44,570 nt of DNA, taken from assembly GCA_945897885.1 (NCBI GenBank), contig CAMDGU010000021.1:1-44570 (forward strand), read 5' to 3'. The notes under the pieces are model-generated. The model was not told where the DNA came from. It searched no databases and worked only from the letters and a program-made list of their open reading frames with translations. Below are positions 1 to 44,570 of this stretch, in pieces. Source of the stretch: Chitinophaga pinensis (lineage in GTDB: Bacteria > Bacteroidota > Bacteroidia > NS11-12g > UBA9320). A program made the translations under genes and the position numbers. The first letter of the stretch is position 1, and each line of letters starts with the position of its first letter.

Positions 1-1091
1 TCAATAAACAAATCCTCATCATTGCGGCCCCTTGGAATAGAGGGGGTGCAAAAAAAGTAATAAGCATCTTTGGGCAATAAATCCCATATTGCATGGGTTT
101 CTTTTTCTTTTACCACACCAAAAACCATATACAAATTGGTGTACTTTACTTTTTTCAATTCGGCCATAGCAACTTCAAGTCCGGCTTTATTATGGCCTGT
201 ATCGCAAACTATAAATGGAGAATTACATTGTATTTCCCATCGGCCTCTTAATCCGGTTAAACCTTTAATGTTATTTAAAGCACGAGCCACGGTAAAATTT
301 GATAAGTTAAACCCTTCAGATTTTAAAACTTCCACGGCTTGAAGCACAGTAATCATATTTTTTTGCTGATAAGCACCAGCCAAATCTGTTGTTATTTCGG
401 TATTGAAATAATTTGGATTGGTATCGGCAAAGTAAATTTCTGAATTGGTTTCTTTGGCTTTGGTTATAAAAACTTCTTTGGTTTCGGAGTCGGTTTCACC
501 AATTACTACCCGAATATTAGGCTTAATAATTCCTGCTTTTTCTGAGGCAATTTTTTGTAATGTATCGCCTAGCATGTCGGTATGGTCGAAACTAATATTG
601 GTGATAACCGATAAAATTGGAGTTATAATATTGGTGCTATCAAGGCGGCCACCCAAGCCGGTTTCAATAATAGCTATATCTACCTTTTCATTGGCAAAGT
701 ATTCAAAGGCCATCCCTACGGTAGCTTCAAAAAAGGAAGGTTTAATTTCTTCAATAATGCAACCATGCTGTTCCACAAATTTTATTACATTTTCTTTCGG
801 AATCATTTCACCGTTTATCCGAATCCTCTCTCTAAAATCTATTAAATGTGGAGATGTGTAAAGTCCTGTTTTATATCCATGTTGCTGAAATATAGCAGCC
901 AATGCATGGGAAGTAGATCCTTTTCCGTTGGTGCCGGCTACGTGAATGGTTTTAAATTTGAGTTCTGGATTTCCCAAAGCATTGCACAAAGCAATGGTAT
1001 TGGTTAAATTATTTTTATAAGCCGCTGCCCCAATCCTATGAAACATTGGAAGCTTGGCATACAAGTATTCTAATACTGAATCGTAATTCAA
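1..1091 (-). CDS. folC: Bifunctional dihydrofolate/folylpolyglutamate synthase, C-terminus cut by window edge
   Basis: Mur-ligase-type enzyme that adds glutamate to dihydropteroate and to reduced folates in the cytoplasm. About 363 codons are visible; the C-terminal end lies beyond base 1. The translated frame shows the ATP loop HVAGTNGKGSTSHALAA, then TSPHLIDFRERI and the GLGGRLDSTN block, all FolC hallmarks. I read the start as TTG at 1091: an in-frame TAA lies two codons upstream (1095-1097) and the N-terminus (L/M)NYDSVLEYLYAKLPMFHRIG fits the family. There is no Shine-Dalgarno sequence. It lies 72 bases downstream of the tonB-like gene on the same strand, a pairing often seen in Bacteroidota. 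Family call is firm; start is inferred. Confidence 0.93.
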   Translation of the reverse strand, partial: MNYDSVLEYLYAKLPMFHRIGAAAYKNNLTNTIALCNALGNPELKFKTIHVAGTNGKGSTSHALAAIFQQHGYKTGLYTSPHLIDFRERIRINGEMIPKENVIKFVEQHGCIIEEIKPSFFEATVGMAFEYFANEKVDIAIIETGLGGRLDSTNIITPILSVITNISFDHTDMLGDTLQKIASEKAGIIKPNIRVVIGETDSETKEVFITKAKETNSEIYFADTNPNYFNTEITTDLAGAYQQKNMITVLQAVEVLKSEGFNLSNFTVARALNNIKGLTGLRGRWEIQCNSPFIVCDTGHNKAGLEVAMAELKKVKYTNLYMVFGVVKEKETHAIWDLLPKDAYYFFCTPSIPRGRNDEDLFI

Positions 1092-1098
1092 AGATTAA

Positions 1099-1118
1099 TT
1101 TGAAAATTTGAAAATTTG
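1099..1118. repeat. Short tandem AT repeat between tonB-like gene and folC
   Basis: The unit TTTGAAAA occurs twice followed by TTTG, a period of 8 bases, just upstream of the folC start. Similar low-complexity spacers are familiar in Bacteroidota intergenic DNA. No function can be assigned from sequence. Confidence 0.6.
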
Positions 1119-1163
1119 GAGATCAGGAAATGGTATTACCATTCTACAAAAATAACATCGACC

Positions 1164-2054
1164 TTAATTAGCTTTGAAGGTAAACGTAACGTAACCGCAT
1201 GGGTCATAAACCTCAGTACCGGTAGGAACGTATGAATTACTTCGCACGGCTTCCAAGGCTAAATTTATAAAGTAGGGGTCAGTCATGGTGCCTTTTAAGG
1301 TTTTTTCAACAGTCTTTATTTTACCATCTTTTTCAACGCACAACTTTATAACTACTGACCCTGAACCAGCTTTCTTGGCATCAATGGTAAATGGATTCTT
1401 TGTTCTAAAACCTCGTAATCCGAAATTAACATTTTTTCCTTTACCGCTTCCGGGGCCGTCACCTGGTCCATCTCCGGTACCGTTTCCATCTCCATTACCA
1501 TTTCCACTTCCGGGTTTTCCACCGCCGTCACCTTTGCTGGTGCCATCACCATTATTTCCATTGAAGCTGCCATCATCTTCACCTTGGTTACCAGGAGTTA
1601 TTCCATCGCCTTTGTTTCCACCTTTTTTTGAAAATAAGCCTTTTGAATCAGGCATTTTCTTAGGGATCGTGTTTGGAACGGTTTTCTTAAATACCGGCGC
1701 GGTTATTTTTGGTGCTGTTGGTTTGGTTTCAGGAGTTTTACTTATTACCTCGGGAGCTACCGAATTATCATCGGTCAATGTCTCATCTTCCAAAGGAGTT
1801 TCTTGAGTGGTAACAACCTCCTCGGCAGAAAATCCAGCTTCTGTATCAGGCCCACCCAAGTCAGGCTCTCCTAATGAAACTTCAATTCCACCAAGAGCTT
1901 CACCAGTACCATTATCACCATCACCACCTCCACCGCCACTGGCAAAACTCATCAGAAAAACACACAATAGCATCAATCCATGAAATAATATGGTTCCAAT
2001 TAATCCTTTTTGATTTTCTGTGTCCATTTTGTTAAAGTATTTTTTCTGATGCAA
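1164..2054 (-). CDS. TonB-family energy transducer with glycine-rich linker
   Basis: Inner-membrane-anchored periplasmic protein that would carry proton-motive energy to outer-membrane receptors. Of 296 residues, about 18-40 form one membrane segment (LIGTILFHGLMLLCVFLMSF). A long linker follows, first Pro/Thr/Lys rich (about 80-140) and then dominated by Gly-Asn-Asp repeats (about 140-205). The C-terminal 85 residues (SGSVVIKLCVEKDGKIKTVE onward) resemble the TonB C-terminal fold and carry two cysteines (in KLCVEK and DPCGYV). Start could be 2054 or an internal ATG at 2027 (MDTENQKG), which looks more like family N-termini. It begins 11 bases after the SPOR gene. No exbB or exbD is in view. 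The glycine-rich rather than proline-rich linker is unusual. Confidence 0.78.
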   Translation of the reverse strand: MHQKKYFNKMDTENQKGLIGTILFHGLMLLCVFLMSFASGGGGGDGDNGTGEALGGIEVSLGEPDLGGPDTEAGFSAEEVVTTQETPLEDETLTDDNSVAPEVISKTPETKPTAPKITAPVFKKTVPNTIPKKMPDSKGLFSKKGGNKGDGITPGNQGEDDGSFNGNNGDGTSKGDGGGKPGSGNGNGDGNGTGDGPGDGPGSGKGKNVNFGLRGFRTKNPFTIDAKKAGSGSVVIKLCVEKDGKIKTVEKTLKGTMTDPYFINLALEAVRSNSYVPTGTEVYDPCGYVTFTFKAN

Positions 2055-2065
2055 ATAGTTTAAGC

Positions 2066-3124
2066 TTATTCGCCTATTACTATTTGTTTTTCAATTTTAA
2101 TATTCATGTAACCGTTTTGCTTTAGCATAACGCTAAAAGCATCAGCTGTAGTATGTTTGTAAAAGGATTCAACCAAAATTCCAAATCCTTCAGTGGTTTT
2201 ATCTGCCAGTTTTACGTTTGAATAATCTACACTCAATTTTTTAAGAATTTTTTGAGCCTGAGCTTCGGTGTCGTAATAGCCAACTACAACGTTATAAGTT
2301 TCTTGTCTTGACGAGTTTCTGCTCTCAGACAGTGTTGTTAACTTTGTTTTAAGTTCATCTAATTTTTTGTGTTCAGCATCATAATCAAGGGTCGACAATA
2401 TTATCATTTTAACTTTTACATGCTTTTCACTCTTGGCGTCAATGAAAATAATAGAAGCTTGTTGCTCATTTTTTTGTTTGTAGCCTGCTATCAGTCTTTT
2501 TGAATTGTTAAGTAAAAAATTAATAGTAAACACAGTAACTGCTGCAATCAATGCAATAGAAGCCGCTTTTAAAAATAATGGATTTTTAAAGTAAGTAGGT
2601 TTTAATGTTATTTCAGTTAATTCATGTTCAACACTGATTTCAGACTTAGTTATTTCTAAGGCAGGTTTTTCGCTAATAACTGAAATTACCGGCTGCAGTT
2701 GAAGTTGCTTTACTTTTATTGGTTGAAGACCAAAACTAGATTCTAAAAAATTATGACCCAGATAAGGAATGAAAATTATTTTGTTTTCAGTGTTCAGATA
2801 AAAGGTTCCAATATTTTTGAAATCAAAACTCTTATTCGAAAAAATAGTTTTTTTAAGAAATACAGCAAAATCTGAAACATTTTTAAACGATTCTGTATAA
2901 CTAATCCCCTTTTTTTGCGCCCAGTGGTTTACTAGTAAACCATCATTTTCAACCAATATTTGGTTAAAAGCTACTTTTTTGCAAGGAGGACTAATCAAAT
3001 TGCGGCTTTCTTCAAAACCGGTTTCTTTGTAATTGGTTATAAACCCACCAAAATCAGGTATTATAACGCAATTATGCTTATAAAGTAATTCAGCTACACT
3101 ATCTATCAAACTCATATTTACCAT
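2066..3124 (-). CDS. HU-CCDC81 / SPOR domain envelope protein
   Basis: 352-residue protein with the layout seen in Bacteroidota proteins that combine two N-terminal HU-CCDC81-like domains (about 1-140; CVIIPDFGGFITNY and FKNIGTFYLNTENKIIFIPY), one membrane segment (about 184-206) and a C-terminal SPOR domain (about 275-350; ETYNVVVGYYDTEAQAQKIL). SPOR domains bind denuded glycan strands of peptidoglycan, so the protein probably links a cytoplasmic HU-like module to the cell wall across the inner membrane; the cytoplasmic role is unknown. The start may be 3124 or the ATG three codons on (MSLIDS). It sits in a minus-strand run between the barrel gene and the tonB-like gene. Confidence 0.82.
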   Translation of the reverse strand: MVNMSLIDSVAELLYKHNCVIIPDFGGFITNYKETGFEESRNLISPPCKKVAFNQILVENDGLLVNHWAQKKGISYTESFKNVSDFAVFLKKTIFSNKSFDFKNIGTFYLNTENKIIFIPYLGHNFLESSFGLQPIKVKQLQLQPVISVISEKPALEITKSEISVEHELTEITLKPTYFKNPLFLKAASIALIAAVTVFTINFLLNNSKRLIAGYKQKNEQQASIIFIDAKSEKHVKVKMIILSTLDYDAEHKKLDELKTKLTTLSESRNSSRQETYNVVVGYYDTEAQAQKILKKLSVDYSNVKLADKTTEGFGILVESFYKHTTADAFSVMLKQNGYMNIKIEKQIVIGE

Positions 3125-3226
3125 ATTTTAAACAGTGCAAGTTAATTATAAACATGTGAAAGTGCTTAAATAATTTGTTTTTGATGCTTTAAAAAACTGA
3201 TTATAAGTGCAAAGAATTTTAAAATG

Positions 3227-4849
3227 TCAGAAGATAAATGTAACTCCGGCTATCACATTAAAACCGTAGGTAGGGTAATTAAACCAACGCTGATAGGTTT
3301 GATTGGTTAAATTATTTAAATCAATAAAGGCTGAAAAATCTTTGCTTATTCTGTAATCGGCACCAATATTAATATCGGCTATTACCGGAAGTTTTTCACT
3401 CTCTGCACCCATAATATATCTGGCATAACGGGTTCCAATTACATAAACTTTGGAGTGCAAATTCAGCTTACCACCAATATTTCCTGAAATTTTTGTGTTC
3501 CATTCAAAATCAGGACGCTGGTAGGCATGTGCCGATGTGGTGCTGTATGAAAAGTAGGTAAAGTTTGTTCCTAATTTGAATTTTTCAAAGCGGTTGTAAT
3601 TTAATCCTGCCTGAACTTTAAATAAGCCTACATTTTCATATAAAATTACAAATTTGCGCAAGGCTTGTGTATCGCTCCAGTATATTGGGAGGTTATTAAT
3701 GGATTGTTGTGAAAGTTCAAGCATGTAGTCAAAACTGCTTCCTAGTTTGCCTTTTATTCCTCCAAAAATATTGTAGGGAGTGTACATGTTTTTCAATACC
3801 TGATTTTGGGCTAAAAATGCATTTTCGTTATACAAAGTTCGGGTTGACCCTTTTGTAAGTCCACCGCCAATTCCGGCATAAGCCTTCATTTTTTCAGGAA
3901 CCACATAGTAATCCAATTTAAATTCAGGGTATAAATAAAAATTATCGTCTAATGAATCAAGAAAAATGGAAGCAAAGGCACCCATGGTTAAATCCACATC
4001 TTTGTACTTCATTTTATAAACAGGATTTATATCAATGTAGTTTCGGTTGTATTTAACTGAATCGGGTCCTGATGCAAAACCTTCAAATGCGGTATTTACA
4101 AAAAGTTCGCCATTGCCAACTTTTCCTCCTGTTTTATTACCAATTCGATATCCAATCTCATTTTGCTGAATGAGGGAAAATCTGTAAAAGTCACCATCAA
4201 AACTGGTTTTTAATTTTTTTGAAGTTTTTAAATTATCGTAGTGAAGATTAGCCGTAATATTATTGATAGCCTGCTTTACCGAATCTTTTTCAAACGTGTC
4301 ACGTTCATGGTTGTAGCCATAATAATTATACCCAAATCTGGAATATCCAATCTGACCACTCAAGGTATTTCCTCTCATAAATTTTGCCCCATGAACGGCA
4401 ATATTATTATCCATAAACGCTTTGTAAGCAGGCTTTCCCCTTGATGATAAATGATGGGCGGTTACTCCATAAGCATAATTATTGCTTTTGCCATTGTGTA
4501 GTTCAATATGAAGCAGGGGAGTGGTGTAGTTACCAAATCCTGCTTTTATATAATTGCCATTTATAATGGGATTGCTCTGCGTTCTATATTCTTGTGCGGC
4601 AATGGAAGTAAAGGCCGGTTGAACTTTATAGCGTAAATCAGGAAACGAATACGTAAAATTTAAAGCTTTTATTTCAGGCTCCTTCATTTCAGGCTGCGAT
4701 TCCACCCTTTTAGCATCGCTTAGTACCGGGCGGTATTTGGTGTAAATATCCACCTTGTCCAAATCCTTTACAGAGTCACGCTGTGCTAAAACGGTAAAAG
4801 GCACAGAAAACAAACAAATGATAAGTAATCTAAAAAAATGGGCTGTCAT
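3227..4849 (-). CDS. TonB-dependent-receptor-like outer-membrane beta-barrel protein
   Basis: 540 residues with a signal peptide (about 1-22, ending FTVLAQ) and then many alternating aromatic/polar strands typical of an outer-membrane barrel. The last residues (YGFNVIAGVTFIF) end in phenylalanine, as barrel proteins usually do. No carboxypeptidase-like domain and no clear plug domain are visible, so it is shorter than normal TonB-dependent receptors and may be a plug-less relative. A 102-base gap separates it from the HU/SPOR gene downstream; together with the tonB-like gene they form an envelope group. The ligand is unknown. Confidence 0.72.
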   Translation of the reverse strand: MTAHFFRLLIICLFSVPFTVLAQRDSVKDLDKVDIYTKYRPVLSDAKRVESQPEMKEPEIKALNFTYSFPDLRYKVQPAFTSIAAQEYRTQSNPIINGNYIKAGFGNYTTPLLHIELHNGKSNNYAYGVTAHHLSSRGKPAYKAFMDNNIAVHGAKFMRGNTLSGQIGYSRFGYNYYGYNHERDTFEKDSVKQAINNITANLHYDNLKTSKKLKTSFDGDFYRFSLIQQNEIGYRIGNKTGGKVGNGELFVNTAFEGFASGPDSVKYNRNYIDINPVYKMKYKDVDLTMGAFASIFLDSLDDNFYLYPEFKLDYYVVPEKMKAYAGIGGGLTKGSTRTLYNENAFLAQNQVLKNMYTPYNIFGGIKGKLGSSFDYMLELSQQSINNLPIYWSDTQALRKFVILYENVGLFKVQAGLNYNRFEKFKLGTNFTYFSYSTTSAHAYQRPDFEWNTKISGNIGGKLNLHSKVYVIGTRYARYIMGAESEKLPVIADINIGADYRISKDFSAFIDLNNLTNQTYQRWFNYPTYGFNVIAGVTFIF

Positions 4850-4863
4850 CGAATATCAAACGA

Positions 4864-4871
4864 CAAATTTA
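4864..4871 (-). promoter_or_regulatory. Probable -7 element for the barrel gene
   Basis: On the minus strand the sequence reads TAAATTTG, matching TAnnTTTG, with its end 14 bases before the ATG at 4849. No good TTTG is seen at -33, so support is partial. Confidence 0.4.
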
Positions 4872-4956
4872 TTTTTTTAGCGTGATAAGGCATGGATTCA
4901 TATATCCACAGCCAAATAGAGTGTACAGTTTAGGGGAAAAAATTAAGAGGTGGTTA

Positions 4957-6630
4957 TTAAAACAATCCTGAAATTTTTCCATCATCATCCACATCAATGG
5001 CTTCAGCCGAAGGTATTTGAGGTAAACCAGGCATACGCATCATTTCCCCACACACAGGAATTATAAATCCTGCACCGGTTGCAAATTCAAACTCACGAAC
5101 GGTAAGGTTAAATCCTGTAGGTCGTCCAATTCTTTTTGGATTATCGGTCAATGAGTATTGTGTTTTAGCCATACAAATAGGCAATTTGTCAAAGCCCATT
5201 TTGTATATTTTTTTAAGATCTGTTAATGCCTTTGGAGTATACTCAACCCCATCCGCTCCATAAATTTTTTGGGCAATGGCATTTAATTTATTTTCTACCG
5301 TATCATTCCAGTCGTAGGTTCCTGTAAATGTGTTAGTGTTTGATGCAATGGTGTCCACCACCTTTTGAGCAATTTCTTTCATGCCTTCTCCACCATGTTC
5401 AAATCCTGCTCCAATGGCTATCGATACGCCTTTACCTTCAACTAATTTAATTAAGGTTTCAACTTCTGCAGGTGAATCAGCATAAAATCTATTAATAACC
5501 ACCACAGGAGGAATTCCAAAGGATTTAATATTTTCGATATGTTTTTCAAGATTACAGAACCCATTTTTCAAAGCTTCTACATTTTCAAGCTTCAATTCCT
5601 TCACATCCACACCACCATGATATTTCAAAGCACGAACGGTAGCCACAATCATTACACATTTAGGAACTACACCGGCATAACCGCATTTTATATTTAAAAA
5701 CTTTTCAGCACCCAGGTCGGCACCAAATCCCGCTTCAGTAACCACATAGTCAGCAAGGCTCATTCCCATTTTGGTAGCCAAAATAGTGTTGGTTCCCTGC
5801 GCTATATTGGCAAATGGCCCACCATGTAAAATAGCCGGGTTGCCTTCAAGTGTTTGAACCAAGTTTGGTTTAATGGCATCTTTTAATAATGCAGCCATTG
5901 CTCCATGAGCGTTAAGTTGACGAGCAAAAACCGGTTGTCCATCAAAGGTATTTCCTATATATATATTACCACACTTGTTTTTTAAATCTTTCAAATCTTT
6001 TGACATGCATAGTATTGCCATCACTTCAGAAGCCGCTGTAATATTAAAACCCGATTCACGGGGCATTCCACCATTTTTACCACCAAGAGCAATAACCATT
6101 TGTCTTAGGGAACGGTCGTTCATATCCATTACCCTTTTCCAAACCACCGTTCGTGGGTCTATATTTAGGTTATTCTCCTTTTTGTTCTGAATATTATTGT
6201 CAATCAAAGCAGCCAGAAGGTTGTTTGCTTTTTCAACTGCCGAAAAATCCCCGGTAAAATGCAGGTTAATATCCTCCATTGGAATTACCTGACTATATCC
6301 TCCGCCTGCAGCTCCTCCTTTTACACCAAACACAGGTCCTAAAGAAGGCTCACGTAAAACTGCTACGGCTTTTTTACCTATTTTATTTAAACCTTCGGTG
6401 AGTCCAATACTCATTGTCGTCTTACCTTCTCCTGCCGGAGTTGGATTGATAGCAGTAACTAGTATCAGATTGCTGTTGGTCAAATTTTCATGGTTTATTA
6501 AATCAAGTGGAAGTTTGCATTTATACTTTCCATAATATTCAAGATCGTCGGCATCAATGTTTAATTTTTCTGCAATTAATTTAATGTGCTTGGGTTGGGT
6601 TGATTGGGCAATTTCGATATCTGATAACAT
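4957..6630 (-). CDS. fhs: Formate-tetrahydrofolate ligase
   Basis: Cytoplasmic enzyme making 10-formyltetrahydrofolate from formate, tetrahydrofolate and ATP; it feeds purine synthesis and formyl-Met-tRNA. 557 residues is the normal family length. Residues 63-72 (PTPAGEGKTT) form the ATP-binding loop, followed by REPSLGPVFGVKGGAAGGGY and the HFTGD block (LHFTGDFSAV), both diagnostic. The C-terminal FATGAGFIIPVCGEMMRMPG is also intact. It has its own probable promoter and a 34-base leader. Confidence 0.97.
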   Translation of the reverse strand: MLSDIEIAQSTQPKHIKLIAEKLNIDADDLEYYGKYKCKLPLDLINHENLTNSNLILVTAINPTPAGEGKTTMSIGLTEGLNKIGKKAVAVLREPSLGPVFGVKGGAAGGGYSQVIPMEDINLHFTGDFSAVEKANNLLAALIDNNIQNKKENNLNIDPRTVVWKRVMDMNDRSLRQMVIALGGKNGGMPRESGFNITAASEVMAILCMSKDLKDLKNKCGNIYIGNTFDGQPVFARQLNAHGAMAALLKDAIKPNLVQTLEGNPAILHGGPFANIAQGTNTILATKMGMSLADYVVTEAGFGADLGAEKFLNIKCGYAGVVPKCVMIVATVRALKYHGGVDVKELKLENVEALKNGFCNLEKHIENIKSFGIPPVVVINRFYADSPAEVETLIKLVEGKGVSIAIGAGFEHGGEGMKEIAQKVVDTIASNTNTFTGTYDWNDTVENKLNAIAQKIYGADGVEYTPKALTDLKKIYKMGFDKLPICMAKTQYSLTDNPKRIGRPTGFNLTVREFEFATGAGFIIPVCGEMMRMPGLPQIPSAEAIDVDDDGKISGLF

Positions 6631-6664
6631 AATTTGTAGTTTTTTTAAGTTCTATTGTTGTCGG

Positions 6665-6702
6665 CAAACTTAGTAAAAAATATATATCATAAACTTACTA
6701 AG
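6665..6702 (-). promoter_or_regulatory. fhs promoter with overlapping inverted repeat
   Basis: The minus strand reads TAAGTTTG at 6672-6665, a match to the Bacteroidota -7 element. An inverted repeat with 8-base arms (CTTAGTAA at 6669-6676 and TTACTAAG at 6695-6702, 18-base spacer) overlaps the -7 element and reaches toward -33. It could be an operator for fhs; no regulator is identified. Confidence 0.45.
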
Positions 6703-6801
6703 AAATAAAATAGAATGGTGTCTGAAATTCAGGCTGTTGCCTTTATTTAATAGCTTTTTCAAAAAACAATATTCTTTTTTTGAAAAATTTATCAAAACGG
6801 G

Positions 6802-6832
6802 TTTGGATTTTATTTGAAAAATCATACTTTTG
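6802..6832 (+). promoter_or_regulatory. Main promoter of the ribosomal-protein block
   Basis: TTTG at 6802-6805, a 19-base spacer, then TACTTTTG at 6825-6832. This matches the Bacteroidota consensus TTTG-N17-21-TAnnTTTG exactly in elements and spacing. It leaves a leader of roughly 27 bases before rpsL. The adjacent leader shows no obvious hairpin that would suggest protein-mediated feedback. Confidence 0.8.
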
Positions 6833-6864
6833 CAGTCCTTTAAAAAATTGTACACAAAAAGCAA

Positions 6865-7245
6865 ATGCCGACCATTCAACAATTAGTCCGTAAAGGCCGT
6901 GTAGCTCCCAAGTTCAAGAGCAAATCACCTGCCCTTGATTCATGCCCGCAAAGAAGAGGTGTATGTACTAGGGTTTATACGACTACTCCAAAGAAACCAA
7001 ACTCCGCTATGCGTAAGGTAGCCAGGGTTAGATTAACAAATAGTAAAGAAGTTAACGCCTACATACCGGGTGAAGGACATAATTTACAAGAACACTCTAT
7101 TGTACTTGTGCGTGGAGGTAGGGTGAAAGATTTACCTGGTGTTCGTTATCACATCGTTCGTGGTGCTTTAGATACAGCAGGTGTTGAAGGAAGAAAACAA
7201 CGCAGATCTAAATACGGTGCTAAGAGACCAAAAGTTAAAAAATAA
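6865..7245 (+). CDS. rpsL: 30S ribosomal protein S12
   Basis: Decoding-centre protein of the small subunit, 126 residues. The highly conserved [20 protein letters not shown] segment and [13 protein letters not shown] loop are present. Lys43 and Lys88, the positions where changes give streptomycin resistance in other bacteria, are the wild-type lysines. First gene after the main promoter; its stop overlaps the rpsG start by one base (TAATG), implying coupled translation. Confidence 0.98.
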
Positions 7246-7715
7246 TGAGAAAGTCAAGAGCAAAAAAACGAATTCAAACCCCAGATCCACGCTTTAACGA
7301 TGTGTTGATTTCAAGGTTTATCAATTGTATGATGGAGGATGGTAAAAAAAGCCAAGCTCGTAAAATATTTTATGATGCAATCGATATAGTTGGAGGTAAG
7401 TCACCAGAGGAAGAAGGTGTTGAGGTTTTTAGAAGAGCTTTAAACAATATAATGCCAACTGTAGAAGTAAAAGCTCGTCGTGTGGGTGGCTCTACATTTC
7501 AGATTCCAACGGAAGTGAAACCGGAAAGAAGAGTAGCTTTAGGAACAAAATGGATGCTTACTTACTGCCGAAAGAGAAACGAAAAATCAATGGCCGAAAA
7601 ATTAGCCGGAGAAATAATGGCTGCTGCTAAGGGTGAAGGTTCATCTGTAAAGAAAAAAGAAGATACACACAAAATGGCTGATGCCAATAAAGCATTTTCA
7701 CATTTCAGGGTATAA
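7245..7715 (+). CDS. rpsG: 30S ribosomal protein S7
   Basis: Assembly-initiating protein of the 30S head that binds the 3' domain of 16S rRNA. 156 residues, usual length; begins [17 protein letters not shown] and contains GGSTFQIPTEVKPERRVALG, the conserved RNA-binding loop. It overlaps rpsL by one base and precedes fusA by six. Confidence 0.98.
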   Translation: MRKSRAKKRIQTPDPRFNDVLISRFINCMMEDGKKSQARKIFYDAIDIVGGKSPEEEGVEVFRRALNNIMPTVEVKARRVGGSTFQIPTEVKPERRVALGTKWMLTYCRKRNEKSMAEKLAGEIMAAAKGEGSSVKKKEDTHKMADANKAFSHFRV

Positions 7716-7721
7716 TATATA

Positions 7722-9860
7722 ATGGCAAGAGATTTACAATATACAAGAAATATAGGAATTGCTGCTCACATTGACGCAGGTAAAACTACAACTACCGAGC
7801 GTATTTTGTATTATGCTGGGGTAAACCATAAAATTGGAGAGGTACATGATGGCGCTGCTACAATGGATTGGATGGCTCAAGAGCAAGAAAGAGGAATTAC
7901 CATTACTTCTGCTGCAACCACAGTTGCTTGGAATTATCCAATGAAGGATGGTGCTAAAGTTCCTGAAACAAAAGAATATCACATAAACATTATTGATACA
8001 CCGGGTCACGTTGATTTTACTGTAGAAGTAAATCGTTCATTACGTGTACTTGATGGACTTGTATTTTTATTTAGTGCGGTTGATGGCGTTGAGCCTCAAT
8101 CTGAGACTAACTGGAGATTAGCTAACAATTACAATGTTGCTCGTATCGGTTTCGTAAATAAAATGGATCGTTCCGGTGCCGATTTTCTAATGGTTGTTAA
8201 GCAAGTAAGAGAAATGTTAGGAAGCAATGCTGTTCCACTTCAATTGCCAATTGGTGCTGAAGATGGTTTTACTGGTGTTGTCGATTTGATTAACTATCGT
8301 GGAATGATTTGGAATGAAACAGATAAAGGAATGACTTACAAAACCATTCCAATTCCAGATGATATGATAGAGGAGGCTAATGAGTGGAGAGAAAAATTAC
8401 TTGAAGCGGTTTCTGAATATGATGACCGTTTAATGGAAAAATTCTTTGAAGATCCAGCTTCTATTACTGAAAGAGAAATTTTGGATGCATTGCGTAAAGC
8501 ATGTTTGGATATGAAAATTGTTCCTATGGTTTGTGGTTCTTCTTTTAAAAATAAGGGAGTTCAAACAATGCTAGATTTAGTAATGGAACTTATGCCAAGC
8601 CCGCTTGATCGTAAGGAAATTACAGGAACAAATCCTGATACAGAAGAAGAAGTAACACGTAAGCCTGATTATAAAGAACCATTTGCTGCTTTAGCATTCA
8701 AAATTGCTACAGACCCTTTTGTTGGTCGTTTAGCCTTTATTAGAGCTTATTCTGGTAAATTAGATGCAGGTTCATATGTTCTAAATACACGCAGTGGTAA
8801 TAAAGAACGTATATCTCGTATTTTCCAAATGCACGCAAACAAGCAGAATCCTATTGAATTTTTAGGTGCCGGTGATATTGGAGCTGCAGTAGGTTTTAAA
8901 GATATTAAAACTGGAGATACATTGTGTGATGAAAAGCACCCAATCGTATTGGAAGCAATGGATTTCCCTAAGCCGGTTATTGGATTAGCAATTGAACCTA
9001 AAACCCAAGCTGATTCTGATAAATTAGGTGTTTCTTTAGGTAAATTATCAGAAGAAGATCCTACTTTCCAAGTAAAAACGGATGAAGAAACGGGTCAAAC
9101 CATTATAAGTGGTATGGGTGAGCTTCACTTAGAAATTATTGTGGACCGTTTACGCCGTGAATTCAAAGTAGAGATTAATCAAGGTGCCCCACAAGTAGCT
9201 TACAAAGAAGCTCTTAAAGGTACAGTAAAACACCGCGAAACTTTCAAAAAGCAAACGGGTGGACGTGGTAAATTTGCTGATATTCAATTTGAAATGTCAC
9301 CAGTTGATGAGGATTTCAAAGGTGAAGGATTACAATTTGTTAATCAAATTGTGGGTGGTTCTATTCCCCGTGAATTTATACCTTCAGTTGAAAAAGGATT
9401 TAAGGAATCAATGAAGAACGGTGTTCTAGCTGGTTATCCACTAGAAACTATGAAAATTCGTTTATTTGATGGTTCTTTTCACGCAGTGGATTCGGATTCA
9501 ATATCTTTTGAATTAGCTGCCAAGCAAGGATATAGAGATGCTGCCAAGCATGCGCAACCTATAATTCTTGAACCAATTATGAAGATTGAAATTGTTACAC
9601 CAGCAGATTATATGGGTGACGTTCAAGGCGATCTTAACCGAAGAAGAGGATTAATTGAAGGATTGGAAGAAAGAGCAGGTTCTCAAGTTATCAAAGGAAA
9701 AGTTCCATTGTCTGAAATGTTTGGATATGTAACGACCTTGAGAACGATAACTTCAGGACGTGCTACATCATCCATGGAATTTTCACATTACAATGAAGTT
9801 CCAAGAAATATGGCTGAAGAAATAATTGAGAAAGTAAAAGGAGTTAAAGCTAACGCATAA
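7722..9860 (+). CDS. fusA: Elongation factor G
   Basis: GTPase that drives translocation on the ribosome. 712 residues. G1 AHIDAGKT (15-22), G3 DTPGH (92-96) and G4 NKMD (146-149) are intact, and domains II-V follow without interruption. The segment between switch I and DTPGH carries a short extra loop (about 73-86, rich in Lys/Glu/Pro). In many bacteria tuf follows; here rpsJ follows after four bases, as is common in Bacteroidota. Confidence 0.98.
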
Positions 9861-9864
9861 TACA

Positions 9865-10173
9865 ATGGTTAACCAAAAAATAAGAATCAAATTAAAATCG
9901 TTCGACCATACACTGATTGACAAATCAGCTGAGAAAATCGTTCGCTCTGTTAAAGCAACTGGTGCTGTAGTTAATGGTCCAATTCCGTTACCAACTGAGA
10001 AAAGAATTTTTACTGTGTTGAGATCACCACACGTAAATAAGAAAGCTCGTGAGCAATTTCAAACCTGTTCTTACAAGAGATTATTGGATATTTATAGTTC
10101 AACAGCTAAGACAGTAGATGCTTTAATGAAATTGGAGCTACCAAGCGGTGTGGATGTAGAAATTAAAGTGTGA
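9865..10173 (+). CDS. rpsJ: 30S ribosomal protein S10
   Basis: 102-residue 30S head protein that also serves as NusE in antitermination complexes. Conserved [20 protein letters not shown] and the C-terminal [11 protein letters not shown] are visible. It opens the S10 section of the block; the 35-base gap to rplC is the longest spacer in this part and holds no clear promoter. Confidence 0.97.
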
Positions 10174-10208
10174 TAGATACTATAGAAATTAATTAGAAAT
10201 ATATAATC

Positions 10209-10826
10209 ATGTTTGGAATAATAGGTAAAAAAGTTGGTATGACCAGCATCTTTGCAGAAAGCGGAAAACTAATTCCGTGCACTGTAATAGAAGCAGGGCC
10301 GTGCGTTGTTACCCAAATCAAAACGACTGAAACTGACGGTTATGATGCAGTTCAAGTTGGATTTGGAGACCGCAAGGTGAAAAATACACCCAAACCGCTG
10401 ATAGGTCATTTTGCGAAAGCAAATACAGCTCCTAAATCTAAAGTGTGTGAATTTGCACATTTTGAAAGAGCATTAAACCTTGGCGATTCATTGGATGTAA
10501 GTGGTTTTGAAGTAGGTGAGTTTGTAGACGTAATAGGAACATCTAAAGGAAAAGGTTTCCAAGGAGTTGTAAAGCGTCACGGATTCGCAGGTGTTGGTGG
10601 GGCTACTCACGGACAGCACAATCGTTTAAGAGCCCCAGGTTCCCTAGGTGCATCTTCTTATCCTTCAAAAGTTTTTAAAGGGATGAGAATGGCTGGTAGA
10701 ACCGGAGGAGACAGAGTTAAGATCACAAATCTTGAAGTTTTGAAGGTAGATACTGAGCACAATCTTTTGGTTGTAAAAGGTGCAATACCTGGTTTTAATG
10801 GTTCCATAGTTATAATTGAAAAGTAA
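10209..10826 (+). CDS. rplC: 50S ribosomal protein L3
   Basis: 205-residue early-assembly protein of the large subunit, whose central loop reaches toward the peptidyl transferase centre. Begins [15 protein letters not shown]; contains [17 protein letters not shown] and the loop [17 protein letters not shown], all family hallmarks. One base separates its stop from the rplD start. Confidence 0.98.
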
Positions 10827-10827
10827 G

Positions 10828-11457
10828 ATGAAACTGAACGTAAAAGATATTAAAGGAAACGATACAGGTCGTCAGGTTGAATTAAACGATGGGGTTTTTG
10901 GTATTGAGCCAAATGACCATGCCATATATTTAGATGTAAAGCAGTACTTGGCAAATCAACGTCAAGGAACCCATAAATCTAAGGATAAGTCTGAGGTAAC
11001 AGCTTCAACCAAAAAGATTAAGCGTCAAAAAGGAACGGGTACGGCTCGTGCTGGTAGTTTAAAGTCAGGAACTCGTGTGGGTGGTGGTCGTATACATGGT
11101 CCACGTCCTAGAGATTACAGTTTTAAATTGAATAAGAAACTGAAGAGATTGGCTCGTATGTCTGCTCTTGCTTACAAATTGAAAGATAATAATATAACAG
11201 TTATAGAGTCCTTTAATTTTGAAAAACCAAATACAAAAGAATTTAATGTACTTATTGGTGCTTTAAATATGGCTGACAAAAGAACATTATTTGTTGTGCC
11301 GGAATATAACAAGAATATACACCTATCTGCTCGTAACCTACCTAAATCAGAAGTTATGATTGCATCAGATTTGAATACTTATCAAATTATGAAAGCAGCT
11401 AGAGTTGTATTAGTGGAAAATTCAGTTGTAAAATTAGAAGAAGTTTTAACCACCTAA
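10828..11457 (+). CDS. rplD: 50S ribosomal protein L4
   Basis: 209 residues from the ATG at 10828. A longer reading from TTG 10816 would overlap rplC and adds nothing family-like, so I prefer the ATG. The tentacle that lines the exit tunnel is visible (KKIKRQKGTGTARAGSLKSG and GGGRIHGPRPRDY). In E. coli L4 represses its own operon; no equivalent leader structure is evident here. Confidence 0.96.
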   Translation: MKLNVKDIKGNDTGRQVELNDGVFGIEPNDHAIYLDVKQYLANQRQGTHKSKDKSEVTASTKKIKRQKGTGTARAGSLKSGTRVGGGRIHGPRPRDYSFKLNKKLKRLARMSALAYKLKDNNITVIESFNFEKPNTKEFNVLIGALNMADKRTLFVVPEYNKNIHLSARNLPKSEVMIASDLNTYQIMKAARVVLVENSVVKLEEVLTT

Positions 11458-11461
11458 TAAT

Positions 11462-11752
11462 ATGAGTATTTTAAAACGACCGTTATTAACGGAAAAAATG
11501 ACCAAGATAGCTGATAAAACAGCGCAGGTTGGTTTTGTTGTAGACAAAAATGCTTCCAAGGATGAAATCAAAGCCTTAATAGAAAAGGTTTATAGCGTGG
11601 AAGTTGAAAGAGTGAATACCATATTAGTGAGGGGAAAACGTAAATCTCGTTTTACTAAAGCAGGTGTTATTAATGGCAAGAAACCCAATTATAAAAAGGC
11701 TATTGTTCATTTAAAGGAGGGGCAAACAATAGATTTCTTTGAGAATATATAA
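11462..11752 (+). CDS. rplW: 50S ribosomal protein L23
   Basis: 96-residue protein beside the exit tunnel, the docking site for trigger factor and signal recognition particle. Begins MSILKRPLLTEKMT and has the conserved VDKNASKDEIKALIEKVY and VNTILVRGKRK blocks. Four bases after rplD. Confidence 0.97.
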   Translation: MSILKRPLLTEKMTKIADKTAQVGFVVDKNASKDEIKALIEKVYSVEVERVNTILVRGKRKSRFTKAGVINGKKPNYKKAIVHLKEGQTIDFFENI

Positions 11753-11755
11753 GTC

Positions 11756-12580
11756 ATGGGAGTTAAAAGATTAAATCCGGTAACACCGGGAACACGCCAT
11801 AGAATAGCGAATACATTTGAAGAGCTTACGGGTGATAAACCTGAGAAGAGTTTAATTATTTCCATCAAAAAATCTGGTGGACGTAACAATCAAGGAACCA
11901 TGACCATGCGCTATATAGGTGGTGGGCATAAGCAACAATATAGAATTATCGATTTTAAACGCGATAAGACAGGAGTTGAAGGTTTGGTTAAAACTGTAGA
12001 ATACGATCCAAACAGAACTTGCTTCATAGCTTTGGTTGAATATTCTGACGGAGAGAAAAGATATATTTTAGCACCAAATGGAATTAAAGTTGGACAGAAG
12101 ATTAATTCAGGTTCAGGTTCAAGCCCAGATTTAGGTAACTCATTGCCTCTAAGTGAAATGCCTTTAGGTACTATAATACATAATATTGAATTAAATCCTG
12201 GTCAAGGCGGAAAGATTGTACGGAGTGCTGGTTCAAATGCCCAGCTTGTTGCTCGTGATGGAAAATATGTTGTTGTGAAGCTGCCTTCAGGCGAAACGCG
12301 CATGATATTGTCTACATGTTCAGCTACTATAGGATCATTAAGTAATCCTGACCATAGTTTAGAAAATAAAGGAAAAGCAGGAAGAAATCGTTGGTTGGGA
12401 CGTAGACCAAGAACGCGTCCGGCAGCAATGAATCCAGTGGATCATCCAATGGGTGGTGGTGAAGGTAGAGCTAAAGGAGGTCAAGCACGCACAAGAAAAG
12501 GAACAGGTCTCAAAGGTCACAAGACACGTAATCCTAATAAGAGTTCAAATAAGTTTATCATAGAAAGAAGGAAGAAATAA
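11756..12580 (+). CDS. rplB: 50S ribosomal protein L2
   Basis: 274 residues, the most conserved large-subunit protein, needed for subunit joining and the peptidyl transferase centre. Contains [15 protein letters not shown], the [20 protein letters not shown] block and [16 protein letters not shown]. The functionally important first histidine of that motif is kept; the second position is Met rather than the His seen in E. coli, which I believe is common in this phylum. Confidence 0.98.
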
Positions 12581-12582
12581 TT

Positions 12583-12846
12583 ATGCCAAGGTCGCTTAAA
12601 AAAGGTCCATTCGTTGATGTCAAGCTTTTCAAAAAGATTGATACCATGAACGAAGCAAAGAAAAAAAATGTAATAAAAACTTGGAGTCGTCGCTCGTTGA
12701 TAACACCTGATTTTATCGGTCATACATTCGCTGTATACAATGGGAATAAATTTATTCCGGTTTATGTTACTGAAAATATGGTAGGTCACAAGTTAGGTGA
12801 ATTTGCCCCAACAAGAACTTTCAAAGGACACTCAGGAAATAGATAA
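12583..12846 (+). CDS. rpsS: 30S ribosomal protein S19
   Basis: 87-residue 30S head protein that contacts S13 and A-site t[15 protein letters not shown] at the start and [20 protein letters not shown] in the middle are diagnostic. Two-base gaps on both sides. Confidence 0.98.
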
Positions 12847-12848
12847 TT

Positions 12849-13217
12849 ATGGAAGCAGTAGCTAAATTAAATAATTGCCCTTTATCACCTCGTAAGATGC
12901 GTTTGGTTGTTGATCAAATTCGTGGAGAGAATGTAAATAAGGCTTTGAGCATATTAAAATTCAACCAAAAACAAGCCTATGCCTTGTTAGTAGAGAAACT
13001 TTTGTTATCTGCAATAGCCAATTGGCAGTTGAAAAATGATGCCAAATTAGATGAGGAAACAGGTTTGGTTGTAAAATCAATATTTGTAAATCAAGGCAGA
13101 ACTATAAAGAGATTAAGCCCGGCTCCTCAAGGTAGAGCTTATCGTGTTCGTAAACGTTCAAACCATATAACTTTAGTAGTTGATGTGGTAGGTGAGACAG
13201 TAGAAACCATAAATTAA
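12849..13217 (+). CDS. rplV: 50S ribosomal protein L22
   Basis: 122 residues. The long hairpin that lines the exit tunnel is recognisable ([20 protein letters not shown] then [11 protein letters not shown]); the [14 protein letters not shown] helix is near the N-terminus. Changes in the hairpin give macrolide resistance elsewhere; none is evident from inspection. Confidence 0.97.
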
Positions 13218-13235
13218 AAGGAATATTAAGTAATA

Positions 13236-14066
13236 ATGGGTCAAAAAGTAAATCCGATAAGTATAAGATTAGGTATCATCCGTGGATGGGAGTCTAATTG
13301 GTTCGGTGGAAAAAACTTTGGCGAGAAATTAGCCGAAGATTATAAAATCCGCAAGTACCTGCATGCACGTATCCAGCGTGGCGGTATCTCCAAAATAGTG
13401 ATTGAGCGTACATTAAAGCGAATTATTATTACTGTTCACACTGCTCGTCCGGGTATTGTAATAGGAAAGGGTGGATCTGAAGTTGATAAAATTAAGGAAG
13501 AAATTAAAAAGCTTACCAAAAAGGATGTTCAAATAAATATTTTTGAAATTAAGCGTCCTGAAACCGAAGCTCGCTTGGTTGCTGAATCTATTGCTCAGCA
13601 AATTGAGGGTCGTGTGTCATACAAGCGTGCCACTAAAATGGCAATTGCCTCAACCATGAGAATGGGTGCTGAGGGAATAAAAGTTATGCTTTCAGGTCGT
13701 TTGAATGGTGCAGAAATGGCACGTTCAGAACAATACAAAGAAGGACGTATTCCGTTGCACACATTCCGTGCAGACATAGATTATCATATTGCTGAAGCAT
13801 TAACTGTATATGGAAAAATTGGTGTTAAGGTATGGATTATGCGTGGCGAAATCTATGGAAAGCGTGATCTTTCAATGAATGTTGGAACTGGTAATACAGG
13901 AGGCGAACGCAGACCAAGTGGACCAGGTGGAGACAGAGACAAGAGAAGAAGCGGTGGAAGAGATCGCGGCGATAGTAGAGGTGGAGATAGAAGAGATAAT
14001 AGAGGCCCAAGAACTGGCGGTGGAAATACTGGTGGAGATTCAAGACCAAGAAACGATAGGGCTTAA
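13236..14066 (+). CDS. rpsC: 30S ribosomal protein S3 with Arg/Gly-rich tail
   Basis: mRNA-entry-channel protein of the 30S head. Residues 1-215 are a normal S3: [15 protein letters not shown] domain with [14 protein letters not shown], and the C-terminal domain to about [17 protein letters not shown]. Residues about 217-276 form a disordered tail of Gly, Arg, Asp and Asn (repeated GGDRRDNRG-like units), longer than in E. coli S3 (233 residues). Such tails vary in Bacteroidota. Confidence 0.97.
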
Positions 14067-14089
14067 TAATATATTAATAGAAGAAAGAA

Positions 14090-14509
14090 ATGTTATTACC
14101 AAAACGTACCAAATTTAGAAAACAACAAAAAGGGCGTGTTAAAGGTTTGGCCACACGTGGAGCTCAGATAGAGTTCGGAGATTTCGGTTTAAAATCCCTG
14201 GAACCTAAATGGATTACATCACGTCAAATAGAAGCGGCACGTATAGCTTTAAACCGTTTTATGAAAAGAGAGGGAAAAGTGTGGATTAGAATTTTTCCAG
14301 ACAAACCTATCACCAAGAAACCGGCTGAAGTAAGGATGGGTAAGGGTAAAGGAGCACCTGAGTATTGGGTAGCTGTTATTAAACCTGGAACTATAATTTT
14401 CGAAGTAGAAGGTGTTCCACAAGAGGTTGCTAAAGAAGCGATGAGGCTTGCAGCACAAAAGCTACCAGTTGTTACAAGATTTGTTGTTAAACCTAATTAC
14501 GCAGAATAA
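14090..14509 (+). CDS. rplP: 50S ribosomal protein L16
   Basis: 139-residue large-subunit protein near the A site, needed for accommodation of t[39 protein letters not shown] and [16 protein letters not shown] are hallmark segments. The 23-base gap after rpsC shows no promoter match. Confidence 0.97.
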
Positions 14510-14512
14510 GTT

Positions 14513-14719
14513 ATGGATTACGATAAAATAAAAGAATTAACCAATAAGGAACTTCACAATGTATTGCGTGATGAGCGTTTGCAATTGCAAAAACTTAAAT
14601 TCAGCCATGCTGTGTCTCAAATTGAAAACCCCGGTAAAATAACGTTTTCAAGACGATTAGTTGCAAAGTATCTTACTGAAATCAACCGTCGCAAAAACGA
14701 ATTAAAAAGCATTGACTAA
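14513..14719 (+). CDS. rpmC: 50S ribosomal protein L29
   Basis: Small two-helix protein (68 residues) at the exit tunnel beside L23. Conserved [20 protein letters not shown] and the ARRxL-like [15 protein letters not shown] helix are seen. Three bases after rplP. Confidence 0.95.
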
Positions 14720-14723
14720 TATC

Positions 14724-14978
14724 ATGGAAAGAAACTCCAGAAAAGAAATAATAGGTTTAGTAGCCAGTAACAAAATGCAAAAATCTGTTACAGTTACTAT
14801 AGAGCGTAAAAAGAAACACGCCAAGTACCACAAATTCGTAAAAGCCACTTCAAAATTTATGGCTCACGATGAAAAAGAAGAGTGTGGAATAGGCGATGTT
14901 GTTAAAATAATGGAAACTCGTCCGCTAAGTAAAAGTAAGCGTTGGAGAGTAGTTGAAATAATAGAAAAGGCTAAATAA
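14724..14978 (+). CDS. rpsQ: 30S ribosomal protein S17
   Basis: 84-residue OB-fold protein that binds the 5' domain of 16S rRNA. I start at the ATG at 14724 ([13 protein letters not shown]); an upstream TTG would overlap rpm[20 protein letters not shown] and [17 protein letters not shown] are the conserved blocks. Its stop overlaps the rplN start by one base. Confidence 0.96.
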
Positions 14979-15346
14979 TGATACAACAAGAATCAAGACT
15001 TAGAGTAGCTGATAACAGTGGAGCAAAAGAAGTACTTTGTATAAGAGTACTTGGTGGAACTCGTACTCGTTATGCCTCATTGGGTGATAAAATCGTAGTT
15101 TCTATAAAGGAAGCAATTCCGTCAGGAGGTGTAAAAAAAGGTACAGTGTCAAAAGCTGTTATTGTAAGAACCAAAAAGCAAGTGCGTCGTCCCGATGGGT
15201 CTTATATTCGCTTTGATGATAATTCATGTGTTTTACTTAGCAAAGATGATGAGCCAAGAGCTACACGTATTTTTGGACCAGTTGCCCGTGAATTGCGTGA
15301 AAAACAATTTATGAAAATAGTATCCCTAGCCCCAGAAGTATTATAA
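14978..15346 (+). CDS. rplN: 50S ribosomal protein L14
   Basis: 122-residue protein at the subunit interface and near the binding site of Rsf[36 protein letters not shown] and [13 protein letters not shown]-like [19 protein letters not shown] are diagnostic. First gene of the spc section; one-base overlap with rpsQ shows there is no break between S10 and spc. Confidence 0.98.
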
Positions 15347-15349
15347 GTT

Positions 15350-15685
15350 ATGGAACGTAGATTTAATAAAATACCAAAACTACACGTAAAAAAAGGTGAT
15401 ACCGTAAAGGTATTAGCCGGCGACGATAAAAATAAGTCGGGAAGAGTTTTACGAGTAATTGTAAAAGAACAACGAGCTGTTGTTGAAGGAATCAATATGG
15501 TTACTAAACATAAGAAACCAGATGCCAACAATCCTAACGGTTCAATAATAAAATTAGAAGCACCACTTCATCTGTGTAAATTGATGGTTATGGAAGCAGG
15601 AAAACCTACTCGTATTGGTCGTAAACTAAATGCAGATGGTAAATTGCAAAGATTTTCAAAAAAGACAGGTGATTTTATTAAGTAA
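15350..15685 (+). CDS. rplX: 50S ribosomal protein L24
   Basis: 111-residue KOW-motif protein that starts 50S assembly. KKGDTVKVLAGDDKNKSGRV carries the KOW signature; the GINMVTKHKKP segment follows. Three bases after rplN. Confidence 0.97.
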   Translation: MERRFNKIPKLHVKKGDTVKVLAGDDKNKSGRVLRVIVKEQRAVVEGINMVTKHKKPDANNPNGSIIKLEAPLHLCKLMVMEAGKPTRIGRKLNADGKLQRFSKKTGDFIK

Positions 15686-15691
15686 CAAGAA

Positions 15692-16246
15692 ATGTATTCA
15701 CCAAGATTAAAAGAAAAATATACAGGTAGCGTTGTACCAGCTCTTAAAGAGAAGTTTGGTTACAAAAACGTAATGGAGATACCTAAATTGGTTAAAATAT
15801 CAATAAACCAAGGAATAGGGGCGGCTGTATCTGATAAGAAATTAGTTGATACTGCTGTTATTGAACTTACAACTATAGCTGGACAAAAAGCTGTTCCAAC
15901 CTATTCTCGTAAAGATATTTCTAACTTCAAGTTACGTTCAAAAATGCCAATTGGTACTAAGGTGACTTTGAGAAAGGATAACATGTACGAATTTTTGGAT
16001 CGTTTAATTTCAATTGCCTTGCCACGTGTAAGAGATTTTCAAGGAATTAACGATAAAGGATTTGATGGTCGTGGAAATTACACATTTGGTGTAACTGAGC
16101 AGCTTATATTCCCAGAAATAAATATTGATAAAACCAATAAGATAAACGGATACAATATCACTTTTGTAACGACTGCAAAAAATGATGTAGAATGTTTAGA
16201 GTTGTTAAAAGAATTTGGATTACCATTTAAAAATCAAAATAAATAA
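15692..16246 (+). CDS. rplE: 50S ribosomal protein L5
   Basis: 184-residue 5S-rRNA-binding protein. Family blocks: [29 protein letters not shown] and [20 protein letters not shown]. Normal length; six bases after rplX. Confidence 0.98.
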
Positions 16247-16249
16247 GAC

Positions 16250-16519
16250 ATGGCAAAAGAATCAATGAAGGCCCGCCAAAAGAAACGGGAGAAATTGGTA
16301 GCCAGGTATGCTGAAAAGCGTGCCAAACTAAAGGCTGAAGGAAATTTCGATGCATTACAATTATTGCCTCGCAACTCTTCACCTGTAAGGTTACGAAATC
16401 GCTGTTCTATAACAGGAAAGCCAAGAGGATATATCCGTATATTCGGATTATGTAGAAATCAATTCCGTGAAATGGCCTCTAACGGAAAAATTCCAGGTGT
16501 AACAAAGGCTAGTTGGTAA
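16250..16519 (+). CDS. rpsN: 30S ribosomal protein S14, zinc-free long form
   Basis: 89 residues. [20 protein letters not shown] and [20 protein letters not shown] identify S14. The CxxC pairs of the zinc-binding short form are missing, so this is the zinc-independent form, consistent with a genome that does not use zinc-ribbon S14 here. Confidence 0.97.
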
Positions 16520-16542
16520 TCATTTAATATAAATAGAAAATC

Positions 16543-16938
16543 ATGACAGATCCAATAGCAGATTACTTAACCAGAGTAAGAAACGCCATTAAGGCCAATC
16601 ATCGAATAGTAGAAATACCTGCTTCGAACATAAAAAAGGAAATAACAAAAGTGTTATTTGAAAAGGGTTATATCTTAAACTTTAAGTTTGAAGACAATAC
16701 AATTGGTGGTATAATTAAGATTGCATTAAAATATCACCCAATAACAAAACTGCCAGCCATAAACGATATTAGCCGTGTTAGTAAACCAGGTTCTCGCCAG
16801 TATACTTCCTCAGAAGATATGCCGCGTGTAAAAAATGGATTAGGAATAGCTATAGTAACCACATCACATGGTGTAATGACCGATAAGGAAGCTAAAAGGC
16901 AAAATGTAGGTGGTGAAATTATTTGTTACGTATCATAA
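16543..16938 (+). CDS. rpsH: 30S ribosomal protein S8
   Basis: 131 residues; binds helix 21 of 16S rRNA and represses the spc operon in E. coli. MTDPIADYLTRVRNAIKANH and the C-terminal GLGIAIVTTSHGVMTDKEAK are diagnostic. No S8-type translational operator could be recognised near rplE or rplN. Confidence 0.98.
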   Translation: MTDPIADYLTRVRNAIKANHRIVEIPASNIKKEITKVLFEKGYILNFKFEDNTIGGIIKIALKYHPITKLPAINDISRVSKPGSRQYTSSEDMPRVKNGLGIAIVTTSHGVMTDKEAKRQNVGGEIICYVS

Positions 16939-16959
16939 AATTAGACAAACAAAAATAAA

Positions 16960-17514
16960 ATGTCACGTGTAGGAAAAAATCCGATCAGCTTACCAAAAGG
17001 CGTAGAAATACAAACGTCAGGTGATACGATCACAGTAAAAGGTGCCAAAGGACAACTTTCACAAAAATTATCAGAAGGTATTTCTATCGAAATAAATGAT
17101 GGAATATTATTGGTAAATAGAAGTAATGAAAGTAAAAGTCAAAGAGCACTTCATGGACTTTACCGTTCTCTTCTTAATAATATGATTAAAGGAGTAAGTG
17201 AAGGTTATGTTACAAAACAAGAGGTTGTTGGTGTTGGTTATAAAGCCAGCAATCAAGGGAATCTGCTTGAATTAAATTTAGGTTATTCTCACAATATCTT
17301 TTTAGAAGTGCCCAAAGAAATTAGTGTTAAGACCGAATCTGAAAAAGGCAAGAATCCACTTATTATTTTGGAAGGAAATGATAAACAATTAATTGGACAA
17401 GTTGCAGCTAAGATTAGATCAATGCGTAAACCTGAACCTTACAAAGGAAAAGGTGTGAAATTCTTAGGTGAGCAATTGAGAAGAAAAGCCGGTAAATCAG
17501 CAAGTAAAAAATAA
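16960..17514 (+). CDS. rplF: 50S ribosomal protein L6
   Basis: 184-residue protein near the factor-binding site. MSRVGKNPISLPKGVEI at the start and RKPEPYKGKGVKFLGEQLRR near the end are conserved. Usual length; 21 bases after rpsH. Confidence 0.98.
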   Translation: MSRVGKNPISLPKGVEIQTSGDTITVKGAKGQLSQKLSEGISIEINDGILLVNRSNESKSQRALHGLYRSLLNNMIKGVSEGYVTKQEVVGVGYKASNQGNLLELNLGYSHNIFLEVPKEISVKTESEKGKNPLIILEGNDKQLIGQVAAKIRSMRKPEPYKGKGVKFLGEQLRRKAGKSASKK

Positions 17515-17519
17515 GGGAT

Positions 17520-17876
17520 ATGGCAACTGATAAAGTATTAAGCAGGTTAAAAATAAAAAAGAGGGTTAGATCAAAGGTTTTCGGTAGTGCCGAAAAACCA
17601 AGGTTGTCAGTATATCGTAGTAACAATGATATATATGCCCAGTTAATAGATGACACCACAGGTAAAACACTTTTATCTTTTTCTTCAAGATCCAAAGATT
17701 TAGAAAAAGTTAAAAGTACTAAATCTCAGAAATCATTTGAAGTTGGAAAAAAAGTTGGAGCAGCTGCAATTGCAAATGGAATTTCTAAAGTTGTTTTTGA
17801 CAGAAATGGTTATTTATACCATGGTCGCGTAAAAAGTCTTGCTGATGGTGCAAGAGAAGGGGGATTAATTTTTTAA
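17520..17876 (+). CDS. rplR: 50S ribosomal protein L18
   Basis: 118 residues, 5S-rRNA-binding partner of L5. KPRLSVYRSNNDIYAQLIDD and the C-terminal FDRNGYLYHGRVKSLADGAR are hallmark blocks. Five bases after rplF. Confidence 0.98.
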   Translation: MATDKVLSRLKIKKRVRSKVFGSAEKPRLSVYRSNNDIYAQLIDDTTGKTLLSFSSRSKDLEKVKSTKSQKSFEVGKKVGAAAIANGISKVVFDRNGYLYHGRVKSLADGAREGGLIF

Positions 17877-17879
17877 AAG

Positions 17880-18398
17880 ATGGCAACACAAACATTATTA
17901 AGAGTAAGATCTACAGACATCGAATTAAAAGAAACTGTAGTAAATATAAATAGGGTAGCCAAGGTTACAAAAGGAGGACGTACATTTAGTTTTACTGCGA
18001 TAATTGTAGTAGGTAATGGTAAAGGTATTGTAGGCCATGGACTTGGTAAAGCAAGTGAGGTAACTGATGCAATAGCAAAAGGAATTGAAGATGCCAAGAA
18101 AAATTTAATTAAGGTGCCCGTAATTAATGGAACTGTTCCACATGAGCAAATTGGAAAATTTGGCGGAGGACGTGTATTTATTACACCGGCTTCACACGGA
18201 ACAGGTGTTATTGCGGGTGGTGCGATGCGTGCAGTTCTTGAAAGTGCAGGGGTGCATGATGTGCTAGCAAAATCAAAAGGTTCATCTAATCCTCATAATG
18301 TGGTTAAGGCAACAATAGATGCGCTAGCTAAATTACGTGACCCATACACTATTGCAGAGCAACGCGGAATTTCATTGGATAAATTATTTAACGGTTAA
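17880..18398 (+). CDS. rpsE: 30S ribosomal protein S5
   Basis: 172 residues; lines the mRNA entry and helps decoding fidelity. Double-stranded-RNA-binding part with [20 protein letters not shown], and the second domain with [20 protein letters not shown] are clear. Three bases after rplR. Confidence 0.98.
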
Positions 18399-18403
18399 TT
18401 GTT

Positions 18404-18583
18404 ATGTCAAAAATTAGAATTACACAAATCAAAAGTGGTATAGACCGCACCGAACGTGATAAAAGAACTTTAGTAGCATTAGGTTTAACCAGAATGCATC
18501 GTACTAAAGAGGTTGAAGCAAATCCTGCTTTGGTAGGTATGATTAATTCAGTAAAGCATTTATTAAAAGTAGAAAACGTTTAG
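18404..18583 (+). CDS. rpmD: 50S ribosomal protein L30
   Basis: Short gene of 59 codons between rpsE and rplO. Start ATG 18404, stop TAG 18581-18583. The product begins MSKIRITQIKSGIDRTERDK and has the TLVALGLTRMHRTKEV core that defines bacterial L30. Position and spacing (5 bases before, 2 after) are those expected in an spc operon. Confidence 0.96.
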   Translation: MSKIRITQIKSGIDRTERDKRTLVALGLTRMHRTKEVEANPALVGMINSVKHLLKVENV

Positions 18584-18585
18584 AA

Positions 18586-19032
18586 ATGAACTTAAGTAAT
18601 TTAAAACCAGCGGCAGGATCAGTTCGCGATAGAAAACGTAAAGGTCGTGGAAATGGATCAGGCACAGGTGGAACATCCACACGTGGACATAAAGGTGCTG
18701 GATCTCGTTCCGGTCACTCTAAAAAAGTAGGTTTTGAAGGTGGTCAAATGCCACTGCAAAGACGTGTGCCTAAAGTTGGATTTAAAAATCCATTCAGAGT
18801 TGAATATACTAGTATGAACTTAGATAGGTTGCAAGAATTTGCAGAAAGTATGAACACAGATACTGTTAACCACGAAACCTTTTTGAAAGGAAGAATCGTT
18901 AGTAAAACGGAACGTGTTAAAATCTTAGGACGAGGTGAATTGACCTTGAAGTTAAATGTAACAGCTCACGCCTTTTCAGATACTGCAAAAGCTGCTATTG
19001 AAAAAGCTGGAGGCACAACTCAAACGATCTAA
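18586..19032 (+). CDS. rplO: 50S ribosomal protein L15
   Basis: 148-residue late-assembly large-subunit protein. Glycine-rich N-terminal stretch GRGNGSGTGGTSTRGHKGAG, then GGQMPLQRRVPKVGFKNPF. Two bases after rpmD, eight before secY. Confidence 0.97.
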   Translation: MNLSNLKPAAGSVRDRKRKGRGNGSGTGGTSTRGHKGAGSRSGHSKKVGFEGGQMPLQRRVPKVGFKNPFRVEYTSMNLDRLQEFAESMNTDTVNHETFLKGRIVSKTERVKILGRGELTLKLNVTAHAFSDTAKAAIEKAGGTTQTI

Positions 19033-19040
19033 TCCAACGG

Positions 19041-20408
19041 ATGAAAAAATTAATATCCACCCTTAAGAATATTTGGAGTATTGAGGAATTACGTTCTCGT
19101 ATTCTTCAAACTTTATTACTATTAGCTGTATACCGTATCGGAACATTCATTTATTTACCAGGTATAGATCCTGTTGTAATGAATGAAAAATATGGAACAT
19201 CAACTCAAGATGGACTTTTAGGACTTATTAATACATTTTCCGGAGGTGCATTTGATAGAGCTTCAATATTTGCGTTGGGTATTATGCCTTACATTTCAGC
19301 ATCTATTATAGTTCAATTGCTAACCTTTGCTTTACCATCGTTTCAAAGGATGTCTAAAGAGGGGGAAGATGGTAGACGTAAAATTAATCAGATTACAAGA
19401 TACCTTACAATAGCTGTTTCAGCTGTTCAAGCAATTGCATACATAGTTCAGTTAAAATCTTCAAAGGCAGATGCACTTTATGCTTTACAGCAAGGAGCAC
19501 CAATATCTGTTGCAACGTTTACATTCATAGCTATCGTTACACTGATAGCTGGTACCATGTTTACCATGTGGTTAGGTGAAAGAATAACGGATCGTGGTTT
19601 AGGCAATGGAATTTCCTTAATTATCATGGTTGGTATAATTTCTAGATTGCCATTTGCAATTTTAGGTGAATTGAATAGTAGGTTAGGTGGTGCAGGCGGA
19701 CCAATTATATTTTTAGTAGAATTAGTAATTTGGTTGGTTGTAATTTTAAGTGTAATTCTTCTTATCCAAGGGACTAGAAGAGTTCCTGTTCAATATGCAA
19801 AGCGGATTGTTGGGAATAAGCAATATGGAGGTGTTCGTCAGTATTTACCATTGAAAATAAATGGAGCTGGTGTTATGCCAATTATTTTTGCACAAGCACT
19901 AATGTTTATTCCTTCGACTTTAACTGGTTTATTATCTGATAAGGCTTCGGGAGCATCAAATTTCTTTGCAAAGTTTATGGATATAACTTCATTTGGATAT
20001 AATGCTTTATTTTTTACCTTAATAATTTTATTCACTTATTTCTATACTGCTATAACTTATAATCCTGTTCAAATATCTGAGGATTTAAAAAGAAATAGTG
20101 GATTTATACCCGGAATTAAGCCTGGTAAAAAGACAGCTGATTTTATTGATACAATAATTTCAAGAATTACTTTTCCAGGAGCTATATTTATTGGATTTGT
20201 AGCTATAATGCCTGCAATAGCAATTATATTTGGAGTGAATGACCAGTTTGCTCAGTTTTTTGGAGGAACATCTCTACTTATTATGGTTGGTGTGGTATTA
20301 GATACTTTAGCACAAATAGATACTCATCTATCCATGCGTAAGTATGATGGATTAATGAAATATGGTAGAATAAAAGGTAGAACAGCTACTGGAGGATCTA
20401 TCACATAA
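19041..20408 (+). CDS. secY: Protein translocase subunit SecY
   Basis: Central pore of the Sec translocon in the inner membrane, 455 residues with about ten hydrophobic segments. RILQTLLLLAVYRIGTFIYLPG, the plug-region GGAFDRASIFALGIMPYISAS and TYFYTAITYNPVQISEDLKR are diagnostic. It follows rplO by eight bases. No map (methionine aminopeptidase) gene follows; a 55-base gap with a promoter leads to infA. Confidence 0.98.
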   Translation: MKKLISTLKNIWSIEELRSRILQTLLLLAVYRIGTFIYLPGIDPVVMNEKYGTSTQDGLLGLINTFSGGAFDRASIFALGIMPYISASIIVQLLTFALPSFQRMSKEGEDGRRKINQITRYLTIAVSAVQAIAYIVQLKSSKADALYALQQGAPISVATFTFIAIVTLIAGTMFTMWLGERITDRGLGNGISLIIMVGIISRLPFAILGELNSRLGGAGGPIIFLVELVIWLVVILSVILLIQGTRRVPVQYAKRIVGNKQYGGVRQYLPLKINGAGVMPIIFAQALMFIPSTLTGLLSDKASGASNFFAKFMDITSFGYNALFFTLIILFTYFYTAITYNPVQISEDLKRNSGFIPGIKPGKKTADFIDTIISRITFPGAIFIGFVAIMPAIAIIFGVNDQFAQFFGGTSLLIMVGVVLDTLAQIDTHLSMRKYDGLMKYGRIKGRTATGGSIT

Positions 20409-20436
20409 TTTTGTGGAATTTTAATATTTTAATAAC

Positions 20437-20444
20437 TATATTTG
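20437..20444 (+). promoter_or_regulatory. Internal promoter before infA
   Basis: TATATTTG followed by CAG, an exact TAnnTTTG match in the 55-base secY-infA gap. A TTTTG lies about 23 bases upstream, slightly beyond ideal spacing. It probably supplies extra transcription to infA-rpmJ and the alpha section. Confidence 0.6.
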
Positions 20445-20463
20445 CAGCCCGTTAAAAAAAGAT

Positions 20464-20682
20464 ATGTCTAAGCAAGATTCGATAAAACAAGATGGCGTTA
20501 TAATCGAGGCCTTATCGAATGCCATGTTTAGAGTAGAGCTTAAAAACGGACATAAAATAATAGCAACAATTAGTGGTAAAATGAGAATGCATTACATTCG
20601 TATTTTACCTGGAGATAAGGTACAAGTAGAAATGTCACCTTATGATTTAACAAGAGGAAGAATCAGCTTTAGATACAAATAA
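20464..20682 (+). CDS. infA: Translation initiation factor IF-1
   Basis: 72-residue OB-fold factor that binds the A site during initiation. [20 protein letters not shown] and [20 protein letters not shown] are the conserved segments; length is standard. Probably has its own promoter just upstream. Confidence 0.98.
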
Positions 20683-20687
20683 TAAAA

Positions 20688-20804
20688 ATGAAAGTAACAT
20701 CATCTGTAAAGAAAAGAAGTGTTGATTGCAAAATTGTAAAGCGCAAAGGCGTGGTTTACGTTGTAAATAAAAAGAACCCTAAATTCAAACAAAGACAAGG
20801 TTAA
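20688..20804 (+). CDS. rpmJ: 50S ribosomal protein L36, zinc-free form
   Basis: 38 codons, ATG 20688 to TAA 20804. [20 protein letters not shown] then [18 protein letters not shown]. Only one cysteine remains, so the CCCH zinc site of the classical form is absent, as in other zinc-free L36 proteins. Five bases after infA and three before rpsM. Confidence 0.95.
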
Positions 20805-20807
20805 AAA

Positions 20808-21185
20808 ATGGCAAGGATTGCAGGTATAGATTTACCAAGAACTAAAGTAGGACCGATAGGATTATCATATATTTATGGTATAGGTCGTTTTAATGCAGTA
20901 ACTATTTTAAATAATGCTGGTGTAGATGTAAATAAGAAGGTGAATGAATGGAATGATGAAGATCTTACCGCAATTCGTCGAATTATTACTGAAGGTCATA
21001 AAGTTGAAGGAGAGTTGCGTTCGGAAGTACAAACCAACATTAAACGATTGATGGATATTGGTTGTTACAGAGGGTTACGACATAGAAAGGGTTTGCCGGT
21101 TAGAGGTCAATCTACAAAAAATAACGCTCGTACCCGTAAAGGTAAGCGTAAGACTGTGGCTAATAAAAAGAAAGTAACTAAATAA
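20808..21185 (+). CDS. rpsM: 30S ribosomal protein S13
   Basis: 125 residues; head protein bridging to the 50S subunit. [40 protein letters not shown] and [12 protein letters not shown] are diagnostic. Start of the alpha section. Confidence 0.98.
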
Positions 21186-21203
21186 AATAGTAAGCATAAT
21201 TAA

Positions 21204-21593
21204 ATGGCTACAGGTAAAAAAGTTGTTAAAAAAAGAAAAGTAATTATTGAGTCGTATGGTCAAGCCCATATTAAGGCATCTTTCAATAATATTATTATTT
21301 CAATAACCAATAACCAAGGACAAGTTATTTCTTGGTCGAGCGCTGGTAAGATGGGATTTAGAGGTTCTAAAAAGAACACGCCATATGCTGGTCAGGTTTC
21401 AAGTCAGGATTGCTGCAAAGTGGCTACCGATCTTGGAGTGAAAAAAGTGGATGTTTTTGTAAAAGGGCCAGGAGCTGGTCGTGAGTCTGCTATCAGAACA
21501 TTACAAGCTGCGGGATTAGAAGTTATGTCAATAAAGGATATAACGCCTATGCCTCATAACGGTTGTCGTCCACCTAAAAGAAGAAGAGTTTAA
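21204..21593 (+). CDS. rpsK: 30S ribosomal protein S11
   Basis: 129 residues; platform protein near the E site and the Shine-Dalgarno cleft. [40 protein letters not shown] and the [13 protein letters not shown] tail are family hallmarks. Confidence 0.98.
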
Positions 21594-21594
21594 T

Positions 21595-21640
21595 CATTTT
21601 AGATTTTAGAATTACGATTTTAGATTTAAAATTTTACAAG
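21595..21640. repeat. AT-rich repeated spacer between rpsK and rpsD
   Basis: The unit GATTTTAGA/ATTTTAGATTT recurs two to three times in 46 bases, separated by ATTACG. It makes the rpsK-rpsD gap (58 bases) the longest in the alpha section. No promoter match or hairpin is seen in it. Confidence 0.55.
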
Positions 21641-21651
21641 AATAATAAGAA

Positions 21652-22254
21652 ATGGCAAGATATACAGGACCAAAGTCCAAAATAGCCCGACGTTTTAAAG
21701 AGCCAATATTTGGCCCTGATAAAGCTTTGGATAAAAAGAATTATAAGCCCGGAATGCACGGAAATTCCCGTCGTCGTACTAAGCAATCTGAATATGCAAT
21801 TCAGCTTGGTGAAAAACAGAAAGCAAAATATACTTATGGTGTATTAGAGCGTCAGTTTGCCAACTTGTTTGATAAGGCGGCCCGTAAGCACGGTATTACA
21901 GGAGAAAACTTACTAAAGTTTTTGGAAGCACGCTTAGATAATACTTGTTTCCGTTTAGGTTTATCTCCTACAAGAGATGGAGCTCGTCAATTGGTATCTC
22001 ACAAGCATATTTTGGTAAATGGAAGTTTATTAAACATTCCTTCTTACCTTCTGAAACCGGGTGATGTCATAACAGTAAGAGAGCAGTCAAAGTCGTTAGA
22101 AAATATTAACAATTCTTTGGCACGCAGAAAAGCTTACAATTGGTTGCAATGGGATGGTACTAATTACCAAGGAACTTTTTTAGCTTTCCCTGAACGTGAG
22201 GATATTCCAGAAAAAATAAAAGAACAACTAATTGTTGAACTTTACTCTAAATAA
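21652..22254 (+). CDS. rpsD: 30S ribosomal protein S4, zinc-free form
   Basis: 200 residues; primary 16S rRNA binder. [40 protein letters not shown] and the S4 RNA-binding domain with [20 protein letters not shown] are clear. N-terminal zinc cysteines are missing. It is separated from rpsK by the repeated spacer. Confidence 0.98.
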
Positions 22255-22279
22255 TAATTAAGCAAACTAAAAAATAAAT

Positions 22280-23272
22280 ATGTCAATATTAGCATTTCAA
22301 AGACCAGATAAGGTTATAATGCATAAAGAAACAGACTTTTATGGTTTGTTTGAGTTTCGTCCTTTAGAAAAAGGATACGGTGTAACTATTGGAAATTCAC
22401 TAAGAAGAATCCTTTTATCATCTTTAGAAGGCTTTGCAATTACTTCTATAAAAATGCCTGGTGTTGATCATGAGTTCAGCAGTATAAAGGGGGTGGTAGA
22501 AGATGTTACAGAAATCATTCTTAACTTAAAGCAAGTTCGTTTTAAAAAGATTGGTGGTGTAGCTAATTCTGAAAAAGTATATATTAACTTGAAAGGACAG
22601 GAGCAATTTACCGCCGGTGATATCAGTCGTTTCTCTTCCATGTTTGAAATACTTAATCCTGATTTGGTTATTTGTAACATGGAGCAGTTTGTTAACTTTG
22701 AATTGGAAATGGTAATTGATAAAGGTCGTGGCTATGTTCCTGCAGAAGAAAACCTCCCAAGTGATGCTGCCATAGGATTAATTCCTGTAGATTCAATTTA
22801 TACACCTGTAAAAAATGTAAAGTTCAGTGTTGAAGATTATCGTGTAGAAGGAAGAACAGATTACGAAAAATTAATGATCGAGATTAGAACCGACGGTTCA
22901 ATCAATCCTGAAAATGCACTAAAAGAAGCGGCAAAAATATTAATTCAACATTATTTGTTGTTCTCTGATGATAATATGTTGTTAGATACTCAGGTAAAAT
23001 CGAAAGCTCAAGAAGTAGATGAAAATTTACTTCAAATGCGTAAGATTTTAAAAACACCTCTATCTGATTTAGACTTATCAGTAAGAGCCTATAATTGTTT
23101 AAAGGCAGCAGAAATTAGAACACTTGGTGAATTGGTAAGTTTCCATATCGAAGATTTATTAAAATTTAGAAACTTTGGTAAAAAATCATTAACTGAATTG
23201 GAGGAATTTGTTCGTGAAAAAGGATTAAACTTTGGAATGGACGTAGCAAAATATAACCTAAACGAAGACTAA
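22280..23272 (+). CDS. rpoA: DNA-directed RNA polymerase subunit alpha
   Basis: 330 residues. N-terminal assembly domain (about 1-230; [30 protein letters not shown]) and C-terminal domain (about 255-320; [34 protein letters not shown]) that contacts activators and upstream DNA. Full length and intact; seven bases before rplQ. Confidence 0.98.
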
Positions 23273-23279
23273 ATAAGAG

Positions 23280-23840
23280 ATGAGACACGGAAATAAAATA
23301 AATCATTTAGGCAGAACTACAAGTCACCGTCATGCCATGCTTTCAAATATGGCTACCTCGCTAATTATTAGTAAACGCATTATTACAACTCTTGCCAAAG
23401 CTAAAGAATTGCGTAAGTATATTGAACCATTGGTAACTAAAGCTAAAGACGATAGTACTCATTCACGGAGGATTGTATTTAGTTATTTGCAAAATAAGGA
23501 TTCTGTAAAAGAATTATTTGGTAATGTAGCCACAAAAGTAGCTGATAGACCAGGAGGATATACTAGAATTCTAAAAACTGGTAACCGATTGGGAGATAAT
23601 GCAGAAATGTGTATGATGGAGTTTGTTGACTTTAACGAAATACTAGGTGGAGGAAAATTGGTGGCTAACGAAACGGCTACTGCCAAACGTACTCGTCGTG
23701 GAAGTTCAAAAAAAGAAACTACATTCGAGGCACCAGTTGCTAAAACCAAAAAGGTCGTTGTTGAAACTCCTGAAGTTGTTCAAGATGTTGAAGTAATTGA
23801 ATCTGCAGAAGAATCTACTCCTGAAACTGAAGAAAAATAG
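23280..23840 (+). CDS. rplQ: 50S ribosomal protein L17 with acidic tail
   Basis: The first 115 residues or so are a normal L17 ([60 protein letters not shown]). Residues about 140-186 form a low-complexity tail, first basic ([13 protein letters not shown]) and then acidic (Glu/Val/Thr/Pro). Total 186 against 127 in E. coli. Last gene of the block, followed by a terminator. Confidence 0.97.
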
Positions 23841-23867
23841 AAATAAGTTTTCTTATACGATATTATT

Positions 23868-23892
23868 AAAAGAGGCCTCGGCCTCTTTTTTT
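23868..23892 (+). terminator. Rho-independent terminator of the ribosomal block
   Basis: Perfect inverted repeat AAAAGAGGCC / GGCCTCTTTT with two bases between the arms (a CTCG tetraloop on an 8-pair stem), followed by further T residues. It lies 27 bases after the rplQ stop. Confidence 0.9.
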
Positions 23893-23908
23893 ATGTTAAA
23901 TTATTCGA

Positions 23909-23941
23909 TTTGTAATAATACCTTTATAACCATTAATTTTG
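23909..23941 (+). promoter_or_regulatory. hppD promoter
   Basis: TTTG at 23909-23912, a 21-base spacer, TAATTTTG at 23934-23941. This fits TTTG-N17-21-TAnnTTTG and leaves 10 bases before the ATG at 23952. Confidence 0.7.
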
Positions 23942-23951
23942 CAAACTAATT

Positions 23952-25076
23952 ATGCAAACAACAAGTCAATTACAATCACAAGCTAGCACTGATTTTTTAC
24001 CTTTAAAAGGAACTGATTTTATTGAGTTTTATGTAGGCAATGCCAAGCAGGCTGCCCACTTTTATAAAACTGCCTTTGGTTTTCAAAGTTTGGCTTATGC
24101 CGGACCGGAAACCGGAGTAAAAGACAGAGCGTCGTATGTATTAATTCAAGGAAAGATGCGCATAATGCTAACTACACCTCTTAAATCCGGAGACCCTATA
24201 AATGACCATATTAAGAAGCATGGTGATGGCGTTCACTCTCTAGCTTTATGGGTGGATAACGCTTATGATGCTTTTGAGCAAACTGTAAAACGTGGGGCGA
24301 AAGTTTATATGGAACCTCAAACACTAAAAGACGAAAACGGAGAAATTAAAATGTCTGGTATTCATACTTACGGGGATACTGTTCATTTATTTGTGGAACG
24401 TAAAAATTACAATGGATCGTTCATGCCGGGTTTTGTTAAATGGGAATCAACCTATAATCCAACAGAGGTAGGCCTTTTATATGTGGATCATTGCGTTGGT
24501 AATGTTGACTGGAACCAAATGAATCCATGGGTAAAATTTTATGAAGATGTAATGGGTTTTAAAAATATTTTATCATTTGATGATAACGATATTTCTACAG
24601 AATATTCGGCCCTTATGAGTAAAGTAATGAGTAACGGAAATGGTTACGTTAAATTTCCAATAAATGAGCCGGCTGAGGGTAAAAGAAAATCACAGGTAGA
24701 AGAGTATTTGGATTTTTACGAAGGAGAAGGAGTTCAACATATAGCTGTAGCTACCATTGATATTGTAGATACTGTAACTAAATTAATGAGCAGGGGAGTT
24801 GAGTTTTTGACTATTCCTACTAGCTATTATGATGAATTGATAGACCGAGTAGGTAAAATTGATGAGGATATTGAGCCACTTAAAAAATTAGGAATTTTGG
24901 TAGATAGAGATGATGAAGGCTATTTATTACAAATATTTACCAAACCAGTAGAAGATCGTCCAACTTTGTTTTTTGAAATAATACAAAGAAAAGGAGCCAA
25001 ATCTTTTGGTAAGGGAAATTTTAAAGCATTGTTTGAATCTATAGAATTGGAGCAAGCTAAGCGAGGAAATTTATAA
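23952..25076 (+). CDS. hppD: 4-hydroxyphenylpyruvate dioxygenase
   Basis: Non-heme iron dioxygenase converting 4-hydroxyphenylpyruvate to homogentisate in tyrosine breakdown. 374 residues, two vicinal-oxygen-chelate domains. The iron ligands expected for the family are visible: His180 (LYVDHCVGNV), His263 (GVQHIAVAT) and Glu342 (LFFEIIQR); the C-terminal GKGNFKALFESIELEQAKRG is typical. A homogentisate dioxygenase gene would often lie next to it but does not here; a mutarotase-like gene follows after four bases. Confidence 0.96.
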   Translation: MQTTSQLQSQASTDFLPLKGTDFIEFYVGNAKQAAHFYKTAFGFQSLAYAGPETGVKDRASYVLIQGKMRIMLTTPLKSGDPINDHIKKHGDGVHSLALWVDNAYDAFEQTVKRGAKVYMEPQTLKDENGEIKMSGIHTYGDTVHLFVERKNYNGSFMPGFVKWESTYNPTEVGLLYVDHCVGNVDWNQMNPWVKFYEDVMGFKNILSFDDNDISTEYSALMSKVMSNGNGYVKFPINEPAEGKRKSQVEEYLDFYEGEGVQHIAVATIDIVDTVTKLMSRGVEFLTIPTSYYDELIDRVGKIDEDIEPLKKLGILVDRDDEGYLLQIFTKPVEDRPTLFFEIIQRKGAKSFGKGNFKALFESIELEQAKRGNL

Positions 25077-25080
25077 CGAT

Positions 25081-25944
25081 TTGAATCAAACTATCGTTTT
25101 AACATCGGGGGAGTATTGTGCCTCAATACTGTCTTTTGGTGCTGAGTTATGCAGCCTAAAACATTTACCTTCGAACTCAGAATTTATGTGGCAAGCCGAA
25201 AAGTCGGTTTGGCCAAGGCATGCCCCTGTTTTATTTCCATTTGTTGGCAGACTCAAAAATTTTGAATACCGTTACAACGGTCAATCTTATTCCATAGAAC
25301 AACATGGTTTTGCTAGGGATATGCAATTTGAAATTGTAGAACAAAATACCAATAGTGTTATCTTAGAACTTTCGGAGAATGCTCACACTCTTCAGCGCTA
25401 TCCTTTTTTATTTAAATTTAGAATCCATTATCAATTGGACAATAATTGTCTTAAAATGGCTTTTGAGGTTAATAATAATGGGACAGGTGATTTACCGGTA
25501 TCCTTCGGTGGTCATCCGGCTTTCAGCATTTTAGAACCAAATGATGCCATACTTATTTTTGAGAAGGATGCAAATCCACTTTCTTATTTGTTGGAAGAAA
25601 ATTTTGTTTCAACCAGAACGAAATCTGTTACTGATGGCAAAGGGCAAATAAATGTAAATGAAGATACATTTGCTAAAGATGCTTTAATTTTCAAGTATTT
25701 AGAATCATCTTGGGTCAAAATGGCATCAAAGTCAACCGGAAAATATGTAAAAGTATCTTTAGAAAACTGGCCTTTTTTAGGAATTTGGGCTAAGCCAGCA
25801 GCAAATTTTATTTGTATTGAACCTTGGCAAGGAATTGCCGATTCAATTGATTTTGAAGGGGAAGTAAATCATAAGGAAGGTATTATTATGCTTTCTTCTT
25901 ATACAAGTATTATAAAATCCTTTTCAATAGAAGTTGGTATTTAG
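25081..25944 (+). CDS. LacX-like aldose 1-epimerase family protein
   Basis: 287-residue protein of the galactose-mutarotase superfamily. ILSFGAELCSLKH, the PRHAPVLFPFVGRLKNFEY segment, EQHGFARDMQFEI and FGGHPAFSI match LacX/YihR-like members; the substrate sugar cannot be read off. The start is TTG at 25081, four bases after hppD, with no ATG nearby that keeps the conserved N-terminus. Its stop overlaps the stop of the converging remnant at 25941. Probably co-transcribed with hppD although the functions are not obviously related. Confidence 0.8.
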   Translation: MNQTIVLTSGEYCASILSFGAELCSLKHLPSNSEFMWQAEKSVWPRHAPVLFPFVGRLKNFEYRYNGQSYSIEQHGFARDMQFEIVEQNTNSVILELSENAHTLQRYPFLFKFRIHYQLDNNCLKMAFEVNNNGTGDLPVSFGGHPAFSILEPNDAILIFEKDANPLSYLLEENFVSTRTKSVTDGKGQINVNEDTFAKDALIFKYLESSWVKMASKSTGKYVKVSLENWPFLGIWAKPAANFICIEPWQGIADSIDFEGEVNHKEGIIMLSSYTSIIKSFSIEVGI

Positions 25945-26573
25945 TGCACCAAAAACTTCTGAAAATTACCTTTTGTTGAGCGTATAAAGTACATTCTTCT
26001 TGGCCATTGTGAAATAGATTGAATAGTTTTACCAATAGGGTTTAATTCTACATCCTTGACTTCCTGGCCAATCATATTGTAAACTTTAACATTTTGAAAA
26101 ACATTGATTTTATTTTCAATGGTTACCATAGATGTCCCAAGTGAGACGCCCGATTTTTTTCTAAAGAAATTTTTTCCATCATAATAAATTAACGAGTCGG
26201 AATGTGTTCGGGTAAATAGCCATTTATTTCCAAGATAAGTAACACTGGAAATAGGTTATTCTTTTCTAGGAGCTTTAAGGATGGTTTCCCATCTTACAGG
26301 AAAAATACATCTTACAATTAAATCATAATCAGGAATATCAAACACAATAATGCTTGTGTCATTATTAGTGGCTGCAGGCATATTGGCTATATTAAAGGTT
26401 TTTAAATTGGAGGTTATATCAATTCTTTCCCATTATTGTGAATTGTAAGATGCAATATTTGAAACTTGATAAAGTTTTTTATTCCAATTTACTATAGAAT
26501 CAAAATTTCCAAAAACAACCAATTTTCCATTAATGATTTTCATATCGGTCATTAAAATATTTCCACCTTTCAA
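25941..26573 (-). pseudogene. C-terminal remnant of a type IX-secreted protein, two internal stops
   Basis: One frame runs 211 codons with TAA at 26435-26433 and at 26258-26256 and no frameshift. The front part (KIINGKLVVFGNF) resembles the NGKL-GGNF repeats of secreted Bacteroidota proteins. The last 60 codons match a type IX secretion C-terminal sorting domain (VKVYNMIGQEVKDVEL, then RRMYFIRSTKGNFQKFLVH). No signal peptide or N-terminal part exists; the frame begins at the sigma-factor stop (ATTGA overlap), so the 5' end has been lost. Neighbours on both sides are close. I call it a decaying fragment. Confidence 0.8.
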
Positions 26574-27121
26574 TTTAGTTGATCCAAATCTGCTAAGCTC
26601 TGATACTTTGTTATTTGAAATACTTTTTTTGCTCGGCTTAATTGCACTCGTGATGCTTCCTCACTAATCCCTAGTTGTGCAGCTATTTCTTTGTGACTCA
26701 TTTCTTCTATTATAAAAAGGTTGATAATTACCTGTTGATTTACCGGTAATGTTTTTAATAGTTTCATTGCCGTTTCTGCCTCAAGGCTTATCTCTGCCGG
26801 TATATCGGTATATACTATTTCTTGATCATAATCGGAGATATGGCTTAAAAATAATGTCTTTTTTCGTTTCCTTAAAAAATCTAAAGCTGTGTTAATTCCT
26901 ATTCGTGATATCCAAGTTTTTAAACTACTTTCAAATTTAAAATTAGCTAAATTTTTAAAAACTTTTATCAGGCAATCATGAAATATTTCCTCGGCATCTT
27001 CTCTGTTTCCGGATTAGCGCATACACAAGCCCATAATTTGAGGGCCGTATTTTTCATACAACTCCCGGTGGGCTTGTGATTCACCTTTTGCACAGGCTTT
27101 TATAAGAGATTTTTCGTCCAA
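26570..27121 (-). pseudogene. ECF-type RNA polymerase sigma factor broken by an internal stop
   Basis: The frame from TTG 27121 (LDEKSLIKACAKGESQAHRE) to TGA 26570 gives 183 codons with a single TAA at codon 36 (27016-27014), where family members have tyrosine in YGPQIMGLCMR(Y). After it the sigma-70 region 2 (NREDAEEIFHDCLIKVFKN, SLKTWISRIGINTALDFLRK) and region 4 (LPVNQQVIINLFIIEEMSHK, GISEEASRVQLSRAKK) are intact. Region 4 alone remains open from an ATG at 26767 (65 residues). A TATATTTG -7 element lies upstream. The stop is either a recent nonsense mutation or a base error. Confidence 0.85.
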
Positions 27122-27182
27122 AGGCTTTCTTTAATAGTGTTATAGACGCAGGTTTTTTTCAATTTGTTATAATCTTTCGTGC

Positions 27183-27190
27183 CAAATATA
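27183..27190 (-). promoter_or_regulatory. Probable -7 element for the sigma-factor gene
   Basis: The minus strand reads TATATTTG, exact for TAnnTTTG, about 62 bases before the TTG start. No clear TTTG at -33. The intergenic stretch 27122-27304 is shared with the divergent Crp/Fnr gene; nothing else is seen in it. Confidence 0.45.
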
Positions 27191-27274
27191 GCATAACCTT
27201 TTGATAAAAATTGGAGTCAGAAATTGTGATACATATATTAGAATTTCAAGGAGCTTTTAGAATTTGAAAACAAA

Positions 27275-27282
27275 TACCTTTG
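27275..27282 (+). promoter_or_regulatory. Probable -7 element for the Crp/Fnr gene
   Basis: TACCTTTG matches TAnnTTTG and ends 22 bases before the ATG at 27305. The -33 region has only a weak TTTTAG. Confidence 0.45.
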
Positions 27283-27304
27283 ACTTCTAATTTATAGAAC
27301 AAAG

Positions 27305-27879
27305 ATGTTTGAATTTTTCTTCGAAACCATTACAAAAACAATAGAGTTATCGGAATCTGATAAACGGGTTTTGAGAAATAACTATTTGGTAAAGAAGTTA
27401 AAAAAGCGCCAGTTTTTTTACAGGAAGGCGATGTGTGTAAGTATGCAGGATTTATAACCAAAGGTTGTTTAAAAACTTATTCCATTGATAAAAACGGCGA
27501 CGAGCATGTTTTTCAAATAGCCATTGAAGGTTGGTGGGTGAGTGATATGTATAGCCATTTAACTGGCGAACCGGCCACATTTACAATTGAGGCTTTAGAA
27601 GAGTGTGAATTATTGATTTTAGATTTAGAAGCCCGTGAAACAATTTTTAAGCAAATTCCCAATTATGAAAGGTTTCATCGTATTCTTTTGGAACGAAATT
27701 ATTTAGCCACCCAACGCCGTGTTAATTCCATGTTATCAAGTTCAGCTGAGGAGCGTTATTTGGCTTTTATTAATAAATATCCTCAAATAGTGCAGCGGGT
27801 GCCGCAACTTGTTATTGCCTCTTACCTGGGTATTGCTCCTGAAAGCCTGAGCAGAATTAGAAAACATTTGTCGAAATAG
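27305..27879 (+). pseudogene. Crp/Fnr-family regulator with a one-base frameshift
   Basis: From ATG 27305 the frame reads MFEFFFETITKTIELSESDK to KKLKKRQFF and then goes out of frame at a run of seven T (27413-27419). With eight T it would continue QFFLQEGDVCKYAGF, the normal family sequence. The rest is open to 27879: cyclic-nucleotide-binding fold with GWWVSDMYSHLTGEPATFTI, then a C-terminal helix-turn-helix (VIASYLGIAPESLSRIRKHL). A shorter frame from GTG 27433 (148 residues) lacks the first strands of the sensor domain. Such regulators often precede YceI genes in this phylum, so it likely controlled the downstream genes. Real mutation or homopolymer read error cannot be separated here. 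Confidence 0.82.
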
Positions 27880-27901
27880 GAGTTTTTTGGTACTTTACAA
27901 A

Positions 27902-27939
27902 CTTAACCTAACATAAATTTTACCATTCACTTAACCTAA
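27902..27939 (+). promoter_or_regulatory. Direct repeat upstream of the yceI promoter, candidate operator
   Basis: CTTAACCTAA occurs exactly at 27902-27911 and 27930-27939, a 28-base period, about 50-90 bases upstream of the -7 element at 27991. This position would suit an activator. A related TTAAGtaaTTAAG sits at 27963-27975. Confidence 0.45.
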
Positions 27940-27990
27940 ATCAATAGTATTTAATAGCCTGTGTTAAGTAATTAAGTCAATTTGACCCTC

Positions 27991-27998
27991 TATATTTG
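27991..27998 (+). promoter_or_regulatory. -7 element of the yceI operon
   Basis: TATATTTG followed by CA, exact for TAnnTTTG, 23 bases before ATG 28022. The -33 position holds GTGTTAAG rather than TTTG, which suggests dependence on an activator. Confidence 0.6.
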
Positions 27999-28021
27999 CA
28001 AATAATATTTAAACAATAATT

Positions 28022-28570
28022 ATGACAACAACAGCAACAACAAAAACTATTTGGAATTTAGATGCATCACACAGTGAACTTGGGTTTAAAGTAAAACACA
28101 TGATGATTACTAACGTTTCCGGTTCATTCGGAAAATTTGATGTAACCGTAGAAACCGATGGCGATGATTTTTCAACCGCTAAAATCGACTTTACAGCCGA
28201 TGTGGCTTCAGTAACCACCGGTAGCGAGCAACGTGATGGTCACATTAAATCTCCTGATTTTTTTGACAAAGCCAATTATCCTGAAATGAAATTTGTTTCT
28301 ACCGAAATAAAAAACTTAGGTAATGACAACTATGAATTGCACGGTAATTTAACCATAAATGCAATTACTAAACCTGCCACTCTAAATGTAGAGTTTGGTG
28401 GAATGGGTATTGATCCATGGGGAAATGCAAAAGTAGGTTTTACATTGAATGGTAAAATAAATAGAACGGAGTGGAACCTTTTATGGAATGCCCCTTTGGC
28501 AGCAGGAGGTTTATTAGTGAGTGAAGAAGTAAGAATTCACGCCGATGTTCAATTTTCAAAACAAGCTTAA
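28022..28570 (+). CDS. YceI-family protein, cytoplasmic type
   Basis: 182-residue lipocalin-like YceI protein, a family that binds polyprenyl-type lipids. TTKTIWNLDASHSELGFKVKHMMI opens the domain; later FDKANYPEMKFVSTEI, GNLTINAITKPATLNVEFGG and NRTEWNL are hallmark blocks. No signal peptide, so it probably stays in the cytoplasm, unlike the next gene. Its physiological role is not known; in this phylum it is often stress- or Crp-linked. Confidence 0.9.
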   Translation: MTTTATTKTIWNLDASHSELGFKVKHMMITNVSGSFGKFDVTVETDGDDFSTAKIDFTADVASVTTGSEQRDGHIKSPDFFDKANYPEMKFVSTEIKNLGNDNYELHGNLTINAITKPATLNVEFGGMGIDPWGNAKVGFTLNGKINRTEWNLLWNAPLAAGGLLVSEEVRIHADVQFSKQA

Positions 28571-28589
28571 TTTTTTAAATATAAAATAT

Positions 28590-29261
28590 ATGAAAACAAA
28601 TGTAAAATTATTTGCAGGTATGGCTTTGATAGCAGCATCTCTTTTTATTACATCCTGCTCTAATACTCCAAAAGGTGACGAAGCTCAGGTAACAGACGAA
28701 CAAGTTGTAGATTCAACTACCGGAAGTGAAGTTCTAATTAATACAGAAACATCCAAAGTTGGATTTGTAGGAAATGGTGTAGGAAAAAACCATCCAGGAT
28801 TTTTTAAAGTTTCATCGGGTACTTTAACCGCAGCCGACGGTAAAATTAATGGAGGTAAGGTATTGATTGATATAAAGTCATTGGTATTGAATGAAAAAGA
28901 AGAAATGTTTCAGGCCAAATTATTGCCTCATTTATTAAGTGTCGATTTTTTTGATGCTGAAATTTTTCCAACTGCAAAATTTGAAATAACCTCAGTTGAA
29001 CCATACACTGCAACAGCCACCGACAGCTCAGTAACTGCAGCAGCCAATTACAAAGTAAGTGGAAATTTAACATTGAAAGACGCAACCAAAAATGTATCGT
29101 TCCCAGCTAAAATTGAAAACACAAATGGTGTTTACACTGTCGTTGGCAGTTTTAATATTGACCGCACCTTGTGGGGAATAAAATACGGAAATGATAAATC
29201 ATTGAAAGATAAATTTATATCTGAAGTTGTAAATATTTCTTTGGATATAAAAAGTAAGTAG
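28590..29261 (+). CDS. YceI-family lipoprotein
   Basis: 223 residues from ATG 28590. Signal peptide with lipobox FITSC (Cys at about residue 24), then a second YceI domain: NTETSKVGFVGNGVGKNHPG, FDAEIFPTAKFEITSVEP, GNLTLKDATKNVSFPAKI and the NIDRTLWGIKYGN segment. It is 19 bases after the first yceI gene and in the same operon. Paired cytoplasmic and lipid-anchored copies suggest related lipid-binding roles in two compartments; that is inference. Confidence 0.9.
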   Translation: MKTNVKLFAGMALIAASLFITSCSNTPKGDEAQVTDEQVVDSTTGSEVLINTETSKVGFVGNGVGKNHPGFFKVSSGTLTAADGKINGGKVLIDIKSLVLNEKEEMFQAKLLPHLLSVDFFDAEIFPTAKFEITSVEPYTATATDSSVTAAANYKVSGNLTLKDATKNVSFPAKIENTNGVYTVVGSFNIDRTLWGIKYGNDKSLKDKFISEVVNISLDIKSK

Positions 29262-29284
29262 CAAACTTGCCTCACGGCATTACC

Positions 29285-30169
29285 ATGCATCGCAAAGATT
29301 TTATAAAAATACTTTCAGCAGCTACAGCAATGACAACATTAGGTTCTTTTAAATCATTTACCGATAGCCTGCAAGAGCAGGACGAGAAACTACCGTTATT
29401 GTTTGTAGGGCATGGGTCGCCAATGAATGGCATTGAAGATAACGAGTTTTCGCAACGCTGGAAAGCCATGGGCAAAGAAATACCAAAACCTAAAGCGGTG
29501 CTGTGTATTTCGGCCCACTGGCTAACTAAGGGTACGCATATTACGGCAATGGTTAATCCCCCAACAATTCATGATTTTGGGGGATTTCCAAAAGCCTTGT
29601 TTGATGTTCAGTATCCCGCACCGGGCAATCCTGAAATGGCTAAAGAAACAGCATCCTTATTCAAAAAAACAACCGTAGGCCTCGACCACGATTGGGGCCT
29701 TGACCACGGCACATGGAGCATTACAAAAAATATGTATCCCGATGCCAAAATTCCCGTTTTACAATTAAGTATTGACTATAACCAACCTGCCCAATACCAT
29801 TACGAATTGGCCAAAGAACTGGCTGCCTTGCGTAAAAAGGGAGTGCTGATAATGGGAAGTGGCAATATGGTTCACAATCTGGGAATGATAGCCTGGGATA
29901 AAATGAATGAACCCAATTATGGCTTTGACTGGGCCATAGAAATGAATGAAAAATTTAAAACTGCCATTCTAAGTGGTGACCACAAGTCTTTAATAAATTA
30001 CCAAAATTTTGGCATAGCAGGCCGCAATGCTATCCCAACGCCCGACCATTATTATCCCTTGCTTTATATATTAGGATTGATAGAAGAAAAAGATAAGGTT
30101 TCTTTTTTTAATGATAAACTGGTAGCGGGTTCGTTGACTATGACTTCGGTGAGAGTGGATGCCATTTAA
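29285..30169 (+). CDS. ygiD: DODA-type extradiol ring-opening dioxygenase
   Basis: 294 residues from ATG 29285 (MHRKDFIKIL); an upstream TTG at 29267 is less likely. Zn/Fe ligand histidines expected for the 4,5-DOPA-dioxygenase family are present: His43 (VGHGSPMN), His78 (ISAHWL), His197 (NMVHNLG) and His255 (PTPDHYYPLLY). The N-terminal 20 residues are hydrophobic without a twin-arginine or clear cleavage site. The real substrate is unknown; members act on catechol-like compounds. It is 23 bases after the YceI lipoprotein gene. Confidence 0.88.
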   Translation: MHRKDFIKILSAATAMTTLGSFKSFTDSLQEQDEKLPLLFVGHGSPMNGIEDNEFSQRWKAMGKEIPKPKAVLCISAHWLTKGTHITAMVNPPTIHDFGGFPKALFDVQYPAPGNPEMAKETASLFKKTTVGLDHDWGLDHGTWSITKNMYPDAKIPVLQLSIDYNQPAQYHYELAKELAALRKKGVLIMGSGNMVHNLGMIAWDKMNEPNYGFDWAIEMNEKFKTAILSGDHKSLINYQNFGIAGRNAIPTPDHYYPLLYILGLIEEKDKVSFFNDKLVAGSLTMTSVRVDAI

Positions 30170-30173
30170 AGGA

Positions 30174-31679
30174 TTACCCCTCCAATTCCCTAAAAACCAA
30201 ATCCAAATTTTCAATAATATCAGATGCAATCATGCCGGTTAAAGATTTATTCTTGGCAGCAAAATCACCCGTAGCTCCGTGAATATATACTCCAACTATA
30301 GCCGCATCAATAGGTAAATAACCCTGAGCTAATAAGGAAGTGATAATACCTGAAAGTACATCACCACTGCCAGCAGTAGCCATTCCGGCGTTTCCTGTAC
30401 CGTTAAAATACACTTTGCCATCCTCATTACAAATGGCTGTATAAGCACCTTTTAAAACCAAAATTACATTGTTTTCTTTTGCAAATTTTTGGGCTTTTTG
30501 TAATCGTTCAAAAGCATTCTCAGATTTTCCTACCAAGCGGTCAAATTCCTTGGGATGTGGGGTAAGAATGGAATTGGCAAGTAAACTAAAGTCTTCAGGA
30601 TTTTGAGAATAGATATTTAACGCATCAGCATCCATTAGCAAATGGCATTCGGTATTTTTAATAATCGTTTGTAATAGCTCTTTTTGGCTATTTTCTGTTC
30701 CAATTCCCGGCCCGATGCCAATGGCTGAAAATCGCTTTACGTCCAATGATTCCAACGAAGAGTTATCAATCATTACTTCAGGAATAGCAGTGTGAATGGA
30801 AGTAGAACACTCATTGTTGGTATGAACAGTTACCAACCCTGCTCCGCCTTTTAAACATGCCTTGGAACTTAAAATAGCTGCTCCACATTTTCCTTTATTT
30901 CCTACCACCATTAGCGCATGGCCAAAAGTACCTTTATGCGAAAATTTCTCCCTTTTTTTGAACCTTTTTTTTATGTCATTAAAGGTTGTAAAAAATAGGT
31001 CTGATGGGTTTTTAGAGCAAAAGTCTTGGCTTAAGCAAATATCCAAAATTATAAGTTGACCGCAGTAGTCTCCCCAACCAGGAATCAGCATACTAAATTT
31101 TGGGGTTTGAAATGTTAAAGTAGTTTCGGCTTTTATTATCTCTTTCCGTTGACTTAAGTCCCATTGCCGTTGACTTAAGTCAACGGTAAATAAGCCCGAA
31201 GGTATATCAATGCTAATAATCTGGCAGTTGGATTGGTTGATTTGATGAATTACCTTCATCCAAAATCCTTCTACAGGTCGGTCTAATCCTGTCCCAAAAA
31301 TACAATCAATAATTACTGAATTGTTTTGAAAATCTATATCAGGATTTTCATTTAGGTATATTATTTCATTAAAACCACACTCTTTTAATCTTTGAAGGTT
31401 GGTAAGGTTATCCTCCGATTTTTTTGAATCATTTTTTATAAAAACCCTCACTTGATAGTTATAAAAAAGAAGCAACCGGGCAATGGCCAACCCATCGCCA
31501 CCATTATTGCCATTTCCGCAAACAATGTCAATGTGATGTTCGGTTGAAATGTTTTTTACAAGCCAAGCCACACAAGCTTTGGCTGCCCTTTCCATCAAAT
31601 CATTGGAAGTTATAGGTTCATTTTTAATGGTGTATTCATCCCATTTACGAATGGTAGAAGCTGGATAAATAGGCAACAT
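30174..31679 (-). CDS. nnr: Bifunctional NAD(P)HX epimerase/dehydratase
   Basis: Repairs hydrated NAD(P)H: an N-terminal YjeF_N epimerase domain (about 1-220; GNGNNGGDG 55-63, IFGTGLDRP 128-135, IDIPSGLF 157-164) and a C-terminal ADP-dependent dehydratase domain (about 235-500; LTPHPKEFDRLVG, NGTGNAGMATAGSGDVLSGI with the catalytic GSGD at 437-440). I start at ATG 31679 (MLPIYPASTIRKWDEYT), which fits the family and the promoter at 31686-31693; an upstream start at 31712 would run through that promoter. Residues 166-180 contain a seven-residue repeat (VDLSQRQ / WDLSQRK) encoded by a palindromic element. Confidence 0.93.
   Translation of the reverse strand: MLPIYPASTIRKWDEYTIKNEPITSNDLMERAAKACVAWLVKNISTEHHIDIVCGNGNNGGDGLAIARLLLFYNYQVRVFIKNDSKKSEDNLTNLQRLKECGFNEIIYLNENPDIDFQNNSVIIDCIFGTGLDRPVEGFWMKVIHQINQSNCQIISIDIPSGLFTVDLSQRQWDLSQRKEIIKAETTLTFQTPKFSMLIPGWGDYCGQLIILDICLSQDFCSKNPSDLFFTTFNDIKKRFKKREKFSHKGTFGHALMVVGNKGKCGAAILSSKACLKGGAGLVTVHTNNECSTSIHTAIPEVMIDNSSLESLDVKRFSAIGIGPGIGTENSQKELLQTIIKNTECHLLMDADALNIYSQNPEDFSLLANSILTPHPKEFDRLVGKSENAFERLQKAQKFAKENNVILVLKGAYTAICNEDGKVYFNGTGNAGMATAGSGDVLSGIITSLLAQGYLPIDAAIVGVYIHGATGDFAAKNKSLTGMIASDIIENLDLVFRELEG
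31146..31186. repeat. Palindromic repeat inserted in frame in nnr
   Basis: A perfect 20-base palindrome CCGTTGACTTAAGTCAACGG lies at 31167-31186, and its first 15 bases recur at 31146-31160, 21 bases away. The second copy has a degraded right half. Both are inside nnr and keep its frame, adding the VDLSQRQ/WDLSQRK repeat between IDIPSGLF and the IIKAETTLTF strand. Confidence 0.85.
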
Positions 31680-31685
31680 AATGCA

Positions 31686-31693
31686 CAAAGCTA
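31686..31693 (-). promoter_or_regulatory. nnr promoter, apparently leaderless
   Basis: The minus strand reads TAGCTTTG, exact for TAnnTTTG, ending six bases before the ATG at 31679. With transcription starting about five bases past the G, the leader would be only a few bases. An ATTGG lies about 16 bases upstream. Confidence 0.5.
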
Positions 31694-31710
31694 CTGAATC
31701 TTTACCTCCC

Positions 31711-31747
31711 AATTATCAATTAACCACTAACCATTAATAATTATCCA
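31711..31747. repeat. Low-complexity spacer between the nnr and cca promoters
   Basis: Irregular repeats of AATTA, TTAACCA and CTAACCATTA fill the space between the two divergent -7 elements. The pattern resembles AT-rich spacers seen elsewhere in Bacteroidota. No function can be assigned. Confidence 0.5.
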
Positions 31748-31769
31748 TTTAATACTCATTTTTCAGAGT

Positions 31770-31777
31770 TATTTTTG
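31770..31777 (+). promoter_or_regulatory. cca promoter, apparently leaderless
   Basis: TATTTTTG followed by CC, exact for TAnnTTTG, ending seven bases before the ATG at 31785. No TTTG is seen at the expected -33 position. Confidence 0.5.
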
Positions 31778-31784
31778 CCGCCCA

Positions 31785-33194
31785 ATGCAGGATTCACTAG
31801 GGCATAAAGTTTTTGGAGTAGTGGCACAGGTGGCTGCCGAAACCGGGGTGAAAGCCTACGTGGTAGGAGGGTATGTTCGTGATATTTTTTTAAAGCGTCC
31901 ATCCAAGGATGTTGATTATACGGTAATTGGTGACGGGATTGATTTTGCTCAGGCTGTAGCCAAAAAATTAGGAGATAATTCTGATGTTCATGTTTTTAAA
32001 AATTTTGGCACGGCCATGATAAAAAACGAGGACTGGGATATCGAATTTGTAGGAGCCCGAAAAGAATCGTATCAGTCAGAAAGTAGAAAACCATTGGTAT
32101 CTCCCGGCTCGTTTGAAGATGATTTAAGTCGTCGAGATTTTACTATAAACACCTTGGCCATTAGCATGAATGCCGATGATTATGGGCAGTTAATTGATTT
32201 TTATAACGGAATGCAGGATTTGAACGATGGGATAATAAAAACGCCATTGGCTCCCGGAATTACCTTTAGCGATGATCCTTTGCGAATGATGCGGGCCATT
32301 CGGTTTGCTTCGCAACTCAATTTTACATTACATCCCGAAACCTTGCAGGGCATAAAAGATAATGCTCATAGGATTGAAATTGTATCGATGGAGCGTGTTT
32401 CAGATGAAATTAATAAGATAATTTTATCACCCAAACCATCCGTAGGGTTCAGTTTATTATTTGATACCGGTTTATTGCAATTGGTTTTTCCCGAAATGGC
32501 TTTACTGCATGGGGTTGAAACTATTGACGGACTTTCGCATAAAGATAATTTTTACCATACCATTCAGGTGCTTGATAATTTGTGCCGTGAATCGGATGAT
32601 ATTTGGTTGCGCTGGGCTGCCATATTGCATGATATAGCCAAACCCCAAACCAAACGTTTTTATAAAGGCGAAGGGTGGACGTTTCATGGTCATGAAGACA
32701 AAGGGGCTCGTATGGTAAAAGGGATTTTTAAGCGGTTGCGTTTGCCATTAAATGAAAAAATGAAGTTTGTTGAAAAAATGGTTCAACTGCATTTACGCCC
32801 CATTGTTCTGTCGCAAGAGATTGTTACTGATTCGGCCGTTCGACGGTTGATTTTTGATGCGGGAGAGGATATCTTTAGTTTATTAAAACTTTGCCGGGCC
32901 GACATCACCACAAAAAATGAGTTTAAGGTTAATAAATTTATCCAAAATCTAAAAGTAGTGGAAGATAAAATTAGGGATGTAGAAGAACGTGATAAGATTA
33001 GGAACTGGCAGCCACCCATTGATGGGATTGAGATAATGGAATTATTTGGAATAGGAGCAGGCCGCGAAATTGGTGTATTGAAAAATGCCTTACGCGAGGC
33101 AATATTGGATGGTGTAATAAAAAATGAGTATCAGGAAGGTTTGGAGTTTATAATTACCAAGGGGGCTGAAATTGGATTGAAACCAAAGGCATAA
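31785..33194 (+). CDS. cca: CCA tRNA nucleotidyltransferase / poly(A) polymerase family with HD domain
   Basis: 469 residues. Class II nucleotidyltransferase head with GGYVRDIFL (28-36) and the metal-binding pair Asp42/Asp44 (KDVDYTV), the RRDFTIN motif (116-122) and DPLRMMRAIRFA (164-175). A C-terminal HD domain has LHDIAKP (281-287), suggesting phosphohydrolase activity as in some tRNA-maturing members. It adds or repairs the CCA end of tRNAs; poly(A) polymerase activity is the alternative. Transcribed away from nnr. Confidence 0.92.
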   Translation: MQDSLGHKVFGVVAQVAAETGVKAYVVGGYVRDIFLKRPSKDVDYTVIGDGIDFAQAVAKKLGDNSDVHVFKNFGTAMIKNEDWDIEFVGARKESYQSESRKPLVSPGSFEDDLSRRDFTINTLAISMNADDYGQLIDFYNGMQDLNDGIIKTPLAPGITFSDDPLRMMRAIRFASQLNFTLHPETLQGIKDNAHRIEIVSMERVSDEINKIILSPKPSVGFSLLFDTGLLQLVFPEMALLHGVETIDGLSHKDNFYHTIQVLDNLCRESDDIWLRWAAILHDIAKPQTKRFYKGEGWTFHGHEDKGARMVKGIFKRLRLPLNEKMKFVEKMVQLHLRPIVLSQEIVTDSAVRRLIFDAGEDIFSLLKLCRADITTKNEFKVNKFIQNLKVVEDKIRDVEERDKIRNWQPPIDGIEIMELFGIGAGREIGVLKNALREAILDGVIKNEYQEGLEFIITKGAEIGLKPKA

Positions 33195-33199
33195 AATTA

Positions 33200-34294
33200 T
33201 TAATAAAGCCGAGCCTTCAGAATAACATTTACCGTAGGATTTTTTGAGTCGTTGGTATAGATGGTAACCGGCTTTTGCACAGTTCCCGCATTTCCCATCA
33301 AGTCAAACTTTATCGTTAAAGTTGCAGTTTCATTTTTCTTAATAACTGTTTTGTCTATGGATGGCTCGGTGCAATGACATTGAGCTTTGAGACTTAATAT
33401 TTTTAAATCCTCTTTTCCCTTATTGGTAATTGTGAACATGGTGGTAACAAACGAGCCAATTTGTTGGTCTCCAAAATCTTTTTCTTTCGAATTTATTGAA
33501 AACTTAGGGGCTGATTTAAGTTCTTTCTTTGAAACATTGCCAAAATTATATTTGATAGAACCAAAGATAAAAACATTCTTTTCAGGAAATTCAGGGTCGT
33601 CGGTAATCAAACGAAAGGCTTTATTAAAAAATCCTAATTCCTGAAACTTGTTTCCATCAATGGTAACAAATAATCTTACCTCTTCATTGGGATCAATAAT
33701 TTTTTTATCCGGCCTTACTTTAATTCCTTCCGGCAATGGTGATGTGTTGTTTATTTTTATTGGATATTGTCCGTCGTTATACATTACTATAAAGGCTGAA
33801 TCATTTTTATTGTGTAAAATATCCTTAAGATCAACGGTTTCTTTATCAAACATCAAGTTTCCTGCTCTGTAAGGAAAAATATCATCCATGGTTCTGTCTC
33901 TTGAAATCACTTCACCTCTTAGTTCCAAAACCACAACCTTTGCAAATTGGGCATTTGTATATATCCCAAGAGTTTTGTCGATTATACCTACCATGTTTTT
34001 AGGGTCAAATATGGCGGTAACAATACCTGTTTTCCCAGGAGCTATAGAGTCTTTAGTCCATTCGCCAACGGTGCATCCGCAGGATGGCTCGGCATTAATA
34101 ATTAATAATTTGGTAGTTCCTGTGTTTTTAAATATAAAAACAGCCCTTACTTTTCCCCCATCTTCTTTTATTTTACCAAAATCATGAAAACGCTTATCTA
34201 CTTCTACTGTTGTTTTAGATACTTGAGAAACCGAATAAAGAGTTGAAAATAGGAGTATGATTGCTAAGAAGAGGTGTTTGATTTGTAATTTCAT
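33200..34294 (-). CDS. DUF1573 domain protein, exported
   Basis: 364 residues with a signal peptide (about 1-24, ending SVSQ). Two DUF1573/ASH-like immunoglobulin-fold units: about 25-135 (FHDFGKIKEDGGKVRAVFIF, NAEPSCGCTVGEW) and about 265-364 (KDFGDQQIGSFVTTMFTITN, AQCHCTEPSI), with a middle segment of similar character. The cysteine pairs CGC and CHC sit at matching places. Role unknown; the family is abundant in Bacteroidota envelopes. It converges with cca and is divergent from ruvB. Confidence 0.85.
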   Translation of the reverse strand: MKLQIKHLFLAIILLFSTLYSVSQVSKTTVEVDKRFHDFGKIKEDGGKVRAVFIFKNTGTTKLLIINAEPSCGCTVGEWTKDSIAPGKTGIVTAIFDPKNMVGIIDKTLGIYTNAQFAKVVVLELRGEVISRDRTMDDIFPYRAGNLMFDKETVDLKDILHNKNDSAFIVMYNDGQYPIKINNTSPLPEGIKVRPDKKIIDPNEEVRLFVTIDGNKFQELGFFNKAFRLITDDPEFPEKNVFIFGSIKYNFGNVSKKELKSAPKFSINSKEKDFGDQQIGSFVTTMFTITNKGKEDLKILSLKAQCHCTEPSIDKTVIKKNETATLTIKFDLMGNAGTVQKPVTIYTNDSKNPTVNVILKARLY

Positions 34295-34347
34295 TCGATA
34301 TCAAAAAGATGTGGATTATAGTTGGTAGGTTGCCTGTTAATATTATT

Positions 34348-34355
34348 TAATTTTG
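34348..34355 (+). promoter_or_regulatory. ruvB promoter, apparently leaderless
   Basis: TAATTTTG, exact for TAnnTTTG, ends four bases before the GTG at 34360, so the predicted transcript would start at or next to the start codon. TTG triplets lie 15 and 23 bases upstream, neither at ideal spacing. Confidence 0.5.
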
Positions 34356-34359
34356 TAAG

Positions 34360-35388
34360 GTGCAAAATAACGTACTTGACCCGAATAAAGAAAATCTTTC
34401 GCCGCAGGAACAAGAATTAGAAAAAGTTTTACGTCCTTCTAACTTTAATGATTTTTCAGGTCAGGATAAGATTATGGAAAATTTGCAGGTGTTTGTAAAA
34501 GCAGCTGTTTTAAGAGGGGAGGCACTTGATCATGTTCTGTTACATGGCCCTCCGGGATTAGGAAAAACTACCCTTTCCAATATTATTGCCAATGAATTAA
34601 AAACGAATATTAGAATTACATCAGGGCCGGTAATTGAGAAGCCCGGTGATTTAGCCGGATTACTTACCAACCTTGAAAAAGGCGATGTGCTTTTTATAGA
34701 TGAAATACACCGACTGAGCAATGTGGTAGAGGAATACCTTTATAGTGCCATGGAGGACTATAAAATTGATATTATGATTGACACCGGTCCTAATGCCCGG
34801 TCGGTTCAAATTAGCTTAAATCCTTTTACACTTATTGGTGCAACTACTCGTTCAGGATTACTTACAGCTCCCTTAAGGGCTCGATTTGGAATTACTTGCA
34901 GACTGGAATATTATGATTCTAAACTGTTGCAAACCATTATAAAACGTTCAGCAAAAATTATTAATACACCGATAGAAGATGAAGCGGCTCATGAAATAGC
35001 CCGAAGAAGCAGAGGAACCCCGCGTATAGCTAATTCGTTACTCCGCCGAACCCGTGATTTTGCTCAAATAAAAGGGAATGGGGTTATTACATTGGATATT
35101 GCCCGCTATTCGCTTGATGCTTTAAATGTAGATAAACTTGGGCTGGATGAAATGGATAATAAGATTTTGACTACCATCATTGATAAATTTAAAGGAGGTC
35201 CGGTTGGGTTAAATACCATAGCCACGGCTGTAGGTGAAGAGGGAGGAACAATAGAAGAAGTGTATGAACCCTTCTTAATTCAACAAGGATTGCTTATGCG
35301 AACTGCCAGAGGCCGTGAAACAACTGCTTTAGCATATGAGCATTTGGGCAGAATCCGGATGAATGGGAATAATCCTTCTTTGTTTTAA
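34360..35388 (+). CDS. ruvB: Holliday junction branch-migration helicase RuvB
   Basis: 342-residue AAA+ motor that drives branch migration with RuvA. Walker A GPPGLGKT (63-70), Walker B LFIDEIH (111-117), sensor 1 [10 protein letters not shown] and the arginine-finger region APLRARFG are present, followed by a winged-helix domain ([20 protein letters not shown]). The start is GTG at 34360, immediately downstream of a -7 element. ruvA and ruvC are not in the window. Confidence 0.97.
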
Positions 35389-35392
35389 TTTA

Positions 35393-36183
35393 TTATTGAC
35401 CTAGGAGTTTATAGAGTTCAGCAAGATTGGGTGATAAAATAATTTCGGTTCTGCGATTATGAGCTCTTGATTCAGCAGTAGAATTGGAAGCAATAGGATG
35501 AAATTCGCTTTTTCCTGCTGCTTTAATCCGTGTTGGGTCAAAACCGTTTTCTTTGGTTAATATTCGATTATTGATAATGCCCTTGCTGCACTGAGCGACC
35601 AATTGTCCTCAAACTTTGCAGTTTTGATGGGAATGCTATCGGTATGGCCTTCTATCATTACGTTTATATCGGTTGTACTGTTAAGCACATTCGTTAGTTT
35701 AGTTAAAGCTTCTTTTCCTTTTGGGTCAACCATTGCACTGCCTGATTTAAAAAGCAGTTTCTCTTCTAACGACACATATACACTGCCGTCTTTAATATAA
35801 ATACATAGTTCAGTGGCATCAAAACTTACCAGGGCATCAGCTACACTTCGTTTTAGTTTATTAACCACTTCTTTTTGATTCTCAATAAGGTCTTGTAAAT
35901 TTTTTAAACGTTTGGCTTGCTCCGCAATAGTTAGTTTTGATTTTGACGACACTTTCATGAGTTCATTTTGAAGGGCAGTATTGTCATTTTTCAAGGCTTC
36001 TATATCACCTTCCAGTTTTTGTACTTGGATAAAACATTCACTTAAATTGGACTGACAATTAAAACTGTCATTTTGAAGTTGGCCTATTTTATCCTCGGCT
36101 ATTCTGTAATTCTTTTTTGAAACACAAGAAGTAATGGCAATACTTAAAATTAATAGGAAGAATAATGAGGATTTGATTTTCAT
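35393..36183 (-). pseudogene. OmpA-family peptidoglycan-binding lipoprotein, frameshifted
   Basis: Start at 36183 with lipobox IAITSC, a coiled coil (about 25-115) and an OmpA/MotB domain from about 135 (EKLLFKSGSAMVDPKGKEAL, IEGHTDSIPI, NWSLSAARALSII). The frame then slips near 35566-35570 and ends at 35557. The remainder of the domain continues in another frame to 35393 (RILTKENGFDPTRIKAAGKS, AHNRRTEIILSP). One missing base restores SII-RILTKE, as in intact homologues. The peptidoglycan-binding arginines (NRRTE) are on the lost side, so the encoded product is 208 residues and probably inactive in wall binding. Mutation and base error are both possible. Confidence 0.85.
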
Positions 36184-36230
36184 AAATGTGTTTTTAAGAG
36201 GGGTGATTTTTATTTGATGAAATTATACAG

Positions 36231-36238
36231 CAAACTTA
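36231..36238 (-). promoter_or_regulatory. Probable -7 element of the OmpA-like gene
   Basis: The minus strand reads TAAGTTTG followed by CTG, exact for TAnnTTTG, 47 bases before the ATG at 36183. No clear TTTG at -33. Confidence 0.45.
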
Positions 36239-36270
36239 AATTTACTCTTAAATGAAAACGTTGCATAATT

Positions 36271-36297
36271 CCTATGAATAATTACATAATTCATAGG
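36271..36297. repeat. Inverted repeat between the FKBP terminator and the OmpA-like gene
   Basis: CCTATGAAT (36271-36279) and ATTCATAGG (36289-36297) are perfect 9-base arms around a 9-base AT-rich spacer. It lacks a T tract, so it is not an obvious terminator; it may be an operator or a small hairpin. Confidence 0.4.
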
Positions 36298-36308
36298 TGG
36301 TTAAAAAC

Positions 36309-36336
36309 AAAAAGACCCGATGAATCGGGTCTTTTT
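36309..36336 (-). terminator. Rho-independent terminator after the FKBP genes
   Basis: Perfect 13-base arms AAAAAGACCCGAT / ATCGGGTCTTTTT around GA, 23 bases after the stop of the FKBP gene ending at 36360. The A/T ends make it work in either direction. Confidence 0.9.
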
Positions 36337-36359
36337 ATATAAAAATTCTTGATTTATTT

Positions 36360-37040
36360 TTATTCTATTCCCAATAGTTCTACTTCAAAAATTAGTAGAC
36401 TATTGCCGGGTATACCTTGATTACCTTGTGGGCCATAAGCCAAATCAGACGGGATATACAATTCCCATTTAGAACCTACGGTCATTAGTTGAAGGGCTTC
36501 TACCCATCCCGGAATAACCTGAGTAACACCAAACACAGCCGGTTCACCACGTTCTACTGAGCTATCAAACACTTTACCATCCAATAATTTTCCGGTGTAG
36601 TGCACTTTTACTCGTTGGTCGCTGGTTGGTTTTGAACCTGTTCCTGCTTTTAAAATTTTGTATTGCAAGCCCGAGGCAGTTGTAACAACTCCGGGAGCCG
36701 TTTTATTTTTTTCTAAAAACGCTGAATTTATTTTATTGTTTTCAGCCGCTTTTTTGTTCATCTCCACCATGGCTGCAGCTTGCAATACGGCATTCGATTG
36801 CATTTTATCCATCAATAATGAATCGCCTTTCATGGCACGTTCCATGGCGGCACTCATTATTTTATAGTTTATTTCAGAAAAACCACCACCTTTTAAATCG
36901 GTACCAATTAATGACCCCAAAGCATAGCTTATAGAGTCAATATTGGTTTTAAGTTTGGTTTTGTCAGGTGAGCCTTTTTGAGAGAAAGATGCCATTGAAA
37001 AAGCAACTAAAGCAATCAGCAATGTGAATTTTGTTTTCAA
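36360..37040 (-). CDS. FKBP-type peptidyl-prolyl isomerase, periplasmic
   Basis: 226 residues: signal peptide (about 1-20, ending ASFSQ), an N-terminal dimerisation helix domain (about 30-110; [19 protein letters not shown]) and the FKBP catalytic domain (about 125-226; [42 protein letters not shown]). No lipobox cysteine, so it is likely soluble in the periplasm. It helps fold exported proteins. It follows a close paralogue by 32 bases; a terminator ends the unit. Confidence 0.93.
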
Positions 37041-37072
37041 GGTAATTTACTTAAACTGTTAAAACCGGTAAA

Positions 37073-37807
37073 TTATTTAACCGCAGGAGCCGGAGCAGCT
37101 GCATCGCCTTTTTCTATACCCAAAAGTTCTACTTCAAAAATTAAAGCACTTCCACCCGGGATAGCTTGATTGCCTTGAGCACCATAACCTAAAGCTGGAG
37201 GAATGTATAATTCCCATTTAGAACCAACAGGCATTAATTTAATACCTTCTGTCCAACCCGGTATTACTTCATTTACACCAAATACGGCCGGTTCACCACG
37301 TTCTACCGAGCTATCAAATACTTTGCCATCCAATAATTTACCGGTGTAGTGTACTTTTACTTTTTGTCCGTCTACAGGTTTTTCACCGGTTCCGGCTTTA
37401 ATAATTTTGTATTGCAAGCCGCTGGCAGTGGTTACTACACCTGCAGCAGCCTTGTTTTTAGCCATAAAATCAGTGGCTGCTTTTTCGTTCTTTCCTGATT
37501 TTTCTTTCATTTGCTCCATTGCAAATGCTTGAAGAACTGAACTGGCTTTCATTTTATCCATCAATAATGAATCGCCGTTTAAAGCACGTTGCATAGCAGC
37601 GTTCATTACATCATAATTAAATTCTTCAAATCCACCACTTTTTAAGTCTTCTCCAATCAATGAACCTAAAGCATAACTAAGACTGTCAACTTTTGATTCA
37701 AGTTTTGGATTTTCAGGTGATTTGGAACTTGAAGCTCCTTTTTTACATGATACTGCACCAAAAAGGGCTACAATCATTCCAAGCGTTACTAATTTCGATT
37801 TAATCAT
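37073..37807 (-). CDS. FKBP-type peptidyl-prolyl isomerase, lipoprotein
   Basis: 244 residues. The signal peptide ends in a lipobox with Cys21 (FGAVSCKKG). The same two-part layout as the neighbour, with [20 protein letters not shown] and the FKBP domain [20 protein letters not shown], plus a short Ala/Pro tail (GDAAAPAPAVK). Very similar to the adjacent gene, so they look like a tandem duplication in which one copy is lipid-anchored and the other soluble. It starts 38 bases after the ABC-F gene and may be read from the same transcript. Confidence 0.93.
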   Translation of the reverse strand: MIKSKLVTLGMIVALFGAVSCKKGASSSKSPENPKLESKVDSLSYALGSLIGEDLKSGGFEEFNYDVMNAAMQRALNGDSLLMDKMKASSVLQAFAMEQMKEKSGKNEKAATDFMAKNKAAAGVVTTASGLQYKIIKAGTGEKPVDGQKVKVHYTGKLLDGKVFDSSVERGEPAVFGVNEVIPGWTEGIKLMPVGSKWELYIPPALGYGAQGNQAIPGGSALIFEVELLGIEKGDAAAPAPAVK

Positions 37808-37845
37808 TTCTATATTTTTTTATGTTGAATTTATATTTTAAAATT

Positions 37846-39462
37846 TTAAACGGCTAAAGAGGAATTATAAAGTTCTTCTTTGCGCTGGGTTACTTCTTTG
37901 TTGTCTAAATAATCATCGTATTCGCAAACTTTGTCAATCATTCCATTAGGCGTAATTTCAATAACGCGAGTGGCTATGGTTTGAACAATGGTATGGTCGC
38001 GGCTGGTAAACATTAAAGTACCTTCGTAATTTTTTAAACCGTTATTTAAAGCGGTAATGGATTCCAAATCCAAGTGGTTGGTAGGTTCATCCAATATCAT
38101 AAGGTTTGGATTTTGAAGCATTAATTTGGAAAGCATGCATCTCACTTTTTCACCACCCGAAAGAACTTTACAGGATTTTAAACTCTCTTCTCCTGAAAAA
38201 AGCATTCTTCCCAAAAAGCCACGAATAAAGGTTTCATCCTTTTCTACCGAATATTGGCGCAACCAATCAATAAGGTTTAAGTCTGATTCAAAATAATGGT
38301 CTTTATCGTTTGGTAAATAACCGTTAACAATAGTTACTCCAAAATCAAATGTGCCTGACTCAGGTTTTATTTCTCCGGTAATTACTCTGAAAAAATTGGT
38401 AATTGCGATACTTTCACGTGATAGAAAAACCACCTTTTCGTTTTTATAAAGACTAAAGTTTAAATCCTTAAAATATGGCATTAAGGTTAGCCCTTTTACG
38501 TTAAGTATTTGATCGCCGGCTTCACGTTCTTGTTTAAAGAAGATGCCCGGATATTTTCTGCTTGAAGGGTCAATATCGTCCACATTCAGTTTTTCAAGCA
38601 TTTTTTTACGACTGGTAGCCTGTTTTGATTTTTTAACGTTGGCACTAAATCGGTCAATAAATTCTTGAAGTTCTTTTCGCTTTTCTTCGTTCTTTTTATT
38701 TTGGTCTGATTGCTGACGCGAGGCTAACTGGCTGGCTTCATACCAGAACGTGTAGCTACCGCCATATATTTTAATCTTTCTAAAATCAATATCACAAATA
38801 TGTGTACATACCGAATCTAAAAAGTGCCTATCGTGAGATACCACAATTACCACGTTTTTATAATCGGCCAAAAAATTCTCTAACCACCCTACAGTTTCAA
38901 TATCCAAGTCATTGGTAGGCTCATCCAAAATTAAAATATCAGGATTGCCAAAAATAGCTTGGGCTAAAAGAACCCTTACTTTTTGATTGTTGCTTAAATC
39001 ACCCATCCGAGTGTAGTGGAAATCTTCACTAACGCCCAGTGAGCCTAATAATTCACCTGCTTCACTTTCGGCATTCCAACCGTTCATGTCAGCAAATTTT
39101 TCTTCTAAATGACTGGCTTTAATTCCATCTTCGTCCGTAAAATCCTCCTTAGCATAAATCGCATCTTTTTCTTTCATTATACTGTACAATTCTTTGTGGC
39201 CCATTATCACAGTTTCAAGCACATTAAATTCATCAAATTCAAAGTGATCTTGTTTTAATACGGCCATCCTTTTACCCGGAGTAACAGATACATTACCGGA
39301 GGTAGGTTCTATTTCGTTGGAAAGGATTTTTAAGAATGTTGATTTTCCGGCACCATTGGCACCTATTACACCATAACAGTTTCCTTCAGTAAATTTAAGA
39401 TTTACCTCATCAAACAACACCCTTTTGCCAAACCGTAAAGATAAATTGGAAACTACTAACAT
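37846..39462 (-). CDS. ABC-F family ATPase, YbiT-like, with degenerate second ATP site
   Basis: 538-residue soluble twin-ATPase protein; ABC-F members act on ribosomes. NBD1 has Walker A GANGAGKST (34-42), Walker B ILILDEPTND (176-185) and SHDRHF (209-214), but its signature is LSNNQ (156-160) instead of LSGGQ. The linker (about 250-300) has the RFSANVKKSKQATSRKKM pattern of YbiT. In NBD2 the signature LSGGEK (434-439) and Walker B LMILDEPTNHLD (454-465) are intact, yet Walker A is replaced by FLSRESIAITNF (346-357; no Lys) and the switch His is Arg488 (TSRD). All three lost motifs belong to the same composite site. Its own -7 element lies at 39483-39490. Confidence 0.92.
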   Translation of the reverse strand: MLVVSNLSLRFGKRVLFDEVNLKFTEGNCYGVIGANGAGKSTFLKILSNEIEPTSGNVSVTPGKRMAVLKQDHFEFDEFNVLETVIMGHKELYSIMKEKDAIYAKEDFTDEDGIKASHLEEKFADMNGWNAESEAGELLGSLGVSEDFHYTRMGDLSNNQKVRVLLAQAIFGNPDILILDEPTNDLDIETVGWLENFLADYKNVVIVVSHDRHFLDSVCTHICDIDFRKIKIYGGSYTFWYEASQLASRQQSDQNKKNEEKRKELQEFIDRFSANVKKSKQATSRKKMLEKLNVDDIDPSSRKYPGIFFKQEREAGDQILNVKGLTLMPYFKDLNFSLYKNEKVVFLSRESIAITNFFRVITGEIKPESGTFDFGVTIVNGYLPNDKDHYFESDLNLIDWLRQYSVEKDETFIRGFLGRMLFSGEESLKSCKVLSGGEKVRCMLSKLMLQNPNLMILDEPTNHLDLESITALNNGLKNYEGTLMFTSRDHTIVQTIATRVIEITPNGMIDKVCEYDDYLDNKEVTQRKEELYNSSLAV

Positions 39463-39482
39463 TAATTTTTAAAAATTGCGTG

Positions 39483-39490
39483 CAAAAATA
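39483..39490 (-). promoter_or_regulatory. Probable -7 element of the ABC-F gene
   Basis: The minus strand reads TATTTTTG followed by CAC, exact for TAnnTTTG, 20 bases before the ATG at 39462. A TTTTTG lies 24 bases upstream, somewhat beyond the ideal spacing. Confidence 0.5.
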
Positions 39491-39542
39491 AGATTATTCT
39501 GTGAGTTTTCTTATCAAAAATTAACTCTTTTAATCACTCAAT

Positions 39543-40841
39543 TTAGCTTTGTGATAATGCTATTTTATAGGTTTCGAGGCATTTAGTTCTGGCTTGCTCG
39601 TGATTTACTATGGGTTTTGGGTAAGTTGGTTTTTCAAATTCGGGAACCCAGGTTTTAATGTAACTATTTTTAGGGTCAAATCGGGCAGTTTGTAAATAGG
39701 GATTAAAAATTCTGAAATACGGAGCCGCATCTACACCGCATCCTGCCGCCCATTGCCAACCCCCGTTATTGCTGGCCAATTCAAAATCCAATAACTTTTC
39801 GGCAAAGTAGGCTTCACCCCATCGCCAGTCAATTAATAAGTGTTTGGTTAAAAAACTGGCTACTATCATTCTTACCCGGTTATGCATAAATCCTGTAGAA
39901 TTAAGTTGTCTCATACCCGCATCCACTATAGGGTAGCCGGTTTGCCCATTGCACCATTTCTCAAAATAGTTGCGGTTATTATCCCATTCAATTCTATCAT
40001 ACTGTGGCTTAAAGGCTGACGAAACCACATGCGGATAATGGTATAAAATGCTCATATAAAATTCTCTCCAAATTAGTTCATTGAGCCATTTTTCACTTAT
40101 TTGTAAGGCCTTTGCTGCTTTTTGGCGAATACTTATTGTACCAAATCTGAAATGTAAACTAAGGCGACTGGTTCCTTCCACTGAAGGGATATCGCGGTTG
40201 GTTTCATAGTTTTTTATTATACTTTGTCTTGTTTCTTTTTCAGGAAACGGTATTAATGATTTCTTAAACCCTAATTCTTCTAATGCAATATTGGCAAGGG
40301 GCTTTGAGCTATAAAATTTTTTAAAGTACAGTTCGGTAGGGTAAGGCTTTAAATAAAAGTCGTTAAGTTTGGCCTTCCATTTTTTTGAGTATGGAGTAAA
40401 AACGGTATAAGGCGTTCCGTCGTCCTTTGAAACTTCATCTTTTTCAAAAATTACTTGATCTTTGAACGTCTGAAAATTAATGGAGTTGGATGAGAGCATC
40501 TTATTTATTTCATTGTCGCGGCTTATGGCGTAGGGTTCATAATCATGATTGGTAAATACTTCCTTTATCTCATATTCGCTGATTACCTCTTTCCAAATGG
40601 CCAAAGGTTCGCCGTACTTAATCAATAAACTTGAACCTAATACTTCCAATTCCGTTTTTAACTGTTCAATTTCTTGATGGATAAACGACACCCGGGCATC
40701 AGTTTTATCTGTTAATTTGGATAGGATGGAAGTGTCAAAAATAAATAGACATAAAACGGGTGTACCGCTTTTTAATGCGTGATAAAGGGCTGCATTATCT
40801 TGAAGACGAAAGTCGCGTCGAAACCAGTGAATGGATATCAT
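39543..40841 (-). CDS. phrB: Deoxyribodipyrimidine photolyase
   Basis: 432-residue flavoprotein that repairs UV-induced pyrimidine dimers with blue light. N-terminal alpha/beta domain for the antenna (MISIHWFRRDFRLQDNAAL), C-terminal FAD domain with LIWREFYMSILYHYP, FEKWCNGQTGYPIVDAGMRQ, MHNRVRMIVASFLTKHLLID and NGGWQWAAGCGVDAAPYFRI, the last carrying the flavin-binding and electron-transfer tryptophans. Best fit is a class I CPD photolyase; a (6-4) enzyme or cryptochrome is less likely. It overlaps the upstream gene by four bases, so both are translated from one mRNA next to a probable light-sensing regulator. Confidence 0.94.
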   Translation of the reverse strand: MISIHWFRRDFRLQDNAALYHALKSGTPVLCLFIFDTSILSKLTDKTDARVSFIHQEIEQLKTELEVLGSSLLIKYGEPLAIWKEVISEYEIKEVFTNHDYEPYAISRDNEINKMLSSNSINFQTFKDQVIFEKDEVSKDDGTPYTVFTPYSKKWKAKLNDFYLKPYPTELYFKKFYSSKPLANIALEELGFKKSLIPFPEKETRQSIIKNYETNRDIPSVEGTSRLSLHFRFGTISIRQKAAKALQISEKWLNELIWREFYMSILYHYPHVVSSAFKPQYDRIEWDNNRNYFEKWCNGQTGYPIVDAGMRQLNSTGFMHNRVRMIVASFLTKHLLIDWRWGEAYFAEKLLDFELASNNGGWQWAAGCGVDAAPYFRIFNPYLQTARFDPKNSYIKTWVPEFEKPTYPKPIVNHEQARTKCLETYKIALSQS

Positions 40842-41740
40842 TTAGCTAAATCTGAAATGGCTTTGTTTATATCGGTAAATTGAAATTTGAAACCTTCATT
40901 TTTTAGTTTAGATGGTGATACCTCAGCACTCTCAGTAAATATTTCGGCCTTTTGGCCAAAAAGTAGTTTTACCAAGAAGGAAGGAATAGCAGGAGGAAGA
41001 AAGCCTTGTCCATTTTTTCGGGAAATTATTTTAGTAACCTCGTTATTGGTATCGCTGGCAGATACAGCATTATAAATTCCCGATTTTACTTTGTCTTCAA
41101 GTATGGAAATAAAAATACTTACCAAATCATCTAAATGAATCCAGCAAACGGCTTGATTTCCCGAACCAATAGGGGCTGCAATTTTCCATTTTGCTAAATC
41201 TTTAATTTTTTTATAGAAGCCGCCATTATTTCCTAAAACTATTCCAATCCTTATGATTGATAATTTAGAATTAGGAGTTTCCATTGTCTTAGCTGCATTT
41301 TCCCAATCACGGCAAACCAAAGCCGCAAAATCATTTCCACATGGCGAATCCTCTGTTTTTATCGAATCATTTTTGATGCCATAAAACCCGATGGCCGAAG
41401 CAGAAATAATATGCTTCGGTTCATGTGGTAAACTTTTAACGATAGAGGATAAATATTCAGTGGAATTAATTCGGCTTTTTAAAATTAGTTCTTTGCCAGC
41501 CTCATCCCATTTTGTGTCTGAAATACTGGCACCTGACAGATTTATTACGCCAAAAAATTTGTCTTCAGGCAATAAATCGCATAATCTTAAGGATGGGTCC
41601 CAATGGTATGTTCCCTTAAGGTCATTTGCGACCGAAGTAGAAAGTATTAGCGTAGAAAACCCTTTTTCTTTTAGTTTTTGGCATAATGCCGTGCCAATTA
41701 ATCCCGTAGCACCTGTTATTAAAATGTTTTTTTTATTCAC
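40838..41740 (-). CDS. TIGR01777-family SDR protein (YfcH-like)
   Basis: 300-residue NAD(P)-binding Rossmann protein of the extended short-chain dehydrogenase type. GATGLIG (10-16) is the dinucleotide loop; DLLPEDKFFGVINLSGASIS, SRINSTEYLS, SASAIGFYG, RIGIVLGNNGGFYKKI and SPSKLKNEGFKFQF are typical of TIGR01777/YfcH. Catalytic role unknown. It overlaps phrB (ATGA) and is the first gene transcribed away from the CarH-like regulator, from which it is separated by 60 bases. In several Bacteroidota it seems to travel with photolyase genes, which hints at a light-linked function. Confidence 0.88.
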   Translation of the reverse strand: MNKKNILITGATGLIGTALCQKLKEKGFSTLILSTSVANDLKGTYHWDPSLRLCDLLPEDKFFGVINLSGASISDTKWDEAGKELILKSRINSTEYLSSIVKSLPHEPKHIISASAIGFYGIKNDSIKTEDSPCGNDFAALVCRDWENAAKTMETPNSKLSIIRIGIVLGNNGGFYKKIKDLAKWKIAAPIGSGNQAVCWIHLDDLVSIFISILEDKVKSGIYNAVSASDTNNEVTKIISRKNGQGFLPPAIPSFLVKLLFGQKAEIFTESAEVSPSKLKNEGFKFQFTDINKAISDLAK

Positions 41741-41767
41741 TGATTATAGTTTAAAACAATTTGTAAC

Positions 41768-41785
41768 CCCCTTTGTTTTATAAGG
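41768..41785. promoter_or_regulatory. Imperfect inverted repeat in the carH-SDR intergenic region
   Basis: CCCTT, eight bases, AAGGG, in the 60-base gap between two divergent start codons. It could be part of a MerR-type operator for the neighbouring regulator, but the arms are short and neither strand shows a clean TAnnTTTG here. Confidence 0.3.
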
Positions 41786-41800
41786 GAAACGCAATTTTTA

Positions 41801-42697
41801 ATGAGTACATATTACATCAAAGATCTCGAAAGTTTAACGGGTATTAAAGCACACACTATTCGTATTTGGGAGCAAAGATATAATTTAGTAACACCAAAAC
41901 GCACCGTCACAAACATCCGCTATTACGATGATGAGGATGTAAAGCTATTATTAAATATTGCGCTGCTCAATAAAAAAGGTTTAAAAATTTCTAAAATAGC
42001 TTGCCTTGCTGCTGATGAAATTCACAGTGAGGCCTTGGTTACTTGTAAACGACGAAATGAAAATGATGATTTAATAAATTCGTTTATACTAGCTACCTAT
42101 AAATTGGATGAAGGGGAGATAAATAAAATTATTGCCAATCAAATAATGAAAGAGGGTTTTGAGAACACCATGATAAAACTTGCTTTTCCTTATTTGCAGA
42201 GGCTTGGAGATTTGTGGGTTTCAAATGCTCTTAAACCGGCTTTGGAGCATTTTGCCACGAATATCATCAAAAAGAAAATTCAAATAGCAGCTGAGGGTGT
42301 AAAGGAATCTAGTAAGGAGCAAAAATTTCTATTGTTTCTTCCGTCGGGTGAATTTCATGAAATGGGATTGCTTTTTGCAAATTATATAATTAAAAAAGAA
42401 GGATTTAATGTTTTGTATTTGGGGCAAAATACTCCCATCGAAGATTTATCGGCTGTAATGGATAATTTTAAAGCTGATTATATACTTTCTGTTTTTACTG
42501 CTTCCAATCCAAGTGTGGAACCTATAAAATTTGTTAATGAAGTAGTTACCAACTGGCCTGAAGTTAAAATATTATTGGCTGGAATAAAATTAAGAACAGA
42601 TGGCGGTCAAAGTCTTAATTCTCCTAAATATAAAAACAAGGTAACATTGCTCAATGAGCCTGCTGAATTAAAACAATACCTTGATAAAATAGTTTAA
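41801..42697 (+). CDS. MerR-family regulator with B12-binding domain (CarH/LitR-like photoreceptor)
   Basis: 298 residues. N-terminal MerR helix-turn-helix (1-75; YYIKDLESLTGIKAHTIRIW, EQRYNLVTPKRT). Middle helical cap with Trp139 and, ten residues on, Glu149-His150, the W-x9-EH pattern of CarH that packs over adenosylcobalamin. B12 domain (about 173-298) with E184-F-H186-E-M-G189, the ExHxxG motif whose His ligates cobalt. Known CarH proteins repress in the dark as AdoCbl-bound tetramers and release DNA in light. Divergent from the SDR-phrB pair, so photolyase is the likely target. No carotenoid genes are in view. Confidence 0.88.
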   Translation: MSTYYIKDLESLTGIKAHTIRIWEQRYNLVTPKRTVTNIRYYDDEDVKLLLNIALLNKKGLKISKIACLAADEIHSEALVTCKRRNENDDLINSFILATYKLDEGEINKIIANQIMKEGFENTMIKLAFPYLQRLGDLWVSNALKPALEHFATNIIKKKIQIAAEGVKESSKEQKFLLFLPSGEFHEMGLLFANYIIKKEGFNVLYLGQNTPIEDLSAVMDNFKADYILSVFTASNPSVEPIKFVNEVVTNWPEVKILLAGIKLRTDGGQSLNSPKYKNKVTLLNEPAELKQYLDKIV

Positions 42698-43896
42698 AAC
42701 GTTTTTATAACTGTTTGGTAATATTTAACTAATTGTTGCACTACAATTTCAGGTTTTAGGTTTTTTATCCGTTTTTGAGCATTTATTTCAATACTATTCT
42801 TTTCTGCTTCAGGCATTTTTAAAGCATAATGTATTGCATTCATTAGGCTTTCAGGGTTACTATGTTCACATAGTAAACCCGAAACATGCGGTTCAATCAA
42901 TTGTTCAAAACTGGTTTTATAGGTTCCTATAACCACTTTGCCAAAGGCCATAGCTTCAATGCAGGTATTGGGGAAATTATCCAGCCTTGAAGGCAAAACC
43001 ACTAAGTCAGCGTTTTGGATAATGGGGTAAAGTAATGGATGCGGGGTACTGGTAAACCAAATAATGCGATTGCTGAAAGTTCCTGCTTTTTCTTTTAAGA
43101 GCGTTACAATCGATTGTCCATTTACTCCAATGTTCTTGCCTATAAACACAAAATAGTGCGTTGGAAAAGCTTTAAAAAAATGCGGCAAAACTTCGGCTAT
43201 GTCCAATAACCCTTTAAGCTGGGTGAGGGAGCCAAAATAAAGTAAGTATGGATTGTTCTGGGTTAGGGTATTAATTTCATTTATGCGGTCATCGCTTGTA
43301 TTGGTATTATCCAGCGCAAAAGGCGTTTCTATTAAAGCAATCTCCTTATTAAATTTTTGAGCAATATGGTTCCCGATTATTTTACTTGGTCCAAAAACGT
43401 ATTTAGCTTGCTTTAGCATCACATCTTGCAAGTATTGTTTTTGCCACAATCGAAAGGTTTGTTTATAGCCACTGGCTTCATCCAATAATTTTTGGTAACT
43501 CGAAATTCGAATACATGAAGGAATATTTCGAGGTTTAAAAATTCCCAAGGCCATGGCATTGGTGTAATGCACGATATCAATGGGGTGGTTTCTGTGGTAA
43601 TTTAAAATTGCCCGTTTCATCCTATAACTCCTCACCATAAAAAGTAAAGCAGGATTGAGACGAAAAAGAGTTAGCCCGTTTAATAGCCAATACCACCAGG
43701 TTAGTTGTTTTTCGTTTATCCTTACCACCGTTAGAGCGTTATAGTCCAGAATTTCATTTTTGGTGGAGGCAACAAAAATAATAGGTTCATGCCCCAATGC
43801 CTGTAGGGATAAACTTACTCTGTAAATGTAATTTGACAAACCACCATCGTAGGTTTTTTCGGTTAAAAATTCGGTAGTGGCAAGGGCTATTCGCAT
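42694..43896 (-). CDS. Glycosyltransferase family 4 protein
   Basis: 400 residues with the GT-B fold of family 4. N-terminal acceptor half begins MRIALATTEFLTEKTYDGGL, whose GGLS loop is typical; the donor half has LLYFGSLTQLKGLLDIAEVL, ADLVVLPSRLDNFPNTCIEA and MAFGKVVIG, the last two forming the E-x7-E-like nucleotide-sugar region. Probably adds a sugar to a lipopolysaccharide, capsule or exopolysaccharide. It converges with the carH-like gene (4-base overlap) and lies 13 bases after an aminotransferase gene, suggesting the edge of a polysaccharide cluster. Confidence 0.88.
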   Translation of the reverse strand: MRIALATTEFLTEKTYDGGLSNYIYRVSLSLQALGHEPIIFVASTKNEILDYNALTVVRINEKQLTWWYWLLNGLTLFRLNPALLFMVRSYRMKRAILNYHRNHPIDIVHYTNAMALGIFKPRNIPSCIRISSYQKLLDEASGYKQTFRLWQKQYLQDVMLKQAKYVFGPSKIIGNHIAQKFNKEIALIETPFALDNTNTSDDRINEINTLTQNNPYLLYFGSLTQLKGLLDIAEVLPHFFKAFPTHYFVFIGKNIGVNGQSIVTLLKEKAGTFSNRIIWFTSTPHPLLYPIIQNADLVVLPSRLDNFPNTCIEAMAFGKVVIGTYKTSFEQLIEPHVSGLLCEHSNPESLMNAIHYALKMPEAEKNSIEINAQKRIKNLKPEIVVQQLVKYYQTVIKTF

Positions 43897-43909
43897 TTAT
43901 ATAGGATAC

Positions 43910-44570
43910 TTAATTTACCTCTTTAAGAGTTTGGATGATTTTCAAGTTCTCTTCAAAAGTTCTTGAAGCTACTCTTATAAACTGCCCATCAAGCCCAGTT
44001 TTATCGGAACAATCTCTAACATAAATTCCTTCCTTAAGTAATAACTCCATCGCAAAATCAAATGAATTTTTGCCGTTAGTTATTTCTATTAAAGCAAAAT
44101 TAGCTTTACTAGGGTATACTTTTATACCCGAAATACCTATTAATTCATTCATAAACATTTGAGTATTCATTATGTATTTTTTCCTTACAATATGATATTC
44201 ACTAATAAATTCGGGGTTTGAATAAACTCGGAAAAAGTAATTTGCCAGACCGGAAATATTCCATAGATATCCGTATTTCAATAAGTAATCAACTTTGGGT
44301 TTAGACATCACAGCATATCCAGCTCTAACACCTGCTATACCAAAATCTTTGGACATACTTTTCAATATTATCAAGTTGCTATACTTATTAATAAGTTCTT
44401 CTGAGGATAATTGAGATAATTCAACATCTTCATAAGCAAAATGGATAAAACTCTCATCAATTATTATATTCTTTAAGTGTCTTAAACTTTCAAAAATGTA
44501 ATTCATTTTATCCCTTGTAATGTATCCTCCATCTGGATTATTAGGGTTGATGATGGCAACGGTGTCAGCT
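43910..44570 (-). CDS. PLP-dependent aminotransferase class I/II, N-terminus cut by window edge
   Basis: The frame is open to the right edge, so the start lies outside; about 219 codons are visible. NPNNPDGGYITRDK, IDESFIHFAY and SMSKDFGIAGVRAGYAV are seen; the Lys in SKDFG is the expected PLP-binding residue. The closest pattern is histidinol-phosphate aminotransferase-like, including the HisC-like enzymes found in surface-polysaccharide loci, sometimes fused to a nucleotidyltransferase. Given the glycosyltransferase downstream I favour a polysaccharide role; histidine synthesis remains possible. Confidence 0.85.
   Translation of the reverse strand, partial: ADTVAIINPNNPDGGYITRDKMNYIFESLRHLKNIIIDESFIHFAYEDVELSQLSSEELINKYSNLIILKSMSKDFGIAGVRAGYAVMSKPKVDYLLKYGYLWNISGLANYFFRVYSNPEFISEYHIVRKKYIMNTQMFMNELIGISGIKVYPSKANFALIEITNGKNSFDFAMELLLKEGIYVRDCSDKTGLDGQFIRVASRTFEENLKIIQTLKEVN

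Follow-up and report, generated by a model that had tools for sequence, protein, structure and literature searches.

Introduction

The working model of the ABC-F family, as given in the accessible text of PMC11282234, has two ATPs bound between, and closing, the two NBDs, with consensus Walker motifs in each. For Mtb EttA, the available part of PMC8782954 reports motifs at both ATP sites. In the YbiT branch, B. subtilis YkpA is identified by name as the Bacillota ortholog of YbiT in the portions of PMC6723617 at hand (Murina 2019). B. subtilis cells without YkpA show mild stalling on poly-Lys and poly-Glu reporters, according to the accessible passages of PMC11381351 (Takada 2024), and the words Walker, degenerate, NBD2 and nucleotide binding are absent from the main text of that paper. 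An E. coli study on YbiT is cited as reference 53 in the available part of PMC12096078.

Degenerate ATP sites of ABC transporters are described in the accessible text of PMC7756269 as holding non-hydrolysed ATP, and the degenerate site of Pdr5 is there changed in all motifs (Lys to Cys, Glu to Asn, His to Tyr, and LNVEQ). Within the open-licence PMC literature, which sets the scope of our search (subscription papers and preprints lie beyond it), the texts as available yielded no description of a degenerate ATP site in YbiT/YkpA or in other ABC-F proteins. YbiT and the word "degenerate" came together in one review, PMC6389857, whose available text applies the word to ABC transporters and not to YbiT or YkpA. 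Here we analyse an ABC-F gene in a stretch of DNA of 44,570 nucleotides (the window), in which a sequence-only reading had noted the loss of one ATP site.

Results

The gene is an intact frame with an ATG start and zero internal stops. Its product matched PF00005 in two stretches (Pfam), that is, as two tandem ABC NBDs in one chain, and NBD2 scored alone reached 42.9 bits against a cut-off of 25. The best NCBIfam family was the YbiT equivalog NF011646 with 635.4 bits, the next family reaching 322.3 bits. Since the curated cut-off of NF011646 is 762, we refer to the window protein as YbiT/YkpA-type and not as the equivalog itself. Its closest solved sequence is E. coli YbiT (phmmer, 535.7 bits), and the 44 YbiT rows, E. 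coli YbiT among them, branch apart from two paralogs of the window's genome with an SH-aLRT of 100, in a tree whose outgroup is 2 rows, both long branches. The accessible text of PMC11282234 describes ABC-F proteins as having consensus Walker A and B motifs in each NBD, and this is not what we found: Walker A2 is absent here and in 195 of 203 YbiT-type proteins. Because this absence is the variant trait itself, the window protein was filed as an ABC-F variant and not as a standard two-site member.

The motif consensuses used were GxxGxGK[ST] for Walker A and LSGG for the signature; D-loops act in trans, and D-loop2 of NBD2 serves site I. As listed in Table 1, one site is intact and the other is degenerate in both NBDs, as in ABC proteins with one degenerate composite site. 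The sequence-only reading had named Walker A2, signature 1 and the NBD2 switch position as degenerate, and all three were present as claimed at their motif positions in the query. It had also taken site I to be intact, and Walker A1, Q71, D180/E181, H210 and signature 2 are indeed in place. Its further statement that every motif of site II is lost held only in part: D458/E459 of Walker B2 and the D-loop NHLD are kept, and two more losses, N385 and the A-loop deletion, had been missed.

Table 1. Features of the YbiT/YkpA-type ABC-F gene and its protein, with positions in the window
Feature	Residues	Coordinates	Strand	Remarks
ABC-F gene, YbiT/YkpA type		37846..39462	(-)	538 aa; coordinates include stop codon
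Walker A1 GANGAGKST	34-42	39337..39363	(-)	site I; intact; canonical in 203/203 homologues
Q-loop Gln71 of NBD1	71	39250..39252	(-)	site I; intact; Q in 195/195
Signature 1 LSNNQ	156-160	38983..38997	(-)	acts in site II; degenerate
Walker B1 and D-loop1 ILILDEPTNDLD	176-187	38902..38937	(-)	D180/E181 serve site I; Glu1 is E in 195/195
Switch His210 of NBD1	210	38833..38835	(-)	site I; intact; H in 195/195
ABC_tran_Xtn linker (P-site tRNA interaction)	223-304	38551..38796	(-)	PF12848 between the NBDs; 73.3 bits, cut-off 25.9
NBD2 A-loop region LTLMPYF	325-331	38470..38490	(-)	site II; shortened by 4 residues against E. coli YbiT; position of the adenine-stacking aromatic lost
Former Walker A2 SRESIAIT	348-355	38398..38421	(-)	site II; no Gly, no Lys
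NBD2 Q-loop position, Asn385	385	38308..38310	(-)	site II; Asn replaces Gln
Signature 2 LSGGE	434-438	38149..38163	(-)	acts in site I; intact; LSGGE in 194/195, other LSGGX
Walker B2 and D-loop2 LMILDEPTNHLD	454-465	38068..38103	(-)	D458/E459 (site II) kept; D-loop NHLD intact, H463 invariant
NBD2 switch position, Arg488	488	37999..38001	(-)	site II; Arg replaces His

In order to follow the trait through relatives, 218 loci were reduced to 203 full-length non-redundant YbiT-type proteins by dropping 11 duplicates and 4 fragments; the set is biased to Bacteroidota and the near relatives of the query, and its named loci are the best 80 of 364. The fragments were L058, L171, L224 Mycoplasmopsis and L225 Limosilactobacillus, so that Mycoplasmatota stand outside the counts; L058 and L171 also show a degenerate Walker A2. 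From the plasmid collection, 22 of 52 matching records were taken into the sample. The kinship sample comprised 58 genomes from the genus, family and order of the window, with the window's genome counted among them; 51 had a YbiT-level match, and in all 50 that were read (G023 was left out) Walker A2 was lost. YbiT-level matches were present in 137 of 198 genomes of a class-wide sample and in 57 of 198 of a phylum-wide one, both being read in part and with one selection that favoured low identities. Outside the window's class, all 10 phylum-wide matches were read, 8 with a degenerate and 2 with an intact Walker A2. Sixteen genomes that lacked a YbiT-level match were searched at a looser limit, at which 14 yielded nothing but hits with 28-32% identity and the other two yielded none, which is consistent with absence of the gene in these 16. 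Full-length YbiT-type matches also lie in two phage-named records, OR846603.1 (35626-37248, 56% identity) and MT835846.1 (8448-10064, 58% identity), for which host DNA is a possible cause.

Walker A2 was degenerate in 195 of the 203 proteins and canonical in 8. These eight are five Gammaproteobacteria (E. coli, Aeromonas, Halomonas, Pseudoalteromonas and Vibrio), one Chlamydiota (Neochlamydia) and two genomes, G312 and G362, of one distant family of the window's phylum. The sequence-only reading had stated that homologues with GxxGxGKS retained in NBD2 all the way to the window's lineage would speak against it; the eight are not of this kind. Its proposal of a trait spread across Bacteroidota was correct in being clade-wide and too narrow in its limits, as all 13 full-length rows from Bacillota (10) and Fusobacteriota (3) share the loss. 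Examples of the degenerate motif are GPNGLAKT in Paenibacillus, GRNELAVT in Bacillus velezensis, SENEIAKT in Haliovirga, SRNALATT in Lactobacillus and GTNEIAKT in Clostridium mobile; pieces of P-loop 2 (Lys-Thr) are retained by some members of Bacillota, Fusobacteriota and family f72. The control set comprised 22 ABC-F-type proteins outside YbiT that match the window protein at about 30% identity: two paralogs encoded in the window's genome and 20 proteins of relatives. Both paralogs were examined for the PF12848 linker; a third locus of that genome (L229) had no PF12848 match and was not counted. Walker A2 was canonical in 22/22 controls and both P-loops in 17/22, the other five having Ala for the first Gly of Walker A1.

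We then compared how well the two sites are conserved among the 195 proteins whose Walker A2 is non-canonical. At site I, the entropy averaged 0.072 bits over 22 positions, the A-loop included, and 18 positions were fully invariant, compared with a mean of 1.35 bits and 2 invariant positions over 21 positions of site II, where the A-loop was not scorable because it is deleted in some rows. Signature 2 and D-loop2, which are located in NBD2, are invariant or nearly so, and signature 1 and the D-loop1 residue D185, which are located in NBD1 and serve site II, are variable. The gap in entropy indicates an asymmetry beyond chance, and the loss tracks the composite site across both NBDs, not one domain, in agreement with the assignment to site II made from the sequence at the outset.

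The remnants of site II differ in how far they have gone. In P-loop 2 the third Gly is G in 1 and the Lys is K in 11 of the 195, and the Q-loop Gln remains in 3. The A-loop aromatic is present in 8/8 proteins with an intact Walker A2 and in 7/195 without; the A-loop itself is deleted in 28 of the 195 rows, all of the window's family or named loci near it. The Walker B2 Asp is kept in 193. At the Glu2 position we counted E 153, S 12, Q 11, D 10, T 5, G 2 and N 2, and at the His2 position H 175, R 13 (7 of them from the window's genus), K 3, Y 2, F 1 and S 1. Glu2 was lost alone in 42 proteins and His2 alone in 20; in no protein were both lost. Among relatives in the kinship sample, the second switch position is Arg in 7/7 genomes of the window's genus and His in the 42 others that have the segment.

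Trees were built with the motif columns left out, from 46 rows with the outgroup and from 44 rows without it. The degenerate rows form one side of a branch in both (SH-aLRT 99 for 46 rows; ultrafast bootstrap 100 and SH-aLRT 99 for 44 rows). The AU test keeps (p-AU 0.171) an alternative tree in which Gammaproteobacteria group with the rows of Bacillota and Fusobacteriota and whose log-likelihood is lower by 25.7, and this tree would need two losses of Walker A2; a single origin of the loss is favoured. On a FastTree of 203 rows, Walker A2 needed 1 change, compared with 5 for Lys, 7 for Gly1, 9 for Glu2 and 7 for His2, and none for Glu1 or His1; the A-loop2 deletion needed one, in the 28 rows around the window's family. 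Loss of Walker A2 seems to be an old and stable trait of the sampled Bacteroidota, Bacillota and Fusobacteriota relatives.

Signature 1 differs from LSGG in every one of the 8 proteins that keep Walker A2 (VAPGW, VSPGW, LPTDL, IPLDH), and its change thus predates the Walker A2 loss or is independent of it; two rows with a degenerate Walker A2, Peptoclostridium and Cytobacillus, have LSGGE or LTGGE as signature 1. The losses are staggered, since signature 1 was already changed in the intact set and Arg488 is confined to the window's genus. The coordinated loss of exactly three motifs that had been proposed is contradicted by this order: Walker A2 was lost at the base of a large clade, and within the sampled order the change of His2 to Arg occurs only in 7 genomes of one genus. 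The pattern reads as a stepwise degeneration of site II under strict retention of site I. In the tree with the outgroup, whose root lies on long branches, rows of the window's phylum nest within Bacillota rows, and this nesting suggests that the YbiT-type gene moved between phyla. The YbiT-type protein of Clostridium mobile (L155, NZ_JAHLQF010000002.1) is 65% identical to the window protein.

Selection was assessed on the genes of seven genus members. Their synonymous sites are saturated (median pS 0.775), so that the pN/pS medians, 0.078 overall, 0.065 for NBD1, 0.057 for the linker and 0.11 for NBD2, are rough, as are the values of 0.236 for the former P-loop with its flanks and 0.106 for Walker A1 with its flanks. 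The ratio of NBD2 to NBD1 divergence was 1.37 in degenerate proteins (399 random pairs), 1.44 in intact ones (28 pairs) and 1.14 in Bacillota and Fusobacteriota (78 pairs). The low pN/pS and the ordinary divergence ratio indicate that NBD2 is maintained and site II is not. Purifying selection acts on the gene, with no decay of NBD2 as a whole. A pseudogene or a decaying gene is disfavoured by the pN/pS values, rough as they are, and by the similar divergence ratios; the stable one-site arrangement that had been proposed in place of random decay is supported, and the genus-wide median speaks against a pseudogene copy, which the sequence-only reading had named as a counter-case.

An AlphaFold2 model from 37 sequences had a mean pLDDT of 88.9 and a pTM of 0.83; it is ligand-free and says nothing on occupancy. 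Compared with E. coli EQ2-YbiT on the ribosome, it gave Z 31.9 and rmsd 7.2 over 485 residues (9nlf) and Z 31.0 and rmsd 5.1 over 487 residues (9njf), and compared with ATP-bound human ABCF1 (5zxd) Z 31.7 and rmsd 3.3 over 433 residues. Against ADP-bound or nucleotide-free EttA the rmsd was above 26. The whole-chain fit of Foldseek to 9njf was looser (TM 0.72, rmsd 12.2). With a lower rmsd to ATP-bound or ribosome-bound forms than to ADP-bound or nucleotide-free EttA, the predicted ABC-F fold has an arrangement nearer the closed form. In the window model, the helix of NBD2 starts from the Gly4 position and that of NBD1 from Lys40. We considered a refolding of the former P-loop into a longer helix and rejected it, as in a model of the Clostridium mobile protein, likewise ligand-free, both helices start from the Gly4 position, also after the canonical Walker A1.

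Several observations concern the neighbourhood of the gene. Directly downstream lie two tandem FKBP-type peptidyl-prolyl isomerases with N-terminal FKBP_N (36360-37040 and 37073-37807, minus strand), and an OmpA-like ORF (35557-36183, minus strand) covers 63 of the 98 OmpA domain positions before it stops and looks truncated or frameshifted. Upstream, a DNA photolyase, an NAD-dependent epimerase with DUF1731 and a divergent MerR/B12-binding regulator stand together at 39543-42697, a group that we take to resemble a light-response cluster. The sequence TATTTTTG at 39483-39490 (minus strand), which lies 21 to 28 bases upstream of the ABC-F start codon, resembles the -7 promoter element of Bacteroidota. 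From 6865 on there is a long series of ORFs on the plus strand with the look of a ribosomal protein operon; the gene checked in it was that of elongation factor G (7722-9860, plus strand).

Discussion

The window protein is probably a translation factor of the ABC-F family, of YbiT/YkpA descent, that works with a single functional composite ATP site, and one-site catalysis is its most likely mechanism. ATP at site I, made up of Walker A1, Walker B1, Q-loop1 and His1 of NBD1 together with the signature and D-loop of NBD2, would close the NBDs. The closed protein would occupy the E site of the ribosome, from which its linker would extend to the peptidyl-tRNA, and hydrolysis at site I, via E181 and H210, would then open and release it. 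NBD2 would be retained as the partner that gives signature 2 and D-loop2 in trans, and as a scaffold for ribosome binding, and site II would no longer hydrolyse. We infer the action at the E site by homology to solved ABC-F proteins and from the genetics of B. subtilis YkpA; the window protein probably helps stalled ribosomes. As it has no P-loop, no Lys, no A-loop and no Q-loop Gln, site II is probably empty of nucleotide in the window's family. Since P-loop pieces are kept elsewhere, with the Lys in 11/195, some members of Bacillota, Fusobacteriota and family f72 may still bind ATP there. A counterpoint to the one-site reading is that Glu2 and His2 are kept in 153 and 175 of the 195 proteins, more than an inert site would need. 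The faster evolution around the former P-loop, the loose Foldseek fit to 9njf and the outcome of the AU test also count on that side.

Three other explanations have to be weighed against one-site catalysis. Site II may have lost hydrolysis alone and bind nucleotide in a non-canonical way, keeping it as glue, like Pdr5, which in the available text of PMC7756269 is changed in every motif of a degenerate site of the kind that holds non-hydrolysed ATP. The Walker B2 Asp in 193/195, His2 in 175/195 and the P-loop Lys-Thr of some Bacillota, Fusobacteriota and f72 members would fit such a site. However, the single Walker A change of Pdr5 is Lys to Cys (accessible text of PMC7756269), whereas the window protein has three P-loop Gly and the Lys replaced, the A-loop deleted and Asn in the Q-loop, and we regard a nucleotide held at site II as rather unlikely here. 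We are more doubtful still about a new role of NBD2, in which the former P-loop would have become a motif, [SGA]-[KR]-[ND]-x-x-A-x-[TSN], with affinity for RNA, a ribosomal protein or some other ligand, or one that fills site II so that one ATP suffices for closure. The segment is constrained, with S348 in 163/195, a basic residue at 349 in 165/195, N/D at 350 in 155/195, A353 in 162/195 and T355 in 149/195; yet N/D, A and T are possibly vestiges of the P-loop or packing residues, the entropy of the segment is ordinary to high for NBD2 (percentiles 37 to 91), and no partner is known.

Relaxed selection, by which NBD2 or the whole gene would be decaying and the motif losses would be drift, is very improbable. 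The nine changes of Glu2 and seven of His2 on the 203-row tree could be read in its favour, as could the pN/pS of 0.236 around the former P-loop, but frames are open in 203 full-length proteins, NBD2 as a whole has a pN/pS of 0.11 and evolves no faster relative to NBD1, and signature 2 and D-loop2 are nearly invariant.

We put forward, as a tentative proposal to which we would give slightly less than even weight, that translation factors working with a single ATP form an old lineage, made up of the YkpA-type ABC-F proteins found in Bacteroidota, Bacillota and Fusobacteriota. In these, one nucleotide at site I would suffice for NBD closure on the ribosome, site II being either empty or self-filled. 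Should this be true, and should the two-site YbiT of E. coli act on the same charged-peptide stalls, as the literature suggests, nature would have done the experiment which shows the second ATP to be dispensable for E-site rescue. If B. subtilis YkpA resembles the protein of its relative B. velezensis, YbiT of both kinds, with one site and with two, may fulfil the same task. Were a widespread housekeeping lineage to lack a usable second site, it would show that a single site can drive binding and release, and would tell which of the two matters. ABC-F studies use double Glu-to-Gln (EQ2) mutants; in YkpA-type proteins the second Glu would be idle, which would change how EQ2 is interpreted.

The comparison with known systems can be drawn as follows. 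E. coli YbiT (9njf, 9nlf and others) is 45.7% identical to the window protein (tblastn), has an equal domain order and linker, and its own signature 1, VAPGW, is likewise non-LSGG. In contrast to the window protein, it has a canonical Walker A2 (GTNGVGKST), together with the Gln of the NBD2 Q-loop, the A-loop Phe and the switch His. B. subtilis YkpA is also a YbiT-type ABC-F protein; the B. velezensis sequence, which stands in for it here (L206, 60% identity to the window protein), likewise lacks a canonical Walker A2 but has His2 and no A-loop deletion. EttA, Uup, YheS and other ABC-F proteins share the tandem NBDs, the linker and the fold of the model, and differ in Walker A2, which is canonical in all 22 non-YbiT ABC-F-type proteins from the same or related genomes. 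The ABC exporters with a degenerate site (Pdr5, TAP, CFTR, MRP1) resemble the window protein in that one composite site is degenerate and the other is kept; unlike it, they are membrane transporters.
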